DNA of 64,000 nucleotides, taken from assembly GCA_024688885.1 (NCBI GenBank), contig JAILDV010000002.1, forward strand, positions 1 to 64,000, written 5' to 3'. Under the pieces are notes generated by a model. The model made no database searches, was not told the DNA's origin, and was given only the letters and a program-made list of their open reading frames with translations. A program made the translations under genes and the position numbers. Positions 1-64,000 of this stretch are shown in pieces. How positions within the stretch are numbered: position 1 is the stretch's first letter; each line of letters begins with the position of its first letter. The stretch comes from Bacteroidaceae bacterium (lineage in GTDB: Bacteria > Bacteroidota > Bacteroidia > Bacteroidales > Bacteroidaceae).

Positions 1-2
1 AG

Positions 3-215
3 CTTTGCAACGATATAAGAAAGGTTGAGGTGTCATTGAAGGTCGTGAAACCAGAGACGGCAATGAACAAGCAGGCGAGCCTCACTGTAGTGCTGCCAAA
101 AACGGAGTTGTTTGCCGAGAAGATTTGCGACACATTTGAAGAAGCAATCATGGAATCGCTGGCTGCAATTGAAAAACAGCTTGGCAAATACAAAGAAAAA
201 CAGACAAATATTTAA
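3..215 (+). CDS. hpf: Ribosome hibernation promoting factor (HPF/RaiA family), 3' part only
   Basis: The reading frame is open from the first bases of the window and ends at 215, so the true start lies upstream. The visible 70 or so residues include VSLKVVKPE, FAEKICDTFEEAI and a lysine-rich C-terminal helix ending in KYKEKQTNI. This matches the second half of short Bacteroidetes HPF proteins (usually about 100 aa), which bind the 30S subunit and inactivate ribosomes in stationary phase. The GTG at position 30 is inside the conserved strand and is not a start. A promoter for the downstream tRNA-tuf operon lies just after the stop. Confidence 0.85.
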   Translation, partial: LCNDIRKVEVSLKVVKPETAMNKQASLTVVLPKTELFAEKICDTFEEAIMESLAAIEKQLGKYKEKQTNI

Positions 216-233
216 AAAAGTCTGTAAAAAAGT

Positions 234-263
234 TTTGCATTTGCAAAATAATGCCTAAATTTG
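234..263 (+). promoter_or_regulatory. Bacteroidetes-type promoter for the tRNA-Thr/tuf operon
   Basis: A perfect -7 box TAAATTTG lies at 256-263, with TTTG at 234-237 as the -33 element and an 18-bp spacer. It sits about 43 bp before the first tRNA and after the hpf stop, so it probably drives the tRNA-Thr, tRNA-Thr, tuf, tRNA-Trp transcript. Confidence 0.65.
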
Positions 264-305
264 CACCCGTTTCGCATGGATTCGTCTGTGCGAACGGTTT
301 TATAA

Positions 306-379
306 GCCTCTTTAGCTCAGTTGGCCAGAGCACGTGATTTGTAATCTCGGGGTCGTTGGTTCGAATCCGACAAGAGGCT
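306..379 (+). tRNA. tRNA-Thr (anticodon UGU)
   Basis: The acceptor stem GCCTCTT (306-312) pairs with AAGAGGC (372-378). The D-arm TAGCTCAGTTGG and T-loop GGTTCGAATCC are canonical. The anticodon loop TTTGTAA gives UGU, which reads ACA threonine codons. The anticodon stem has one T-T mismatch. CCA is not encoded. Confidence 0.95.
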
Positions 380-466
380 CTGAAACGGGGCGAAAGGTGG
401 GGGTGACCAGATGAACTGGAATATACATTATTAATATAAGGAGAAAAGTGTTTTGTGCACAGAAAG

Positions 467-538
<72 letters not shown>

Positions 539-601
539 CTCCAAATGAAATAAGAGATCAATAAAAACAAATTTAATAACTCTAAAGAATATTTTTTAGC
601 T

Positions 602-1783
602 ATGGCAAAAGAAACATTCGTTCGTACCAAACCACATGTTAACATCGGTACGATTGGTCACGTTGACCACGGTAAGACTACTCTTACTGCTGCTATCACT
701 ACAGTGCTCGCTAAGCAGGGCCTTTCTGAGGTTAAGTCTTTCGACCAGATTGACAACGCTCCAGAAGAGAAAGAGCGCGGTATCACTATCAACACTGCAC
801 ACGTTGAGTACGAGACTGCAAAACGTCACTACGCTCACGTGGACTGTCCTGGACACGCCGACTATGTGAAGAACATGGTAACTGGTGCTGCTCAGATGGA
901 CGGTGCAATCATCGTGGTTGCTGCAACTGACGGTCCTATGCCTCAGACTCGTGAGCACATCTTGCTCGCTCGTCAGGTGAACGTGCCTCGTCTGGTTGTG
1001 TTCATGAACAAGTGTGACATGGTTGACGATGAGGAAATGCTTGAACTCGTTGAGATGGACATGCAGGATCTCCTCGCTCAGTATGATTTCGAAGCAGAAA
1101 CTCCAATCATCCGCGGTTCTGCTCTTGGTGCCCTCAACGGCGTTAAGGAGTGGGAAGACAAGGTAATGGAGTTGATGGATGCTTGTGACACTTGGATTCA
1201 GGAGCCAGTTCGTGACATCGATAAGCCTTTCTTGATGCCTGTTGAGGACGTGTTCTCAATCACAGGTCGTGGTACAGTGGCAACTGGTCGTATCGAGACT
1301 GGTATTGTGAAGGTTGGTGACGAAGTTCAGCTCCTCGGTCTTGGTGAAGACAAGAAGTCAGTTGTTACTGGTGTCGAGATGTTCCGTAAGATTCTTGAAA
1401 CTGGTGAGGCTGGTGATAACGTAGGTCTGCTGCTCCGTGGTATCGATAAGAAGGAAGTTAAGCGTGGTATGGTGATTACTCACCCTGGAGTTATCACACC
1501 TCACAAGGGCTTCAAGGCATCTATCTACGTGCTGAAGAAGGAAGAGGGTGGTCGTCACACTCCATTCAAGAACCACTATCGTCCACAGTTCTACCTTCGT
1601 ACAATGGACTGCACCGGTGAAATCGCTCTTCCAGACGGAATCGAGATGGTGATGCCTGGTGATAACGTGGAGATCAAGGTTGAACTCATCTACCCAGTTG
1701 CTATCAACGTAGGTCTTCGTTTCGCTATCCGCGAAGGTGGCCGCACCGTTGGTTCTGGTCAGATCACAGAGGTTTTTGATTAA
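602..1783 (+). CDS. tuf: Elongation factor Tu
   Basis: This is a full-length 393-aa translation elongation factor Tu, the GTPase that delivers aminoacyl-tRNA to the ribosomal A site. The G1 motif GHVDHGKT is at residues 19-26, DCPGH at 81-85 and NKCD at 136-139. Domains 2 and 3 follow and the protein ends in QITEVFD. The start ATG follows an AT-rich leader without a Shine-Dalgarno sequence, as usual in Bacteroidetes. It lies between two upstream tRNA genes and tRNA-Trp, the standard order in this phylum. Codon choice is strongly biased, as expected for a very highly expressed gene. Confidence 0.99.
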
Positions 1784-1810
1784 TCGATTGATTAACAATA
1801 CTCAAGATAT

Positions 1811-1842
1811 GGTGTCAAGGGGCATTTTTGTCGCTTGACACC
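1811..1842 (+). other. Hairpin between tuf and tRNA-Trp
   Basis: GGTGTCAAG (1811-1819) pairs perfectly with CTTGACACC (1834-1842) around a 14-nt loop. No U-run follows, so it looks more like a processing or partial-termination hairpin than a full terminator. It may separate tuf mRNA from the downstream tRNA-Trp/secE part. Confidence 0.5.
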
Positions 1843-1848
1843 TAATCT

Positions 1849-1921
1849 ACGGGAATAGCTCAGTTGGCAGAGCACTGGTCTCCAAAACCAGGTGTCGGGA
1901 GTTCGAGCCTCTCTTCCCGTG
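1849..1921 (+). tRNA. tRNA-Trp (anticodon CCA)
   Basis: The acceptor stem ACGGGAA (1849-1855) pairs with TTCCCGT (1914-1920), followed by discriminator G. The anticodon stem CTGGT/ACCAG encloses CTCCAAA, giving CCA for tryptophan. The placement between tuf and secE is characteristic of Bacteroidetes and many other bacteria. Confidence 0.96.
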
Positions 1922-1939
1922 CAAAAATCATGTAAGAAT

Positions 1940-2134
1940 ATGAATAGTATTATCACATATTGCAAAGAATCCTACGATGAACTTGTTCACAAGGTGACTT
2001 GGCCAACCAACAAAGAGTTGACTTCGCAGGCGATACTTGTATTATCAGCTTCCATCATTATCGCCCTGCTGGTCTGGATCGTAGACACTGCTTTCGAGGA
2101 GCTTATGAAGCTCGTGTATTCACTCTTTAATTAA
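1940..2134 (+). CDS. secE: Preprotein translocase subunit SecE
   Basis: This 64-aa protein has an amphipathic N-terminal helix ([16 protein letters not shown]) and one transmembrane segment at about residues 33-55, the minimal single-span SecE form. SecE stabilises the SecY channel in the inner membrane. The ATG at 1940 was chosen because a longer in-frame start at 1892 would lie inside tRNA-Trp. The gene is followed 14 bp later by nusG, the conserved secE-nusG order. Confidence 0.95.
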
Positions 2135-2148
2135 TTGTTAGGAGTAAT

Positions 2149-2769
2149 ATGGCAGAATCAGATGTTAGAATTGATGAGAAAACAGGCCTTAAGATTTGGG
2201 CGAACAAATCTAAGGATGCCCCTGTTTTGAGATGGTATGTCCTCAAGGCTATTAGTGGTAAAGAGGCTTCAGTCAAGGAATATATTGAACTTGACATGAA
2301 GAACCATGGTTATGAGGACAGGGTGTCTCAAGTTCTCATCCCTCAGGAGAACATTATCAAGGTAGGCGCCAATAATAAGCGTATACCTGCTAAGAGGAAT
2401 CTTCTTCCTGGCTATGTTCTTGTAGAGGCTGCTCTCGATGGCGAGATTACGCACATGCTTCGAAACACACCTAATGTGCTCGGATTCCTTGGCGGCACTG
2501 ACAAGCCTTCTCCTGTTCGTCAGGCAGAGGTGAACAGAATGCTGGGTCTTGGAGCTGAGTCAGAGGAAGGTTTTGCTGAAGCGGTTGTCAATGTTGACTT
2601 CCTGGTGGGTGAGTCTGTCAAAGTGAATGACGGACCGTTCACAGGCTTCGATGGTGTCATTGAAGAGGTCAACACGGACAAGCAGAAACTCAAGGTTTCG
2701 GTCAAGATATTCGGAAGGGTGACACCTCTCGAATTGGCCTTCACGCAGGTTTCAAAGGAACTTGCCTGA
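2149..2769 (+). CDS. nusG: Transcription termination/antitermination factor NusG
   Basis: This 206-aa protein has the NusG N-terminal (NGN) domain from about residue 28 ([18 protein letters not shown], then [10 protein letters not shown]) and a C-terminal KOW domain ([16 protein letters not shown]). NusG binds the RNA polymerase clamp and promotes processivity, and it links to Rho and ribosomes. The roughly 25-residue charged N-terminal extension before NGN is longer than in E. coli. The next gene, rplK, begins 54 bp downstream, the standard order. Confidence 0.97.
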
Positions 2770-2823
2770 TGTTACGCGGGCATGTCCTTTTTATCGTTAA
2801 ATTATTAAATACAGAATTAAAAA

Positions 2824-3264
2824 ATGGCTAAAGAAGTTGCTGGATTAATCAAATTGCAGATTAAGGGCGGTGCAGCTAATCCATCCCCTCCAGTAGGACC
2901 TGCTTTGGGTTCTAAGGGAATCAACATCATGGATTTCTGTAAAGCATTCAACGCCAGAACTCAGGATAAGGCAGGAAAAGTTCTTCCAGTCGTTATCACT
3001 TACTATGCAGATAAGTCTTATGATTTCGTGATCAAGACTCCACCTGCTGCTATTCAGCTGATGGAGGCTGCCAAGATTAAGAAGGGTTCTGCAGAACCTA
3101 ACCGTAAGAAGGTGGCTGAGGTGACATGGGATCAGATTCGTACTATCGCAGAAGATAAGATGCCTGATTTGAATTGCTTTACAATCGAGTCTGCAATGTC
3201 TATGATTGCAGGTACAGCAAGAAGTATGGGTATTAAAGTTAAAGGAGAATTCCCTGGTAAATAA
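2824..3264 (+). CDS. rplK: 50S ribosomal protein L11
   Basis: This 146-aa protein has the L11 signature: the N-terminal proline-rich motif [15 protein letters not shown] that contacts factors, and a C-terminal rRNA-binding domain with [10 protein letters not shown] near the end. It binds 23S rRNA at the GTPase-associated centre. It lies 16 bp before rplA, the usual rplKA pair. Confidence 0.98.
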
Positions 3265-3280
3265 TTAAAAATTCAATCAA

Positions 3281-3976
3281 ATGAGTAAACTATCAAAAAA
3301 TCAGAAAGCAGTTGCTGACAAGGTTGAAGCAGGGAAGGAATACACGTTGGCTGAGGCATCTCAGTTGGTGAAGGACATCACTTTCACTAAGTTTGATGCT
3401 TCGCTTGACATCGACATCCGTCTTGGAGTTGACCCTCGTAAGGCAAATCAGATGGTACGTGGTGTTGTGTCTCTCCCTAACGGAACTGGTAAGGAAGTTC
3501 GTGTCCTTGCACTCGTTACTTCTGATCAAGTTGCTGCTGCTACAGAAGCAGGTGCTGACTATGTTGGTCTTGAAGAGTATATCGACAAGATCAAGGGTGG
3601 CTGGACTGATATCGATGTCATCTTCACTATGCCTTCTTGCATGGGTAAGATTGGTGCTCTCGGTCGTGTCCTCGGTCCTCGTGGATTGATGCCTAACCCT
3701 AAGAGTGGCACTGTGACAATGGACGTTGCAAAGGCTATCCGTGAGGTGAAGCAAGGTAAGATTGATTTCAAGGTGGACAAGACTGGTATCGTTCACGCTT
3801 CTATCGGTAAGGTTTCATTCTCTGCCGAGAAGATTGCTCAGAACGCTCAGGAGTTTATCAACACCATCATCAAGTTGAAGCCTGCTACCGCTAAGGGTAC
3901 CTACATTAAGAGCATTTATCTTTCAAGTACTATGAGTAAGGGCGTGAAGATCGACCCTAAGTCTGTTGAATCATAA
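3281..3976 (+). CDS. rplA: 50S ribosomal protein L1
   Basis: This 231-aa L1 protein of the mobile L1 stalk shows the conserved segment [20 protein letters not shown] and the late motif [18 protein letters not shown]. In many bacteria L1 autogenously represses rplKA by binding the leader of rplK; the 54-nt nusG-rplK gap here is short and I could not identify the binding fold. It is followed by rplJ after 15 bp. Confidence 0.98.
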
Positions 3977-3991
3977 ATTTAGATCAGAATC

Positions 3992-4516
3992 ATGAAGAAA
4001 GAAGATAAAGCTTTATTGATTGATAGTCTTGTTGAAAAGCTCAACAACTATCCTCATTTCTACGTTGTAGATGTAACGGCTCTTGACTCTCAGACTACAA
4101 GTGACCTCCGTCGTGCATGTTTCAAGAATGAAATCAAGCTTCAGGTTGTGAAGAACACCCTCTTCATCAAGGCTCTTGAGAAAGTGGGTAATCCTGAATT
4201 TGAAGCTTTGAAGCCAATCCTTAAGAATACAACTGGTATCATGTTCTGTCAGGTTGCCAATCAGCCTGCAAAACTGATTAAGTCTTTCGCGAAGGATCAT
4301 GGTGACATGCCTGCACTCAAGGGTGCATTCGCAGAGGAAAGTGTTTACATCGGAGCAGATCAGCTCGGCGCTCTGGCATCTATCAAGAGCAAGAACGAAC
4401 TCATTGCAGAGGTTGTTTCTATGCTCGAAGGTCCTGTCAACAGCGTCCTGTCAGCACTCGATGGTGGCACTACTATTCACGGATTGCTTGACGCAATTGA
4501 GAAGAAGGGCGAATAA
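3992..4516 (+). CDS. rplJ: 50S ribosomal protein L10
   Basis: This 174-aa L10 protein forms the base of the L7/L12 stalk. It has the N-terminal rRNA-binding region (LNNYPHFYVVDVTAL, ending in VVKNTLFIKAL) and a C-terminal helix (VLSALDGGTTIHGLLDAIEK) that carries L7/L12 dimers. The gap to rplA is only 15 bp, so no separate L10 leader is visible. Confidence 0.97.
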   Translation: MKKEDKALLIDSLVEKLNNYPHFYVVDVTALDSQTTSDLRRACFKNEIKLQVVKNTLFIKALEKVGNPEFEALKPILKNTTGIMFCQVANQPAKLIKSFAKDHGDMPALKGAFAEESVYIGADQLGALASIKSKNELIAEVVSMLEGPVNSVLSALDGGTTIHGLLDAIEKKGE

Positions 4517-4559
4517 AAAATTAAAAAATAATAGTAACACATAAAAAACATTTAAGAAA

Positions 4560-4937
4560 ATGGCAGATGTTAAAGCTATCGCTGAAGAGTTGGTTAACTT
4601 GACAGTGAAAGAAGTAAGTGAACTTAAGACTATCCTCAAGGATGAGTACGGAATTGAGCCTGCTGCTGCAGCTGTTGCTGTTGCTGCTGGTCCTGCAGCT
4701 GGCGGTGAGGCTGCTGCTGAAGAGAAGACTTCATTCGACGTTGTTCTCAAGAGCGCAGGTGCTGCTAAGCTTCAGGTTGTAAAGGCAGCTAAGGAAGCTC
4801 TTGGTCTCGGTCTTAAGGAGGCAAAGGATCTTGTTGACGGTGCTCCTTGCAATGTGAAGGAAGGCGTTGATAAGGCTACTGCTGAGGCAGTTAAGGCAGC
4901 CCTCGAGGCAGCTGGTGCTGAGGTAGAGATTAAGTAA
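4560..4937 (+). CDS. rplL: 50S ribosomal protein L7/L12
   Basis: This 125-aa acidic stalk protein has an N-terminal dimerisation region ([19 protein letters not shown]), an alanine/glycine-rich hinge at about residues 36-56, and the factor-binding C-terminal domain with [18 protein letters not shown] strong hairpin with a T-run follows immediately and probably sets the ratio of ribosomal protein to RNA polymerase transcripts. Confidence 0.98.
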
Positions 4938-4958
4938 TTTATCCCCTTTGAATACGAT

Positions 4959-4996
4959 GGTTAAGAATCCTCAGGTTGAGGGTTCTTAACCTTTTT
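4959..4996 (+). terminator. Intrinsic terminator/attenuator between rplL and rpoB
   Basis: A 14-bp stem (4959-4972 with 4978-4991, one G-T wobble) encloses a 5-nt loop and is followed by TTTTT. It lies between rplL and rpoB. Partial termination in this position is well known in E. coli; here the role is inferred from structure and place. Confidence 0.8.
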
Positions 4997-5050
4997 GTGT
5001 CTTTTAGGCTACAGCCTAATATCATTATCATCAAATCAACAATAAACAAG

Positions 5051-8000
5051 ATGTCTCAAATCATCAACAACCGAGTAAACTTTGCAACCGTAAAGAACCC
5101 GATGCCATATCCTGACTTCTTGGACGTTCAGCTCAAGTCGTTCAGGGATTTCCTTCAGTTGGACACACCACCTGAGAAGCGCAAGAATGATGGACTTTAC
5201 AAGGTTTTCGCAGAGAATTTCCCTATTGCTGACACACGCAATAACTTTGTGCTTGAGTTCTTGGACTACTATATTGATGCTCCCCGCTATTCCATCGAGG
5301 AGTGTCTGGAGCGTGGTCTTACTTACAGTGTGCCTTTGAAGGCAAAGCTCAAGCTCTATTGCTCAGACCCAGACCATGAGGATTTCGACACCGTCATTCA
5401 GGATGTATTCCTGGGTTCGATTCCTTATATGACAGACAACGGTACGTTCGTGATTAATGGTGCCGAACGTGTTGTCGTATCTCAGTTGCACCGTTCTCCT
5501 GGCGTGTTCTTCGGTTCAAGCGTTCACGCCAACGGTACACCTCTTTTCTCTGCTCGTATCATTCCTTTCAAGGGATCTTGGATTGAGTTTGCTACGGACA
5601 TCAACAACGTGATGTATGCCTACATCGATCGTAAGAAGAAGTTGCCTGTGACAACCCTTCTGCGTGCGATTGGTTTTGAGAATGATAGAGACATCCTTGA
5701 CATCTTCAATTTGTCTGATGAGATTAAGGTGAACGCCACTAATCTCAAGAAAGCAAAGGGCCGCAAGCTCGCTGCTCGTATCCTCCAGTCATGGAATGAG
5801 GACTTTGTGGACGAGGATACTGGTGAAGTTGTTTCTATCGAGCGTAACGAGATTGTGGTTGACCGTGACAATGTTATTGATGATGATGTCATTGAGAAGA
5901 TTTTGGATTCAGGTGTTGAAACCATTCTCGTGCAGCGTGAAGATGCAAATACAGCAGACTTCTCCATCATCTTTAACACGCTTCAGAAAGACCCAAGTAA
6001 CTCAGAGAAGGAAGCTATCACCTATGTCTATCGCCAGCTCCGTAATGCTGACCCTGCAGATGATGCTTCAGCTCGTGAAGTGATCAATGGCTTGTTCTTC
6101 TCAGACAAGCGTTATGACCTCGGTGATGTAGGTCGTTACCGCATTAATAGAAAGTTGAACCTTTCCATTGACCCAGAGATTCGTGTCTTGACGAAGGAGG
6201 ACATCATCGAGATTATCAAGTATCTTGTTGAGTTGGCCAACTCTAAAGCTGTTGTGGATGATATCGACCACCTCTCCAACCGTCGTGTGCGTACGGTGGG
6301 TGAACAACTCTCCAACCAGTTTGCCAGTGGTCTCGCTCGCATGAGCCGTACCATCCGTGAACGCATGAATGTGCGTGACAATGAGGTGTTCTCTCCAACC
6401 GATTTGATTAACGCGAAGACCATCTCCAGCGTCATCAATTCTTTCTTCGGAACGAACCCATTGTCTCAGTTCATGGATCAGACCAACCCATTGGCAGAGG
6501 TGACTCACAAACGTCGTCTTTCAGCCCTTGGTCCTGGTGGTCTTTCTCGTGAGCGTGCAGGTTTCGAGGTTCGTGACGTACACTATACGCACTATGGTCG
6601 TTTGTGTCCAATTGAGTCTCCTGAAGGTCCAAACATCGGTTTGATTTCTTCTCTTTGCGTTTATGCAAAGATCAACAATCTCGGCTTCATCGAGACACCT
6701 TATCGTAAGGTGATTGACGGTGTGGCTGACATCAATAATGACCACATTGTTTACCTCTCTGCAGAAGAAGAGGAGAACAAGATTATCGGTCAGGGTAATG
6801 CACCTTTGAAAGATGATGGTCACTTTATTCGTAAAGTCGTTAAGTGTCGTAAAGATGCTGACTATCCAGTGGTGCCTCCTACAGAAGTGGATTACATGGA
6901 TGTCGCTCCACAGCAGATTGCTTCTATCGCAGCTGCCCTGATTCCATTCTTGGAGCACGACGATGCCCACCGCGCACTCATGGGATCAAACATGATGCGT
7001 CAGGCAGTTCCATTGATTCGCACAGAAGCTCCTATCGTCGGTACTGGTATTGAGAAGCAGGTGTGTGAAGACTCACGTACGATGATTGTGGCAGAAGGTG
7101 ATGGTGTGGTGGAATACGTTGATGCCACCACTATCCGCATTCTTTACAACCGTACTGAAGATGAAGAGTTTGTCAGCTTCGAACCGGCACTCAAAGAATA
7201 TAAGATTCCTAAGTTCCGTCGCACTAACCAGAACATGACCATCGACCTTCGTCCCATCTGTGACCGTGGTCAGCAGGTGAAGAAGGGCGACATCCTCACC
7301 GAAGGTTATGCAACCGAGAATGGTGAGTTGGCACTTGGTCGCAACCTCCTTGTGGCATACATGCCTTGGAAGGGTTACAACTATGAGGATGCCATCGTGC
7401 TCAACGAACGTGTTGTTCGTGAAGACCTCCTCACTTCTGTTCACGTGGATGAGTATTCACTCGAAGTGCGTGAGACCAAGCGTGGTGTAGAGGAACTCAC
7501 TGCCGATATTCCAAATGTCAGCGAGGATGCAACGAAAGACCTCGACGAAAATGGTATCGTTCGTGTGGGTGCCCGCATCGAGCCAGGTGATATCTTGATT
7601 GGTAAGATCACTCCTAAGGGTGAGTCTGACCCAACACCAGAAGAGAAACTTCTTCGTGCCATCTTTGGTGACAAGGCTGGTGACGTGAAGGACGCCTCTC
7701 TTAAGGCAACTCCTTCTCTCGCAGGTGTCGTTATTGATAAGAAACTCTTCTCCAAAGCCATCAAGACTCGTGCTTCAAAGGCAGAGGACAAGAAGATTCT
7801 TCCTAAATATGACCAGGAATACCAAGACAAGATGGACGGTCTTAAGGAAATCCTCATTGACAAGATTCTCACCCTCACGAAGGGTAAGACTTCTAAGGGT
7901 GTGAAGGATTACATGGGTGCCGACATCATTCCTGCTGGTGCGAAGTTCATTGCAGGTGCGCTTCATAACATCGACTACACGGCTGTTCAGCTCAGTGGTT

Positions 8001-8860
8001 GGACTAAGGATGAGCACACCAACGAACTCATCCGTCAGTTGGTCATCAATTACCTCAAGCAGTACAAGATTCTTGCTGCAGAACTTCACCGTAAGAAGTT
8101 TGCCCTCACGATTGGTGATGAGCTCCCATCGGGCATTATCCAGATGGCAAAGGTTTACATCGCCAAGAAGCGTAAGATGGGTGTGGGTGATAAGATGGCA
8201 GGTCGTCACGGTAACAAAGGTATTGTGTCAAAGATTGTCCGTCAGGAGGATATGCCATTCCTCGAGGATGGTACTCCTGTAGATATCGTGCTCAACCCGC
8301 TGGGTGTGCCTTCACGTATGAACATCGGTCAGATATTCGAGACTGTGTTGGGTGCAGCTGGTAAGAAGCTCAACGTGAAGTTCGCCACACCAATTTTCGA
8401 TGGTGCTCGTCTTGAGGACCTTTGCGAATGGACTGACAAGGCAGGACTTCCACGTTATGGACGTACTTACCTCTACAATGGTGAAACAGGTCTTCGCTTC
8501 GACCAACCCGCAACAGTGGGTGTAACCTACATGTTGAAACTCGGTCACATGGTGGAAGACAAGATGCATGCACGTTCCATCGGTCCTTACTCTCTCATCA
8601 CTCAGCAGCCACTTGGTGGTAAAGCACAGTTTGGTGGTCAGCGTTTCGGAGAGATGGAGGTTTGGGCACTCGAAGCATTCGGTGCATCTCACGTTCTTCA
8701 AGAGATCCTTACGATTAAGTCAGATGATGTCAATGGCCGTAGCAAGGCTTATGAAGCTATCGTCAAGGGCGATCCGATGCCAACTCCAGGCATTCCAGAA
8801 TCCCTCAACGTGCTTCTCCACGAGCTTCGTGGTCTCGGTCTCAGCATCTCATTGGATTAA
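5051..8860 (+). CDS. rpoB: DNA-directed RNA polymerase subunit beta
   Basis: This 1269-aa catalytic beta subunit starts [11 protein letters not shown], typical for Bacteroidetes. The ATG at 5051 was chosen because the longer frame from 4976 would run through the terminator hairpin. The rifampicin region is recognisable ([37 protein letters not shown]). The C-terminal part has [18 protein letters not shown] and the end [19 protein letters not shown]. The residues I can read in the rifampicin cluster (Q, D, H, R, S) are the sensitive wild type. The 24-bp gap to rpoC indicates co-transcription. Confidence 0.99.
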
Positions 8861-8884
8861 CTTATATAAAGACACTTATATAAC

Positions 8885-11800
8885 ATGGCTTTTAAGAAAG
8901 AATCAAAAATCAAAAATAATTTCACCAAAATCACCATCAGCCTTGCATCTCCAGAGGAGATTCTCGAAAACAGCTGTGGTGAGGTGCTGAAGCCGGAAAC
9001 CATCAACTACCGCACTTATAAGCCTGAGCGCGATGGTCTCTTCTGCGAGCGTATCTTCGGTCCCACCAAGGACTATGAATGCCATTGCGGCAAGTACAAG
9101 CGCATCCGCTACAAAGGTATCGTCTGCGACCGATGCGGTGTTGAGGTGACAGAGAAGAAAGTGCGTCGTGAACGTACTGGTCACATCGCACTCGTTGTGC
9201 CAGTTGCTCACATCTGGTACTTCCGTTCGTTGCCCAACAAGATTGGCTATCTTCTCGGTCTTCCCACCAAGAAGCTTGATGCTGTCATCTACTATGAGCG
9301 CTACATCATTATCCAGGCAGGTGCTGCTGAAGATGCTGAGAAGAACATCATGAATGGTGAGTTGCTTTCTGAAGAGGAGTATTACGACATCGTCGACAAT
9401 CTTGACCCCAACAACGAATTGCTTCCTGATGAGGATCCCAACAAGTTCATCGCTTTGATGGGTGCTGAGGCGATTGAGTATATGCTCCAGCGCATTGACC
9501 TTGACCATCTTGCCAACGAACTGCGTGCAGCAGCTGATAAGGATGGTTCTGTTCAGCGCAAGACAGAAGCGCTCAAGCGTCTACAGGTGGTTGAGTCCTT
9601 CCGTGCAAGCAAGGGCAAGAGCCGTCCAGAGTGGATGATTATGCACAACATCCCTGTGACTCCTCCGGATCTCCGTCCGCTTGTGCCACTGGATGGTGGA
9701 CGTTTCGCCACATCCGATTTGAACGACCTCTATCGTCGTGTCATCATACGTAACAACCGTCTGAAGCGACTCATTGAAATCAAGGCTCCGGATGTCATTC
9801 TCCGCAACGAGAAGCGCATGCTTCAGGAAGCCGTTGACTCTCTCTTCGACAACTCTCGCAAGAGCAGTGCCGTGAAGAGTGAGAGCAACCGTCCTCTGAA
9901 GTCTCTCTCCGATGCCCTCAAGGGTAAGCAGGGACGTTTCCGTCAGAACCTTCTCGGTAAACGTGTTGACTACTCTGCACGTTCCGTTATTGTCGTGGGT
10001 CCTGAGCTCAACATGGGTGAATGCGGTCTGCCAAAGCTGATGGCTGCAGAACTTTACAAGCCTTTCGTCATTCGTAAGCTCATCGAGCGCGGTATCGTGA
10101 AGACTGTGAAGTCTGCCAAGAAGATTGTGGACCGTCGCGATCCAGTCGTTTGGGACATCCTTGAATACGTGATGAAGGGACACCCAGTGCTCCTCAACCG
10201 TGCACCCACACTGCACCGTCTGGGTATTCAGGCATTCCAGCCCCGCATGATTGAAGGTAAGGCAATCCAGTTGCACCCACTCGCATGTACAGCATTCAAT
10301 GCTGACTTCGACGGTGACCAGATGGCTGTTCACCTTCCCCTCTCCAACGAGGCTATCCTTGAAGCTCAGCTTCTGATGCTTCAGTCTCACAATATCTTGT
10401 CTCCTGCCAGTGGTGAGCCTATCACCGTTCCTTCTCAGGACATGGTGCTTGGTCTCTACTACATCTCCAAGGTTCGTCCGGGAGCGAAAGGCGAAGGACT
10501 CACATTCTATGGTCCTGAAGAGGCTATCATCGCCTTCAACGAGGGCAAGGTTGACGTGCACGCATTGATTAAGTGTGTTGTTCGTGATATAGATGAGAAC
10601 GGCAATCCATATAAGCATCTTGTTGAGACCACTGTCGGACGTATCACCATCAACGAGGTGGTGCCTGATGAGATTGGTTTCGTCAACGAGGTGATTGGTA
10701 AAAAAGCCCTCAAGCGTGTCATCACACGCGTGATTAAGGGTGTTGGTATGGCACGAGCTTGTGAATTCCTTGACGGTATCAAGAATCTTGGCTACCGCAA
10801 GGCATACGAGGGTGGACTTTCCTTCGTGCTCGACGATATCATCATCCCGGCAGAGAAGGAGCAGATTGTTCAGGACGGTCACGATGCTGTTGACCAGATT
10901 ACCATGAACTATCAGATGGGTCTTATCACCGACAAGGACCGTTACCAGCAGGTGGTGGAAACTTGGACGAAGGTGAACGAGAACATCAAGAAGACCCTGA
11001 TGAAGCAGATGACCGAAGCCGACCAGGGCTTCAACGCAGTCTTCATGATGCTCGACTCTGGTGCCCGTGGTTCTGCCGACCAGATTGCTCAGCTCGCTGG
11101 TATGCGTGGTCTGATGGCAAAGCCTCAGAAGGCTGGTGCTTCCGACAACAACATCATCGAGAACCCAATCCTGTCCAACTTCAAGGAGGGTATGTCAGTG
11201 CTTGAGTACTTCATCTCTACACACGGTGCCCGTAAGGGTCTTGCCGACACCGCCTTGAAGACTGCCGACGCAGGTTACCTCACTCGTCGTCTTGTCGATG
11301 TGTCTCACGACGTCATCATCAACGAAGAAGACTGTGGCACACTGCGTGGACTTGTCTGCACAGCTCTCAAAGACGGTGACCGCGTGGTGGCATCCCTTGC
11401 AGAGCGCATCCTCGGACGTGTGTCTGTTCATGACATCATCAATCCTCAGAACAACGAGCTCATTGTTGCCAGTGGTGAAGAAATCACTGACCGCATCGCA
11501 GCAGAGATTGAAGCTTGTGGCATTGAGAGCGTCGAGATTCGTTCAGTTCTCACATGTGAGAGCAAGAAGGGTGTCTGCATGAAGTGCTATGGACGTAACC
11601 TTGCCACTCAGCGTATGGTGCAGAAGGGTGAGGCAGTCGGTGTCATCGCCGCACAGGCCATCGGTGAGCCAGGTACACAGTTGACACTCCGTACGTTCCA
11701 CGCCGGTGGTGTGGCAGGTAACGCTGCAGCCAACGCACAGATTAAAGCAAAGAATAAGTCTAAGATAGAAATCGATGAGTTGCGCACTGTTGCACGTCCT

Positions 11801-13189
11801 ACTGCTGACCATCCAGAAGGTCAGGTGGTTGTAGGTCGTCTGGCAGAACTCCGCTTCCTCGACCTCAACACAGGTATCATCCTCTCCACAGTGCCCGTAC
11901 CTTACGGTGCTAACCTCTACGCCAAGTCTGGCGACACCGTCGAGGCTGGTCAGGTCATTGCAGATTGGGATCCATTCAACTCTGTCATCGTCACCGAGTT
12001 CGATGGTGTTGCACAGTTCGAAGGTGTGAAGGAAGGTTTGACTTACCGTGTGGATGTCGATGAAACCACCGGTCTTCGCGATCTCATCGTCACTGAAGCC
12101 AAAGACCGTGCTGCAGTGCCTTATTGCCACATCCTTGACAAGAAGGGTGGTGAACTGCTCCGAACCTACTCATTCCCTATTAATGGTCACATTGTGGTGG
12201 AAGATGGTCAGAAGCTCAAGGCTGGTGATATCCTCGTCAAGATTCCACGTTCCGTTGCCAAGGCAGGCGATATCACGGGTGGTCTCCCACGTGTGACAGA
12301 GCTCTTCGAGGCACGTAACCCATCTAACCCTGCCATCGTTGCAGAAATCGACGGTGAGGTGACTATGGGTAAGGTGAAGCGTGGTAACCGTGAAATCATC
12401 CTCACCTCTAAGGTGGGTGATGTCCGCAAGTATCTCGTGCCACTGTCCAAGCAGATTCTTGTACAGGAGAACGACTACGTGCGTGCAGGTACACCACTCT
12501 CTGACGGTGCCATCACACCAGCAGACATCCTAGCCATCAAGGGTCCTACTGCTGTGCAGGAATACATCGTCAACCAGGTGCAGGATGTCTATCGTATGCA
12601 GGGTGTGTCTATCAACGACAAGCACTTCGAGATTATTGTCCGTCAGATGATGCGCAAGGTGCGTATTGAAGACGCCGGCGACACTCGCTTCCTCGAAGAG
12701 GGCATTGTTGACAAGCTCGACTTCCTTGAGGAGAACGACCGCATCTGGGGCAAGAAGTTTGTCACTGATGCTGGTGACTCCGAAACACTCGAGCCTGGTA
12801 TGATTATCACCGCTCGCAAGCTCCGCGACGAGAACTCCATGCTGAAGCGTCGCGACCTCAAGCTTGTGCAGACACGTGATGCCATTCCAGCTACTTCTGT
12901 ACAGATTCTGCAGGGTATCACCCGTGCAGGTCTCGGCAGCAAATCCTTCATGTCTTCTGCATCATTCCAGGAGACCACGAAGGTGCTCAACGAGGCAGCT
13001 ATCTGCGGAAAGAGCGACTCACTCGAGGGTATGAAGGAGAACGTGATTTCCGGTCACCTCATCCCAGCAGGTACAGGTATGCGCGACTTCGACAAGATTA
13101 TCGTTGGTGCTAAGGAGGACTTCCAGGCAGTTGAGCGTCGTCCGTTCGATGCTGACATGGTCTTCTCTTCGTTCGACAACGAATTCTAA
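8885..13189 (+). CDS. rpoC: DNA-directed RNA polymerase subunit beta'
   Basis: This 1434-aa beta' subunit holds the active-site motif [15 protein letters not shown], the N-terminal zinc site ([19 protein letters not shown]) and the second zinc cluster with [16 protein letters not shown]. The bridge-helix/trigger-loop motif [17 protein letters not shown] is intact. The length is normal for Bacteroidetes, which lack the large inserts of some other phyla. It is the last gene of the block and is followed by a strong terminator. Confidence 0.99.
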
Positions 13190-13209
13190 GCAATACAATC
13201 AATAGTAAC

Positions 13210-13250
13210 GAAGGGGCAGAAGCATTCGGCTTTTGCCCCTTCTTCTTTTC
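13210..13250 (+). terminator. Intrinsic terminator after rpoC
   Basis: A 14-bp stem, 13210-13223 with 13229-13242, carries one G-T wobble and a 5-nt loop, and is followed by the T-rich stretch TTCTTTTC. It closes the tuf-rpoC block. Confidence 0.88.
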
Positions 13251-13262
13251 AAATCATCAAAT

Positions 13263-13290
13263 AATTCCTCATTCCTCATTCCTAATTCCC
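13263..13290 (+). repeat. Short heptamer-word array upstream of the 13330 gene
   Basis: ATTCCTC, ATTCCTC, ATTCCTA, ATTCCCA follow one another in strict 7-nt phase, just before the promoter at 13301. It is one of several heptamer-phase arrays in the window. Confidence 0.6.
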
Positions 13291-13300
13291 AACTTTTCAT

Positions 13301-13308
13301 TATCTTTG
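13301..13308 (+). promoter_or_regulatory. -7 promoter box TATCTTTG
   Basis: This is a perfect TAnnTTTG match 22 bp before the ATG at 13330. It supports that start and argues against the upstream in-frame start at 13306, which lies in the box. No clear -33 TTTG is visible. Confidence 0.6.
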
Positions 13309-13329
13309 CGACACAAAAAACTGCAACTT

Positions 13330-15555
13330 ATGAAAAAGACTATCATCTGGATTCTTGTAGTACCGGTGGTGCTGGGCATCGCTGGGTTTGTCGCATGGCG
13401 TTTCTGGCCCGTTGAAGCCATCAATCTGGAGGAATATACCCCTTCAGAGGAGTTTGAACCTGCTTATGAAGCGATGGAGGCAAAGACACCAGAATACGAT
13501 ATAGAGGAGACCGTACGGGCGATGAATGCGCTGGAGGTGGCACAGTGCCAGTCAGAAGACTTCATGTCTTATTTGGAGTACGTGGCAAAGCAGGATTTCA
13601 GCAAGGTGGCGCCTGAGGTGCTGGAGCAGAAGAAGAAACTCTTCCCGATTCTGCAACGGTTGTATGAATTGCAGAAAGAATATGAGGAACTGGATGATGT
13701 GTGGATGCTGATGCGAAGTGCAACGAGTGGTGCAAGCACCTTCGTGACAGAAGTGAATCCCGTAGGTGTCATTGGTTCCATGATTACGGGCGATGCCACG
13801 CTGAGCACCGTTTCGGTGGGCAGTGGCATGGAAAAGGCTCAAACTGCCGCCTTCGAAGAGTACGAGAAGCAGAAGGAACTCAAGCGCAAGTTGGAACGTG
13901 AGATAGAGGCTGTGCGGATGTCCTACATCGAATATTTGGAGGATTACGCCCCTGTGTATTATAAGTATATGCAGGAATGGGATGCTTTGTGCTTGAAGAA
14001 AGACAAAGCGTATATTGACCTCTATGGAGGCAATCCTTTGGATGCCTACAACCAGACACAGGAGGTGCTGAAAGAGTACCCCACCAACCGTGAGGCCTTG
14101 TTGCTGAAGGGGCTCTCATTGATTCAGATGAGTACCGAGGTTGGACGTGGCACCCTTCGTTCCGCAGGTGGTGATGTGCATTTGCTGCAAGGAGCAGATC
14201 AAGCCCTTGCCATGGCAGATTCCGTCCTTGCGGGCTTGTCCGTCGAACGCACGGCTCCCGACGAGCGGACGGAATTGCAGATGGAGGCGGAAGCTACGCT
14301 CGACCAATACATCAAACTCTATCCTTCTCGTTCAGCCCCTGCTTTGGTGCTGAAAGGCTTGCTCTATCGCGAACAGGGAGAAGCCGCCAAGGCAGTGTCC
14401 TATTTCGACCAGGCTTCGATGGAATATCCACGACAGGCTGCTGCACTGACCGATTTGCTTGACAGTTACAAGGCACGTACCTATCTGAACAAGTCAGCGG
14501 AAGGAAAATACCTGCTTCGTCTTTATCGTTCCACTATGGAGGGCTTTGGCATCTTCAGTCCTAATTTGCTGAAAGCGCACTACTATGCCGAGCACGACGA
14601 TGTGGAAAAGAGCAAGGAAGAAATCTTCAACCACTTCTACCGTCGTGGCAATCAAGGAGTGTATGACTGCCTGCTGAGTGATATGCAATATTGCGAGGAG
14701 AATATGTACAGCAGTTTCCGTCAGATACTCATGGAGCAGTCATTCCTCGATGTGGCGGTGGAACCCACGATGAACTGGACACTCTCCGACAAGGACGATG
14801 AAATCAAAGTGACCATCAACAACCGCTCCGACATCGACTTGGAAAACGTGCGCATCTTCCTCTGCCTCCACTACACCGACATGTACAAAGATGAGTATGA
14901 CGTGCAGAAACTCCCCTCTGTGAACATCATCAAGCATCACGATTCAACTGAGATTGGGGTGGTGAAGCTCAACTACGAAGACAAGAAATACAACGACATC
15001 ACGCGCATCCGTGCCATCGCCATGACCGACGACAAGATTTGCTGGATTGACAATGTGGACTACAAGTATATGCGCGCCTCTGAAGCGGCAGCCCGTGGTT
15101 CCAACTCTAAACCCTCAAACCAAAACTCTAAACCATCTTCCGCCAAGCAACAGCTCCTTGACGATTTCAACGTGGACAACGGCAAACTTCAGTCCATCAT
15201 TCAGGAAGGCATGAAGGTGTATGGAACGGTGAGCGACGGCAACATCTGGAACGACATGAAGCGCGATGTGAAGAATCTGGTGACGGGCAAGGACAAGAAG
15301 CTGCGCATAGAACTGCCACGTATCCTTACCCTTATCGACCCTGTTTTCTCGCTCTATCAACTGAATGACAAAGACAAGGCAGTGCGTCCCTCAGAGAACT
15401 ACCTATCAGGCTCCAACATCCGTCTGAAGTTCGACTACGAGCCCAAGCAGGACGAGACCATACCCCTCTACATCTACAGCGACTTTGCCAACTTCAAAGT
15501 CACCATCACGTTCGAGGGTGGCAAGCCCGTCGTGAAGAACGTGCAACTGCTGTAA
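13330..15555 (+). CDS. Membrane-anchored protein with coiled-coil and TPR-like regions, function unknown
   Basis: This 741-aa protein begins with one transmembrane segment (residues about 4-24) and has a large periplasmic part. A charged, probably coiled-coil stretch (EYEKQKELKRKLEREIEAV) lies at about 175-195. A tetratricopeptide-like repeat region around residues 325-380 contains ALVLKGLLYREQGEAAKAVS. I do not recognise a named family. About 590 residues in, a low-complexity stretch NSKPSNQNSKPSS is encoded by a heptamer array of the kind otherwise seen between genes. The gene stands alone, with its own promoter, between the rpoC terminator and an intergenic repeat region. Confidence 0.8.
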   Translation: MKKTIIWILVVPVVLGIAGFVAWRFWPVEAINLEEYTPSEEFEPAYEAMEAKTPEYDIEETVRAMNALEVAQCQSEDFMSYLEYVAKQDFSKVAPEVLEQKKKLFPILQRLYELQKEYEELDDVWMLMRSATSGASTFVTEVNPVGVIGSMITGDATLSTVSVGSGMEKAQTAAFEEYEKQKELKRKLEREIEAVRMSYIEYLEDYAPVYYKYMQEWDALCLKKDKAYIDLYGGNPLDAYNQTQEVLKEYPTNREALLLKGLSLIQMSTEVGRGTLRSAGGDVHLLQGADQALAMADSVLAGLSVERTAPDERTELQMEAEATLDQYIKLYPSRSAPALVLKGLLYREQGEAAKAVSYFDQASMEYPRQAAALTDLLDSYKARTYLNKSAEGKYLLRLYRSTMEGFGIFSPNLLKAHYYAEHDDVEKSKEEIFNHFYRRGNQGVYDCLLSDMQYCEENMYSSFRQILMEQSFLDVAVEPTMNWTLSDKDDEIKVTINNRSDIDLENVRIFLCLHYTDMYKDEYDVQKLPSVNIIKHHDSTEIGVVKLNYEDKKYNDITRIRAIAMTDDKICWIDNVDYKYMRASEAAARGSNSKPSNQNSKPSSAKQQLLDDFNVDNGKLQSIIQEGMKVYGTVSDGNIWNDMKRDVKNLVTGKDKKLRIELPRILTLIDPVFSLYQLNDKDKAVRPSENYLSGSNIRLKFDYEPKQDETIPLYIYSDFANFKVTITFEGGKPVVKNVQLL
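15103..15137 (+). repeat. Heptamer-word array inside a coding sequence
   Basis: Five consecutive heptamers AACTCTA, AACCCTC, AAACCAA, AACTCTA, AACCATC lie inside the gene at 13330-15555. The same words form the intergenic array at 55875-55993. Here they are translated as an Asn/Ser/Lys/Pro linker. Confidence 0.7.
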
Positions 15556-15857
15556 ATCACGTCAAAATTTTGGTTCACCTGCATAACCCTGTGTGTACGG
15601 TTGGAAAAACAAAAATTTAAAAATTTAAAAATTTAACAATTTAACACCGAAGCAGGAGCAGACAAGCTCGCTTGAACTATGCCTTGCGAGGGTTAATTCG
15701 CCGTTAGGCAATTAAACACCCAAGCACATTCTGATGAACGATGTACGATGGTTTTCAACTGAATCTGATGCAAAGTTACGGCGATTTGATGGGATGACAA
15801 TAATATTCTACGAAAATCGGAAAAAAGGAGAATATTCTCGTTTTTGGGCATAAAACC
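15556..15857. other. Intergenic region without genes, with short repeats and an orphan -7 box
   Basis: No credible gene is visible. Positions 15611-15645 hold an 8-nt-period AAAATTTA array. A 21-nt segment at 15663-15683, reading CAAGCT then TTGAACTATGCC, recurs with two differences at 55795-55815. CAAAGTTA at 15771-15778 is a perfect leftward -7 box with no gene downstream of it. The 23-nt array follows. Confidence 0.6.
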
Positions 15858-16018
15858 GAGAATATTCTACGTTTTGCAACTCGTTTGTGAGGGACACTTA
15901 CGTTCGTTTACGGGCAAGACTTACGTTCGTTTGTGGAATACACTTGCTTGTGTTTGCGAGGAACACTCGCATGTGCTTGTGAGGAACACTTGCATGTGCT
16001 TGTGGAAATGACAAGCTG
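15858..16018. repeat. Degenerate tandem array with exact 23-nt period (array A)
   Basis: Seven units of exactly 23 nt start at 15858, 15881, 15904, 15927, 15950, 15973 and 15996. The six from 15881 typically begin TCGTTTGTG or GTGCTTGTG and have ACACTTGC or ACTTACG near the end. Units differ from one another, but the phase never slips. The motif GTTTACGGGCAA at 15907 recurs in array B. The array runs directly into a long inverted repeat. Confidence 0.8.
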
Positions 16019-16201
16019 CGCACCAGCGCACCACGCACCACGTGCCATTTTCATTTTTTATCTGCGCGTCATATATGTGCCAAGTTATCTTATATTATTA
16101 TTAATAATAATATAAAATTAATATACACTCTCTTGATGCCCTGTTGCGCACCAATAGAAAACGAAAATGGTGCGTGGTGCGTGGTGCGCTGGTGCGCAGC
16201 T
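16014..16201. repeat. Long inverted repeat with AT-rich core (locus A)
   Basis: Arms of 44 nt, 16014-16057 and 16158-16201, match at 41 positions when one is reverse complemented. They are built of repeated GCGCACCA/CGCACCAC words. The 100-nt core begins with TGCGCGTCATATATG and becomes almost pure A/T (TATTATTATTAATAATAATA). No gene fits the segment; open frames across it are translations of the repeat. Confidence 0.85.
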
Positions 16202-16282
16202 CCGGTTGATGAACAAGTTATAGGTTCCCCTTTTACGTCATTTTTTAATGACTGTTTTGCCATCTACGATATAGATGCGCCG

Positions 16283-19200
16283 TTATTCCATTGCACCTTT
16301 TTTCTTGGGTTGTACGTTCAAGCGATAGATGGCATGGAGGATGCCGTAAGAGGGTATCACGTTGTTGAATGTTTCGGTACGTCCCTGTGCGTTCACATAG
16401 CGCTGTACGTTGGAGAGGTTGCCCAAGAGGTCGAAGCCGTCGAACATGATGGTGAGTTTGCCTTTCAGCAGACGTTTTGCCACGCGGGCATTCCACACCA
16501 GTTCGTTGGTGTTCATGGACTCTTCGCTGTATCCACGGCGGCTGTACATGGTGATGTCGGTTGACACTTGGAAGTTCCAAGGCAGTTCCAACTGAGCCCT
16601 TGCTCCGTAGTTGAAGGTATAGACATTCATGGTGGTGAAGCCTTCACGGTCACTTGTGGAGTGCTGGTAGTTGATTCTGCCGCTGGCACCAAATTCGTAT
16701 TTGCTGGTGGGGCGCCATGTCAGGGAGAGATTTTCGTTGATATAGTCGTTTTTCACGACAGACTTCATGGCTGAGAGGCTGGCATCGGTGCCGCTCAAAT
16801 CGACACTGTTGTTGTGGTTGTAGCTCATGCCCTGCATGATGCGCCATTTGTCATCTTTGTCCAGCGCAAGGTTGGCGTTGACATTCACGCCCAAGTGCCA
16901 GTTTCCGTTCACGTTCTCGGGGGTGACGGTGCGCACACCTGTCTCCTTGTTGTAGATGAAGCCTGATGCCACTGCATTCTCTGTGATGCTGGCATTGATG
17001 GATGAGTTGAAGAACATCTTGTGCCACTTGTCGCGATAGCCTGCCCCGAAGGAGTGTGTGCGGGTGTTTTTCAGATGGGGGTTACCCAACGTGATGAAGA
17101 GGGGGTTGCTGTCGTCGCGCATGTTGATCAGGCTTGTCATTGCAGGGGCTGTGGTGGTCATGTCGTAGTTAACCGAGATGCCTCTGTTGCGTTTGTATTT
17201 ATCATGGCTGAAGTAGATGCTGGGGTTGATGAACGCTGTGTTGCGGCTCATCAGCGTGTCCACCTGCATGCCACGCTGGTAGTCCATGCGTTCGCGCAGC
17301 ATGGGGGTTGCCAGCCTGATGGAGAAGCTGTTGGAGACGCTGTCGTTGTAGGAGGAGAGGGTGTATATCGTGGTGGCGTCGTGGGTGTATTTCGTCGTCT
17401 TTGAGTGTGAACTGTTGTTGGCATCGAGCGTGGTGAGCATCTCGTCATACGATGGCAGTGTGCCCAGTGGGTGGGTATCGCCTGTGGATGAGGATGCGGA
17501 ACCCCATTCGCTCAGTTTGTTGAGCAGATAGAGTGAGTTGTTGGTGTCGTTGTTGTCGTAGCGGAAGTCGTAGTTCACGTCGATGCGGTGTCTATGGTCT
17601 TTATCGAGCGAAACACCAAACACCGCTCCGACATGACCATTGTAGGAACGGTCTTTGGTGGGGTTGTAGCGGTTGCGGAAGTCTGTGTCGGTGCTGGTTG
17701 TCGCATAGAGTGGGGAGGTGTGAGTGGCGGAACTGGGATAGTCGAGCTGGTAGTGCTCGTAGTTGTCAGCCTTGCGTTCGGAGAAACTGTAACCATAGGT
17801 CAGGTTGAAGTTGAGGTAGTCGTTGTGGGCGGGAGTGCCTGTCAGAAAACCCTCAATGCCCACGTTGGTTTGGTGTCCCACTCCTTTGCTTGTGCTCATG
17901 GTGCGGTTGATGGCATAGCGGCGCAGCAGTTCTCCTGCATTGGGTGCCATGATGCTGTCCATCCATTCCTTGCCCAACTGCGATGCCACATCTTCGGAAA
18001 GGGTGACGCTGCCATTGTTGCCTCGGTTGTTCCACTTGTTGTAGGAGAAGCTGGGGCGCATGATGAAATAGATGTGGCGGAACGTCTCCCAAATCTGTTC
18101 CCGATGTTCCAAACGCAGGTCTTGGTCAATTCGGATGTCCCAAGCATAGTTACGGCTGTTCTGGAAACTCCTTCCGTAGGTGTCGCCGCCCTCCAGGAAG
18201 GTGGCGCTGCTGGTGTGGGAGGCGTTGTCCGTATCGGTGTAGGAGCCTGTCACACTTGCCCCATAGGCGTATTTGTCTTCCTTGTCTGCCATGAAGTTGC
18301 TGCCTATGTTATAGGTCTTGGTGATGCCACCTGTCTGTTCCAGAGAGCTCCATTCTCCTTCGTAGCCGGGACTGTCCTGTGCATTCACGTTGTTGACATT
18401 GGCAAACAGCATCAGGCGCGTGTTCTCGGTGAATCGCATGCCAAACAACCTGCCCAGGTATTTTGTGTCCAATTCTCCTTTGTCGTTGCGGAAGAATGTG
18501 GCGCCCGCACCCCCTTCGGCATTGGCAATCCATCCCGTCGCATATTCCTTCTTCAGCTTCACGTTCATCACGAGTTCCTTCTTCGCTGTCTTTTCCTGTG
18601 GAGTGCCTTTAATCTGCTCGGGCACACGCTCATAGGACTGGATGTTTTTCACCATGTAGGATGGCATGTTCTCCAGCAAGAGTTCGCGGTCGCTGTCGAA
18701 GAAGTTCTTTCCGTTCAGCAGCAGGGCATCCACCTGCTTGCCGTTCACCTTGATGACGCCGCCTTTCTCCAACTCCACACCTGGCAACTTGCGAATCAGT
18801 TCGTTCAGCATCGAACCCTCTGCCATGTTGAAGGCATCAGCATCATACACCAATGTGTCGCCATTCATGTAGAACTTCAGCTTCGTCGCCACCACGACCA
18901 CATCGTCCAATGAGTACTCGTTCTGTTTGGGCACAGTGCGGAGATACACCGTCTTCATGGTGCGGTAGTTCTCGCGCTTGTACAGCTTCTTCACCTCCAC
19001 GGGCACATACTTCGGCACATAACCTTCAGCACCCACCTTCAGCAGATAGTTGCCCGCCTTCTTGATGAGAAACTCCAATGAGGAGCTCTTCCAGTATTCC
19101 TCGTCGTGGTATTCTGAATGCACCGTGTCAACAAACGAACTGTCAGCTGCCCACAGCAGTTCAGCCTTTATGTCCTTGATGGGGTCGTGCGTCAGATGGT

Positions 19201-19327
19201 CTTTCACGTCAGCCATCATCAGCAAGCCTTTCAACTTGGTTTTCACGGAGTCAGCATCATTATTCTGTGCCCCTATCGGCAGCATTGCCAACAAGAGCAG
19301 GAATGACATCACAAAACGCATAATCAT
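16283..19327 (-). CDS. TonB-receptor-like outer membrane beta-barrel protein
   Basis: This protein of about 1014 aa starts with a signal peptide (MRFVMSFLLLLAMLPIGAQ). An N-terminal regulatory beta-sandwich-like part is followed by a plug-like region (VVVVATKLKFYMNGDTLVYD, then LPGVELEKGGVIKVNGKQVD) and a long barrel rich in aromatic and Ser/Asn strands. This fits the Bacteroidetes outer membrane beta-barrel family related to TonB-dependent receptors. The substrate is unknown, and there is no SusD partner next door. Starts at 19327 or 19321 are both possible; a longer frame to 19375 would cross the -7 box at 19364. Confidence 0.88.
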   Translation of the reverse strand: MIMRFVMSFLLLLAMLPIGAQNNDADSVKTKLKGLLMMADVKDHLTHDPIKDIKAELLWAADSSFVDTVHSEYHDEEYWKSSSLEFLIKKAGNYLLKVGAEGYVPKYVPVEVKKLYKRENYRTMKTVYLRTVPKQNEYSLDDVVVVATKLKFYMNGDTLVYDADAFNMAEGSMLNELIRKLPGVELEKGGVIKVNGKQVDALLLNGKNFFDSDRELLLENMPSYMVKNIQSYERVPEQIKGTPQEKTAKKELVMNVKLKKEYATGWIANAEGGAGATFFRNDKGELDTKYLGRLFGMRFTENTRLMLFANVNNVNAQDSPGYEGEWSSLEQTGGITKTYNIGSNFMADKEDKYAYGASVTGSYTDTDNASHTSSATFLEGGDTYGRSFQNSRNYAWDIRIDQDLRLEHREQIWETFRHIYFIMRPSFSYNKWNNRGNNGSVTLSEDVASQLGKEWMDSIMAPNAGELLRRYAINRTMSTSKGVGHQTNVGIEGFLTGTPAHNDYLNFNLTYGYSFSERKADNYEHYQLDYPSSATHTSPLYATTSTDTDFRNRYNPTKDRSYNGHVGAVFGVSLDKDHRHRIDVNYDFRYDNNDTNNSLYLLNKLSEWGSASSSTGDTHPLGTLPSYDEMLTTLDANNSSHSKTTKYTHDATTIYTLSSYNDSVSNSFSIRLATPMLRERMDYQRGMQVDTLMSRNTAFINPSIYFSHDKYKRNRGISVNYDMTTTAPAMTSLINMRDDSNPLFITLGNPHLKNTRTHSFGAGYRDKWHKMFFNSSINASITENAVASGFIYNKETGVRTVTPENVNGNWHLGVNVNANLALDKDDKWRIMQGMSYNHNNSVDLSGTDASLSAMKSVVKNDYINENLSLTWRPTSKYEFGASGRINYQHSTSDREGFTTMNVYTFNYGARAQLELPWNFQVSTDITMYSRRGYSEESMNTNELVWNARVAKRLLKGKLTIMFDGFDLLGNLSNVQRYVNAQGRTETFNNVIPSYGILHAIYRLNVQPKKKGAME

Positions 19328-19363
19328 ATTTGATAAAAAAGGGGAGAAGTCTAAAAATTTCGG

Positions 19364-19371
19364 CAAAGTTA
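19364..19371 (-). promoter_or_regulatory. -7 promoter box for the outer membrane protein gene
   Basis: TAACTTTG on the minus strand (CAAAGTTA on the plus strand) lies 37-44 bp before the ATG at 19327 and matches TAnnTTTG perfectly. Confidence 0.6.
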
Positions 19372-19528
19372 GCACATTCTGCCGACATGGTGTGTGTCTT
19401 TTGATGCTTATTGACTCATGTGTCCCCGATTTAATATTCTTTAATTATATTTCCACCACATATACGTGCAGTTTCCCTGTTTTTGAATTTTCATTTTCTC
19501 ATTTTTTCATTCTTTCATTTTTTTTCTC

Positions 19529-19536
19529 TACCTTTG
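19529..19536 (+). promoter_or_regulatory. -7 promoter box TACCTTTG for the M48 protease gene
   Basis: This perfect TAnnTTTG match lies 36 bp upstream of the ATG at 19572, after a T-rich tract. Confidence 0.6.
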
Positions 19537-19571
19537 CCACAGAAATAAAGGTTAAAGGTTAAAGAAGGATT

Positions 19572-20459
19572 ATGAAAAAGATTAACTACATCATGTTGGT
19601 GGTGCTTACTGCCATTCTTGCCAGTTGTGGAACCACCACGCAAGTTCCTGTCACGGGACGTAAGCAGAGACTCGTTGTTAGCGACCAAGAAGTGATGAGT
19701 CTCAGTAATCAGGAGTATCAGAACTACATGAAGTCGGCAAAACTCTCCACTAATGCCACCAACACAGCCATGGTGAAACGTTGTGGGCAGCGTTTGGCAA
19801 CCGCTGTGGAGACCTATCTGCGCAACAACGGCTTCGCCAACGAGGTGGCGAACTACAAGTGGGAGTTCAATCTGGTGCAGAACAACCAGGTGAATGCTTT
19901 CTGCATGCCAGGCGGAAAAATCGTGGTGTATGAGGGCATTCTCCCTGTTACACAGGATGAGGCTTCCCTTGCCATTGTGCTTGGACACGAAATTGCCCAT
20001 GCTGTGGCAAAGCACTCCGCAGAGCGCATCAGCAACAGCCAGAAACAGCAGGCGGCAGTGTCCGTGCTGGGTGGTGTGGCATCAGTTGCTGGCATGGGAC
20101 CTAACACCTCCAGCATTGTGTCGAGTGTCATCGGTGTGGGCACCAAGGCATGGACGTCTGGTTTTTCACGCAGTCAGGAGAGTGAGGCTGACCATATCGG
20201 ACTCATCTTCGCCGCCATGGCAGGCTATGACCCTCAGGGCGCATTGGCATTCTGGCAACGCATGGCTGCCGCAGGCAATAGCTCTAACTCCATCTTCAGC
20301 GACCACCCCTCTGACGAGAAGCGCATCAAGCAAATTCAAGGTTGGATTCCTGAAGCGATGAAGTATTACAAGCCAGCGAATGCCACGACCACTACCACAA
20401 CGAGTACCAAGAAAAGCAGCAATTCTGGAAAGACGCTGAGGTATTCTACGAAGAAGTAG
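19572..20459 (+). CDS. M48 family metalloprotease, lipoprotein
   Basis: This 295-aa protein carries a lipoprotein signal (LTAILASCGTTT, Cys at about 17) and the M48 zinc-protease motif HEIAH within LGHEIAHAVAKHSAER. A second conserved segment, SRSQESEADHIGLIFAAMAGYDP, supplies the third zinc ligand (Glu). This is the LoiP/YggG-like group of periplasmic, membrane-tethered peptidases thought to act in envelope quality control. The last 30 residues are a Thr/Ser/Lys-rich tail. It stands alone, and its terminator is shared with the convergent gene. Confidence 0.92.
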   Translation: MKKINYIMLVVLTAILASCGTTTQVPVTGRKQRLVVSDQEVMSLSNQEYQNYMKSAKLSTNATNTAMVKRCGQRLATAVETYLRNNGFANEVANYKWEFNLVQNNQVNAFCMPGGKIVVYEGILPVTQDEASLAIVLGHEIAHAVAKHSAERISNSQKQQAAVSVLGGVASVAGMGPNTSSIVSSVIGVGTKAWTSGFSRSQESEADHIGLIFAAMAGYDPQGALAFWQRMAAAGNSSNSIFSDHPSDEKRIKQIQGWIPEAMKYYKPANATTTTTTSTKKSSNSGKTLRYSTKK

Positions 20460-20475
20460 AGAAGGAATTAGGAAT

Positions 20476-20526
20476 GAAAGCCCCCTCTGACTCTCGGTGA
20501 GTCGGAGGGGGCTTTCACTCTTTTTC
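20476..20526. terminator. Bidirectional terminator between convergent genes
   Basis: An 18-bp stem, 20476-20493 with 20499-20516, has one G-T wobble and a 5-nt loop, with T-rich sequence on the right. It serves the M48 gene and the convergent gene at 20528-22141. The 20-mer GTCGGAGGGGGCTTTCACTC at 20501-20520 recurs exactly at 53017-53036. Confidence 0.85.
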
Positions 20527-20527
20527 C

Positions 20528-22141
20528 TTACCTGACGGCTGTGAAGTTCTCGTTGAGGGTGAAGGTCTTTTCGTAGTCCTTGGTCTTCACCGTGTAGGTC
20601 TCACCCATCTTGAAGAAGGGACTGCTGACAAGACTGGCACTGCGTCGGAGGGAGAAGGGGGCGGTGATGGTTTCGAGGAGCTTGTTTTTGCTGTCATAAA
20701 GATAGACAGGCTCTTCCTTCACGATGTTGATGCCAATGAGCAGGGCAGAAGGCTGCTTGGAGGTGTAGTTGGTGGGCACGGAAGGCATTTCACCCATGCC
20801 TCCTCCGACGGTGAAGATAGTGCCACCCTCGATAACGAGCGGTGCGAAATCGCAGTCAAGTCCTTCTTCGGGTGAACCTGCTTGACTCCATGCATAGACG
20901 GTGCCGCCTGTGACGACGATGGCAGGGTCGGTGTCTTCCTGATTGTTATTGCCTCCAAAAGGCATGAAGAAGCCGCCTTTGGGGTTGGAATCGACCGCAT
21001 CATTTCCCTTGCTTCGTGCAATGACGGTGCCACCGTTGAATTCGATGCAAGCGTTGGCATTGATGGCATCATCGGGGGAGTAGACGTCCACGGTTCCTCC
21101 ATTGACAATGACTCCATCCTTGCCTTCAATGCCTTCAGCTCCAGCAGTGGCTGTCTTCACGGTCACGGTTCCGCTGTTGATGGTAACTTTTCCTTTTGAA
21201 GCGATACCCTTGGTGGAAGCTACATACTTGTGCTTGCCAGCAAAGCCCATGCCTCCACCTTCTTCTCCATCTTCTCCCTCTTCATTGGATGCACCAAAGC
21301 CACCAAAACCTCCGAATCCTCCGAAGTTGGGGAAGCCGCCGAAACCTCCCTGCCGTGTGCTGTCGTTGGCTTCACCACCAAAGCCGGGGAACCCACCGAA
21401 GCTTCCGAAGTTGGGGAAGCCTCCAAAACCACCTTGACGTGTGCTGTCGTTGGCTTCACCACCAAAGCCTGGGAAACCACCAAAACCTCCGAAATCAGGG
21501 AAACCTCCTTCTGGCATCTGGAAATTGCTGAAATCGGGCATTTCGCCGCCTCCAAAACCACCGAAGTCGCCAAAACTGTAAGGTTTCTCACCCAAATGGT
21601 TGCCGGAGGTGGTTACGTTGAGGGTGAGGTCTTCGATGGTGATGTCCTTCTTGGCTTTGATGCCTCTGCAACCGTCACCGGTGGCGATGACATTGAGGAT
21701 GCCTTTACCAGAGAGGAGGATTTTATCTTTTGACCAAATGGCTGCTGCCTTGTTGTTGGCGGTGTCGTTGCAGGCAGTGATGGTGAGCGTGTTTTCAGTG
21801 CCGTCAGCTGCCACGATTTCCACCTTCTTCTTGTTCCTCAAGTCGAGCGGTGCACCCTCCTGACTGGTAAGGTTCAGTTTGTTGAGTGTCACCTTTGCCT
21901 TGCCTGCAGTCTTGAGGATGAGTTGTCCGTCATCGCTCTTGCCGCTTATGAGAATGGTAAGTTTGTGGTCGGTATATTGGCTTTCGATGTGTACGTTGGC
22001 ACCCTTCACGGTGACGTTCACACTGTCTTTTGCCTTTTGATTCACTTTCGCTGTGGAACCATTGTACTGGATGGTAATGTCTTCTGCATGGCACACACTG
22101 CCCATGAGGAGGGGTAGTGCCCAAATAAGTATCTTTTTCAT
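20528..22141 (-). CDS. Secreted carbohydrate-binding/beta-helix-type protein with FG-rich repeats
   Basis: This 537-aa exported protein has a signal peptide ending LMGSVCHA. It shows repeated strands such as GIASKGKVTINSGTVTV, GIEGKDGVIVNGGTVDVY and ACIEFNGGTVIARSKGNDAV, the right-handed beta-helix pattern of the DUF4353/Cthe_2159-like carbohydrate-binding family. In the middle (about residues 190-300) lies a Gly/Phe-rich segment with repeats of GFGGFPNFG and EANDSTRQGG. Acidic residues (DGEEGE) follow it. The catalytic status is unknown; Cthe_2159 relatives bind acidic polysaccharides. An extracellular or periplasmic location is likely. Confidence 0.82.
   Translation of the reverse strand: MKKILIWALPLLMGSVCHAEDITIQYNGSTAKVNQKAKDSVNVTVKGANVHIESQYTDHKLTILISGKSDDGQLILKTAGKAKVTLNKLNLTSQEGAPLDLRNKKKVEIVAADGTENTLTITACNDTANNKAAAIWSKDKILLSGKGILNVIATGDGCRGIKAKKDITIEDLTLNVTTSGNHLGEKPYSFGDFGGFGGGEMPDFSNFQMPEGGFPDFGGFGGFPGFGGEANDSTRQGGFGGFPNFGSFGGFPGFGGEANDSTRQGGFGGFPNFGGFGGFGGFGASNEEGEDGEEGGGMGFAGKHKYVASTKGIASKGKVTINSGTVTVKTATAGAEGIEGKDGVIVNGGTVDVYSPDDAINANACIEFNGGTVIARSKGNDAVDSNPKGGFFMPFGGNNNQEDTDPAIVVTGGTVYAWSQAGSPEEGLDCDFAPLVIEGGTIFTVGGGMGEMPSVPTNYTSKQPSALLIGINIVKEEPVYLYDSKNKLLETITAPFSLRRSASLVSSPFFKMGETYTVKTKDYEKTFTLNENFTAVR
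21321..21488 (-). repeat. Tandem 84-nt duplication encoding 28-aa FG-rich repeats
   Basis: Two copies of 84 nt (21321-21404 and 21405-21488) encode a 28-residue unit with EANDSTRQGG and FGGFPNFG. They differ mostly at third codon positions, so the duplication is not very recent but the amino-acid pattern is kept. Confidence 0.8.
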
Positions 22142-22487
22142 ATCGTTTGAATTAAAAGTTAAGAGTTTGTTGCGGCAAGCCGCCGAAGGGAAAAATAGGT
22201 AAAAACAAGTAAAAATAGAGAAAAATATTTTTATTTATTTTTATGTCTTTTTTTATATTTTTCTTTCGGCGCCACCGGCGCAACCCTTATTTTCTTCGGT
22301 TACTTTCATTTTTTATCTTCCGAGAGACATTTAAAGAGTGATTGAGTTGAATTTGCTTGTTGGATGTTTTGAGAGGTGGAAAAGATTAAGGCGCTACGTT
22401 TTTTTTAGCATTCTTTATTAAAATCCAAGTGCAGATTTGCAGGTGTCGTGAAAAAGCAGTTACTTTGTGGTAGAATAAAGAAAGCGT
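22142..22487. other. Intergenic region between divergent genes
   Basis: This 346-bp region is AT-rich in the middle (runs of T and ATTTATTTTTAT) and contains a small GC-rich palindrome around 22269 (GGCGCCACCGGCGC). A near-consensus -7 box TTACTTTG lies at 22460-22467, before the helicase gene. I see no gene and no clear promoter for the leftward gene. Confidence 0.5.
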
Positions 22488-24770
22488 ATGATGGATTATC
22501 TTGATATGGTGGGACAGGAGGATGTGTTTTCGTCACAGTTGGCTGAGAGTGACGGAGTGCATAACCATGAGATGAATGTGGCGTGGCGATTTGTGACGAG
22601 CACGAACGTGTCAGTGTTTCTGACAGGTAAGGCAGGAACGGGCAAGACAACGTTTCTGCGCAAACTTCGTGAAAGGACACCGAAACGGATGGTGGTGCTG
22701 GCTCCTACGGGTGTGGCAGCCATCAACGCACAAGGACAGACGATTCACTCGTTCTTCCAGTTGCCATTTGGTCCTATTGTGCCGGGGATGAAGATGGTGG
22801 AGAAGAAAGGGCGCTACAACATGAGTAAGGAGAAGAAGAACCTCATCAAGACACTGGACTTGCTGGTGATTGACGAGATTTCGATGGTGCGGTGTGATGT
22901 GCTGGATGCGGTGGATCAGGAATTGCGCAAGTATCGCGACAGGGGGAAACCCTTCGGAGGTGTGCAGTTGTTGCTGATAGGTGATTTGCAGCAGTTGGCA
23001 CCTGTGGCTCAGGAACGGGAGTGGGCATTGTTGTCGCCCTACTATAGCACTCCGTATTTCTTCGGTAGTAAGGCATTGCAGGAAACGCCCTACGTGACCA
23101 TCGAGCTAAAGCATATCTACAGACAACAGGATGCAGCGTTCATCGACATCTTGGCGAAAATACGTAACAATCAGGTGGACACGTCAACGATGGCTGCTTT
23201 GAATGCCCGTTGTCAGGTGAACTTTGTACCTCCGAAGGATGAAGATTGGATACGTCTGACGACACACAATAAGATGGCGCAAACGTATAATGAACAGCAG
23301 CTGGATGCCTTAAAGACACAGGAAATGACCTTTGTGGCCGAGATACACAAGAACTTCCCTGAGAGCAGCTATCCGGCAGACGAGAGGTTGGTGCTGAAAG
23401 AGGGGGCACAGGTCATGTTCATCAAGAATGATCCGAACCCCGGAAAGGAATATTACAATGGCAAGATTGGTACGGTGAAGGGTGTGTCGTGGGATGACCA
23501 GACGGATGAACGCCTCATCATTGTGCATTGCAAGGAGGATGACCGCACCATCTATGTGCCGCAACTGACATGGGAGAACACCAAGTATGTGATAGACGAG
23601 GAGACGAAGGAGATTCGTGAGGAGGTGGACGGCACGTTCAGGCAATACCCCTTGAGACTGGCATGGGCCATCACGGTGCATAAGAGTCAGGGACTGACTT
23701 TCGACCATGCTGTGCTTGACATCACCGATTCGTTCACGCACGGTCAGGTGTATGTGGCATTGAGCCGTTGCCGTACGCTGGAAGGAATGGTGCTGGCACG
23801 TCCGCTTGCGATGGGTTCTGTCATCACGGATGCCTCGGTGAATGCCTATATCGACAGGGAACTGGCAGAGGCACAGCAGACGGAAGGAAAACTGCCACAG
23901 ATGATGTGGGAGTATTATTATTCGCTGCTGAACGAACTCTTCAACTTCCAACAGATGAAAAGCGACACGGAGCATCTGCTGCGTGTGGTGAACCAACACC
24001 TTTATGGTTCTGCACCTCAGTTGCTTGAGAGCCTTCAGTCAGCGCTCTCGAAGTTGGATGCGGAGGTGGTGGAGGTGTCGTTGAAATTCCAACGACAATA
24101 TGCCGCATTGATGCAACAGAGTGGTACTGCTTTTGCCCAAGACGAGAAACTGCAGGAGCGACTGAAGGCGGCGATGCGGTATTTTGAAACGAAATTGCAT
24201 GAGGTGCTTGACCCCGTGATTCCCCACACCAAAGTGGTCATCAACAACAAGCAGGTGGTCACTCAATACAACAATGCTCTCGATGCTTTCATGCTGTCTT
24301 ATAAGCTGAAGGTGGGCATCCTTGTCCGTCTGTCTCCACAGGGTTTCTCTATCCGTGACTATCTCTCCGCAAAAGCGAAAGCCGCGCTGGATGAGGTGAG
24401 TGTGGAGGAAAACAAGGTGAAGGTGAGAAAGAGCAGGAAGGAAAAGGAGAAGGTGGAGAAGCCCAAGAAGGAAAAGGTGGATACGAGGGGATTGACTTAC
24501 AAGATGTTTCGTGATGGGAAATCTATCAAGGAAATCGCTGCGGAAAGGTCACTCACCATCGGTACGGTGGAGAATCATTTGGCTCATTTCGTGGAGACGG
24601 GTGAAATGGATGTCTCTGAACTCGTCAGCACGCAACATCAGAAAATTATTCGGGGCATTGTCAAGTCGTTCAGTAGAGCATATTCAATCAGTGAGGTGAA
24701 GAACCTCTTGCCGAATGACTATACTTATGCAGAAGTTAAATTGGTCATTGCAGACATGAATAGGGAATGA
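22488..24770 (+). CDS. Pif1/RecD-like ATP-dependent helicase with C-terminal HTH
   Basis: This 760-aa protein has Walker A GKAGTGKT at about residues 47-54, Walker B LLVIDEISMV at about 125-134, and GGVQLLLIGDLQQLAPV. A C-terminal RecD-type motif HKSQGLTFDHAVLDI is followed by GQVYVALSRCRTLEG. These place it among the Pif1-like superfamily 1B 5'-3' DNA helicases. A Lys/Glu-rich linker (about 645-665) leads to a helix-turn-helix segment with SIKEIAAERSLTIGTVENHL, as found in Bacteroidetes homologues. It is transcribed alone. It probably unwinds replication or recombination intermediates, including quadruplexes (family knowledge). Confidence 0.92.
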   Translation: MMDYLDMVGQEDVFSSQLAESDGVHNHEMNVAWRFVTSTNVSVFLTGKAGTGKTTFLRKLRERTPKRMVVLAPTGVAAINAQGQTIHSFFQLPFGPIVPGMKMVEKKGRYNMSKEKKNLIKTLDLLVIDEISMVRCDVLDAVDQELRKYRDRGKPFGGVQLLLIGDLQQLAPVAQEREWALLSPYYSTPYFFGSKALQETPYVTIELKHIYRQQDAAFIDILAKIRNNQVDTSTMAALNARCQVNFVPPKDEDWIRLTTHNKMAQTYNEQQLDALKTQEMTFVAEIHKNFPESSYPADERLVLKEGAQVMFIKNDPNPGKEYYNGKIGTVKGVSWDDQTDERLIIVHCKEDDRTIYVPQLTWENTKYVIDEETKEIREEVDGTFRQYPLRLAWAITVHKSQGLTFDHAVLDITDSFTHGQVYVALSRCRTLEGMVLARPLAMGSVITDASVNAYIDRELAEAQQTEGKLPQMMWEYYYSLLNELFNFQQMKSDTEHLLRVVNQHLYGSAPQLLESLQSALSKLDAEVVEVSLKFQRQYAALMQQSGTAFAQDEKLQERLKAAMRYFETKLHEVLDPVIPHTKVVINNKQVVTQYNNALDAFMLSYKLKVGILVRLSPQGFSIRDYLSAKAKAALDEVSVEENKVKVRKSRKEKEKVEKPKKEKVDTRGLTYKMFRDGKSIKEIAAERSLTIGTVENHLAHFVETGEMDVSELVSTQHQKIIRGIVKSFSRAYSISEVKNLLPNDYTYAEVKLVIADMNRE

Positions 24771-24808
24771 CAGTTTGGGTGCATAAGCAGAAAAAAATGC
24801 ACGTTTCT

Positions 24809-24840
24809 TTTGTTTCTGTGCGTGGAATATCGTACCTTTG
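24809..24840 (+). promoter_or_regulatory. Promoter of ilvE
   Basis: The -33 TTTG at 24809-24812, a 20-bp spacer and -7 TACCTTTG at 24833-24840 match the Bacteroidetes consensus well, 37 bp before the ATG. Confidence 0.75.
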
Positions 24841-24876
24841 CAACTGAATTTGTAAAATCATTAAAAAAGAAAAGAT

Positions 24877-25899
24877 ATGGAACAGATGGATTGGTCAAGC
24901 CTCGGCTTTGGCTATCACAAGACTGATTACAATGTGCGCTGTTACTTCCGTGACGGCAAATGGGGCGAAATAGAGGTTTGCTCCGAAGAGACAATTCCAC
25001 TTCACATGGCTGCCACTTGTCTGCACTATGGACAGGAGGCGTTTGAGGGACTGAAGGCGTATCGTTGCCCTGATGGCAAGGTACGTGTGTTCCGTTCGGA
25101 TGAGAATGCAGCCCGTCTGCAGAGCACTTGTCGCGGCATTCTGATGCCTGAACTTCCTACAGAGAAGTTCAACGAGATGGTGGATAAGGTGGTGCGCCTG
25201 AATGAGCGTTTCATCCCTCCATACGAGACAGGTGCCACTCTTTACATCCGTCCATTGCTCATCGGTACGAGCGCACAGGTGGGTGTTCACCCTTCTCAGG
25301 AATATTTGTTCATGATTTTCGTCACTCCTGTAGGTCCATACTTCAAGGGTGGCTTCTCTTGCAACGACTATGTGATTATCCGTGAGTATGACCGTTCAGC
25401 TCCTCTCGGTACAGGTATCTATAAGGTGGGTGGCAACTATGCCGCATCGCTCCGTGCCAACAAGATGGCACATGACCTTGGTTATGCCTGCGAGTTCTAT
25501 CTCGATGCGAAGGAGAAGAAGTACATGGATGAGTGTGGTGCTGCCAATTTCTTCGGTATCAAGAACAACACTTATGTGACTCCAAAATCAACATCTATCC
25601 TCCCATCCATCACGAACAAGAGCTTGATGCAGTTGGCAGAGGATTTGGGCTTGAAGGTGGAACGCCGTCAGATTCCAGAGGATGAGCTGGCTACCTTTGA
25701 AGAGGCTGGTGCTTGTGGTACGGCTGCTGTGATTTCTCCTATCGGCAAGATTGATGACCTCGAGGAGAAGAAGTCCTTCCAAATCTCTAAGGACGGTAAG
25801 CCAGGTCCTATTTCAGAGAAGCTTTACAACAAACTGCGTGGTATCCAGTATGGTACTGAACCAGACGTACACGGATGGACACGCGTGGTGATTGAATAA
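24877..25899 (+). CDS. ilvE: Branched-chain amino acid aminotransferase
   Basis: This 340-aa PLP enzyme of fold type IV shows LHYGQEAFEGLKAYRC near residue 50, RPLLIGTSAQVGVHP, GIYKVGGNYAASL and DECGAANFFGI. It interconverts branched-chain amino acids and 2-oxo acids with glutamate. The length fits the larger (eukaryote-like) BCAT class common in Bacteroidetes. A good promoter precedes it. The downstream nucleotidyltransferase gene starts 24 bp later and may be co-transcribed. Confidence 0.95.
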   Translation: MEQMDWSSLGFGYHKTDYNVRCYFRDGKWGEIEVCSEETIPLHMAATCLHYGQEAFEGLKAYRCPDGKVRVFRSDENAARLQSTCRGILMPELPTEKFNEMVDKVVRLNERFIPPYETGATLYIRPLLIGTSAQVGVHPSQEYLFMIFVTPVGPYFKGGFSCNDYVIIREYDRSAPLGTGIYKVGGNYAASLRANKMAHDLGYACEFYLDAKEKKYMDECGAANFFGIKNNTYVTPKSTSILPSITNKSLMQLAEDLGLKVERRQIPEDELATFEEAGACGTAAVISPIGKIDDLEEKKSFQISKDGKPGPISEKLYNKLRGIQYGTEPDVHGWTRVVIE

Positions 25900-25923
25900 A
25901 AAACAGACTAATTAACAAGAACT

Positions 25924-26844
25924 ATGAAACCTACTCTTTTTCTCCTTGCTGCGGGAATGGGCAGCCGCTATGGTGGCTTGAAGCAGTTGGACGGTCTCGG
26001 ACCAAACGGTGAGACCATTATGGATTATTCTATCTACGATGCCATCCAGGCAGGATTTGGCAAGATTGTATGGGTGATTCGTAAGGACTTTGAGGAGCAG
26101 TTCCGCTCTCAGATATTGTCTAAGTATGAGGGTGTTATTCCCTGCGAACTGTGTTTTCAGGGCATCGATAGCTTGCCAGAGGGCTTTAAGTGTCCAGAAG
26201 GTCGCGTGAAGCCTTGGGGCACCAACCATGCTGTGCTGATGGGTAAGGATGTGATTAAGGAACCATTCTGTGTCATCAACTGCGATGACTTCTATGGTCG
26301 TGATGCCTTCATGTCCATCGGTAAGTATCTCTCTAATCTGCCAGAAGGTGCGAAGAATAAGTATGCGATGGTGGGTTTCCGTTGCTGCAACACACTCTCG
26401 GAGAACGGTTCTGTAGCTCGTGGCGTGTGCATGTATGACGATAACCGTCATTTGGTGGACGTTGTGGAGCGTACAGAAATCCTGCGTCAGGCAGACAAGG
26501 GTAATGCCATCTGCTACAAGGATGAGCAGGGTGAGTGGATTCCACTGGCAGAGAACGTGCCTGTGAGCATGAACATGTGGGGCTTCACACCTGACTACTT
26601 CGAGTATTCGGAGGCAGAATTCAAGGAATTCCTCAGTGACCCCAAGAACATGGAGAACCTGAAGGCTGAATTCTTTATTCCACTGATGGTGAACAAGCTC
26701 ATCAAGAGCGGTACGGCTACGGTGGAGGTGCTCGACACAACATCAGTTTGGTTTGGTGTGACGTATGCTGCAGACCGCGAGGCTACAGTGGAACGCATCG
26801 CAAAGCTGGTGGCTGACGGAGTGTACCCCAATAAATTGTTTTAA
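25924..26844 (+). CDS. Sugar nucleotidyltransferase family protein
   Basis: This 306-aa protein starts with the nucleotide-binding loop LAAGMGSRYGGLKQLD, the signature of NTP-transferase (GT-A-like) enzymes. NCDDFYGRDAF matches the metal-binding acidic motif, and ERTEI, NMWGF and KAEFFIPLMVN follow. It is a common Bacteroidetes paralogue of the sugar-phosphate nucleotidyltransferases; the substrate cannot be assigned from sequence. Its 3' end is followed by a terminator before rfbA. Confidence 0.85.
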   Translation: MKPTLFLLAAGMGSRYGGLKQLDGLGPNGETIMDYSIYDAIQAGFGKIVWVIRKDFEEQFRSQILSKYEGVIPCELCFQGIDSLPEGFKCPEGRVKPWGTNHAVLMGKDVIKEPFCVINCDDFYGRDAFMSIGKYLSNLPEGAKNKYAMVGFRCCNTLSENGSVARGVCMYDDNRHLVDVVERTEILRQADKGNAICYKDEQGEWIPLAENVPVSMNMWGFTPDYFEYSEAEFKEFLSDPKNMENLKAEFFIPLMVNKLIKSGTATVEVLDTTSVWFGVTYAADREATVERIAKLVADGVYPNKLF

Positions 26845-26862
26845 TATAAAATGAAAGAAAAG

Positions 26863-26897
26863 TAGAGGAGTTACGTGTGGTAGCTTCTCTATTTTTT
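26863..26897 (+). terminator. Intrinsic terminator upstream of rfbA
   Basis: A 12-bp imperfect stem (26863-26874 with 26880-26891, G-T wobbles) is followed by TTTTTTG. It lies only 20 bp before the rfbA ATG, and no separate promoter is visible in that gap. Confidence 0.7.
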
Positions 26898-26916
26898 GTT
26901 AAATTCCCCAATACCC

Positions 26917-27810
26917 ATGAAAGGAATAGTGCTCGCTGGTGGGTCGGGTACAAGACTTTACCCCATCACCAAGGGTGTGAGCAAACAGCTCATTCCCATC
27001 TTTGACAAACCGATGGTGTATTATCCCATCTCAGTGCTGATGCTGGCTGGTATCAGGGAGATACTGATTATCTCCACACCGTATGATTTGCCTGGCTTCA
27101 AGCGTCTGTTAGGCGATGGAAGTGATTACGGCGTGCATTTCGAGTATGCTGAACAGCCTTCGCCAGATGGTCTTGCTCAAGCCTTCATCATCGGTGAAAA
27201 GTTTGTGGGCAATGATGATGTGTGCCTTGTGTTGGGTGACAACATCTTCCATGGACATGGTTTCTCGAAGATGCTGAGGGAATGTGTGGAGAATGCCAAG
27301 ATGGGCAAGGCGAGCGTGTTCGGCTATTGGGTTCAAGACCCTGAGCGATATGGTGTGGCGGAGTTTGACAAGGAGGGTAACTGCCTCTCTATTGAGGAGA
27401 AACCAAAGGAGCCTAAGAGCAACTATGCCGTGGTGGGTCTTTATTTCTATCCGAACAAGGTGGTGGAAGTGGCAAAGCATATCAAGCCATCGGCACGCGG
27501 TGAGTTGGAAATCACGACGGTGAACCAAGAGTTCCTCAATGAGAAGAATCTGAAGGTGCAGCTGCTGGGACGTGGTTTTGCATGGCTTGATACGGGTACG
27601 CATGACTCGCTTGCGGAGGCTTCCACCTTTATTGAGGTGCTGGAGAAAAGAACCGGCTTGAAGATAGCCTGTCTGGAAGGTATTGCCTACCGCAATGGCT
27701 GGATTACAACAGAGAAACTGCGTGAACTGGCTCAGCCAATGCTGAAGAACCAATATGGACAGTATCTGTTGAAATTGGCTGAAACAAGAGATTTCGGTAG
27801 AGTTAACTAA
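26917..27810 (+). CDS. rfbA: Glucose-1-phosphate thymidylyltransferase
   Basis: This 297-aa RmlA protein has [18 protein letters not shown] at the N-terminus, then [28 protein letters not shown] and [13 protein letters not shown]. It makes dTDP-glucose from glucose-1-phosphate and dTTP, the first step to dTDP-rhamnose. The ATG at 26917 begins the conserved core; an in-frame TTG at 26896 is inside the terminator region. The other rml genes are not next to it here, unlike in many O-antigen clusters. Confidence 0.95.
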
Positions 27811-27844
27811 ATATAGCGATAATCATTCAATTGGCAATAAAGCA

Positions 27845-28780
27845 ATGAAAGCATTGAAATGGACTGCAGGTGCACTGCTTATGTTGATGGCATGCACAGG
27901 AAATAAGGGTGCTACGGCAGAAGCCGCTGCTGCTGATGATTCAGCAGCTGTGACGGTATCGGACACGTTGGTGTTTGAGGAAGTGGAGTTGGTGGATTCA
28001 TTGGCGTACAAAATCAAGGTGGTTGATTATAGTGGCGATGAGGAGCCGTATCCTTACACAATTGAGACGGTGACGGATTACTACAAATTGTCAACACTCA
28101 AGGCTGTGGCTGGTAAACCCAAGGTGGTGGAGTTTATCAATCAATGGCTAACCCTCTCTGCTGCAGGGGAATATATGGAAGAGCCTGCGACTGCAGAGAA
28201 TGTGGCGAAGCATTATGCTCAGTTGAAGAAAGAAGGCTATGTCGATGTACGCTCTGCTTTTAAGAGAGCGAGTGGCGCCTCTTTGGGAGAGAATGCCAGT
28301 GAAGATGAAGAGAATGAGGATGGACTGATGGATATGGGCTTTGCATCAGCTAACGAATGGGATCACAACGTTTCTATCCATTGGCAGACACCAACATTAC
28401 TTACTTTGTGGAAATCTGGTTACGACTATTCTGCAGGTGCTGCTCATGGAATGCCATGGGATTTTGGCGTGACTTTCGACTTGAAGAACCTGCGTTTGCT
28501 CACCTATGATGACATCCTCAAGCAGGATGGTCGCAAGGCTGTGCTGAAAATGGTGATTGCTGAGTTGCAGGATGAATTTGGCGAAGATGACATGCTGAAC
28601 TCACCTGAGGAAATCGAACTTCCTGCCAATGACCCTGCATTGGAGGCTGAGGGTGTCCGTTTCGACTATGGCGCCTATGAGATTGGTCCTTACGCTTTAG
28701 GTATGCCTGGTGTGGTGATTCCTTACGAGAAGATGAAACCCTATCTGACAGACGAGGTGAAGGAACTCCTGGGTTTGTAA
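27845..28780 (+). CDS. DUF3298-type lipoprotein
   Basis: This 311-aa protein has a lipoprotein signal (LLMLMACTGNKG, Cys at about 18), an Ala-rich acidic linker and a C-terminal DUF3298/RsiV-like domain. Signs of that domain are AAHGMPWDFGVTFDLKNLRL and YEIGPYALGMPGVVIPYEKM. Relatives include lysozyme-binding anti-sigma RsiV ectodomains, but no sigma factor is adjacent. It lies 34 bp after rfbA and before the rSAM/lipoprotein pair. Its role is unknown. Confidence 0.8.
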   Translation: MKALKWTAGALLMLMACTGNKGATAEAAAADDSAAVTVSDTLVFEEVELVDSLAYKIKVVDYSGDEEPYPYTIETVTDYYKLSTLKAVAGKPKVVEFINQWLTLSAAGEYMEEPATAENVAKHYAQLKKEGYVDVRSAFKRASGASLGENASEDEENEDGLMDMGFASANEWDHNVSIHWQTPTLLTLWKSGYDYSAGAAHGMPWDFGVTFDLKNLRLLTYDDILKQDGRKAVLKMVIAELQDEFGEDDMLNSPEEIELPANDPALEAEGVRFDYGAYEIGPYALGMPGVVIPYEKMKPYLTDEVKELLGL

Positions 28781-28817
28781 TAGAACAATCAAGTATCTAC
28801 CTAAATCAGAACCGACA

Positions 28818-29099
28818 ATGAAGAAACTCAAGATTAAATGGTTGGTATGGACGGGCAAAGTGCTATCGTCTATGGTTGCCATGCTGGGTATGTCCTCCTG
28901 TTTCTTTCAGCCCAGTATGTATGGCGTGCCTAATCCTAATTGGAATCCTGATTCTACGGCCACCGATTCTACGTCGATGGATTCGGCAAAACGAGCTCCT
29001 CAAAAGGAATTCAGGGCAATGTATAGTGTACGCCCCGCTATTTATAAACAGAATGTGATTGACAAAGAGGGCGTGGACATAGAAGTGATGCAGGATTGA
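28818..29099 (+). CDS. Small lipoprotein of an rSAM/lipoprotein system
   Basis: This 93-aa protein has a lipobox MLGMSSC with Cys28, then PSMYGVPNP, a Ser/Thr/Asp-rich stretch, and the C-terminal part FRAMYSVRPAIYKQN. It ends 4 bp before a radical SAM gene. This fits the Bacteroidales family described as putative lipoprotein of an rSAM/lipoprotein system (TIGR04134, from memory), where the lipoprotein is thought to be the partner or substrate of the enzyme. The modification, if any, is unknown. Confidence 0.75.
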   Translation: MKKLKIKWLVWTGKVLSSMVAMLGMSSCFFQPSMYGVPNPNWNPDSTATDSTSMDSAKRAPQKEFRAMYSVRPAIYKQNVIDKEGVDIEVMQD

Positions 29100-29103
29100 T
29101 TGT

Positions 29104-30177
29104 ATGGCGATTCTCTCTCTGAAACAGAAGGTGGGCTTGGAACTTGACCGCCAAGTACGCAAGACTCACAAGCAGTTGCATCCTCTTCGTCAGCTTTTCT
29201 GGGAATGCACGTTGCGTTGCAATCTGCATTGCAAGCATTGTGGCAGCGACTGCAAGACGGAGTCGCTGGCTCCCGATATGCCTGCTGCTGATTTCCTCAA
29301 GGTGATTGACGAGCAGGTGACGCCTCATGTGGATACGCATGAGACGATGATTATCTTCTCGGGAGGTGAGCCGTTGGCAAGGAAAGACATCGAGGATATT
29401 GGTTTGGAACTGTATAAACGTGAATATCCTTGGGGAATGGTGACCAACGGCATGATGTTCACCGAAGAGCGTTTCAAGCGGTTGTGCGCATCGGGTTTGA
29501 GAAGTGTGGCGGTGAGTCTTGACGGCAAGGAGGAAGACCACAACTGGATGCGTGGACATGAGAGCAGTTTCAAGAATGCCATGCGGGCAATCCGTCTGCT
29601 GGCTGGTCAGAAGCAGGTGATTTGGGATGTGGTGACGTGTGTCAATAACCGCAATGTGCAGTATTTGCCTGAACTGAAGGAGATGCTGTATGAGGCAGGA
29701 GTGCGACAGTGGCGACTATTCACCATCTTTCCAGCAGGACGTGCCAAGCAGCATCCTGACTTGCAGATTTCTGATGAGAAATTCCGTGAATTGATGGAGT
29801 TTATTGTGGCATGCCGCAAAGAGGGAAAAGTGCATGCCAGCTATGCTTGCGAAGGATTCGTAGGCGAATATGAAGGAAAGGTGCGTGACCACCTCTACCG
29901 ATGTGAGGCGGGATTGAGTGTGGCATCCATTCTGATAGATGGCAGCATTTCAGCTTGCACCAGCATTCGTGGCAAATACTATCAGGGAAATATTTACAAA
30001 GACAACTTCTGGGATGTGTGGGAGAATGGTTTCCAGAACTACCGCAACCGCGATTGGATGAAGAAGGGTGATTGTGCCACCTGCAAGATGTTCCGCTATT
30101 GCGAGGGTGGGGGAATGCACTTGCGTGATGAAGAAGGAAACCTGATGATGTGCCACATGAAGCGGTTAGGGCACTAA
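29104..30177 (+). CDS. Radical SAM/SPASM enzyme of an rSAM/lipoprotein system
   Basis: This 357-aa protein has the radical SAM cluster motif Cys39-x3-Cys43-x2-Cys46 within ECTLRCNLHCKHCGSDC, the GGE motif (IIFSGGEPLARKDIE), and a C-terminal SPASM-type set of cysteines (CEAGLSVASI, SACTSIRG, GDCATCKMFRYCEGGGMH). These extra clusters are typical of peptide- or protein-modifying radical SAM enzymes. It is translationally close (4 bp) to the small lipoprotein gene, which supports the TIGR04133-like assignment. The cytoplasmic enzyme would have to act before lipoprotein export. The reaction is not known. Confidence 0.9.
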   Translation: MAILSLKQKVGLELDRQVRKTHKQLHPLRQLFWECTLRCNLHCKHCGSDCKTESLAPDMPAADFLKVIDEQVTPHVDTHETMIIFSGGEPLARKDIEDIGLELYKREYPWGMVTNGMMFTEERFKRLCASGLRSVAVSLDGKEEDHNWMRGHESSFKNAMRAIRLLAGQKQVIWDVVTCVNNRNVQYLPELKEMLYEAGVRQWRLFTIFPAGRAKQHPDLQISDEKFRELMEFIVACRKEGKVHASYACEGFVGEYEGKVRDHLYRCEAGLSVASILIDGSISACTSIRGKYYQGNIYKDNFWDVWENGFQNYRNRDWMKKGDCATCKMFRYCEGGGMHLRDEEGNLMMCHMKRLGH

Positions 30178-30193
30178 TACCTGGATTTCTTTG

Positions 30194-30309
30194 TAACAAC
30201 GAATTGAACGAATTAAACGAATTCTTAGTTTGGCATAGCCAATTCCGAATAGCAAGTTTTTATATCAAACGCTATCATAAATTCGTTTAATTCGTTCAAT
30301 TCGTTGTTA
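30194..30309. repeat. Perfect 30-bp inverted repeat made of 9-nt direct repeats
   Basis: Arms 30194-30223 and 30280-30309 are perfect reverse complements, separated by 56 nt. Each arm contains three copies of AACGAATT at 9-nt spacing. It lies between the convergent radical SAM gene and the leftward lipoprotein gene, so it could act as a bidirectional terminator, but no U-run is present and the internal iteration is unusual. Confidence 0.85.
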
Positions 30310-30323
30310 AATAATCATTGTGC

Positions 30324-30989
30324 TTATTCAGCAAATCTGCTGCCAATCTTTGTGATGCGACCTGCTGGCTTGCTCACAGAATCTGTGTTGGCATCGCCAT
30401 TGCGAGTCTTTGCATAGGAGTAGTAAATGCCGTTGTAGTAGTAGCCACCATCCCAGCCCCACTCGAGGTAAGTGTAGCCGTAATTGCTGTACAGGTAGTC
30501 GTAATCGTACCAGCTGTAGTAGTCGGCTATCTTGATGAGGTCGAAGTATGAGTCGGTGTTGCCGAAATAGCCTGTAAAGTGGTTGTTGTTCAGACGATAG
30601 TCGCGAATGGTTGTGTTGTACTCAGGATAACCAGGATAAGTCAAGTTGATGCGACCATTGACGACGCTCCAGTTGAAACGGTAACTGAGTCGCTTATAAG
30701 GGCTGACATTGCCGTTCGCATTTGGTGCGCTGCTGTACCAGTCAACTTGGTAACCATAACCATGTGTGGCATAGTCGTAGTCAGGATAGAAGATGAGGTC
30801 GGTGTCGTAGGAGTCGAACTCGTCGTAGAATCCGTCGGGGTAGGTGTAGCCGTAGTACATGCCGAAATCACCCTGCCACTGTCCAGAGAGCACCATAGCC
30901 TCTTCTGTGTCGTCATTTGAGCACGAAGTGAACATCATGCAGAGTCCTGCTACAGCAATGATGCTGAAAAGAGAAAATGCCTTTTTCAT
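30324..30989 (-). CDS. Tyrosine-rich lipoprotein, paralogue 1
   Basis: This 221-aa protein has a lipoprotein signal ending MMFTSCSND. It is very rich in Tyr, Asp, Gly and Asn. The core LSGQWQGDFGMYYGYTYP, then FNWSVVNGRINLTYPGYPEY, then NNNHFTGYFGN, reads like a small lipocalin-type beta barrel. It is clearly paralogous to the next gene upstream (31052-31732), sharing the LSG-W-G-(F/W)GM start, the YPGYPEYN motif, HFTGYxGN and the RFAE end. Location: outer or inner membrane, periplasm-facing. Function unknown. Confidence 0.8.
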   Translation of the reverse strand: MKKAFSLFSIIAVAGLCMMFTSCSNDDTEEAMVLSGQWQGDFGMYYGYTYPDGFYDEFDSYDTDLIFYPDYDYATHGYGYQVDWYSSAPNANGNVSPYKRLSYRFNWSVVNGRINLTYPGYPEYNTTIRDYRLNNNHFTGYFGNTDSYFDLIKIADYYSWYDYDYLYSNYGYTYLEWGWDGGYYYNGIYYSYAKTRNGDANTDSVSKPAGRITKIGSRFAE

Positions 30990-31051
30990 ATTTGTCTTGT
31001 TTTTAATGGTGAATATTCATTGATGGGTTCTCATTCTAAGTTGCGTTGTGG

Positions 31052-31732
31052 TCATTGCTCCTGCTCTGCAAATCGGTTGAAGATGCGGATGGGGCAGTTT
31101 TCGCCAGCAGGTTGCACTTTCGTGCCGTCAGGCATTGTGATGGGGCTTGCTGCGGGTGCATCGGTGCTTCGTGTCTTGGCATAGCCGTACCCGTAGTAGT
31201 CATCGTAGTAGATGGGTGTTGTGCTGTCCCATGCCCAAAGCAATACTGCCGTAGTGCCGGCGACGGTGCTTGCGGTGTAGAATCCTGCATAGTCATACCA
31301 CTTGTAGTCTTTCTCCACATTGTAGAGGTCGAAGGGGGTGTTGCCGATGTAACCCGTGAAGTGCTTCTTCTTCATCACATAATCGCGGATGCGGCAGTTG
31401 TATTCCGGGTAGCCGGGATAGTTGATGGTGATGGTTTGATGGTCGATGCTCCAATTGAAGTATAAACCGATTTTCTCGAAAGGTCCATCCTGATAGTAGT
31501 CCTCTTGATAGCCATAGCCCTGTGTCTCAAAAATCTTGTCTGAGTGAAACTCGATGACTGTGTAATCTGAGTTGTGCTGGATGCCTTCACGGTCAACGTA
31601 TGACATGCCCCAGCTGCCGCGCCAAGTGCCTGAGAGACGGTTGGACAGTTTCTCGTCCTTGCTGCATGAGGTGCATACCATGCAGAGGCACAGTGTGGCA
31701 AGGATACCCATGAGTTGTTTTTTCTGTTTCAT
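31052..31732 (-). CDS. Tyrosine-rich lipoprotein, paralogue 2
   Basis: This 226-aa lipoprotein (signal ending MVCTSCSKDE) has LSGTWRGSWGMSYVDREG, NWSIDHQTITINYPGYPEYN and KKKHFTGYIGNTPFDLYN, then a Tyr-rich end YYDDYYGYGYAKTRS. It shares its layout with the downstream paralogue, 62 bp away, so this is a tandem duplication, probably one transcript from the -7 boxes at 31791 and/or 31863. The C-terminal regions differ most (an insert with TASTVAGTTAVLLWAWDS here). Confidence 0.8.
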   Translation of the reverse strand: MKQKKQLMGILATLCLCMVCTSCSKDEKLSNRLSGTWRGSWGMSYVDREGIQHNSDYTVIEFHSDKIFETQGYGYQEDYYQDGPFEKIGLYFNWSIDHQTITINYPGYPEYNCRIRDYVMKKKHFTGYIGNTPFDLYNVEKDYKWYDYAGFYTASTVAGTTAVLLWAWDSTTPIYYDDYYGYGYAKTRSTDAPAASPITMPDGTKVQPAGENCPIRIFNRFAEQEQ

Positions 31733-31790
31733 GTCAAGTTACAGTTTAGAGTTTATATTCAGAGAAGGGCTTTCACCTGTATCGATGTTG

Positions 31791-31798
31791 CAAAGTTA
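31791..31798 (-). promoter_or_regulatory. -7 promoter box TAACTTTG, proximal
   Basis: CAAAGTTA on the plus strand lies 59-66 bp before the ATG at 31732. It sits in the longer word TGCAAAGTTACGAC, which is repeated at 31861. Confidence 0.55.
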
Positions 31799-31862
31799 CG
31801 ACTTTCTTTTGAGAAATCGGTAGGGAAAAAACTATAATTTGGAGGAAATCCCTTTCACGCTG

Positions 31863-31870
31863 CAAAGTTA
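31863..31870 (-). promoter_or_regulatory. -7 promoter box TAACTTTG, distal
   Basis: This is a second copy of TGCAAAGTTACGAC, 72 bp further upstream and in the same orientation. It is either a tandem promoter or a duplicated module end. It directly borders the 23-nt array B. Confidence 0.45.
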
Positions 31871-31926
31871 CGACATTAAAAAGGCGGTATCAAGTTTTGT
31901 GCCAAAAAACAATATTTCTGGCACAG

Positions 31927-32133
31927 GTGTGCCAATTCCGCTCAAAATGGCAGGTGGATTCCGTCTGCGTTGGTGTCTTTACGAGCAAAGCGTGGATGTG
32001 TTTACGGGCAAAGTAAGAGTGTCTTTGCGGGCAACATGCGCAGGTCTTTGTGGGGGTCTTAGGGTATGGGTCTACGGGCGAGCCAACATGGAGCAGTTTG
32101 CAATGTCCCCATTCATGATGAAGGGAGCGTTAC
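31927..32133. repeat. Degenerate tandem array with exact 23-nt period (array B)
   Basis: Nine units of 23 nt start at 31927, 31950, 31973, 31996, 32019, 32042, 32065, 32088 and 32111. The clearest are 31973-32041, for example GTGTCTTTACGAGCAAAG, ATGTGTTTACGGGCAAAG and GTGTCTTTGCGGGCAACA. GTTTACGGGCAA is shared with array A. Outer units are more diverged. An open frame over this stretch is only a translation of the repeat. Confidence 0.75.
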
Positions 32134-32138
32134 ACTGC

Positions 32139-32332
32139 AAAAGGTAAATGGTAATTTTAGTAAATGGTAAATTTGGTAAATTTTGTCTCACGAGTACACG
32201 CGTATAATAAATATATATATAATAATATAATAAATATATATAATATATTTATTTACAGTACTCCCCCTATTAGTAATCTCCCAAACCAATCTGCAAATTA
32301 CCAACATTACCAATTTACTTTATTTACCTTTT
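32139..32332. repeat. Imperfect inverted repeat with AT-rich core (locus B)
   Basis: The left arm (about 32139-32186) is built from GGTAAAT/GGTAAATTT words. The right arm (about 32294-32332) reads the complement, with small gaps. Between them CACGAGTACACGCG precedes more than 60 nt of nearly pure A/T (ATAATAAATATATATAT). The layout matches locus A: 23-nt array, arm, CGCG, AT core, arm. Confidence 0.7.
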
Positions 32333-32501
32333 TTACTCAAAAAATTTTTTGCTAAAATAATGGCGTTTTTATTTGGTGCTTTGCTGGTTTTTTCGTAACT
32401 TAGTACAAAAATAATACATCGTGTTGTAACAAACTTCTCAAAAGTCTCGTTTGTACAGATAGAAGGGCTCTTGAAAAGAAGTATTAACAACTATAATAAA
32501 T

Positions 32502-33299
32502 ATGAATATGAAAAGAATAATCTTATCTGTCGTATTGATACTCTGTGCTTGTTGCATGTTCGGACAAAAAGACGACTTTGCAAAGTTGGCTGAAATCAAG
32601 GGAGTGAAGAGACTCCATTTTGACAAGGAACTGTTTGACAAAGGAATGAGTGTGGACTTAGGAAGCTTCCAGATGGATGTAGGAGCAGGAGATGTTGACA
32701 TGAATTTTGGTGAAATGATGCCTGGCAAGGTGGAGGATTTGCAGATATTCAGTTGTGAGAAAAAGAAGGCATCTGCCCAATTGAAAAAGGAGGTTCGGAA
32801 ACTTTTGAAGGACAACAAGTATCAGACATTGATGAATGTGAAGGACGATGGGGATGATGGTGCTTTCGTGAACATGTACATGTGTCAAGTGGACGAGAAG
32901 ACACAAATTGTCTTCTTGGGAGAAGACGAGGAAGGAATCAAGTTGATTGTTCTCATGGGTAAGTTTGACTTGTCAGAACTGGTAGCTAAGGCGATGAATG
33001 ACGAGGAGGAAGCCCAGAAGATGTCGCTCTCTGTGAAGACGCATAATTGGGAGGATGATGGCGATGACGAGAACGAATCTCCCAAGTACAAAGATTGCCT
33101 GATTGTGATTGATGGAAAGATCTATCCAGACCTCCATACGCAGGATGAGGCTGTACGGTATATGTTCGACCACAATATGGATTGGAGCGGAAGTCCCAAA
33201 GACATGAATGTGCTGGAGGGAAAAGATGTGAAAAAGAAGTACCCGAACTCAAAGAAGAAAATGGCATTTGAATATACAACATCTAAAGGTCAAAAATAA
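32502..33299 (+). CDS. DUF4252 protein, first of three in a sigma-factor operon
   Basis: This 265-aa exported protein (signal ending CACCMFGQ) starts with FAKLAEIKGVKRLHFDKEL, resembling the DUF4252 start. The middle contains KASAQLKKEVRKLLKDNKYQ and QIVFLGEDEEGIKLIVLMG, the DUF4252 end. A C-terminal extension (KYKDCLIVIDGKIYPDLHTQ) reads like a secretin/TonB-box-type short domain and also appears in the next protein. DUF4252 proteins accompany ECF sigma operons in Bacteroidetes; the function is unknown. Start 32508 is an alternative. It is followed 1 bp later by a paralogue. Confidence 0.8.
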   Translation: MNMKRIILSVVLILCACCMFGQKDDFAKLAEIKGVKRLHFDKELFDKGMSVDLGSFQMDVGAGDVDMNFGEMMPGKVEDLQIFSCEKKKASAQLKKEVRKLLKDNKYQTLMNVKDDGDDGAFVNMYMCQVDEKTQIVFLGEDEEGIKLIVLMGKFDLSELVAKAMNDEEEAQKMSLSVKTHNWEDDGDDENESPKYKDCLIVIDGKIYPDLHTQDEAVRYMFDHNMDWSGSPKDMNVLEGKDVKKKYPNSKKKMAFEYTTSKGQK

Positions 33300-33300
33300 T

Positions 33301-34347
33301 ATGAAGAAGTTATTATTATCAATGGCACTGCTGCTCAGTATGGGCAGTGCAATGGGGCAGACGGCGGAGAAGCTGATTGCCAAGTGGAAGGCGATGCCGG
33401 GTGCTCAGTATGAAGTGAGTGCTGGGGATTCTATCGAAATGGCGAGCGATGAAGAGATGGCTGCAAATGGACTGAGCGAGGAAGATATTGCATTCATCAA
33501 GAAGAATTTCAAGCGGAGTGAACAGGTGACACTGAAGGTGGATTCTATTCAGCAAGAGGTGTTGAACAGGGACATCCAAGCATTGAAAGGATATGAATTG
33601 CTCATGGTGGTGAACGAGAACAATGCTCCTGATGAGGAAGGCAATCTCTTTCAGCAACTGATGAATCAGGTAATGAACCCTCAAATTAAAGTGGCTGTCT
33701 ATGGAAGGGTGAAGAAGAAGATGGTGGATGATGTGCTGGTGCGATGCGACATCGACGCCTGGGACAAGGTGGCGCTGAGTCATATTGAATGTAAAATCAA
33801 GAAGGACATTTTAGGAAAACTCATTCAAATGGATGGCGATATTGTTAGTATTGAGCGAGAGAAGGACGATGTGATAGATATGAAGGAAATGGTGAAAGAG
33901 GTGGAGGCTGGCAATGTGCTGTTTGTTATTGAGGGTGAGGAGCATCCGGAACTGCATTCCTTGGATGAGGCGAAAGCATATATGGATAGCATCAACTTTC
34001 ACCACAACCATGAAACATGGGTGGTTGGTGGAGGCGTGAAAGAGAAGTACCCTCATACGGACAAGAAGGTGGTCATTGAGTGGTGGGATCGAAGTGATTT
34101 CTCTAAAATGTCTGCAGAAGAACTGAAAACAGAAATCAAGAATTGTGTCATCCTCTTGAATGGAGAGTATCGTCCTGAATTCCACAATGAAGATGAAGTT
34201 ATTAAATACTTGAGCGATGAGGATGGCGTGCTGAATGGCGAATGTGGCGTCCGTTATTATTTCAATCAAGAAAAGGCATCGAAATATGACAAGACAAAGA
34301 AGGTGGTGGCTGAAATCACTTTCACAGAGGTTGAAGAAGAAAAGTGA
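33301..34347 (+). CDS. DUF4252-like protein, second
   Basis: This 348-aa exported protein (signal MKKLLLSMALLLSMGSAMGQ) contains a DUF4252-like core (IQALKGYELLMVVNENNAPD, KVALSHIECKIKKDILGKLI). Two C-terminal segments, VLFVIEGEEHPELHSLDEAK and CVILLNGEYRPEFHNEDEVI, repeat the extension of the first protein, so this protein has that module twice. The ATG at 33301 begins the signal peptide; an in-frame start at 33268 lies inside the previous gene. The sigma factor gene follows after 9 bp. Confidence 0.78.
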   Translation: MKKLLLSMALLLSMGSAMGQTAEKLIAKWKAMPGAQYEVSAGDSIEMASDEEMAANGLSEEDIAFIKKNFKRSEQVTLKVDSIQQEVLNRDIQALKGYELLMVVNENNAPDEEGNLFQQLMNQVMNPQIKVAVYGRVKKKMVDDVLVRCDIDAWDKVALSHIECKIKKDILGKLIQMDGDIVSIEREKDDVIDMKEMVKEVEAGNVLFVIEGEEHPELHSLDEAKAYMDSINFHHNHETWVVGGGVKEKYPHTDKKVVIEWWDRSDFSKMSAEELKTEIKNCVILLNGEYRPEFHNEDEVIKYLSDEDGVLNGECGVRYYFNQEKASKYDKTKKVVAEITFTEVEEEK

Positions 34348-34356
34348 CTGAACTGA

Positions 34357-34869
34357 ATGGACGCACGGGAGTTTAAGCAACGGTTTATGCCTTTCCACAG
34401 GCGGCTCTATCGGGTGGGATACCATCTGACGGGCAATGCGCAGGATGCCGAAGACCTGCTTCAGGACACGTACTTGAAGCTCTGGCAGAAGCGTGATGAC
34501 CTGCGGCATGAGGCAATCACGGAAGCCTATCTCGTGACGCTGATGCAAAACCTCTACAAAGACCAACGGCGACTGAAACGCATCGACACCTCGGAGGACA
34601 TCGACGACCACGCTGACCCGCCTGATGAACGCAGCCTCTCTGAAACCTATGAGGCGAAAGATGAGGCTCAGCAGATAGAAACCCTGATGGACGGATTGCC
34701 CCAACGGGACAGCAGCATCCTCCGAATGCATCTGGTGGAAGAAAAGTCCTACGAAGAAATCGAACGTGACACAGGACTTTCGCAAGGAAACATCCGAATC
34801 ATCATGATGCGAACGAAACAGAAACTGAAACAACAATTTCAAAAACTCACAAAGACATGGAAGGACTGA
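34357..34869 (+). CDS. ECF-type RNA polymerase sigma factor
   Basis: This 170-aa sigma-70 family protein has region 2 (YRVGYHLTGNAQDAEDLLQD, then TYLKLWQKRDDL) and region 4 (GLPQRDSSILRMHLVEEKSY, then GLSQGNIRIIMMRTKQKLKQ). It belongs to the extracytoplasmic function group. It overlaps the next gene by 13 bp, the usual arrangement with an anti-sigma factor, and the flanking DUF4252 genes probably form its regulon or signalling partners. The target promoters are unknown. Confidence 0.93.
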   Translation: MDAREFKQRFMPFHRRLYRVGYHLTGNAQDAEDLLQDTYLKLWQKRDDLRHEAITEAYLVTLMQNLYKDQRRLKRIDTSEDIDDHADPPDERSLSETYEAKDEAQQIETLMDGLPQRDSSILRMHLVEEKSYEEIERDTGLSQGNIRIIMMRTKQKLKQQFQKLTKTWKD

Positions 34870-35333
34870 ATTGGAAAGAACTCGAACAAATCCCCATCCC
34901 GGAAGGGCTGGAGGAAAGGCTTTCGGCGAAGATAGATGAGTGGGAGAAGGATACCCTCTCCCCAACCCTCCCCCGTAATGGGGAGGGAGACCATCCTGAG
35001 TCTTTGTCATTGAGAAGCAAGCCGAATGGCTCTCCCCATTACGGGGGAGATGTCCGCAGGACAGAGAGGGTCTTCCCCTGGCTTGCCATTGCCGCATCTG
35101 TTGCCCTTGTCTTCGGAGTGGGGTATTACCTCCTCAATAATAATGAGGAAAAAGTCAACCTTGCCGAGCAGGACACCTACCAAGACCCTGTTGTTGCCCA
35201 ACAGGAAGCTGAGAAGGCGCTGAATCTCTTGGCGTATAACTTGAACAAGGGAATGGGTCAAATGAAGAAGGCGAAAGCGATCAGCGACCATACGGAAATG
35301 ACTTTGAACAAACAACTAAACATCTTGAAATGA
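34857..35333 (+). CDS. Putative membrane anti-sigma factor carrying an inserted palindromic repeat
   Basis: This 158-aa protein has a short N-terminal cytoplasmic part (LNWKELEQIPIPEGLEERLS), one transmembrane segment (WLAIAASVALVFGVGYYLL, about 75-93) and a short periplasmic tail with EKALNLLAYNLNKGMGQMKK. Position, overlap with the sigma gene and topology suggest an anti-sigma factor, although no zinc-binding motif is visible. Residues about 33-72 (LSPTLPRNGEGD, then GSPHYGGDVRRTERV) are encoded by a palindromic element, so they are unlikely to be ancestral protein. The frame is kept open across it. Confidence 0.75.
   Translation: MEGLNWKELEQIPIPEGLEERLSAKIDEWEKDTLSPTLPRNGEGDHPESLSLRSKPNGSPHYGGDVRRTERVFPWLAIAASVALVFGVGYYLLNNNEEKVNLAEQDTYQDPVVAQQEAEKALNLLAYNLNKGMGQMKKAKAISDHTEMTLNKQLNILK
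34953..35071. repeat. MITE-like palindromic element inserted in a gene
   Basis: The outer ends ACCCTCTC (34953-34960) and GAGAGGGT (35064-35071) are inverted. The inner 16-nt arms CCCCCGTAATGGGGAG (34970-34985) and CTCCCCATTACGGGGG (35032-35047) are perfect inverted repeats. The segment is about 119 bp, GC-rich and unlike its surroundings. It lies in the linker region of the putative anti-sigma factor without breaking the frame. Confidence 0.75.
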
Positions 35334-35334
35334 C

Positions 35335-35802
35335 ATGAAACAGATGGTTTTCAAAACAATATTTGTGCTGGCAATGGCACTGATGAGCCTGCAAGCCAAC
35401 GCCCAGGTGAAAGAGTTTGAAAAATATGCCGACACCAAGAACGTGACCTATGTGTTCATCTCAAAATTCATGCTTCGCATGGCGGGAAAGGCAAACACAC
35501 CCTCCGTGCCTGGTGTGGACACGAAAAGCCTGATGAACAAACTGACGGGAATCCAAATCATCACCTCTGAAAACGAGGCGGCTTCAGCACGACTGAAGTC
35601 AGACGTCCAATCCATCGTCAAGCAGGGCAAGTACGAACTGCTCATGCAAGTGGATGAGGATGACCAGAAGGTGCGTATCTATCACCGTGAGGGCAAGAAA
35701 CAGTCAGCCGTTGTCATGATGGCAGACGAAGACGGGGAATTTGCCGTCATCGTCTTCTCCGGAACCTTCACACTGGACGATGTGCAGAAGATGACGAAGT
35801 GA
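35335..35802 (+). CDS. DUF4252 protein, third
   Basis: This 155-aa exported protein (signal ending MSLQANA) has the compact DUF4252 domain alone: VKEFEKYADTKNVTYVFISK, LMNKLTGIQIITSENEAAS, SIVKQGKYELLMQVDEDD, FAVIVFSGTFTLDDVQKM. It starts 1 bp after the anti-sigma-like gene and is the simplest of the three family members here. It is likely an envelope protein regulated with the sigma factor. It is followed by a terminator. Confidence 0.88.
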   Translation: MKQMVFKTIFVLAMALMSLQANAQVKEFEKYADTKNVTYVFISKFMLRMAGKANTPSVPGVDTKSLMNKLTGIQIITSENEAASARLKSDVQSIVKQGKYELLMQVDEDDQKVRIYHREGKKQSAVVMMADEDGEFAVIVFSGTFTLDDVQKMTK

Positions 35803-35823
35803 TGCCATCCACACACACAAATG

Positions 35824-35862
35824 AGAGAGGGGCGCGACATTCATCGCACCCCTCTCTTTCTT
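35824..35862 (+). terminator. Terminator of the sigma/DUF4252 operon
   Basis: AGAGAGGGG pairs with CCCCTCTCT (35824-35832 with 35849-35857). The stem continues after one mismatch with GCGA/TCGC, and TTTCTTTA follows. It also lies before the convergent glmM stop. Confidence 0.8.
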
Positions 35863-35892
35863 TACGCTTATTCTAAACGGATAAGGCTATTG

Positions 35893-37302
35893 TTACTTCA
35901 TCGAATAGACAACGTCCATGATTTTCTTGCCAATCTCGTCTGCTGCCTCCATCGTGGCTGCTTCTGAATAGACGCGGATGATGGGTTCAGTGTTGGACTT
36001 GCGAAGATGCACCCACTTGTCAGGGAAGTCAATCTTCACACCATCGATGTCGTTCACTTCCACCCCTTCCTGTCCAGTGTACATCGCCTTGACCTTTGCG
36101 AGGATAGCATCCACGTCGGTGGAAGCATCAAGGTCAATGCGGTTTTTGGCGATGGCATAATCGGGATAGGTGGCACGGAGCTGGCTGACAGTGAGCCCAG
36201 GCTTTGCCTCACGCTCGTGTGCCAGATGGGAGAGGAAGAGGGCGATGCCAACGAGGGCATCACGACCATAATGGGCAGCGGGATAGATCACACCACCGTT
36301 TCCTTCGCCGCCAATGACGGTGTTGGTCTCCTTCATTTTGGTCACAACATTCACTTCGCCCACAGCGGCAGCGTTGTACTGCTGACCATACTTGCGGGTG
36401 ACATCACGCAGGGCACGAGTGGAAGACAGGTTGCTCACGGTGTTGCCCGGAGTGTGCTTGAGAATGTAGTCAGCCACAGTGACGAGGGTGTATTCCTCAC
36501 CATACATCTTGCCGTCTTCGCAGATGAAAGCAAGGCGATCCACGTCTGGGTCAACGACGAAACCGACATCGTTGCCTCCCTTTGCCATCAGCCCCATAAT
36601 GTCGGAGAGGTTCTTCTCCAAAGGTTCAGGGTTGTGCTGGAAGTCGCCTGTGGGTTCTGCATAGAGCGGGGTGACGTGTTCAACCCCGAGGGCCTTGAAG
36701 AGTTTGGGCAGGATGATGCCGCCCACGGAATTGATGCTGTCAAATGCAACATGGAAATTCTGCTTCTTGATGGCTGGCACATCAACGAGGTCGAGACCCA
36801 GCACCATGTCAATGTGCTTTTGGTCGTAGGAGTTGTCCTCAATGTATTTGCCAAGACCGTCAACATCAGCATAGTCGAAGTCTTCTGCCTCAGCAATCTT
36901 CAACACCTCGTTGCCTTCGGTGGCATTGAGAAATTCGCCTTTCTCGTTGAGGAGCTTGAGAGCGTTCCAATGACGGGGGTTGTGGCTGGCTGTGATGATG
37001 ATGCCGCCACAGGCACCTTCCATCGCCACGGCTATCTCAGTGGTGGGTGTGGAGGCAAGCCCGATGTTGACTACGTCGAAGCCCATGCCCATAAGAGTGC
37101 CGCAAACAACGTTCTTGACCATCTCGCCAGAGATGCGGGCATCACGACCTACCACAATCTTGTTGCTTTTCACTTTTGTGGTGCGACGAATCAGAGTGGC
37201 GTATGCACTTGTGAATTTTACAATGTCGAGGGGATTCAAGCCCTCACCGGCACGTCCGCCAATTGTACCGCGGATGCCGGAAATGGATTTAATCAGACTC
37301 AT
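35893..37302 (-). CDS. glmM: Phosphoglucosamine mutase
   Basis: This 469-aa alpha-D-phosphohexomutase has the phosphoserine loop ITASHNPRHWNALK with Ser106, the metal loop VDPDVDRLA, the sugar-binding loop VIGGEGNGGVIYP and the phosphate-binding end RKSNTEPIIRVYSEA. In Bacteroidetes this clade is annotated GlmM, converting glucosamine-6-phosphate to glucosamine-1-phosphate for cell-wall UDP-GlcNAc; phosphomannomutase activity cannot be excluded. It lies 64 bp downstream of a DUF4827 gene, a familiar pairing in this phylum. Confidence 0.9.
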   Translation of the reverse strand: MSLIKSISGIRGTIGGRAGEGLNPLDIVKFTSAYATLIRRTTKVKSNKIVVGRDARISGEMVKNVVCGTLMGMGFDVVNIGLASTPTTEIAVAMEGACGGIIITASHNPRHWNALKLLNEKGEFLNATEGNEVLKIAEAEDFDYADVDGLGKYIEDNSYDQKHIDMVLGLDLVDVPAIKKQNFHVAFDSINSVGGIILPKLFKALGVEHVTPLYAEPTGDFQHNPEPLEKNLSDIMGLMAKGGNDVGFVVDPDVDRLAFICEDGKMYGEEYTLVTVADYILKHTPGNTVSNLSSTRALRDVTRKYGQQYNAAAVGEVNVVTKMKETNTVIGGEGNGGVIYPAAHYGRDALVGIALFLSHLAHEREAKPGLTVSQLRATYPDYAIAKNRIDLDASTDVDAILAKVKAMYTGQEGVEVNDIDGVKIDFPDKWVHLRKSNTEPIIRVYSEAATMEAADEIGKKIMDVVYSMK

Positions 37303-37366
37303 ATCAATATTTGTGATTTGTCAAATGATGAATGATGATTCCTCTTTGTTTATCGCTTTCACCTCA

Positions 37367-38053
37367 TCAATAGTTAGGTGGAATCATGTATGTGATTTCG
37401 TAGTAATAGGGTTGCACCTTACCAGATGCATAGCTGGTGCCAGAGGAATGGGGCACAATGAGACGCACTTTAGCCTCCTCGCCGTCAGTCTTGGTCAGTC
37501 GGATGAAATCCAGAGGCTTAAGCCATCCCATCGGTACAACAGAAGAAGTGTAGGCTTCTTTCATGGTGCCAATGGTGAACGATGCTGTGTAGCTGCGGCT
37601 GTAGTGGCTGTAGGTGCACATCATCTCGTCAATCTTGCTGGTCATGTCTTTGTAGATGGTCAGATTGGTGTTGGTGGTGTCACCTGCCTGAATGTCATAT
37701 TCCAGGAACTTGCAGAGAATAGGACGGGTGACGGTGGTGTCTTTCCGTGCTTTTGCCAACTCCATCATCGTGGGACCATTCCCCTTACGGACAATCTGCA
37801 TGTAGATGCCATCGCTGTTGAATTTGACAAATTCATTCTTCGAGAGGTCGGTCATGCTGTCTTGTGCATAGAACTGCTCTTCGGTGATAGCATTGATTTT
37901 TCCCACGAAGTCGTTGTCCAGCAAGAACTGCCCGATAGCCCGTTCCTCTTTCTTCTTTTTCTCAGCGTAGGTCTCACCATCGCTGCAACTGGTTGTAAAT
38001 ACGGAAGTGCTCACGACGCACGTCGCGAGCACTAAATAGAGTAATTTCTTCAC
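37367..38053 (-). CDS. DUF4827 lipoprotein
   Basis: This 228-aa lipoprotein (signal ending VFTTSCSDGE) has the segments ERAIGQFLLDNDFVGKINAI, FVKFNSDGIYMQIVRKGNG and SSVVPMGWLKPLDFIRLTK. This is the DUF4827 family, which shares features with FKBP-type peptidyl-prolyl isomerases but is uncharacterised. It starts 3 bp after the flotillin stop and precedes glmM, so the four leftward genes from 40142 are probably one transcript. Confidence 0.85.
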   Translation of the reverse strand: MKKLLYLVLATCVVSTSVFTTSCSDGETYAEKKKKEERAIGQFLLDNDFVGKINAITEEQFYAQDSMTDLSKNEFVKFNSDGIYMQIVRKGNGPTMMELAKARKDTTVTRPILCKFLEYDIQAGDTTNTNLTIYKDMTSKIDEMMCTYSHYSRSYTASFTIGTMKEAYTSSVVPMGWLKPLDFIRLTKTDGEEAKVRLIVPHSSGTSYASGKVQPYYYEITYMIPPNY

Positions 38054-38056
38054 TGA

Positions 38057-39472
38057 TTATTTCTTCTTTTGGTCATTCTTGACGGTTTCAATCTCTTCTT
38101 CGTAGGAGATACCTTCCTCTGTGTGTTCGGAAGCGGTCTCCTCTTTTTTCTTTGCCAAATACTCTGGCAATGCAAGACCTGCCTGGTCGAAGAGCTCGTG
38201 GAGTGGGGGAACACTCTTCATCAAGCCGCTGAGGAAATTGGCTGTGCTTCCTTTTCCGTCGGCTGAGTTGCCAGAATCCCAAACGGTGACGTGGTCGATG
38301 TTGATGCCCTTGATAGCTTCCACCTGTGTCTTGACAAGTTCTGGCAATTTTTCCAAGAGCAGGAGCATGTATGCCTTGTTGGCGTCGCCACCTGCTGCCT
38401 GCACCATCTTGTCGTAACCTTGTGCCTGACGAGAAAGAATCTCAAAGAGACCGCGTGCCTCTGCCTCCATCTTGGCGTATGCGGCATCTGCTTCACCCTT
38501 CGCATTCACACGAATCTTTTCTGCTTCAGCCTCAGCCTCGATAATCTTACGTTTCTTCTCAATCTCTTGACTGACAAGGACATTGGCACTTTGTGTGGCA
38601 CGTTCACGATTGGCACGGGCTTCCTCGGCTTTCTGTTCTGCAGAATAAGCCTCTTCGAGCGCCTTAGCGGCTGCCACCTTCTCGGCAGCAATTGCCTTAC
38701 GCTGTGCCTCTGCCTCACGTTCACGGCGGTCAGCATCGGAATTGGCAATCTGCACTTTTGCCTCGTTTTCACCCTGCACGGCTTGTGCATTTGCCTCTGC
38801 AGTACGGATACGGGTCTCTCGGTTGGCATCAGCCTTACCAATTTCACCGAACTTCTCCTGTTCAGCCACGCGCACCTTGGCTTCGTTGATGGCCTTAGCT
38901 GCAGCTTCCTGACCCAATGCCTCAATATAACCGCTTTCATCATTGATGTCGGTCACATTCACGTTGATGAGACGAAGACCAATCTTTTTCAATTCCACCT
39001 CAACGTTGCTGGAGATAGCATCAAGGAATTTGTCGCGGTCACTGTTCAATTCCTCAATACTCATCGTGGCAATGACCAGACGCAATTGACCGAAGAGGAT
39101 GTCTCGTGCCAGTTCCTGAATCTGACCGGCCGTGAGACCCAGCAAACGTTCGGCTGCTGCAGTCATGCTCTCGCTGTCGGTAGAGATACCCACCGTAAAA
39201 CGGCAAGGTACATCTACGCGGATGTTCTGACGTGACAGTGCATTGGTGAGGTTTGCATCAATGCTGATAGGAGTCAAACTCAGGTATGCATAGTCCTGAA
39301 TGATAGGCCAAACAAATGTGCCGCCGCCATGCACACATTTGGCAGAGCCTCTGTTTCCTGTTGTTCCATAAACTACCAGAATCTTGTCGGATGGACATCT
39401 TCTGTAACGATTGATAATGGAGATGAGAAGCACTATGGCTACCACCACTGCAACAATAATAAGATAGGTCAT
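38057..39472 (-). CDS. floA: Flotillin family protein (SPFH domain)
   Basis: This 471-aa protein has one N-terminal membrane segment (IIVAVVVAIVLLISIINRY), an SPFH/band-7 domain (about 30-210, with VDVPCRFTVGISTDSE) and a long Ala/Glu-rich coiled coil (about 210-350). The C-terminal flotillin part contains EKLPELVKTQVEAIKGINID. Flotillins assemble oligomers that organise ordered membrane domains. The upstream NfeD-like gene is the expected partner (YuaF/YqiJ type), giving a classic two-gene unit. The symbol is by family only. Confidence 0.92.
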   Translation of the reverse strand: MTYLIIVAVVVAIVLLISIINRYRRCPSDKILVVYGTTGNRGSAKCVHGGGTFVWPIIQDYAYLSLTPISIDANLTNALSRQNIRVDVPCRFTVGISTDSESMTAAAERLLGLTAGQIQELARDILFGQLRLVIATMSIEELNSDRDKFLDAISSNVEVELKKIGLRLINVNVTDINDESGYIEALGQEAAAKAINEAKVRVAEQEKFGEIGKADANRETRIRTAEANAQAVQGENEAKVQIANSDADRREREAEAQRKAIAAEKVAAAKALEEAYSAEQKAEEARANRERATQSANVLVSQEIEKKRKIIEAEAEAEKIRVNAKGEADAAYAKMEAEARGLFEILSRQAQGYDKMVQAAGGDANKAYMLLLLEKLPELVKTQVEAIKGINIDHVTVWDSGNSADGKGSTANFLSGLMKSVPPLHELFDQAGLALPEYLAKKKEETASEHTEEGISYEEEIETVKNDQKKK

Positions 39473-39530
39473 ATTGATTTGTGATTAAATGATTTTACTA
39501 TTTGTTGATGTTCCTGTTGTAAGAGAGTTG

Positions 39531-40142
39531 TTATTTCACGAGTACAGTGGAACCGTCAATGACACTGACAACAGTGACTTTCCGCCCGCTGGAGAAAGCT
39601 TCTCCATCAGTCATGGCATCAAATTCCTGCACGGAACCATTGATGCTCACCTGTACTTTGCCTTTCCCTTCCCTTTGGGCCGGAATACGCAGATAGACAT
39701 CCACTGTTTTCCCTACGCAGTCTTCAATGTTGAAGGCGCCGTTGTGCTCCAGCTTCTTGGTCTGTTTTTTGATGAAGAAAAACATCAGTACGAATCCTAC
39801 ACCGACCAGGACTGCGATGAAGGTGAGCAACCACATGTTTTTGATTGCCCCGTTAAAGCAAACGCCTGCCCAGCCGAAACCGACGATGAAATTGACAAAG
39901 TTCTTGATGCTGAACAACGAAATGCCGCCACCCAAATCCATGGTGTCGCCACCATCAAAGTCCACATCCATGTCACTACTGTCCATACCAATCAGGGTAA
40001 GCACCATCTGAATGATGAAGATGATGGAGCCAACGATAGCACATCCCCAGAATACTTGCATCCATGTGTCCATGGATTGATAGGTTTCCAACCACGTCAT
40101 ACTTGCTTCTGACGGGATGGCAGCATCCAAAAATTCTAACAT
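39531..40142 (-). CDS. NfeD/YuaF-like membrane protein
   Basis: This 203-aa protein has about three transmembrane segments: WGCAIVGSIIFIIQMVLTLI, FVNFIVGFGWAGVCFNGAI, and LLTFIAVLVGVGFVLMFFFI. It ends in a small beta-barrel (OB-fold-like) domain, DCVGKTVDVYLRIPAQREGK to VVSVIDGSTVLVK. This is the short NfeD class without the protease domain. It sits 58 bp upstream of the flotillin gene, and NfeD proteins interact with flotillins in other bacteria (family knowledge). Promoter at 40173. Confidence 0.85.
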   Translation of the reverse strand: MLEFLDAAIPSEASMTWLETYQSMDTWMQVFWGCAIVGSIIFIIQMVLTLIGMDSSDMDVDFDGGDTMDLGGGISLFSIKNFVNFIVGFGWAGVCFNGAIKNMWLLTFIAVLVGVGFVLMFFFIKKQTKKLEHNGAFNIEDCVGKTVDVYLRIPAQREGKGKVQVSINGSVQEFDAMTDGEAFSSGRKVTVVSVIDGSTVLVK

Positions 40143-40172
40143 AGTTCTTAATGTTTTGGTTGAAACTGGCTA

Positions 40173-40180
40173 CAAAGATA
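40173..40180 (-). promoter_or_regulatory. -7 promoter box TATCTTTG for the NfeD-flotillin operon
   Basis: CAAAGATA on the plus strand lies 31-38 bp upstream of the ATG at 40142. It is a perfect TAnnTTTG match. Confidence 0.65.
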
Positions 40181-40188
40181 GGCTTTTT

Positions 40189-40223
40189 AATTCATAATTC
40201 ATCATTCATCATGCACAATTCAC
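40189..40223 (+). repeat. Short heptamer-word array
   Basis: The words TTCATAA, TTCATCA, TTCATCA, TGCACAA, TTCACAT follow in 7-nt phase between two divergent promoters. It belongs to the class of heptamer arrays described elsewhere in the window. Confidence 0.5.
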
Positions 40224-40233
40224 ATTTTTTTAC

Positions 40234-40241
40234 TACTTTTG
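40234..40241 (+). promoter_or_regulatory. -7 promoter box TACTTTTG for the DUF1846 gene
   Basis: This perfect TAnnTTTG match lies 29 bp before the ATG at 40270. Confidence 0.6.
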
Positions 40242-40269
40242 CAGGCAAAATAGCAAAATAATACATGAT

Positions 40270-41733
40270 ATGAAGATAGGATTTGACAACGAGAAATACC
40301 TGAAGATTCAGTCTGAGCATATCAGGGAACGTATCGCCCAGTTTGACGGCAAGCTTTACCTCGAATTGGGCGGTAAACTGTTCGATGATCACCATGCTTC
40401 GCGTGTGTTGCCGGGGTTTAAGCCTGACAGCAAATTGCGGATGTTCCAGCAATTGAGTGACAGTCTGGAGATTGTGATTGTGATTAGTGCGGAGGACATC
40501 GAGAAGAACAAGATGCGTGCTGACCTTGGCATCACCTACGATGAGGATGTGCTGCGTTTACGTGATGAGTTCATGAACCGTGGCTTTATGGTGGGTTCTG
40601 TGGTTATCACACATTATGATGGTCAACGTGCTGCCGACCAATTCCGTCATCGTCTTGAACGCATGGGCATCAAGTCCTATTGCCACTATCTGATTGACGG
40701 CTATCCCCACAACGTGGAACTGATAGCCTCCGACGAAGGCTTTGGCAAAAACGATTACGTGGAGACGACCCGTCCGTTGGTCATCGTGACGGCTCCCGGT
40801 CCCGGCAGTGGCAAGATGGCGGTCTGCCTAAGTCAACTTTATGGTGAGAACAAGCGTGGCGTCCGTGCTGGTTATGCCAAGTTCGAGACTTTCCCTGTTT
40901 GGAGCCTTCCTCTGAAACACCCCGTGAACATTGCCTATGAGGCGGCCACGGCTGACTTGAACGACGTGAACATGATTGACCCCTTCCACTTTGATGCTTA
41001 TGGGAAGGTGGCTATCAACTACAATCGTGACATTGAGATTTTCCCTGTGCTTCATGCACTCTTTGAGGGTATCTATGGCGAGAATCCATATAAATCGCCC
41101 ACAGATATGGGTGTGAACATGGTGGGATTCTGTATCTGCGACGATGATGTTTGCTGTCAGGCTTCAAAAGACGAAATCATCCGTCGTTACTATGATGCTA
41201 CAAACAAATTGGCAGATGGTGCTTGTAATGAAAATGAGATCAGCAAGATACAAATGCTGTTCAATCAGGCAAAAATTACGACGGCAGATCGCCGTGTGAC
41301 TGTCGCTGCCAATGAAAGGAAGAACCAGACAGGGGTTCATTGTGCGGCAATGGAACTGGAGGATGGCACTATCATCACTTCCAAGACGGGTGACTTGCTT
41401 GGTTGCTGTGCCGCCCTGCTGCTCAATGTGATGAAGCACTTGGCTGGTATCGGGCATGACATCAAACTCATTCCTCAAAGCATGATTGAGCCTATCCAAA
41501 AGACAAAGATAGATTATTTGCGTGGCACGAACCCACGATTGCACACCGATGAAGTGCTTGTCGCCATCTCTGTGCTTTCCCAGCATGACGAGAATTGCCG
41601 CCGAGCCTTGGAACAACTTCCCAAACTTCGTGGATGCCAGATGCATACAACCGTGATGCTGGGCGAGGTGGACCGCAAGATTCTGAAACGATTAGGATGT
41701 GGGCTTACTTGTGATCCGGTGAAGAAGAAGTGA
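40270..41733 (+). CDS. DUF1846 protein
   Basis: This 487-aa protein starts MKIGFDNEKYLKIQSEHIRE and includes the phosphate-loop-like TAPGPGSGKMAVCLSQLYGE. Later conserved segments are EIENKN-type charged helices (AEDIEKNKMRADLGITYDED) and DLLGCCAALLLNVMKHLAGI. The length and order match the DUF1846 family, whose members have solved structures but unclear function; a nucleotide-binding role is suggested by the loop. It is monocistronic with its own promoter. Cytoplasmic. Confidence 0.88.
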   Translation: MKIGFDNEKYLKIQSEHIRERIAQFDGKLYLELGGKLFDDHHASRVLPGFKPDSKLRMFQQLSDSLEIVIVISAEDIEKNKMRADLGITYDEDVLRLRDEFMNRGFMVGSVVITHYDGQRAADQFRHRLERMGIKSYCHYLIDGYPHNVELIASDEGFGKNDYVETTRPLVIVTAPGPGSGKMAVCLSQLYGENKRGVRAGYAKFETFPVWSLPLKHPVNIAYEAATADLNDVNMIDPFHFDAYGKVAINYNRDIEIFPVLHALFEGIYGENPYKSPTDMGVNMVGFCICDDDVCCQASKDEIIRRYYDATNKLADGACNENEISKIQMLFNQAKITTADRRVTVAANERKNQTGVHCAAMELEDGTIITSKTGDLLGCCAALLLNVMKHLAGIGHDIKLIPQSMIEPIQKTKIDYLRGTNPRLHTDEVLVAISVLSQHDENCRRALEQLPKLRGCQMHTTVMLGEVDRKILKRLGCGLTCDPVKKK

Positions 41734-41755
41734 TTGCGAGAATCGTGGAATAAAA

Positions 41756-41786
41756 AATAATGGAAGGTTGTCAGCCTTCCATTATT
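41756..41786 (-). terminator. Hairpin terminator overlapping the HAD gene stop
   Basis: AATAATGGAAGG (41756-41767) pairs perfectly with CCTTCCATTATT (41775-41786). On the minus strand TTTTATT follows, so it fits a terminator for the HAD gene, whose last codons lie inside the stem. It also lies after the convergent DUF1846 gene. Confidence 0.75.
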
Positions 41787-42517
41787 TGTTGAATCTTTTC
41801 AAAAGTCATGCCCTCAAAACTGTCGAGGACATAGTTGCATTTATCTTTGATTTCTTCTCGGGTGTGACCGGTTGGGAGTCCGATGGTGAAGATTCCTGAT
41901 GCCATGCCTGCTTGCAGTCCTGTATAGGCATCTTCGAACACCACACATTCATCAATGCCGGCATCAAATACTCGGGCACCCTGCAGGTAGCAGTCTGGGG
42001 CGGGTTTCGATGCGGTGAAATCTTCTGCGGTGAGCACCTTGTCGAACAGACTGTCAAAATCTGAAATCTGACGTCTCACACTGTTCATCTTGGGAATGTT
42101 GGAACTGGTCACTACGGCGCATTTCACCCCATTCCTTTTCAGGTCTTTTAGAAAGTCAAGCGCTCCTGGGTAAAACTCGTATTTCATCTGTGCTTCCCAA
42201 GCATTCAGCCCTTCTGTAATCTCTTCTTGCCATTGAGGATTGGGGAAGTAAGTGTCGAAGATTTGTGTGAGCGTGGTGCCTTTGATGAGAAATTCAAGCC
42301 TTGGCACATCCGGGCGGTATTTGCGTGCTGTCGCTCCCCAAAAGACGGTGTATTGGTCTTCCGTGTCCACCAATGTGCCGTCTAAATCGAACAACGCAAC
42401 TTTCAAACGTCTGCGTCTTGGAATGTTTCTGTCACCCTTCACAAACAGCTCACCCCAAGGTGTTGCTGTCTTCTCATCTTCAATGTCTTCGTTCCGTTTT
42501 GTCCAAAATGATGCCAT
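41771..42517 (-). CDS. HAD-family hydrolase, beta-phosphoglucomutase/phosphatase-like
   Basis: This 248-aa protein has the nucleophile motif ALFDLDGTLVDTEDQY (two Asp), motif II VVTSSNIP, and the Lys/acidic motifs SKPAPDCYLQGARV and CVVFEDAYTGLQAG. A helical cap separates motifs I and II, as in the subfamily that includes beta-phosphoglucomutases and sugar phosphatases. The ATG at 42517 was chosen because the -7 box at 42537 excludes the longer frame to 42556. An N-terminal 40-residue charged extension precedes the domain. Substrate unknown. Confidence 0.88.
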   Translation of the reverse strand: MASFWTKRNEDIEDEKTATPWGELFVKGDRNIPRRRRLKVALFDLDGTLVDTEDQYTVFWGATARKYRPDVPRLEFLIKGTTLTQIFDTYFPNPQWQEEITEGLNAWEAQMKYEFYPGALDFLKDLKRNGVKCAVVTSSNIPKMNSVRRQISDFDSLFDKVLTAEDFTASKPAPDCYLQGARVFDAGIDECVVFEDAYTGLQAGMASGIFTIGLPTGHTREEIKDKCNYVLDSFEGMTFEKIQQIMEG

Positions 42518-42536
42518 GATTTTAATAATTTTGATG

Positions 42537-42544
42537 CAAAGATA
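42537..42544 (-). promoter_or_regulatory. -7 promoter box TATCTTTG for the HAD gene
   Basis: CAAAGATA on the plus strand lies 20-27 bp before the ATG at 42517. It matches TAnnTTTG and decides the start codon. Confidence 0.7.
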
Positions 42545-42566
42545 CTTGTTTTTCATGGATTTTCAT

Positions 42567-42574
42567 TACTTTTG
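42567..42574 (+). promoter_or_regulatory. -7 promoter box TACTTTTG for the nitroreductase gene
   Basis: This perfect TAnnTTTG match lies 39 bp before the ATG at 42613, divergent from the HAD promoter 23 bp away. Confidence 0.65.
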
Positions 42575-42612
42575 CAACGATTTTTCTTAGTAACATTTAA
42601 AAACTCAAACAC

Positions 42613-43239
42613 ATGAAGAGATTATTTTTTGTAGCAGCCATGCTGCTGGTGGGCATTGCTGGTTTTGCCCAATCAAAGAACCTCCCAAAACCGAATCTGC
42701 AGCGTCAAACCCTTTCTGTGATGGAAGCTTATAAACAGCGCAAGTCTGTGCGTGAGTATAGTGCCAAGGATCTTTCTGACCAAGACCTGAGCGACCTCTT
42801 GTGGGCAGCACAGGGTCAGAACAGAGAGGATGGACACCTTACTGCTCCCACAGCCATGAACCGTCAGGAAATCCGTCTCTACGTGTTCACGTCCAAGGGC
42901 GTTTCTCTCTACGATCCTAAGGCAAACACGCTTACACAAGTCGCTGCCGGAGATCACCGTGATCTTATGGCTGCTGGTCAGGCTTTTGCCAAGGATGCTC
43001 CAGTAGTACTTCTGATGGTGGCTGATTTGGACAAGTTCGGTAGCAATAACCAGCATGCACAGAGTATGGCAGCTGTGGATACAGGCATTGTTTGCGAGAA
43101 CATTAATCTTTTCTGTTCTGCAGTCGGTTTAGCAACAGTTCCTCGCGCCACAATGGACAGTAAAGGAATCAGTTCACTTCTTGGCTTGAACGAGAATCAA
43201 ATTCCATTGATTAACAATCCTGTAGGCTATACGAAATAG
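42613..43239 (+). CDS. Exported nitroreductase-family protein (SagB/ThcOx-like)
   Basis: This 208-aa protein has a signal peptide (FFVAAMLLVGIAGFAQ) before a compact nitroreductase fold. KQRKSVREYSAKDLSDQDLS is the FMN-phosphate-binding start, LLWAAQGQNR follows, then TAPTAMNRQEIRLYVF, and DTGIVCENINLFCSAVGLAT later. Most nitroreductases are cytoplasmic; this exported type is common in Bacteroidales. The ligand and redox substrate are unknown. It is monocistronic and ends in a clear terminator. Confidence 0.88.
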   Translation: MKRLFFVAAMLLVGIAGFAQSKNLPKPNLQRQTLSVMEAYKQRKSVREYSAKDLSDQDLSDLLWAAQGQNREDGHLTAPTAMNRQEIRLYVFTSKGVSLYDPKANTLTQVAAGDHRDLMAAGQAFAKDAPVVLLMVADLDKFGSNNQHAQSMAAVDTGIVCENINLFCSAVGLATVPRATMDSKGISSLLGLNENQIPLINNPVGYTK

Positions 43240-43268
43240 CGTAAGCCCAACAAGGGTTAACGTGTGAT

Positions 43269-43305
43269 TGATTGGCTACATTGAGTGCTTCGGTGTAGCC
43301 AATCA
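43269..43305 (+). terminator. Terminator of the nitroreductase gene
   Basis: TGATTGGCTACA (43269-43280) pairs with TGTAGCCAATCA (43294-43305). A modest T-content follows (TTGTTATTG). Confidence 0.75.
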
Positions 43306-44047
43306 TTGTTATTGATGCTTTCATCAGCCTTAACGTAAGGATACAAAAAAAATGAAATCCATCACGGACTTCACTTTCCTCGTCATCTTTCCTCATTGTG
43401 AAAGAATGAACCAAAATCTTTTACTAACCTAAAACCTATTGTATAACTTATGTCTAATTCACTGTTTCTTTTATCCTATTGAAAAACAATCTATTTTACC
43501 AAAACTAAATTAACCTTACTGAGTCTTTATTCTCACCTTAACACTAATACCTATTATATTATAAAGAATAACCTTTTCTGTTTATTTCAAATTCTAATTG
43601 ATGTCAGGGAACATTTCTTTGTGGACTTCGACAAGTCTTTGTTCCTTTTGACGCTGCAAAGGTACGGACTTTTTGAACGATGGTGCTAATAATTGTAGAA
43701 AAAACTTCAAAAATGGTATCTTTACTTGACATACATCAATGTATGTGTGCGCACACAAACCATTTTTTGTTGCACATTGATGGTGAATAGAGGGTGTCGC
43801 GAGAATTGCTGATTATTCATTTAACAGAGCTCCAAAATACCTTGAGCTGAACCTGGATTATTTTATTATGGTAAACACCTGAACAGACATGCTATAATAT
43901 ACGTTTATGTTTCCTTTTGTATATGTTTATGTTTCCTTTTTCTCTCTATTTTTGCCCTATAAATTGTCACGAAATGCCCATTTTTAGGGATATATGTGTG
44001 CTTTATCCACTTTTTTTTATGTTGTTTGCACTTTTTTAGATAAAAAG
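43306..44047. other. Long gene-free region with an orphan -7 box and a palindrome
   Basis: I see no credible gene in these roughly 740 bp. CAAAGGTA at 43657-43664 is a perfect leftward -7 box within TGCAAAGGTACG, but no leftward gene follows. A palindromic stretch near 43730-43762 reads CATACATCAATGTATG then TGTGCGCACA. The rest is AT-rich. It may be the remains of a lost gene or a noncoding transcript. Confidence 0.5.
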
Positions 44048-44079
44048 TTTGGTCATGATGAGATGATTCTCTACATTTG
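44048..44079 (+). promoter_or_regulatory. Promoter of the histidine kinase gene
   Basis: The -33 TTTG at 44048-44051, a 20-bp spacer and -7 TACATTTG at 44072-44079 match the Bacteroidetes consensus, 46 bp before the ATG at 44126. Confidence 0.7.
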
Positions 44080-44125
44080 CAACGCAATTTGAACGATGTG
44101 TATAAAGTAACGAAAGGAGTTGTGT

Positions 44126-44926
44126 ATGAATAGTGTAGTTTTGATGATTATTATAGCGATTTTATTAGTAGCCTTGGCAGTTGTTTTCTACTTATATAAA
44201 AAAGAACACAGCAAAGGTGAAAAGTATAAGCAGGGAATGAAGGCGCAGAAGGAGTATTTGCAGAATATGAGCCATGATATCCGAACGCCGATGAACGCTA
44301 TATGCGGTTTCTCCCAGATTCTTTGCAACAAACAAATTCGAGATATGCTTTCGGAAGAAGAAATCTCCGAGTATGGTGTCATCATTCAGAGTAATACGGA
44401 CTTGTTGAGCACGTTAGTGAATGACATCCTTGATATCTCTGACATGGAAAGTGGCAAGTACCGTATGAATATCGGCACGTGCAATGTGAACGATGTGTGC
44501 AGAAAGGCTATCAGCACCGTGAAATACCGTTGTCCAGCAGGTGTCAATCTGTACATGACTACAGATGTGGATGATGACTATACGATAGAGAGTGATCCAA
44601 AGCGTGTAGAGCAGGTGGTGATGAACTATTTGACGAATGCCGAGAAACACACAGATGAAGGTGAGATTCACGTGCATGTGTCTTTGGAAGAGAATCCGGG
44701 CATGGTCACCTTCTCCGTCACGGACACGGGTGAGGGTGTTCCCCCCGAAAATGCAGAGCTTATATTTGGACGTTTTGAGAAGCTCAACACCATCAATGGC
44801 GGTACAGGTCTTGGATTACCTATCTGTCGCAAGATTGCCACGCAATTGGGTGGTGAGGCAAAACTCGACTTGTCCCATCAAGGTAAGGGCGCTCGTTTTA
44901 TTTTCACGCATCCTGTGAAGAAATAA
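44126..44926 (+). CDS. Small orphan sensor histidine kinase
   Basis: This 266-aa kinase has one N-terminal transmembrane helix (about 4-24), a short linker, the H-box SHDIRTPMNAICGFSQIL with His50, the N-box MNYLTNAEKHT, G1 DTGEGVP, F-box FGRFEKL and G2 GTGLGLPI. There is no periplasmic sensor domain and no response regulator next to it, so the signal is probably cytoplasmic or membrane-derived. A rare good Shine-Dalgarno (GGAG, 6 nt upstream) supports the ATG at 44126 over an in-frame TTG at 44120. Confidence 0.9.
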   Translation: MNSVVLMIIIAILLVALAVVFYLYKKEHSKGEKYKQGMKAQKEYLQNMSHDIRTPMNAICGFSQILCNKQIRDMLSEEEISEYGVIIQSNTDLLSTLVNDILDISDMESGKYRMNIGTCNVNDVCRKAISTVKYRCPAGVNLYMTTDVDDDYTIESDPKRVEQVVMNYLTNAEKHTDEGEIHVHVSLEENPGMVTFSVTDTGEGVPPENAELIFGRFEKLNTINGGTGLGLPICRKIATQLGGEAKLDLSHQGKGARFIFTHPVKK

Positions 44927-44936
44927 GAGATAATAT

Positions 44937-44966
44937 AAAGGCTACCCATTCAGTTGGGTGGCCTTT
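44937..44966. terminator. Bidirectional terminator
   Basis: AAAGGCTACCCA (44937-44948) pairs with TGGGTGGCCTTT (44955-44966), with one T-G wobble. It lies between the convergent kinase gene and the leftward lipoprotein gene, whose stop codon is inside the stem. Confidence 0.75.
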
Positions 44967-45937
44967 ATTGTTTTCATGATGATTTTTCCCAATACGAAGA
45001 GGAGGACTGCCAACAACAGGTAGCCCACATAAATGAGTGTTGTCCATGAGACAACGAGGTAAACCAGCATGCCCGCTCCAATAATCTTGGTGAGGTGGAT
45101 AATGCCTGGTACGAAATAAAAATGATGATACACTTCGTCAATCACAGCAATGAGTGTGATGATGACGAGCCAGAGTACCACCACGAGCATTGCCATCAAT
45201 GGAGGCAAAACAAGTGGGTTGAGAGTGGGGTGAAAGTAATACTCTTGCCAAAACTCAGGTACAAAGTTCTGCACGGAAGCGTATAGTGAGGCCATTATGG
45301 CGATGAACATGAGGAATAAAGCGGGGTAGGGACTTTGCATCTCATTAAGAAAATTAGGAAGGTGGAAGAGGTGCCATTTGTTGACCGTCTTCTTTCTCCC
45401 AATGATGATGGCGAGCAATCCGAAGGTAACGAGTGCGGACATCCAGATGACGCGGCTGCTTGAGAGTGCGTCCAGTATTTCAGAGATGAGATCGTCTGGG
45501 GTTGTTCCCTTCAGCAGTTCGCTTTCAGGAATCCATCCCATGGTGGTCTGGTTGCTTGCCACCTTCACCCAGATGGAGTCGATGGAGTCGCCAGGAATGG
45601 TTTTGATGGCAGCCACGGCGATGACATCATCTTTATAGACAAGGCAAGTGTCCATGATGAGGTCACCCTCACGGGGAATCAGTTTCAACGAGTCTGCCTT
45701 AACAAGAAAGTTGAAATTCTCGGAGTAGTGGTGTGTCAGTCTGAACACCAAAGAATCCACCTGCTTTGGCGTGATGTTCATCAGTGTTGAATCCTCCATG
45801 ATGGCTGTGTCAACGATGTTGACGATGGTGGGCACAGAATCGCTGTCCACGGGGGTACTGTCCGAGGAATACGAAGTTGTGCCTCCCACGCAAGAGGCAA
45901 TCAGCATGCCGAGGATGATATAGAATAGCTTTCTCAT
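44942..45937 (-). CDS. Multi-spanning membrane lipoprotein with SH3-like region
   Basis: This 331-aa protein has a lipoprotein signal (ILGMLIASCVGG), a Ser/Asp-rich linker, then a region with VKVASNQTTMGWIPESELLK that looks like a bacterial SH3 domain. Four hydrophobic segments follow (MSALVTFGLLAIIIG, ALFLMFIAIMASLYA, MLVVVLWLVIITLIAVI, and GAGMLVYLVVSWTTLIYVG with LLLAVLLFVLG). It overlaps the U32 gene stop by 4 bp, so it is the last gene of the thiD operon. No function can be named. Confidence 0.78.
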   Translation of the reverse strand: MRKLFYIILGMLIASCVGGTTSYSSDSTPVDSDSVPTIVNIVDTAIMEDSTLMNITPKQVDSLVFRLTHHYSENFNFLVKADSLKLIPREGDLIMDTCLVYKDDVIAVAAIKTIPGDSIDSIWVKVASNQTTMGWIPESELLKGTTPDDLISEILDALSSSRVIWMSALVTFGLLAIIIGRKKTVNKWHLFHLPNFLNEMQSPYPALFLMFIAIMASLYASVQNFVPEFWQEYYFHPTLNPLVLPPLMAMLVVVLWLVIITLIAVIDEVYHHFYFVPGIIHLTKIIGAGMLVYLVVSWTTLIYVGYLLLAVLLFVLGKIIMKTIKATQLNG

Positions 45938-47571
45938 GGTAAAAATAGTTTCATCATGCAGTTTTTGCAGTCGAAGTCTAGCAGGAAACTTGTTCCGTTA
46001 GCCAGTTTCAGGGAAAGAGCCTCCTTTCTGGGTGAGTTTCTTTCTTTCAGGCACATTCCCAATTGCCGTCTGATGCAGTATTTGGAAATCATGACAGGCG
46101 TTGCCTTGTCGTGCGTCAATTCGTAGGGTTTCTCCACCTCTATGCTGACTGGCGAATGGGCTTGTCTCTCCAATGGGTAGAACTTTCTTCGTTCTGTTGT
46201 CAAAGCGTCTGACAATGTACGTCGCCATTGGCTTAGCAAGGATGAGGGGATGAAGTGATTCTTTGTTATGAGAACGTTCACTTGCTGTGCTTCGAAGATA
46301 GTGTCGCCGAGTTTGCTCAACTGCCGTTCGATATTCTCCTTCTGATGAGTGCGTGCCAGTTCGAACTTTTCCTCAATGTCAACAGATGCTGTTAATCCAT
46401 CTTCATCCGTCATCGTGATGTGGTCTTCGTACACATCGATGTTTACGGCAATCTTTCTTTCAGCCGAGGGTTTGCTGAGCATCTTGTCCCATTCGATGTC
46501 TTGGTTGCGGAAGTATCGGACACCCCTTTGTGGATGGAACGAAGCGGCGTTGTTCACACGGAAACCCACCAGTTTCCCCCTGTCGATATAGCAGAGCCCG
46601 TCGCCATTGTGCAGCACCATGTCTTTCGTCACGGGTTCGCCCATTGCTTTCGGCGTGTCAATGTTGGCGTCAGGTTTGTCCACCGTCTTCACGAAGCCCC
46701 GGTTGAAACTTTTCCGTACGTCAGGCTTGAATTTCAGATGCACGTGTCCTGACGAGGTGCGGCAGAAATCCTTCGGGTGTTTTGCAATTACCCTGTTCAA
46801 TGCCTCCGAATAGGCTGCTGTCACATTCTTCACATAGTCAGCATCTTTCAAGCGTCCCTCTATCTTCAGCGATGATGCCCCCGCCGTCAGCAACGCTTCC
46901 AGATGGTCTATCTGGCAATTATCTTTCAAGGAGAGCAGATGCTTCTCTTTCATCACAGTCTTCCCGTCAACCAACAGGTCAAACGCCATGCGGCACACTT
47001 GTGCACATTCCCCTCTGTTGGCACTTCTTCCAAACAGTGCCTCACTGGCATTGCACCGTCCGCTCAAACTGACACACAATGCCCCGTGCACAAAGACTTC
47101 AAGTTTTGTGTCAGGACAATTCTCGTGTATCTCGGCAATCTCATCCAATGTCAGTTCGCGTGCCAATACCACCTGCGGAAAGCCTAAGCCTGCAAGCATC
47201 TGTACCTTCTCCACCGTGCGATTGTCCATCTGCGTGCTGGCGTGGAGTGGAATAGGGGGCAGGTCCAGCGACAAGAGGCGCAAGTCCTGCACTATCAACG
47301 CATCCACACCGATGTCGTGCAACTGCCAGATGAGCTTTTCCACCTCCTGCATCTCGTCCTCGAAAACGAGGGTGTTCACCGTCACATACACCTTCGCCTT
47401 ATACAGATGGGCAAACTCAACCAGCTGCCCGATGTCCTCCACGCTGTTTCCCGCACTGGCACGGGCGCCATAAGCATAGGCACCTATATAGACAGCATCA
47501 GCACCGTGCCTGATGGCCTCGATGCCAATGTCTGCTGTCTTTGCCGGAGCGAGAAGTTCGATGGGACGCAT
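45934..47571 (-). CDS. Peptidase U32 family protein (RlhA/TrhP-like hydroxylation factor)
   Basis: This 545-aa protein starts MRPIELLAPAKTADIGIEAI and has GADAVYIGAYAYGARASAGN, EVFVHGALCVSLSGRCNAS, NRGECAQVCR and SLKIEGRLKDADYVKNVT, all U32 hallmarks, with the Cys pattern seen in RNA-hydroxylating members. E. coli RlhA and TrhP hydroxylate 23S rRNA or tRNA; which target applies here is not shown by sequence. The ATG at 47571 overlaps the metA stop (TAATG), which excludes the longer frame to 47661. A long C-terminal DUF3656-like part follows. Confidence 0.9.
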   Translation of the reverse strand: MRPIELLAPAKTADIGIEAIRHGADAVYIGAYAYGARASAGNSVEDIGQLVEFAHLYKAKVYVTVNTLVFEDEMQEVEKLIWQLHDIGVDALIVQDLRLLSLDLPPIPLHASTQMDNRTVEKVQMLAGLGFPQVVLARELTLDEIAEIHENCPDTKLEVFVHGALCVSLSGRCNASEALFGRSANRGECAQVCRMAFDLLVDGKTVMKEKHLLSLKDNCQIDHLEALLTAGASSLKIEGRLKDADYVKNVTAAYSEALNRVIAKHPKDFCRTSSGHVHLKFKPDVRKSFNRGFVKTVDKPDANIDTPKAMGEPVTKDMVLHNGDGLCYIDRGKLVGFRVNNAASFHPQRGVRYFRNQDIEWDKMLSKPSAERKIAVNIDVYEDHITMTDEDGLTASVDIEEKFELARTHQKENIERQLSKLGDTIFEAQQVNVLITKNHFIPSSLLSQWRRTLSDALTTERRKFYPLERQAHSPVSIEVEKPYELTHDKATPVMISKYCIRRQLGMCLKERNSPRKEALSLKLANGTSFLLDFDCKNCMMKLFLP

Positions 47572-48488
47572 TAGTTGATTTCCTCGATGTTGAACGGTGT
47601 TTCTTGATACACGTAGTAGTTCAGCCAGTTGGTGTAGAGCAGGTTTGCTGCAGCGCGCCACCGGACGACAGGAGTTTTTGTCGGGTCATCCTGGGGGTAG
47701 TAGTTTAGTGGCAGGTTGATGGGTTTCCCCTTCTTCAAGTCACGCTTGTACTCTCCATCCAATGTCAGTGGCGCATACTCCAAGTGGCAGGTGATGAAGA
47801 ACTCTCTTCCGTTTCTTGCCTCCACGATGGTCACGCCCGCTTCTTTGCTGTCTGCGATGATGTGCAGCCCCGGCACTTTCTCGATGTCCTTGCGATACAC
47901 CTCGCAATGGCGGCTGTGTGGAGCATAGAACACATCGTCAAAACCTCTGAAGATGGGCAGTTCTGGCGCCAGCATCTGGTGCTCAAACACACCGAAAATC
48001 TTGTTGGTCGTGTTGTATTTTGGCACACCGTAGAAGTGGTACAACCCCGCAAATGCCGCCCAACACACATAGATGGTGCTGGTCACGTGGTTATGCGCCC
48101 AGTTGAACACCTCCTGCAGCTCCTGCCAGTAGGTCACATCCTCATAGTTGATGAACTCCAGCGGTGCTCCCGTCACAATCAGCCCGTCATACTTCTCCTT
48201 CTTCATGTCCTCGAAGTTGCGGTAGAACGCCAGCATGTGCTCGATAGGCGTGTTCTTGCTGGTGTGCGACTTGATTTTCATGAACTCCACCCTGATCTGC
48301 AGCGCAGAGTTCGACAAGATGCGGATGAAATCTGTTTCCGTCGTGATTTTCAGCGGCATCAAGTTGAGCACAGCCAAGCGGAGCGGACGAATCTGCTGAC
48401 TGTCTGCCCGTTTGTAACCCATCGTGAAGATGTTCTCCTGTTTCAGTTCATCGATGGCAGGGAGTTGATCGGGTAAGATGAGTGGCAT
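47571..48488 (-). CDS. metA: Homoserine O-acyltransferase
   Basis: This 305-aa protein starts [20 protein letters not shown] and has LIVTGAPLEFINYEDVTYW, the nucleophile region TIYVCWAAFAGLYHFYGVPK and the catalytic HLEYA segment (FFITCHLEYAPLTLDGEY). It activates homoserine with an acyl group from acetyl- or succinyl-CoA, the first committed step to methionine. Which acyl donor is used cannot be decided here. It overlaps both leuB and U32 through TAATG stop/start junctions, indicating tight translational coupling. Confidence 0.94.
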   Translation of the reverse strand: MPLILPDQLPAIDELKQENIFTMGYKRADSQQIRPLRLAVLNLMPLKITTETDFIRILSNSALQIRVEFMKIKSHTSKNTPIEHMLAFYRNFEDMKKEKYDGLIVTGAPLEFINYEDVTYWQELQEVFNWAHNHVTSTIYVCWAAFAGLYHFYGVPKYNTTNKIFGVFEHQMLAPELPIFRGFDDVFYAPHSRHCEVYRKDIEKVPGLHIIADSKEAGVTIVEARNGREFFITCHLEYAPLTLDGEYKRDLKKGKPINLPLNYYPQDDPTKTPVVRWRAAANLLYTNWLNYYVYQETPFNIEEIN

Positions 48489-49549
48489 TATTTATTCTTA
48501 ATGTAATCAACAATCCATGCGCCCACTTCCTTCGTGCCGTATTTGGCACCGCCTTCCACCTGAATTTCAGGCGTGCGCACATTCTGGTCGAGCGAAGCGT
48601 TCACAGCCTCACGGATGAGGGCACCCTCTTCCTTCAAATCGAAGTATTCGTAAAGCATGGCAACAGAAAGAATCTGAGCCAGTGGGTTGGCAATGTTCAA
48701 GCCCTTTGCTTGTGGCCAGCTGCCGTGGATAGGCTCAAACACAGGTGTGTGTTCACCTGTTGATGCAGATGGAAGCAAGCCCATGGAACCGGTGATGCAT
48801 GAACCCTCGTCGGTGAGGATGTCACCAAAGGTGTTTTCGGTCACCATCACGTCGAAGAACTTAGGCTCCTGAATCATGCGCATGGAAGCGTTGTCCACAT
48901 ACATGAAGTCTGTCGTCACGTCTGGATACTGCGGAGCCATTTCTTGAGCCACAGCTCTCCACAGACGGCTTGATGCCAGCACATTTGCTTTGTCCACCAC
49001 TGTCAGGTGCTTTCTGCGCTGACGGGCATACTGATAAGCCACTTTCAGGATGCGCTCCACCTCTGCACGGCTGTAGGCGTTCGTGTCGTAGGCATAGTCG
49101 TTGCCTTCCTTCTTCTCACCGAAATACATGCCGCCCGTCAACTCACGGATGCAGATGAAGTCAGCGCCACGCACCAACTCATCCTTCAGTGGAGACTTGT
49201 GCACGAGGCAGTCGAAGGTTGTCACAGGACGCACGTTGGCAAACAAGCCGAGTTTCTTTCTCATTGCCAGCAATCCCTGCTCAGGACGCACCTTCGCATT
49301 GGGGTTGTTGTCAAACTTTGGGTCACCCACCGATGCAAACAGCACAGCATCAGCATCCATACATGTCTGGAATGTTTCCTCTGGGAATGGGTCGCCCACT
49401 TCATCAATGGCATGTGCGCCACAGATGGCTTCCTTGTAACTTGCTTCGTGTCCAAACTTCTCAGCAACGGCGTTGCACACAGCCACGCCCTGCTCCATAA
49501 TTTCTGGTCCGATACCGTCACCGGCCAGTACTGCAATTTTCAGTTTCAT
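48488..49549 (-). CDS. leuB: 3-isopropylmalate dehydrogenase
   Basis: This 353-aa protein has [20 protein letters not shown] at the start, [32 protein letters not shown], and the NAD-binding [20 protein letters not shown]. It catalyses the oxidative decarboxylation step of leucine synthesis. The ATG at 49549 starts the conserved strand; the longer frame to 49603 would overlap thiD. No leuA, leuC or leuD gene is adjacent on this side; the co-operon partners are thiD and metA. Confidence 0.95.
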
Positions 49550-49557
49550 GTCTTTAT

Positions 49558-50409
49558 TTAATTGTAGATTCTTTCGTGTAACACCTTGTCCTCCATGAAG
49601 CACGGATGCACAGGGCCATACCCGTGTCCGAACTCATATTCCGCACCCAAAGCGATTGCCTTGCCAATAAACTCCTCGCCTTTCTCCACAGCTTGGTTCA
49701 AGTCATAACCCTTTGCCAGATAGGTGGCGATGGCAGACGAGAACGAGTCGCCCGTACCGTTCACATTGTGTGTGGGGATGCGACGCTTCCTGAACTCCTT
49801 CACCTCGCCTGTTTCAGCATTGTAGAGGAAGTCCGACAGCATGTCCTGTGCGGGCATTCCGCGACCAGCCATCACCTGACTCTCCATACTCTTTACGATG
49901 ACGCTGTTGCCCCACTGACCCAATTCCTTGATGTCCTCACTGATGTTCGTGATTTTCCGTTTCAGCAGCACCTCCGCCTCACGGAAATTCGGCGTGATGA
50001 GCGTTGCTATCGGGAAAAGCTTCTCCTTGTAGGCATCAATGCTCTCGTTGCTCACCAGCTGCACACCGTTCGAGTCAACAATCACAGGGTCAATCACCTT
50101 CTTTACGTTCGGATACCGTTTCAGCAACTCAGCCACCCCGTCGATAATCTCTGCCGTAGGCAACACACCCGTCTTGACACATTGTGCCCCCACATCGCCC
50201 AGAAACGACTCTGCCTGACTCACCACCAACTCAGCCGGCAGCGGAGTTACGCTCTTCACTTTTCGTGTATCCTCATCCACGATGCCCGTCAGCGCACAAG
50301 CCGCATAGCCTCCACAAGCCGTAATCGCCTTGATGTCTGCCTGCATGCCTGCACTGCCAAGCGGCTCGCTGCCCGCAATTAGAAACACGATGTTGAGTTG
50401 CTTCTTCAT
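49558..50409 (-). CDS. thiD: Hydroxymethylpyrimidine (phosphate) kinase
   Basis: This 283-aa ribokinase-fold enzyme shows [20 protein letters not shown] at the N-terminus, [16 protein letters not shown]-type motifs ([13 protein letters not shown]) and the anion-hole motif [20 protein letters not shown]. It phosphorylates the thiamin pyrimidine precursor. A second in-frame ATG at 50415 is possible. It heads the leftward operon thiD-leuB-metA-U32-lipoprotein. I saw no TPP riboswitch in the short leader, so thiamin control is not evident. Confidence 0.88.
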
Positions 50410-50431
50410 GTACATTATTTATAATCGGGTG

Positions 50432-50439
50432 CAAAGGTA
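50432..50439 (-). promoter_or_regulatory. -7 promoter box TACCTTTG of the thiD operon
   Basis: CAAAGGTA on the plus strand lies 23-30 bp upstream of the thiD ATG. A second copy of the same word at 50630-50637 could be a distal promoter. Confidence 0.65.
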
Positions 50440-50823
50440 CAAAGAAAATATGATAATTCGTGTTTTAATTCCCAACAATTTCACCATTACCTTCACTCTC
50501 ACCTAAAAAATATGGAAAGAAACAGCTACCGCTTTAAAAGCGAAAAAGCGCTAATCTCACGACTGGCACTTTTCTGTTCTCAATAAGTATTAATTTTTTT
50601 AAGGTAAAAAGATTGTTTTTAGGATGTTGCAAAGGTACGCACTTTTGCCTCCCTTCACAAACAAAAAAACATGTTTCTTAACATCTGTGTTCGGACACAG
50701 CCCGTTTTTTAGCACTTTTTTCGTTAAAAACACCCTTTTGGAGCGTTTTTTTTGCGCTTTAAGCGGGATGAAGAGACGAAAGACACTCTGATGCCTCTAT
50801 GGCATGACCTCTCTATACTTATC
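50440..50823. other. Intergenic region upstream of the thiD operon
   Basis: No gene is visible. It contains a second leftward -7 box CAAAGGTA at 50630-50637 within TGCAAAGGTACGC, T-rich tracts, and a small palindrome TGTGTTCGGACACA near 50684. Towards its right end a faint 23-nt periodicity may exist, but I could not support it. Confidence 0.4.
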
Positions 50824-50918
50824 TCCACAATCCCAAAATCGACGTCGTCGACATCGGTTTGCCGACATCGTCGACATCGATGCACCGATGTCGTCGACGT
50901 CGATTTTGAGGTTGTGGA
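50824..50918. repeat. Inverted repeat built of GTCGAC words
   Basis: Arms 50824-50858 and 50884-50918 match when reverse complemented, apart from three or four positions. The inner 25 nt (50834-50858 with 50884-50908) match at 24. Both arms and the loop are made of CGTCGAC, TCGTCGACAT and ACATCGG words, so several alternative pairings exist. No gene covers it convincingly. Confidence 0.8.
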
Positions 50919-50982
50919 AGAGCCCCCAAGGCGGTGCTTCACATTTGTATTCACAGTTGCACAAAATCGTGCCCTTTACCTC

Positions 50983-51042
50983 TTGTCGCTCATTTTTGTT
51001 TAATATGACACATTGTCGCCCAATTCTGTTTCATATTAAACA
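50983..51042. repeat. Two tandem 30-nt repeats next to the insertion sequence
   Basis: TTGTCGCTCATTTTTGTTTA (50983) and TTGTCGCCCAATTCTGTTTC (51013) begin two 30-nt units that are similar along their length and end in ATGACACA and ATTAAACA. They lie 39 bp left of the IS end. Confidence 0.6.
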
Positions 51043-51150
51043 TGGTGGTCCATTGGAGTTTAGTACACAAAACAAAGAAAGGAGGGTGTGTCAAAATAGG
51101 CACATCCTCTTTTTTCTTTTTTGCATTGGGGCTTTCCGATAGATATTTCG

Positions 51151-52815
51151 TTATGCAGCAATTTTCATGATTTCTGTCTTGTAATGCCTCTGTAAGTCCT
51201 CAATCAGCATATACGAGGGCACAGAAGACACATTATGCCCTCCCTTTATCGGCATATCACCCTGTTTTCTGGCTGTAGCGACCATTTTCTTGATGTTAAA
51301 GGCAATGGCGAAGAAGGCAAAGTCCATTGTGACCTTGTCCTTACCGAAGTGGCGGAAGCGTTTGTAGTGCATGTTGTACTTCATCTGTCCGAAGACCGCC
51401 TCCGGTTCTATGGGACGCTTGGAGCGGTGTTGAAGTCCTTTTTCCGAGGTCAGCCGCTCGCGTGCTTTGCGCTTGTATTCCATGAGGCGGTGGTTGACCT
51501 CTATCTCCCTGTTACCGTTTTTCTTCTTGTAGCATCCCCATCTCAAGGGGCATCCCTCACATCTCCGGGCTCTGTAGATGACGCTTTCCGTCCTGTATCC
51601 GCTGTCGGTCTTCCCGTGTCTTACCCCGACATGTTCCATGTGCTGCCCCATCGGACAGACGAAGTAGTCTCCCTCTGGGTTATAGTACAGGTTCTCTATG
51701 CGGAAGATGTCATTCCTGAAGCCCCGTTTCTGCTCTTTGTGGAAAAGGTTGTACTTGACGTATGCTTCCGTGCCGTGCGCTTCCATGAAGGAGTAGTTCT
51801 CCTCGCTTCCATATCCGGAGTCCGCACAGGTCTCCTTGGCGTAGCGACCGTACCTGTCGGAGAAGGAGGAAAGGAAGGGTATCATGGTGAGTGTGTCGGT
51901 CGGGTTGTGGAAGAAACCGAAGTCGGTGATGAACTGGTTCTCTGTTCCTATCTGCAGGTTGTAGCACGGCTTGGTCTGCCCATTGTTCATCGCATCCTCT
52001 TTCATGCGCATGAAGGTGGCGTCAGGGTCTGTCTTGCTGTAGGAGTTGCGCTCGCCTAATGTCTCAATGTGGTTGTCATACTCGGAGAGTTTGCCACGCA
52101 TCTTCTCTATCTGCTTTACCCGTTTCTGCTTCTCGCGTACTGCCTTCTTCTCCTCCTTGCTCTTTGGGACGGGCTGTTCAGCAAGGGATTGGCGCAGTTC
52201 TTCTGCAATCTCTGTCAGCGTCTCGGGAGTAAAACGGATTGCCTCGTCTGCGCCTGACTTGTCCTGGGCGATGGCTTCGTCAACCTGAGACAGCAGCACA
52301 CGTATCTTCTCCATCAGTTTGGCACGGTTCTTCTCCACCGTCTTGCGCCATACAAAGGTGTACTTGTTGGCCTTCGACTCTATCTTCGTTCCGTCGATAT
52401 ACTCTACATCCAGTGTCACCAGCCCCTTGGCCGAGAGAAGCAGGACCAGCTGAGTGAAGATGTTGTTTATCTCATTCTTCACACGGTTACGGAAACGGTT
52501 GACGGTGATGAAGTCTGGCTGCTCATAGCCTGCCAGCCAGATGAAGTGGATGTCGCGCTTGAGGGCCTTCTCTATCCTGCGGCAGGAATAGATGTTGTTC
52601 ATGTAGGCGTAGATGACAACCTTCAGCAGCATCTTCGGATTATAAGGACTGCGTCCGCGCTCCCTGTACAGTTTGCGGAAACTGCTCAGGTCGAGGCTCT
52701 CTACTATGCTGCTGATAAGGCGGACTGGATCATCTTCCGCAATGTCTTTGTCGATTCTTTGCGGAAAAAGTATCGTTTGATTTGGTGAATACGGGCGAAA
52801 GTGGTACCTTTGCAT
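51151..52815 (-). CDS. DDE transposase, IS1182-family-like
   Basis: This 554-aa protein starts MQRYHFRPYSPNQTILFPQR and has the DUF772-like N-terminal domain (PVRLISSIVESLDLSSFRKL, GRSPYNPKMLLKVVIYAYMN) and IKALKRDIHFIWL-type helices. An YIDGTKIESKANKYTFVWRK segment carries the first Asp of the catalytic triad. CADSGYGSEENYSFMEA supplies the second Asp, and the C-terminal IS1182-type domain has RRCEGCPLRWGCYKK and FGQMKYNMHYKRFRHFGKDK. The ATG at 52815 lies inside the element; the frame to 53046 extends out of it. The frame is intact, so the element may still be active. Confidence 0.92.
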   Translation of the reverse strand: MQRYHFRPYSPNQTILFPQRIDKDIAEDDPVRLISSIVESLDLSSFRKLYRERGRSPYNPKMLLKVVIYAYMNNIYSCRRIEKALKRDIHFIWLAGYEQPDFITVNRFRNRVKNEINNIFTQLVLLLSAKGLVTLDVEYIDGTKIESKANKYTFVWRKTVEKNRAKLMEKIRVLLSQVDEAIAQDKSGADEAIRFTPETLTEIAEELRQSLAEQPVPKSKEEKKAVREKQKRVKQIEKMRGKLSEYDNHIETLGERNSYSKTDPDATFMRMKEDAMNNGQTKPCYNLQIGTENQFITDFGFFHNPTDTLTMIPFLSSFSDRYGRYAKETCADSGYGSEENYSFMEAHGTEAYVKYNLFHKEQKRGFRNDIFRIENLYYNPEGDYFVCPMGQHMEHVGVRHGKTDSGYRTESVIYRARRCEGCPLRWGCYKKKNGNREIEVNHRLMEYKRKARERLTSEKGLQHRSKRPIEPEAVFGQMKYNMHYKRFRHFGKDKVTMDFAFFAIAFNIKKMVATARKQGDMPIKGGHNVSSVPSYMLIEDLQRHYKTEIMKIAA

Positions 52816-52834
52816 AACATTTAATTTGATGTTG

Positions 52835-52842
52835 TAAAGGTA
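52835..52842 (-). promoter_or_regulatory. Near-consensus -7 box for the transposase gene
   Basis: TACCTTTA on the minus strand lies 20-27 bp before the transposase ATG and differs from TAnnTTTG at the last base. Confidence 0.4.
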
Positions 52843-52934
52843 CAAAAACTTTGCGACATAACAAAGCCCTGGCTTGAGAAAGTCGGGGCTTTGTGCAAAA
52901 AAAGAGGATGTGCCTATTTTGACACACCCTCCTT

Positions 52935-52990
52935 CATCCCACATCCCACATCGTACATCCCACATCGTACACCCCACATCGTACACCCCG
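52935..52990. repeat. Heptamer-word array beside the insertion sequence
   Basis: Eight heptamers follow in phase: CATCCCA, CATCCCA, CATCGTA, CATCCCA, CATCGTA, CACCCCA, CATCGTA, CACCCCG. It starts 2 bp outside the IS end. Confidence 0.75.
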
Positions 52991-53049
52991 CATGGCTCTC
53001 CCTCCCCCTTGGGGGAGTCGGAGGGGGCTTTCACTCCATCGTACATCCC

Positions 53050-53496
53050 CTAAGGTTCCTCCTTTTTCAAGAGTTCCAGAGGATCAGTGAGCGTGATGGT
53101 GATGTTCTTGCGGTTGCACATGGCACGCAGGCTGTCCTTTGCCCAGTAGCGGATGTACTTGTTCTTGATGACCTCAGCCGTGGCATCCTCCTCATCCCGG
53201 GTCACTTTGCTGCGGAGTTGGATGCCGAAAGCACCAAGTCCGGGCACCTGCACTGTGTGACCATTAATACAGAAGTAGTTGATGGCATCGAAGAGTGCCT
53301 CCTGAGCCAGGGCGATGGTCGATTCCGGCACGTGCGCAGCCTGTGCGGCATAGGCAGTGATATCTCTGTCACGGATGATGCCTCCACGTTGCACCTGCAG
53401 TTTATAGACCTGTGGTTTGTCTTCACGATAACGAAGATAAGTTTTCTTCGGATACATGGCGATTGAGCCACGTACTTTTTGCGTTTTTGTACTCAT
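53050..53496 (-). CDS. HU-like DNA-binding protein, paralogue 1
   Basis: This 148-aa protein contains the HU/IHF-like fold as found in the large Bacteroidetes HU-related family: KPQVYKLQVQRGGIIRDRDI, then ITAYAAQAAHVPESTIALAQ, then FCINGHTVQVPGLGAFGIQ. Its basic N-terminus (STKTQKVRGSIAMYPKK) precedes the fold. It is paralogous to the plus-strand protein at 56008. Such proteins commonly sit in accessory regions of Bacteroidales; the role is probably DNA bending or regulation, but unproven. It ends close to the IS and starts 34 bp after paralogue 2, so they may share a transcript. Confidence 0.85.
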   Translation of the reverse strand: MSTKTQKVRGSIAMYPKKTYLRYREDKPQVYKLQVQRGGIIRDRDITAYAAQAAHVPESTIALAQEALFDAINYFCINGHTVQVPGLGAFGIQLRSKVTRDEEDATAEVIKNKYIRYWAKDSLRAMCNRKNITITLTDPLELLKKEEP

Positions 53497-53530
53497 AATT
53501 ACAATTTTGTTAAGTTAATGAATGAATGAA

Positions 53531-53947
53531 CTAAGGCTCCACGTTGGGTGCGGTCTCCTCCTTGATCTCGACGAGGCGCACCCCAGTCTTCTTAGCCAAG
53601 TCGCGGAGCTGGGTGTTGCTCATGAAACCGAGTGTCATGTTCTGGACAGTCTCCGTGTTACACTCCTCCAGACTCTTGACAGTCTTCACACGCACCTTCA
53701 TATAGAATGCACCGAAAGACTTGAAGGTCACCCTGTGTCCGTTGACCGTGAAGTAGGCGATGCCCTCAGCGATGGCGAGCACACATGCCTTGATGGTGGA
53801 CTTGGGCAGGTTGGCAGAGTTTGCGATGTACTCGATGAGTGCGTCCTCAGAAATCTTTGGATAGGTGAGCTGGCGCACATGCCACACAGTTGGTTTCTCT
53901 TCGCGGAAACTCAGTTTTTCCGCTTTCTTACGAACAGTAATTGCCAT
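53531..53947 (-). CDS. HU-like DNA-binding protein, paralogue 2
   Basis: This 138-aa protein starts MAITVRKKAEKLSFREEKPT and has ISEDALIEYIANSANLPKST, IKACVLAIAEGIAYFTVNGH and RVTFKSFGAFYMKVRVKTV, again the HU-related fold. The C-terminus (LGFMSNTQLRDLAKKTGVRL) carries a second short helical region. The ATG at 53947 is used because the longer frame to 54082 crosses the probable promoter (GAACTTTG at about 54022-54029 on the minus strand, one mismatch to consensus). Confidence 0.85.
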   Translation of the reverse strand: MAITVRKKAEKLSFREEKPTVWHVRQLTYPKISEDALIEYIANSANLPKSTIKACVLAIAEGIAYFTVNGHRVTFKSFGAFYMKVRVKTVKSLEECNTETVQNMTLGFMSNTQLRDLAKKTGVRLVEIKEETAPNVEP

Positions 53948-54178
53948 AATAAGAATTGTTTTTAGTTTTAATAATAATGTTGATATTCTCAGTGTCGAAG
54001 TAGCCGGCTTTTGTTTTCGACAGTGCAAAGTTCGGCATTTGTCAGGGGGTATGGGAATAATTAGCGCAAAACCGCATGGCATGTAAAATCATTACCGGGA
54101 TGAAGAGTGCCGGAAAAAAGAATTAACAGGATTGGCATCACTTTGCAAAAGGACAAGCGACGCTATTCATTATACCGT
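53948..54178. other. Leader region of the HU-like gene
   Basis: It holds an AT-rich leader of the leftward HU-like gene and the near-consensus -7 box within TGCAAAGTTCGG at 54020-54031. No gene is visible. It borders the 23-nt array C. Confidence 0.45.
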
Positions 54179-54362
54179 TTGAGGATAGCCCTTACACAGG
54201 GTTGAGAATGCCCCATAAACAGAAGTGAGAATACCCCTTAAGCACGACTGAGTATAGCCTTGACACAGAACGGAGAATACGAGTGACATTTGCACGTGTA
54301 TATTCCTCACGTTGAGTGGTGTTTACGAGTGACACTCGCAGCTGTATATTCCACTCATTCAT
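54179..54362. repeat. Degenerate tandem array with exact 23-nt period (array C)
   Basis: Eight units of 23 nt start at 54179, 54202, 54225, 54248, 54271, 54294, 54317 and 54340. The first four read TTGAGGATAGCCCTTACACA, TTGAGAATGCCCCATAAACA, GTGAGAATACCCC and CTGAGTATAGCC. A higher-order 46-nt pair links GAGTGACATTTGCA at 54281 with GAGTGACACTCGCA at 54327. Beyond the array come ACGCGCGCAC and the AT core TATATAATTATTATAT, as at loci A and B, but no long inverted repeat is visible. Confidence 0.8.
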
Positions 54363-54454
54363 ACGCGCGCACGAACTATATAATTATTATATGCAGTGTG
54401 AAAAAATGTTTAAAAATAATAGGCAAATAAATTGGGTATTGCAGGAAAAAGTGT

Positions 54455-54462
54455 TATCTTTG
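54455..54462 (+). promoter_or_regulatory. -7 promoter box TATCTTTG
   Basis: This perfect TAnnTTTG match lies 32 bp before the ATG at 54495. A TTGG at 54432-54435 is 19 bp upstream and may be the -33 element. The box excludes the longer frame that starts at 54432. Confidence 0.65.
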
Positions 54463-54494
54463 CAGGCTCATTTCTCATAAAAACACTATTCCTT

Positions 54495-55352
54495 ATGAAA
54501 AAACTAGATAGATTAAAAGAATTGGACCTTTTCCTGGGTGACTTAGAGCTTGGCGAATTAAACAACAGGCTGTATGAAGAACTACTGATAGATAGTATCC
54601 CAACCGCACTTCACGACGAGATTTTCTTCGGTTCTCTGTTCACGTTTGCCGAAGAGATGTACCACGTACTGGATGGAGTGAAACATCCAGAACTGAAATC
54701 GAGACTATTCCTGCAGGCAGCATTGGTGCAGGGAACGTTTTGCGTAGAGAATATGGTCAACGTATTTGAACGTAATAGCTATTCAGTGAATGGTCAGGCT
54801 GAATATATTGTGTGCATAGCCTGGGCATGGCTCTATGTGAAAAGACACAACGAGCGGGGAGTGATGAAACTGCTCAACCTGTTGAAGTCGGAATGTGCCA
54901 CGATGAGAGGCTTCACGATGCTGACTGATTTCCCTCTGCTGTTCGAGAAGATGAAGAAGGTGGTCGATGACTATATGGAGAGTAAGAAAACGGTGAAGAA
55001 GGCAGAAGCACAGGAAGTGGAGAAGGTGAAATACGACAAAGCAGAGCCCCTTCAGCCAGCCCTGGCTGAGAAGAAGGTGGAACCCGCGCCCCACCCTTGG
55101 ACATTGGCAAAGGGTAAGAACACAGCCATGGCGGTGGTGTTGGCGACCATGTGGAAAGCAGGATGGTTTGTGGATCACGAAGGAAAACCAGCCAAAAGTC
55201 GCGACCAAGTGATTCATGACTTCATGAAACAGGCATTCGATGCAGACGTGAAGAATTTGGATCAATTGCTAAGCAGTGCGAGAAGAAGAAACAAGTCTTC
55301 CCTAAGCAGATACTTCGATGAATTATTGGAATGCTTACCAAATGAAGATTAA
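54495..55352 (+). CDS. Unknown protein with RteC-like C-terminal region
   Basis: This 285-aa protein, starting MKKLDRLKELDLFLGDLELG, is mostly helical. A Lys/Glu/Pro-rich linker lies at about 178-215. The last 75 residues (HPWTLAKGKNTAMAVVLATM, WKAGWFVDHEGKP, SSARRRNKSSLSRYFDELLE) resemble the winged C-terminal region of RteC-type regulators of Bacteroides conjugative elements. This similarity is judged by eye only. It has its own promoter and lies between the HU-like genes. I cannot name a function. Confidence 0.65.
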   Translation: MKKLDRLKELDLFLGDLELGELNNRLYEELLIDSIPTALHDEIFFGSLFTFAEEMYHVLDGVKHPELKSRLFLQAALVQGTFCVENMVNVFERNSYSVNGQAEYIVCIAWAWLYVKRHNERGVMKLLNLLKSECATMRGFTMLTDFPLLFEKMKKVVDDYMESKKTVKKAEAQEVEKVKYDKAEPLQPALAEKKVEPAPHPWTLAKGKNTAMAVVLATMWKAGWFVDHEGKPAKSRDQVIHDFMKQAFDADVKNLDQLLSSARRRNKSSLSRYFDELLECLPNED

Positions 55353-55426
55353 GCAGTTACAAAAAAGATGTTATAGGTAAGCATTTTTCTTGTTTGAGGT
55401 AAAACAACGCTGTCGGAGAGAGTCCG

Positions 55427-55474
55427 TAACTTTGCCCCCGAAATCGGTTAAACACTGGTTTCTGGGGCAAAGTT
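55427..55474 (+). promoter_or_regulatory. Promoter box inside an inverted repeat
   Basis: A -7 box TAACTTTG (55427-55434) overlaps the left arm of an inverted repeat: AACTTTGCCCC (55428-55438) with GGGGCAAAGTT (55464-55474). The pairing extends inward by GAAA/TTTC after one mismatch. Its transcript would fold back on itself at the 5' end. The small gene at 55535 follows. Confidence 0.6.
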
Positions 55475-55534
55475 TTTAACTGACCGCCACCCTTAATTTT
55501 ATAACACAAAAGAAATTACAAATTAAATAATGAT

Positions 55535-55708
55535 ATGAAAAAAATATACATATCACCAACCGACAGGTATCGCATAGTGGAGAAATTTAAAGTCTCCATG
55601 GCGATGATAAGCCAGGCATTGACCTTCCAACGCCACTCCAACACAGCGCGAAGCATCAGAGTGTTTGCCATGAACTTTCTTGACAGCGCCCAAATGGTAG
55701 AAAGATGA
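55535..55708 (+). CDS. Small HTH-like protein
   Basis: This is a 57-aa frame beginning MKKIYISPTDRYRIVEKFKV and ending in FLDSAQMVER. The middle (KVSMAMISQALTFQRHSNTA, then RSIRVFAMNF) reads like a short helix-turn-helix, with spacing similar to LacI-type recognition helices followed by an R-I-R helix. Small proteins of this type occur near HU-related genes in Bacteroidales (from memory). A promoter/inverted repeat structure precedes it by 60 bp. Function unknown; a small DNA-binding regulator is plausible. Confidence 0.65.
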   Translation: MKKIYISPTDRYRIVEKFKVSMAMISQALTFQRHSNTARSIRVFAMNFLDSAQMVER

Positions 55709-55874
55709 ACGATGTATGATGGATGATGGAAGATGGACCTTTCACAATTAGGAATGAGGAATGAGGAAAGATGCGGTTGAACGAGTGCAGAGGTCAAGCT
55801 AGTTTGAACTATGCCGAGTGTGAGCATCTTCGGCGAAGCCAATTAGGAACCTTTAGCTCGACGGAGTCAATTGA
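55709..55874. other. Repeat-rich spacer
   Basis: It contains GATGTATGATGGATGATGG-type words, an AGGAATG heptamer run at about 55751, and the segment CAAGCT then TTGAACTATGCC (55795-55815) shared with 15663-15683. No gene is visible. Confidence 0.5.
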
Positions 55875-55993
55875 ATCTCTAAACTCTAAACCCTAAACTC
55901 TCCACTCTAAACTCTAAACCCTAAACTCTAAACCCTCAACTCTAAACTCTAAACCCTAATCTCTAAACCCTAAACTCTAAACCCTAAACTCTA
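55875..55993. repeat. Long heptamer-word array (telomere-like words)
   Basis: Seventeen consecutive heptamers, mostly AACTCTA and AACCCTA with variants ATCTCTA, AACTCTC, CACTCTA and AACCCTC, run in unbroken 7-nt phase up to 14 bp before the HU-like gene at 56008. AACCCTA resembles the plant telomere word by chance or convergence. Confidence 0.9.
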
Positions 55994-56007
55994 AACTATT
56001 CTGAAGT

Positions 56008-56733
56008 ATGAAGAAAATATCTGGAATTGTCAAGGGCGCAATGTCCTACCTGAAGCGCCCGTTCATCCTCAAGTTCGAGGAAAGTAAGCCAACAGTGTAC
56101 AAGATGCAGATTGTGCGCGGCTCGGTCATCAAGGAAGATGACATCGTGGCATACGCCGCCAATGCGGCTCATGTGCCTGAAACAACCATCATGATGGCGA
56201 AGAACGCCCTGTTTGATGCCGTCAACTACTTCTGCTCACAAGGTCGCCGCGTGATGGTGCCTCACCTCGGCTCGTTCGCCGCCGTGACTCGTGCCAAGTT
56301 CGTGCGCAACGCAGAGGATTGCACTGTGGACACCATCAAGAAGCATGGCCGAGTGCTCCGCTTCTACCCCTGCGGCAGCGTGGCTCAGTCGGGCACACTG
56401 GCGAACATCAACCTGACGGAGAGCAAGAGCCTGTCCAACATGGCTTGCGGTGTGCTCGCCAAGGAGGAAGACGGTGCGCAGGTGCTCGTCAACTCCGAGG
56501 GCAAGTATGTGGTGGTGCGCTCCACGGTTGACAACAAGTACCACAAAATCACGGCTCCCACAGGCTCTGACGCATGGGCACTGGATGCAACTGGGTATGT
56601 CAAGCCCGAGGCGGACATGGTGGCTGCCCAGCGTGATGTGAACCCTTCAGCAGAATCGGTGTTCATCTACGGCAACACGTCGTACACCTTCACCTCCGGC
56701 ACATCCCTCGCACCAGCACCCGGAATGTATTGA
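56008..56733 (+). CDS. HU-like DNA-binding protein with long C-terminal extension, paralogue 3
   Basis: This 241-aa protein has KPTVYKMQIVRGSVIKEDDI, YAANAAHVPETTIMMAKNAL and FCSQGRRVMVPHLGSFAAVT, closely parallel to paralogue 1. After about residue 135 come two further segments, NLTESKSLSNMACGVLAKEE and a beta-rich end (GQVL-like QVLVNSEGKYVVVRSTVDNK, SVFIYGNTSYTFTSGTSLAP). A small membrane protein gene follows after 3 bp. In Bacteroidales such HU-like proteins often precede a small membrane protein and an amidase; no amidase is present here. Confidence 0.85.
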   Translation: MKKISGIVKGAMSYLKRPFILKFEESKPTVYKMQIVRGSVIKEDDIVAYAANAAHVPETTIMMAKNALFDAVNYFCSQGRRVMVPHLGSFAAVTRAKFVRNAEDCTVDTIKKHGRVLRFYPCGSVAQSGTLANINLTESKSLSNMACGVLAKEEDGAQVLVNSEGKYVVVRSTVDNKYHKITAPTGSDAWALDATGYVKPEADMVAAQRDVNPSAESVFIYGNTSYTFTSGTSLAPAPGMY

Positions 56734-56736
56734 GCC

Positions 56737-56937
56737 ATGTGGTCAGTCAAGGAAATCCTATCCGCAGTAGCTCTGATAGTGGCGGGCATCATCGCCGTAT
56801 GGGCGATGTTGCTCCCACCGCAGGGCGAGGTTGACCAGAGCATCCTCATCACCATCGCCCAGTTCCTCGTCTTCGCAGCCACACTCTTGGGAGTGGACAG
56901 CAGCGTGGAAAGACTCAAGAAACTCTTGAGAAAATGA
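56737..56937 (+). CDS. Small two-span membrane protein, holin-like
   Basis: This 66-aa protein has two hydrophobic helices (IVAGIIAVWAMLLPP preceded by ILSAVAL, and ITIAQFLVFAATLLGV) and a basic end VERLKKLLRK. The topology resembles small phage-type holins. It follows the HU-like gene by 3 bp, so co-expression is likely. The neighbouring amidase that usually completes such a lysis-like set is missing. The role is unproven. Confidence 0.65.
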   Translation: MWSVKEILSAVALIVAGIIAVWAMLLPPQGEVDQSILITIAQFLVFAATLLGVDSSVERLKKLLRK

Positions 56938-56941
56938 GGAA

Positions 56942-57085
56942 ATGGAAGATGGAAGATGTATGATGTATGATGGAAGATGTACCTGTTAACTCTCCACTCT
57001 AAACTCTAAACCCTAAACCCTAACCTCTCAATTATCAATTATCAATTATCAATTGTCAACTGTCAACTCTAATCTTTCAACTCTC
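56942..57085. repeat. Composite heptamer-word array
   Basis: The words ATGGAAG, ATGGAAG, ATGTATG, ATGTATG, ATGGAAG, ATGTACC are followed by a second run from 56988: AACTCTC, CACTCTA, AACTCTA, AACCCTA, AACCCTA, ACCTCTC, AATTATC (three times), AATTGTC, AACTGTC, AACTCTA, ATCTTTC, AACTCTC. The word changes but the 7-nt phase holds through each run. Confidence 0.85.
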
Positions 57086-57125
57086 AACAATGAAGGGGTC
57101 GCAGTGATGCGCCCCTTCATTGTTT
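57086..57125 (+). terminator. Terminator after the small membrane protein gene
   Basis: AACAATGAAGGGG (57086-57098) pairs perfectly with CCCCTTCATTGTT (57112-57124). The T-run after it is short. The left direct repeat of the restriction island begins within its 3' arm. Confidence 0.75.
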
Positions 57126-57173
57126 CCCCACAAAAGGTTAAAGTTAATAGGTTAATTGGTTAATTTGGGTTTG
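57115..57173. repeat. Left direct repeat flanking the restriction-modification island
   Basis: CTTCATTGTTTCCCCACAAA, then AGGTTAAAGTTAAT, an extra AGGTTAAT unit, then TGGTTAATTTGG, corresponds to 63490-63543 in the same orientation. Apart from the extra unit and a few single-base changes the two copies match along their length. Confidence 0.75.
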
Positions 57174-57208
57174 TACAAAAAGTTAATATGACGAGGGACT
57201 GTCCCCTG

Positions 57209-57433
57209 TCATGACGGATATGAATCTAAAAACGATGAATTATACTGTATCAAAAAGCCAATGAGCCAATGTGACTCATCAGAAGATATTCTTTGGTTTG
57301 GGTCATAATCGTCAAGCTTGGAGATTGATATATGACTATCCTCAAATAACGAAAACAGCAAAGCATAAAAGACCCCATCTTTTTGAATGAGGTCTTTCAA
57401 TTTATTCAGTGCTATTTGGGTCTCTTTATTCAT
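57209..57433 (-). CDS. Small protein coupled to the restriction enzyme gene, possibly truncated
   Basis: This 74-aa frame, MNKETQIALNKLKDLIQKDG, then FYALLFSLFEDSHISISKLD, ends in FLIQYNSSFLDSYPS. Its ATG immediately follows the TAA of the large restriction-type gene, so it is the last gene of the island operon. It looks like an intact helical N-terminal domain whose C-terminus may be cut off: right after the stop is ATGACAGGGGACAGTCCCTC (minus strand), a sequence common in repeats. I do not recognise a family. Confidence 0.55.
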   Translation of the reverse strand: MNKETQIALNKLKDLIQKDGVFYALLFSLFEDSHISISKLDDYDPNQRISSDESHWLIGFLIQYNSSFLDSYPS

Positions 57434-60400
57434 TTATCTTTTTTTTAGATTCATATCCTTAATAATCAAATCTATAAACTCAATATCTTCTTGACTTAAT
57501 TCATAACGAGAATACAAGTCATCATCAGTCCAACTACGTGAGAAATCCAAACGTGGAGCAAACTGGTACATATCTACACGCATATTCTGATTACTTCGGA
57601 GAAGATTAACCATAAAGCGGAAGAACTTTGTTCGCATATATGAAGCGAGATTTCTAGCTTTCGTCTCATCATTGTCACATTCTATCACATAATGAGTATT
57701 AGCGGTTGCAGTTCCTGGAGCAGAAACGATAGGTTCACTTATAACCAAATGAGGCAGTTCGTCGCCACCAGAACTTGACTTAGCGATTAATACCTTCCAT
57801 TGGGTTAACAAACCATCATGTTCTTTTGTAAACTCACTATCTTTTGCATAGCCAGTTTTGCCTTTTGCAAGATAAACTAATGTCTTGCGTAATTTTGTTT
57901 TTCTTTTTCCGACAAGCCAGTTGTCGCTACCTTCGTTCGGGAAGCCAAAGGCATTGCGTTTACGCATCATTCCATTGTCAGGAATAAAAGAAGTTTCTCT
58001 ATCTAAAACTTGCTGAAGAATAGAAAGTCCTTTATTCCATCTTATTAAGAAATCAGCTCGATAAGTTTCATTAGAGTATCTCAACATACGTCTCATAGGA
58101 TAGTCGTGATGATTAATCTTATTGATAAACAAGCAATCACCATCGTAATTAGCATCCCACAAGAATAGGCACAATCCACCTCGTAACGTCGTAACTCCTT
58201 TGATATAAGTCTCAACATTTGGGTAATCGTGGAATTCTTTTATATGTCGATTGCCAATCTCGTCAGAAAGCATGTATTCTCTAAACTCAGGCAGTAACTC
58301 ACCCCGTCCTCCTGTATACCAAGTCGATTGCATCATCATTGCAATGTACCGAGGATTGAGATTGTCTTTTACAAGATTAAAGAACAGATGGTAAATAGCA
58401 CTACCTCCGTCACCTCGTCCTCCACCTCGTCTTTCCCTAAATGGTGGAACACCAAGAACTACAGAATAGTTATCGTTAACTAATTCCTCTATCAACTCAT
58501 TATTCGTATCTTGGATTATATCATATGAGTAGTACGTTTTGACATTTTCAACTGGCAGGTCAAGCAATTTGTATATCTTACGAGTCAACTCATATGTTAG
58601 TGGTGATGTTGGAATTGATACAACATTTGCATTAATTATATCACCATATTTCTTTTTTAATGCGCACACCAATTCACCTTGTACAGTGGAAATGTCAAGG
58701 ATCTTCGTTTGTGCGTTAATGTCTTCTTCAGGTATTAATGAAATCAGTTCATCTGCTAATAGAGTTGGAGTAACAACCTCGGAATCTGAAACACGTGCAA
58801 ATCGAGTCATTGCGTTTTTTGCACGTTGCAATGGCTCTATCCTCTCATCACGCATCAACATATTGATGTTTTGAATCTTGTAATCAAGTTTACTAAGAAT
58901 AAAAGGATTACACTTATTCTGAATTAGCCATAAGATAGGCACCTTCAAACCAAGATTCTTGGCAATTCTTCTGTTAGACAGATTACCATCAGCAATGCTA
59001 TGAATAACAGAATCTAGTGATTTCACTTCTGACTCTGTGAGGAATGCGTAGAACAATATTTTTGAATAATATGCTGCCAGTTTCTTGGAGATGCTTTCTT
59101 GTTCGTCATCATCATTGCTACCAGATGAGTTCTCGGAATCATTTCCAGATGAACTGTTGTTTGGATTCTCATCAGTAGGTACAGTTGGAATTGTATAGTC
59201 GCTATCCCCTTCACCTTCATTTGGTGAGAACTCCAGTCCTTTTGCTGCATCAATCTCTTTCATGCTTTCAATTTCTGTTCGGAATTCCGCATTATCAAGA
59301 AGAGAAAAATCATATGGAATATCTGTAGCTTCATCAATAATACTCTTATTTTGAGAGTATTGCTGAACAACAGCCATTACGTCTGTCGCTTCAACTTGCT
59401 TTAACTGGTTGTGGTTAAGGGTAATAATCGGAGAAATTACCAACTCTCTTTCAATGCGTTTTTGAAGCTTGTCATTACCATTCCTTTCAGTATTGACATT
59501 ATAGAATTGAGATTTGAGTTCCTGCATACGGAACATTCTATCTGGGTCAAAATCAACAAGGAGGGTTTGAGGTTTCATGTTGTATCGAATCTCATTTCCT
59601 AATTCATCCTTGTACACACGAATGTATTGATTTTGAATACGGAAAATTGCTTGATCGTATTCTTGTGGAGATGCAGTATCTTTGAAATACAGCATAGTAT
59701 CCCACTCCCTAACAGTACTTCCTGTAAGCATTCTGTTAACTGTTAGTGTAATAGTTTTTTCGCCATTCTCCTCGCATGATTTAATCTTTTTCTTCACGTC
59801 ATCCGTATCTTCATAAGTGCGTTCATCTTCTACACCTGCAATGTTTATAATGGTATACTGACTCAAATTTTTAAAATGTTCAGAGTATTGAATAAGTAGT
59901 GACTCCAACGCATCGCAAGAAGCTCTATATGGCAATACACAAACAATATGTCTGCACATTTTGCCATCTTTGATTTTGTCGTAATCTAAGAAACCCAAAA
60001 GATTTTCATCTGAACGACTTCCATCTATTACTTCCATCAACTCAAGAATCTCACGTTCATTTACGAATCGTTTGTGCTGATTATCTGGAGTCTTGATAAG
60101 TGATACAGGCTTAAATAATGCCGAAAATGCAAATGTAACACCATTGTCTTTCATCTCCTTCATTCTTCTCATTGAAGAATCGTTGGGATGAAATGCAAAT
60201 CGTACCATCTGAGGAAATCCATAATACGGATTTTTCCACTCTGGTTCATCATCGTTTAGGATGTTCTCATAATCCCATTTTTCCTTTGCATCAACGATAT
60301 CTGTGTATTGACAAAAAGCTATTATATCATCCTTTGTGAATTCATCACCCATCAAGATTCTATATGGTGTTCCAGACAGATGCAGTCTTATTGTCGCATG

Positions 60401-61399
60401 TAGAGTTTTAAGTTCTTCACTTATTTCGTCAGATGTTTCTGCATTTTGGATTTCATTCCGTAACTCATTAGCACTAAGTCCATTGTATTGCAGAACTTTA
60501 CCATATTCAGAAGCGCGAGCACCAAAATGCGTTTCATCTACAATAAGCAAATCTATAGTGGAAGAAAAAATCTCATGATGATGGCTTTTGATTTCTGAGC
60601 CTTGTAAATCTTGTAATGTCAAGAAGAGAGCTACTTTTCCACCTTCATTTAATGTGGAAGAGATAACACTATTATTCCTACGCAAGTCATCTCCATCAAA
60701 GAATTTGAATCCATCAAATCTAATATGGCTTTCAACAGTCTCTTTCCATTCCTTACGGACATCAGCCTTTGCAGAAACAATCAAAACAAACTTTGCCTGG
60801 ATTTCTGTGGCGCAACACATTGCCGTAAATGACTTTCCGAAACGCATAACTGCATACATCAATAAGTTTGTTCTACCGTTTTCTACTGCATTCACAAACT
60901 TATCAATTGCTTCTTGCTGATTGCTACGTGGATCAAAACTTTTGTCGCGTGGATATGTTAGGCGGACAGGTAAGTGGTCTGCGGTAGCAGTATAAAGCTT
61001 ATATTTTTCACTTCCTTCATTTTCACATGATTGAATATCTGCAATTGCTTCGTCAATATCATTTGGTTGAGCGTTTTGAAAGAACTCTCTAGAATAATAA
61101 ACACCCTGTTCAAGTTCTTCTGGTCGCAATCGGTGTAATCCCTTATCTATTTCAAGGAAACTATGTACAGCATAATCTCTGAATATGTTGCCACTATCAA
61201 GCATCGCTGTATGTGAATAATGTTGAATCAGATTAGGGTAGTACTGACGCCATTCTGTTAGTCTTGTAGATACGGGACGATAAGTATCACCAACTTTCAG
61301 ATAGTTGGGTACTGTCTCTGTACTAAATGCGTAAATGTATGGATTTACGCGCCCTACAATCATAGTGTCAAGTAGGGAGGTGTCTATGAGTTGTGGCAT
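57434..61399 (-). CDS. Giant GIY-YIG-like nuclease / superfamily 2 helicase / degenerate adenine-methylase protein
   Basis: This protein of about 1321 aa has, in order: a GIY-YIG/T5orf172-like N-terminal domain (YIYAFSTETVPNYLKVGDTY with a following conserved Arg, about 20-115); a helicase with motif I LMYAVMRFGKSFTAM (about 180-195), DEAH-type VDETHFGAR (about 288), motif III LSGTPYR (about 342) and motif VI QAIFRIQNQYIR (about 584); an acidic Ser/Asn linker (about 730-770); and an Eco57I-like methylase region with VVTPTLLADELI, ILDISTVQGELVCAL, and VVLGVPPFRERR where NPPY is expected. Loss of that Asn suggests the methylase is inactive and used for DNA recognition. The ATG at 61399, 2 bp after the methyltransferase stop, is chosen; a TTG at 61405 is possible. 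Confidence 0.85.
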   Translation of the reverse strand: MPQLIDTSLLDTMIVGRVNPYIYAFSTETVPNYLKVGDTYRPVSTRLTEWRQYYPNLIQHYSHTAMLDSGNIFRDYAVHSFLEIDKGLHRLRPEELEQGVYYSREFFQNAQPNDIDEAIADIQSCENEGSEKYKLYTATADHLPVRLTYPRDKSFDPRSNQQEAIDKFVNAVENGRTNLLMYAVMRFGKSFTAMCCATEIQAKFVLIVSAKADVRKEWKETVESHIRFDGFKFFDGDDLRRNNSVISSTLNEGGKVALFLTLQDLQGSEIKSHHHEIFSSTIDLLIVDETHFGARASEYGKVLQYNGLSANELRNEIQNAETSDEISEELKTLHATIRLHLSGTPYRILMGDEFTKDDIIAFCQYTDIVDAKEKWDYENILNDDEPEWKNPYYGFPQMVRFAFHPNDSSMRRMKEMKDNGVTFAFSALFKPVSLIKTPDNQHKRFVNEREILELMEVIDGSRSDENLLGFLDYDKIKDGKMCRHIVCVLPYRASCDALESLLIQYSEHFKNLSQYTIINIAGVEDERTYEDTDDVKKKIKSCEENGEKTITLTVNRMLTGSTVREWDTMLYFKDTASPQEYDQAIFRIQNQYIRVYKDELGNEIRYNMKPQTLLVDFDPDRMFRMQELKSQFYNVNTERNGNDKLQKRIERELVISPIITLNHNQLKQVEATDVMAVVQQYSQNKSIIDEATDIPYDFSLLDNAEFRTEIESMKEIDAAKGLEFSPNEGEGDSDYTIPTVPTDENPNNSSSGNDSENSSGSNDDDEQESISKKLAAYYSKILFYAFLTESEVKSLDSVIHSIADGNLSNRRIAKNLGLKVPILWLIQNKCNPFILSKLDYKIQNINMLMRDERIEPLQRAKNAMTRFARVSDSEVVTPTLLADELISLIPEEDINAQTKILDISTVQGELVCALKKKYGDIINANVVSIPTSPLTYELTRKIYKLLDLPVENVKTYYSYDIIQDTNNELIEELVNDNYSVVLGVPPFRERRGGGRGDGGSAIYHLFFNLVKDNLNPRYIAMMMQSTWYTGGRGELLPEFREYMLSDEIGNRHIKEFHDYPNVETYIKGVTTLRGGLCLFLWDANYDGDCLFINKINHHDYPMRRMLRYSNETYRADFLIRWNKGLSILQQVLDRETSFIPDNGMMRKRNAFGFPNEGSDNWLVGKRKTKLRKTLVYLAKGKTGYAKDSEFTKEHDGLLTQWKVLIAKSSSGGDELPHLVISEPIVSAPGTATANTHYVIECDNDETKARNLASYMRTKFFRFMVNLLRSNQNMRVDMYQFAPRLDFSRSWTDDDLYSRYELSQEDIEFIDLIIKDMNLKKR

Positions 61400-61401
61400 A
61401 A

Positions 61402-63000
61402 TCAATCAAAAAAAGATAACTGTAATTCGTTTTCAACTACTGATCTCTTGTTTTCCTTCCTTTGTGGAATTGCTCTACAGCTTCCATTCTCAACAACTAC
61501 GTCATAGTGCTTATACACTGAAACAGATGGCTGAAAATTGATACAAACATTAGAACCCATCTTTATTAGCTTAAAGAGTGGTTCCATTTTGTTTTTGTCC
61601 TCTTCGCTTAAACCAACTACATCAATATCAATACTATCAGCAGCTGAATAATAAGCACATAACTGCGGAATGTAAGTCAAAGATTCAGCAATGCTTGCTA
61701 ATTTGATTGACACATGGCTCAGTTCTGAAGGAAGCGTATTAATTTTTTCAAAGCTATCTATAATTGGAGTTCCTCCTCCTAATTTGAATGCTTGAATGTA
61801 GAAATTCTTTTCTGAATCCATTTTAGGCTCCTTCTTGGTAATAAACGACTCAAAATCAAGCATGGTTCTAATCTTTGAAGCAATATCATTCCCAATTTGA
61901 GTAGGAACGGCTTCTCCGATACAACGTCTGATATTTCCTTCGTTTTCCTTTAGGTATTCATCTGAATTTTCAACAGTTAATTTATCATCGTGGTCAGTCC
62001 ATCTAAATGTATTTGGAATTGTCATCAATGTCATTAACTCTCTAATGCTCAAAACTCTGTTGTCACAAGGGTGTATTGTGTCTTGTGAAGACATAACATC
62101 ACTTCTTGTAGCAATACATGCGCCAGGTCGATCCCATATAAGTCGGCGATACTTATTTCCCATATAGGCTCCTTTATTAATGATACGATTACCATCTGCA
62201 TCAAAGGTACATGGTTTCGTTTCATCGGGATTGTCAAAAGCCGTTTCACCTTCTTTCAAATCTTTGATCCAATCAAGCATATATTCTGGGAAAGGGCGTG
62301 CGAAATGGAAAGGATCATTCTTGTCCTTTTCACAATATTGTAGTCTTGCGAATTTACCAATAGAATCTTTTAGTAATATTTCTTTCTGGCGAGTAGGAAA
62401 TAAATGAAGCGGAGATATGTGAGTTAGTTGCTTGCTTGTGCCAATTACAATAGTTCTTGGACGGCTTGAAGGAACTCCATAATCTTTGAAATTTATAACC
62501 TTCCAGTAAATGTTATATTCCTCTGAAAGATTTTTATAGATACTATCTTTGATAATCATATCTTCCCCTGAAACATCGGTACAAATAGATTTCATAAATG
62601 CACGAACGTTCTCAAACACAAAGATTTTAGGATGTATCTCCTTAATCAGTTTCATAGCTTGAACAACCAATGAGTTTCTAACTTGTTCGTGATCATTCTT
62701 CTTATAGTTTGCCGTTGACATTCCCTGGCAAGGAGGTGTCGCAAACACTACATCAACTTGCTCCAACCCCTCTTTTTCATGCCACATATTTATTTCATCA
62801 TATATGCGCTGATGGGTTTCGGATGATGTGGCATCACCACAAATGTAGCCAGATTCATATTTGCACTTGTGATTGACACGTTGAATTTCAATTCGTGGTT
62901 GTAAAAGCTCATTAGATGCAATGCAATCAAATCCATTCATTTTGAAACCATAACATCCAACTCCAGCACAACTAAAAAGTGTTATATATGTAGGATTCAT
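61402..63000 (-). CDS. DNA (cytosine-5) methyltransferase
   Basis: This 532-aa C5 methyltransferase has motif I TLFSCAGVGCYGFKMNGF, motif IV ATPPCQGMSTAN with catalytic Cys91, motif VI FVFENVRAF, motif VIII VPSSRPRTIVIG and motif X GEAVPTQIGNDIASKI near 363-378. After the catalytic domain (about residue 390) there is an unusual C-terminal extension of about 140 aa without a recognised domain. It lies between the XRE regulator (3 bp upstream) and the giant nuclease gene (2 bp downstream). It most likely protects host DNA from the downstream enzyme. The target sequence cannot be predicted. Confidence 0.93.
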   Translation of the reverse strand: MNPTYITLFSCAGVGCYGFKMNGFDCIASNELLQPRIEIQRVNHKCKYESGYICGDATSSETHQRIYDEINMWHEKEGLEQVDVVFATPPCQGMSTANYKKNDHEQVRNSLVVQAMKLIKEIHPKIFVFENVRAFMKSICTDVSGEDMIIKDSIYKNLSEEYNIYWKVINFKDYGVPSSRPRTIVIGTSKQLTHISPLHLFPTRQKEILLKDSIGKFARLQYCEKDKNDPFHFARPFPEYMLDWIKDLKEGETAFDNPDETKPCTFDADGNRIINKGAYMGNKYRRLIWDRPGACIATRSDVMSSQDTIHPCDNRVLSIRELMTLMTIPNTFRWTDHDDKLTVENSDEYLKENEGNIRRCIGEAVPTQIGNDIASKIRTMLDFESFITKKEPKMDSEKNFYIQAFKLGGGTPIIDSFEKINTLPSELSHVSIKLASIAESLTYIPQLCAYYSAADSIDIDVVGLSEEDKNKMEPLFKLIKMGSNVCINFQPSVSVYKHYDVVVENGSCRAIPQRKENKRSVVENELQLSFFD

Positions 63001-63003
63001 TCT

Positions 63004-63219
63004 TTATCTTGCTTTTTTCGTATTTCTTACGAGTTCAGTATAATCGACTTCTAACAAGTCTGCAATCTTAAATAAAATTTCAAGAGTGGGTTGAGATTGA
63101 TTTGTACACCATTTTGACACGGTTGTTGGATCTTTACCCAATTCTTTAGCAAGCCATCTGGCAGTTTTATTCTTTTCTACCAGCATAACTTTAATTCTGT
63201 TTAGTCCATTATTTTCCAT
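63004..63219 (-). CDS. XRE-family regulator of the restriction-modification island
   Basis: This 71-aa protein is one helix-turn-helix domain: NKTARWLAKELGKDPTTVSK, then WCTNQSQPTLEILFKIADLL. The size and first-gene position match controller (C) proteins of restriction-modification systems, which delay nuclease expression when the operon enters a new host (family knowledge). Its promoter overlaps a palindrome TTTGTACAAA that could be its own operator. Confidence 0.85.
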   Translation of the reverse strand: MENNGLNRIKVMLVEKNKTARWLAKELGKDPTTVSKWCTNQSQPTLEILFKIADLLEVDYTELVRNTKKAR

Positions 63220-63235
63220 CTAAAATAAATTGAAT

Positions 63236-63249
63236 TTTGTACAAAGATA
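63236..63249 (-). promoter_or_regulatory. Promoter and possible operator of the restriction-modification operon
   Basis: The -7 box TATCTTTG (CAAAGATA at 63242-63249) overlaps the perfect palindrome TTTGTACAAA (63236-63245). On the minus strand TTTGTA occurs twice in tandem across it. The XRE ATG at 63219 follows about 20 bp later. Confidence 0.55.
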
Positions 63250-63489
63250 CAAAAAAATAATCTCACGACATAGATTCTTGTCAAAAATATATTGAAATTT
63301 ACCAATTCGTTTGAAAATTTTCATACTTGTCAGTTCGACTTTTATATTTTGCAAAACATTTCTTGTCCTGTCATTGACTCCTACTTTTTTGGAATAAGGA
63401 TGATTAGACGTCAGAATATTATGAAAAACAACAAATATCCCTCTTTTTTTTAGTGCTTGCAACTTCAAGGGACTTTTTCATCACTCCTT
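63250..63489. other. AT-rich region upstream of the restriction-modification operon
   Basis: An open frame of 82 codons here (63220-63468, minus) runs through the promoter and is not credible. I see no other gene; the region is AT-rich like the island. Confidence 0.5.
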
Positions 63490-63543
63490 CTTCATTTTTT
63501 CCCCCACAAAAAGGTTAAAGTTAATTGGTTAATTTGGTTTTTG
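63490..63543. repeat. Right direct repeat flanking the restriction-modification island
   Basis: CTTCATTTTTTCCCCCACAA, then AAGGTTAAAGTTAAT, then TGGTTAATTTGG, matches the left copy at 57115-57173, which has one extra AGGTTAAT unit. Confidence 0.75.
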
Positions 63544-63593
63544 CATCACACAATTAGCTTTCTATATGAAGGAATTTAGTCCTGTCGTTGGTG

Positions 63594-63998
63594 TTATATT
63601 ATATCATTATATTGCTCACAGATATAATCCCACATTGCGTCACATTGCTCATCTTCATCCAATTTCTTGAATTCATCCAATGGGATAAAACTTCCGTCAT
63701 CTTTCCTCACATAGCCTTGAACGCCATTTAAGGTGAACAGCAAAGGGTCGTCCGGTTCTCCAGACATTTCTATGTTGTCGTAAATTGGAGGAAGAAAAAT
63801 GACATTGAATTGCCAATAACCACACGTTTCTCCACTCTGATACCAAACGCTGTTGGTTCCACATGAATAATCGTCAATCACGAAGTCGCTAAGTTCTTTG
63901 CCTTCTACTGTCATGAAACGCCATGCTGTCACACCTTCCTTTCGATAAATGTAAGGTGAATCCATGTGAATAAACGAAATAAGTCTGATCTCATCATA
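63594..63998 (-). CDS. Unknown protein, N-terminus beyond the window
   Basis: The frame is open to the window edge (YDEIRLISFIHMDSPYIYRK), so the ATG at 63965 is probably internal. Visible segments are VTAWRFMTVEGKELSDFVID, FNVIFLPPIYDNIEMSGEP, and LNGVQGYVRKDDGSFIPLDE. The alternation of YDxI and GYxxxxDG motifs resembles WG-repeat proteins, but this is weak. The C-terminus DAMWDYICEQYNDII is acidic. It lies just outside the right direct repeat. Confidence 0.6.
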   Translation of the reverse strand, partial: YDEIRLISFIHMDSPYIYRKEGVTAWRFMTVEGKELSDFVIDDYSCGTNSVWYQSGETCGYWQFNVIFLPPIYDNIEMSGEPDDPLLFTLNGVQGYVRKDDGSFIPLDEFKKLDEDEQCDAMWDYICEQYNDII

Positions 63999-64000
63999 TG

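Follow-up and report, generated by a model that had tools for sequence, protein, structure and literature searches.

A predicted Bacteroidaceae restriction operon in which a C5-cytosine methyltransferase takes the place of the usual methylase subunit beside a restriction protein lacking the catalytic asparagine of its methylase fold

Type ISP restriction enzymes such as LlaGI and LlaBIII are described as carrying a nuclease, a translocase, a gamma-methylase and a target recognition domain (TRD) in one chain (PMC3874165). The large restriction protein analysed here, from a Bacteroidaceae bacterium, has the same one-chain order, its TRD being judged by variability alone. The Type ISP nuclease is Mrr-like PD-(D/E/Q)XK, whereas this protein has a T5orf172/GIY-YIG-like domain; the Type ISP gamma-methylase is complete, whereas motif IV here reads GVPPF and a separate C5-cytosine (m5C) methyltransferase is present. 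Type ISP translocation is one-way and ATP-driven, with head-to-head sites, whereas in the window (the whole 64,000-nucleotide stretch of DNA analysed) motor motifs alone were seen. Type IIG enzymes are defined as having no ATP motor; the large protein matched the PADLOC profile PDLC03626 'REase_MTase_IIG' (1120 bits), although its fused methylase is incomplete and an SF2 motor is present. In the family that combines PDLC03626 with a subunit of about 335 aa (PDLC03390), the large protein is the same from end to end (48-51% identity for L038, L039 and L064), and the window differs by its m5C partner and the lost Asn of NPPY.

Other described systems share some of these parts. CglI and NgoAVII are reported to unite an m5C methylase, an SF2 ATPase and a nuclease in ATP-dependent cutting (PMC4267653). 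The window has the same combination; no PLD nuclease or B3 domain, as found in that class, was detected in the four window proteins at Pfam E ≤ 1. RM.BpuSI presumably has no motor, unlike the window protein. It is described as joining restriction and a gamma-methylase in one fused enzyme with an m5C enzyme alongside, like the window (PMC3874165), and with an NPPY of its own that is active and required for cutting (PMC3817140), whereas the window protein has lost the Asn. DnmA-YeeB-YeeC of Bacillus subtilis, likened here by description and not by sequence, is presented as a set that unites a methylase, an SF2 helicase and a T5orf172/GIY-YIG protein, like the window, but encoded by three separate genes and with an active m6A enzyme (GACGAG) (PMC9973331). 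A split set of parts similar to it was also observed elsewhere in the window's own genome.

The operon comprises four genes on the minus strand (57209-63219) with intergenic gaps of 3, 2 and 0 bp (Table 1). An earlier note on this DNA had described this tight packing of an XRE gene, a C5 methyltransferase, a fusion of about 1321 aa and a small ORF, and had called GIY-YIG-like, SF2 helicase and Eco57I-like methylase domains in the fusion; the packing was confirmed and the domain calls held in profile searches, with the N-terminal region akin to the T5orf172 branch of GIY-YIG by both sequence and fold. The small ORF, which the note had counted as a coupled member, found no support, as it had no homologue at E ≤ 1e-3 across 100 loci; a terminator-like hairpin lies inside it (57282-57258; the scan gave 6 such sites versus 3.6 in shuffles). 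Of the 86 loci with the usual partner, 32 have a relative of the XRE regulator upstream; of the 8 m5C loci, only that of the window does. The promoter-like site TATCTTTG resembles what we take to be the Bacteroidota -7 promoter element, TAnnTTTG; a sigma-70 type promoter scan of the region gave no excess (26 sites versus 26.4 in shuffles).

Table 1. Features of the operon and its upstream flank; residue numbers of the large protein count from the ATG of 57434..61399.
Feature	Position	Strand	Basis or remark
Promoter-like site TATCTTTG	63242..63249	-	Read by eye, weak
XRE-type regulator, 71 aa	63004..63219	-	44-46% identity to the XRE proteins preceding the L038 and L039 operons
Cytosine-C5 DNA methyltransferase, 532 aa (core about 1-385, extension 386-532)	61402..63000	-	Profile search, alignment
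C-terminal QLSFF, then D and stop	61408..61422	-	Resembles sliding-clamp-binding motif; Phe replaces Leu at position 4
Restriction protein, 1321 aa	57434..61399	-	GIY-YIG-like domain, SF2 motor, gamma-methylase fold without catalytic Asn, C-terminal region
GIY-YIG-like domain, residues 12-138	60986..61366	-	T5orf172 kin
SF2 helicase/translocase, residues 151-720	59240..60949	-	MRFGKS, DETH, SGTP, FRIQ
Eco57I-like gamma-methylase fold, residues 866-1060	58220..58804	-	Profile match, alignment
Motif IV GVPPF, residues 983-987	58439..58453	-	Val984 versus Asn in 83/83 usual-partner rows covering the site
Putative TRD, residues 1100-1262	57614..58102	-	Inferred from where relatives vary most
Small ORF, 74 aa	57209..57433	-	Starts directly 3' of the large-gene stop; membership doubtful

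We compared 100 loci (the relatives taken from one search were the best 80 of 153; L169 and L170 were dropped as duplicates). A cytosine-C5 methylase adjoined the large gene in 8 loci including the window, where the note had described it, whereas a different methylase subunit within 1.5 kb upstream was usual (86 loci). The latter is typically 300-350 aa and is modelled by PADLOC as a Type II methylase (PDLC03390 'MTase_II', seen on L038). A locus was scored as having this usual partner when tblastn with the L038 or L047 subunit gave a match at E ≤ 1e-3 whose end lay upstream of the large frame by at most 1.5 kb, or inside it by at most 0.4 kb; in a few loci (L067, L083) another ORF intervened, and the partner in L102 is a 222-aa protein related to the split-type subunit. 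Six loci had no partner label (split-type genes in L048 and L052; L084 broken; L106, L133 and L176 at contig ends). At E ≤ 1 the eight m5C-type loci contained no relative of the usual subunit. The window's genome gave none either, in a search that had no positive control and shows little. A chance association of m5C and large genes was rejected, as it is common to 8 loci in genomes under differing names or numbers. A scan of viral contigs with the large protein returned one relative, having the usual partner, and with the m5C protein none.

The catalytic Asn984 was lost in 7 of the 8 m5C-type loci, whereas NPPY was present in all 83 usual-partner rows covering motif IV (L101, L130 and L177 had no coverage). 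Val replaced the Asn in five, Gly in L062, and L171 carried G983V with N984V; L063 has an m5C partner, yet it kept NPPY and has no clamp-like tail. L133 reads AAPPY, with its partner beyond the contig end. Pfam Eco57I scores in the five fused proteins scanned were 29.1 bits for the window, 33.6 for L062 and 33.9 for L063, versus 86.5 for L038 and 78.9 for L067. Partner type and Asn984 were associated at Fisher p 1e-9, uncorrected for kinship; the m5C rows are few and related, giving 1-2 independent contrasts and a sign test p of 1. On a tree of 95 rows, with 5 left out, the partner swap needs two changes. However, a single clade of m5C rows (with L133) was not rejected (AU p 0.066), and because one clade still fits we do not claim independent origins of the swap.

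The m5C enzyme thus adjoins the restriction gene instead of the usual subunit, and the methylase fold is without its catalytic Asn while other residues are kept. Motif X 'TP' and D902, G908 and E909 of motif I were present in all eight m5C-type rows, as were I22, Y23, K35, G37, R46, D75, H79, E105 and F107 of the nuclease domain. Among near usual-partner rows, the 76 that span Y23, R46 and D75 all have these residues; the 9 distant rows do not keep R46. Glu is expected at the acidic catalytic position of GIY-YIG nucleases, where Asp (D75) is found here; a Foldseek search with the N-terminal domain gave no significant match. It was the m5C gene in the usual subunit's place, together with an adenine-methylase fold lacking its catalytic Asn, that the note had overlooked. 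Its proposal of a distinct ATP-dependent restriction type is unsupported, because the PDLC03626 family is modelled, widespread and common beside the PDLC03390 subunit, and because CglI/NgoAVII and BpuSI are precedents. The homologues are already classified in part, in that PADLOC models the large protein, and the layout departs from the textbook in that the m5C gene replaces the usual subunit, but not in its combination of parts. The family is already known, and the m5C-partnered, Asn-less form is a variant that the PADLOC models fail to separate.

The window m5C enzyme matched PF00145 at 127.8 bits, and PPCQ and ENV were found in 8 of 8 m5C enzymes. Its extension of about 150 residues had no Pfam match, and its predicted structure (pLDDT 41.7 from 7 sequences) was too poor for use. 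The sliding-clamp-binding consensus is given as QL[S/D]LF or QxxLF (PMC12309361). A QLSLF-like peptide ends 7 of the 8 m5C enzymes, the exception being that of L063; only three of the seven tails (L058, L061 and L171) fit QL[S/D]LF exactly, and the window departs at position 4. Among 935 mechanically called ORFs of at least 100 aa, only 6 had clamp-like endings, all of them these m5C enzymes (L171 was outside the set). Outside this operon type, the nearest relatives found for the window m5C core were two-headed methylases of about 830-880 aa in five genomes (49-51% identity over about 385 aa), in which an m5C half precedes an Eco57I-like half. The second half keeps NPPY or NPPF in five sequences, from four of the five genomes and a Psychrobacter plasmid protein, and no clamp-like motif was found in those five.

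Taken together, the large protein is probably an ATP-dependent restriction enzyme that now uses its methylase fold as a noncatalytic reader, self-marking having moved to the separate m5C enzyme, perhaps clamp-tethered. In falling order of certainty, (1) the m5C enzyme alone would mark host sites; (2) the dead methylase fold and TRD would still read the target and license cutting only when it is unmarked; (3) the SF2 motor would spend ATP moving away from the site, with cutting done by the N-terminal GIY-YIG domain, as in Type ISP enzymes; and (4) the QLSLF-like tail may bind the replication clamp and hold the m5C enzyme there, which would get new DNA marked before the cutter arrives. PCNA is thought to help DNMT1, and we draw a parallel to a clamp-docked m5C enzyme.

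Alternatively, the locus could be a relic in which restriction died with the methylase site and left the m5C enzyme as an orphan, because in RM.BpuSI an Asn-to-Ala change (N406A) at the same NPPY residue is reported to have abolished SAM binding, methylation and cleavage (PMC3817140). The similar parts of DnmA-YeeB-YeeC gave no phage protection in B. subtilis, whose enzyme the authors conclude is an orphan methylase, but the same account describes Vibrio crassostreae in which deletion of the dnmA and yeeB homologues raised sensitivity to some phages (PMC9973331). Moreover, all eight m5C-type proteins retain the nuclease and motor residues, along with those for the cofactor, and their reading frames run uninterrupted for about 1300 codons. 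Because dS against the window was saturated in nearly every comparison, relatives were used to gauge selection; the pair L058-L060 gave dN/dS of 0.067 overall, 0.133 in the methylase fold and 0.030 in the C-terminal region, and these relatives are under purifying selection. A relic is therefore unlikely.

We consider it quite unlikely that this is an ordinary Type IIG/ISP-like system in which an accessory m5C enzyme marks the other strand and the large protein still methylates adenine through an altered motif IV. Such companions are known, as with BpuSI (PMC3874165). Motifs X and I are kept and L063 retains NPPY; however, the motif IV position is a hydrogen-bonding Asn, Asp or Ser, for which Val or Gly are not expected, and the usual subunit is likewise not found in these loci (E ≤ 1) or the window's genome. 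We consider it very unlikely that the large protein is a modification-dependent nuclease that uses its dead methylase domain to bind modified DNA, with the m5C enzyme in an unrelated role. Tight gene coupling and a conserved C-terminal region fit a matched pair, and a nuclease that depends on m5C would be toxic to its own cell next to an m5C-making enzyme, unless the two act at different sites.

None of the 28 m5C-type pairs fell below 0.318 in C-terminal identity, although helicase identity dropped to 0.55; the contrast with usual-partner rows was weaker at one row per lineage, where 615 of 20000 random 4-sets equalled it (these comparisons excluded 12 and 14 usual-partner rows that were distant or fragmentary). 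The region is often exchanged in the usual-partner kind and apparently not in the m5C kind. Extending the reading of a dead methylase reader beside a marking m5C enzyme, we suggest tentatively that self-mark chemistry may have been exchanged naturally, from the protein's own adenine methylase (the usual pair being presumably adenine-marking) to a clamp-tethered C5-cytosine methylase; the dead domain would be kept to read unmarked sites while marking was handed over, and specificity would therefore be frozen. In a literature search mostly outside subscription journals, we found no title or abstract opening that dealt with the pairing of a GIY-YIG/SF2/methylase enzyme and an m5C methylase, with NPPY loss in such a system, or with a restriction methylase bearing a clamp-binding motif.

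According to a review, a Type IIG enzyme that has an accompanying methylase may retain its own methylase activity for a non-protective purpose (PMC3874165). The m5C group has apparently lost this built-in activity and maintained the rest, and with its NPPY-keeping relatives it offers a ready-made experiment on that purpose. A further idea, that specificity can evolve freely when the recognition domain is shared, is put to the test by the conserved C-terminal region. Should the clamp-like tail bind, the marking step of a restriction system would be tied to the replication fork.

The earlier note had described four tightly packed genes in this operon, and the inter-gene gaps confirmed that packing. 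The operon had a G+C content of 0.33-0.39, compared to 0.43-0.56 in the preceding 9 kb (1-kb windows). Its surroundings look like a defence neighbourhood, since three genes on the contig just past the window matched PADLOC candidate defence models (326, 149 and 99 bits for PDC-M33A, B and C, respectively). The gene matching PDC-M33C was DUF6339.

Genes of the operon and the candidate defence genes beside it
Feature	Size	Coordinates	Position	Strand	Model
XRE regulator	71 aa		first operon gene	minus	
C5-cytosine (m5C) methylase	532 aa		second, 3 bp after XRE	minus	
Large protein	1321 aa		third, 2 bp after C5-cytosine methylase	minus	
ORF	74 aa		fourth, 0 bp after large gene	minus	
PDC-M33A, B, C		L178:9223-12802 (G000:C7 about 65222-68801)	upstream of operon, just outside window		PADLOC

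Some match at E <= 0.001 occurred in 36 of 393 order-sample genomes and 105 of 399 family-sample genomes, counts that include helicase-only matches of short length and the genome of the window itself. The fused large protein was present in 11 of 20 fetched stretches. The other 9 held a split set, consisting of a GIY-YIG/helicase gene and a methylase gene, plus a short subunit in most. One of these split sets is a second system in the window's own genome (L042:5633-11720, G000:C8), with a GIY-YIG/helicase gene, a 495-aa methylase carrying NPPY and a 231-aa subunit; two 102-aa ORFs between helicase and methylase resemble a HigA/HigB pair by eye. Two Prevotella phages of about 540 kb, Lak-A2 and Lak-C1 (hits H33 and H34), code for a protein related to residues 20-987 of the large protein (28% identity). 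The short contigs that carry the relatives L063 and L086 bear the titles Caldisericia and Woesearchaeota, which points to transfer or a binning error.

A scan of named genomes retained the best 80 of 153 relatives, and 100 distinct loci were pooled for comparison of partners. A relative of the methylase subunit of loci L038 and L047 lay within 1.5 kb upstream of the large gene in 86 loci, an m5C enzyme took its place in 8 (the window, L058-L063 and L171), and 6 were left without a partner class. The L038 subunit was called a Type II methylase by PADLOC (400.6 bits), and a Pfam scan of it gave no match. The usual subunit and large protein would together form an adenine methylase, because the large protein carries NPPY and the subunit an FTP-type motif. 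An XRE relative was found upstream in 32 of the 86 usual-partner loci versus 1 of the 8 m5C-type loci, that of the window. The survey did not bear out the earlier proposal of a distinct restriction type; the operon is a restriction variant with a different partner and a lost catalytic residue in its built-in methylase fold.

Residue 984 of the large protein was Asn, within the NPPY of motif IV, in all 83 usual-partner rows covering the site; the 8 m5C-type rows had Val (6), Gly (1) and Asn (1, L063). The association with partner type was strong (Fisher p 1e-9, kinship ignored), but the events are few: the tree gave only 1-2 independent contrasts, a number that cannot carry a test (p 1 by sign test). 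The m5C label costs two changes on the tree, and a single clade of nine rows, the m5C-type rows plus L133, was not rejected (AU p 0.066). L133:1-3570 is a relative with AAPPY whose contig begins inside the gene, and its partner is predicted to be an m5C enzyme. Only motif IV is affected: motif X (TP), motif I (D902, G908, E909), Walker A (one row has Thr instead of Ser), DExH, SGTP, FRxQ and the GIY-YIG residues were retained in all 8 rows.

Such a loss could mean that restriction is inactive and the operon a relic. In BpuSI, the equivalent Asn is described as required for both SAM binding and cutting (PMC3817140, in part), and the DnmA-YeeB-YeeC set is described as inactive (PMC9973331, in part). 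Even the closest relatives of the window were too distant for dS to be usable, and selection was therefore measured on the pair L058 and L060. Over the whole large gene their dN/dS was 0.067; its methylase fold gave 0.133 and its C-terminal region 0.030, and the m5C gene gave 0.056. These low values argue for a system in use, at least in relatives; a relic is the less likely reading.

The C-terminal region, the presumed TRD, gave signs in keeping with such a variant. Among usual-partner pairs, this region can be unrelated despite a similar motor (L064-L070: helicase dN 0.035, C-terminal dN 0.557), and it is retained in some pairs. At helicase identities of 0.68-0.76, median C-terminal identity was 0.26 for 155 usual-partner pairs versus 0.65 for 6 m5C-type pairs, the pairs being non-independent. 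It was at least 0.318 in all 28 m5C-type pairs, a floor equalled by 1 of 5000 random and 2 of 72 nearest-neighbour usual-partner 8-sets; with the m5C rows reduced to four lineage representatives, 615 of 20000 random 4-sets equalled them. A TRD shared by cutting and marking may be free to change, and may be held once marking is separate. A kindred argument has been published for Eco57I, whose diversification is said to be restricted by its accompanying methylase (PMC3874165).

The nearest kin of the m5C enzyme found outside this operon type were the first halves of two-headed methylases, m5C joined to an Eco57I-like half, of about 830-880 aa in 5 genomes (49-51% over about 385 aa). The second halves of L191 and L193-L196 carry NPPY or NPPF, and that of L196 matched Eco57I (Pfam, 47.1 bits). 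A 390-400-aa ORF followed the two-headed gene in all four fetched genomes (L193-L196), and the two scanned had only sub-threshold HNH similarity. Two-headed gene and ORF are perhaps a separate restriction-type system.

An unexpected feature was a clamp-like tail. In seven of the 8 m5C enzymes the chain finishes with QLSLF, QLALF or QLSFF, the last with or without a following D; over the preceding 20 residues these enzymes average 16% identity. Such endings occurred in 6 of 935 mechanically called ORFs of at least 100 aa from the pooled loci, all six being m5C enzymes; the seventh, L171, lay outside that set. The clamp-binding consensus is given as QL[S/D]LF, more broadly QxxLF, and is C-terminal in PolC (PMC12309361, in part). 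Only L058, L061 and L171 fit it exactly; position 4 is Phe in L060, L062 and the window, and position 3 is Ala in L059. QLDLF is present in a Y-family polymerase of the same genome. The motif was absent from the five two-headed relatives examined, and internal QLSLF or QLSFF occurred in 2 of 55 usual-partner subunits examined (L099 and L121). Eukaryotic DNMT1 uses PCNA (PMC9690074, in part), a parallel to candidate clamp docking here.

The sequence comparisons establish the order of the genes, their motifs, the link between partner type and residue 984, and selection in relatives. On that basis, the m5C enzyme alone would mark the host, possibly while docked on the clamp; the dead methylase fold would serve as a reader, and cutting would be driven by ATP. 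It is possible, though we put it somewhat short of even, that the lineage swapped its self-mark from an adenine methylase to a clamp-tethered m5C enzyme, keeping the dead fold as reader and freezing its specificity.
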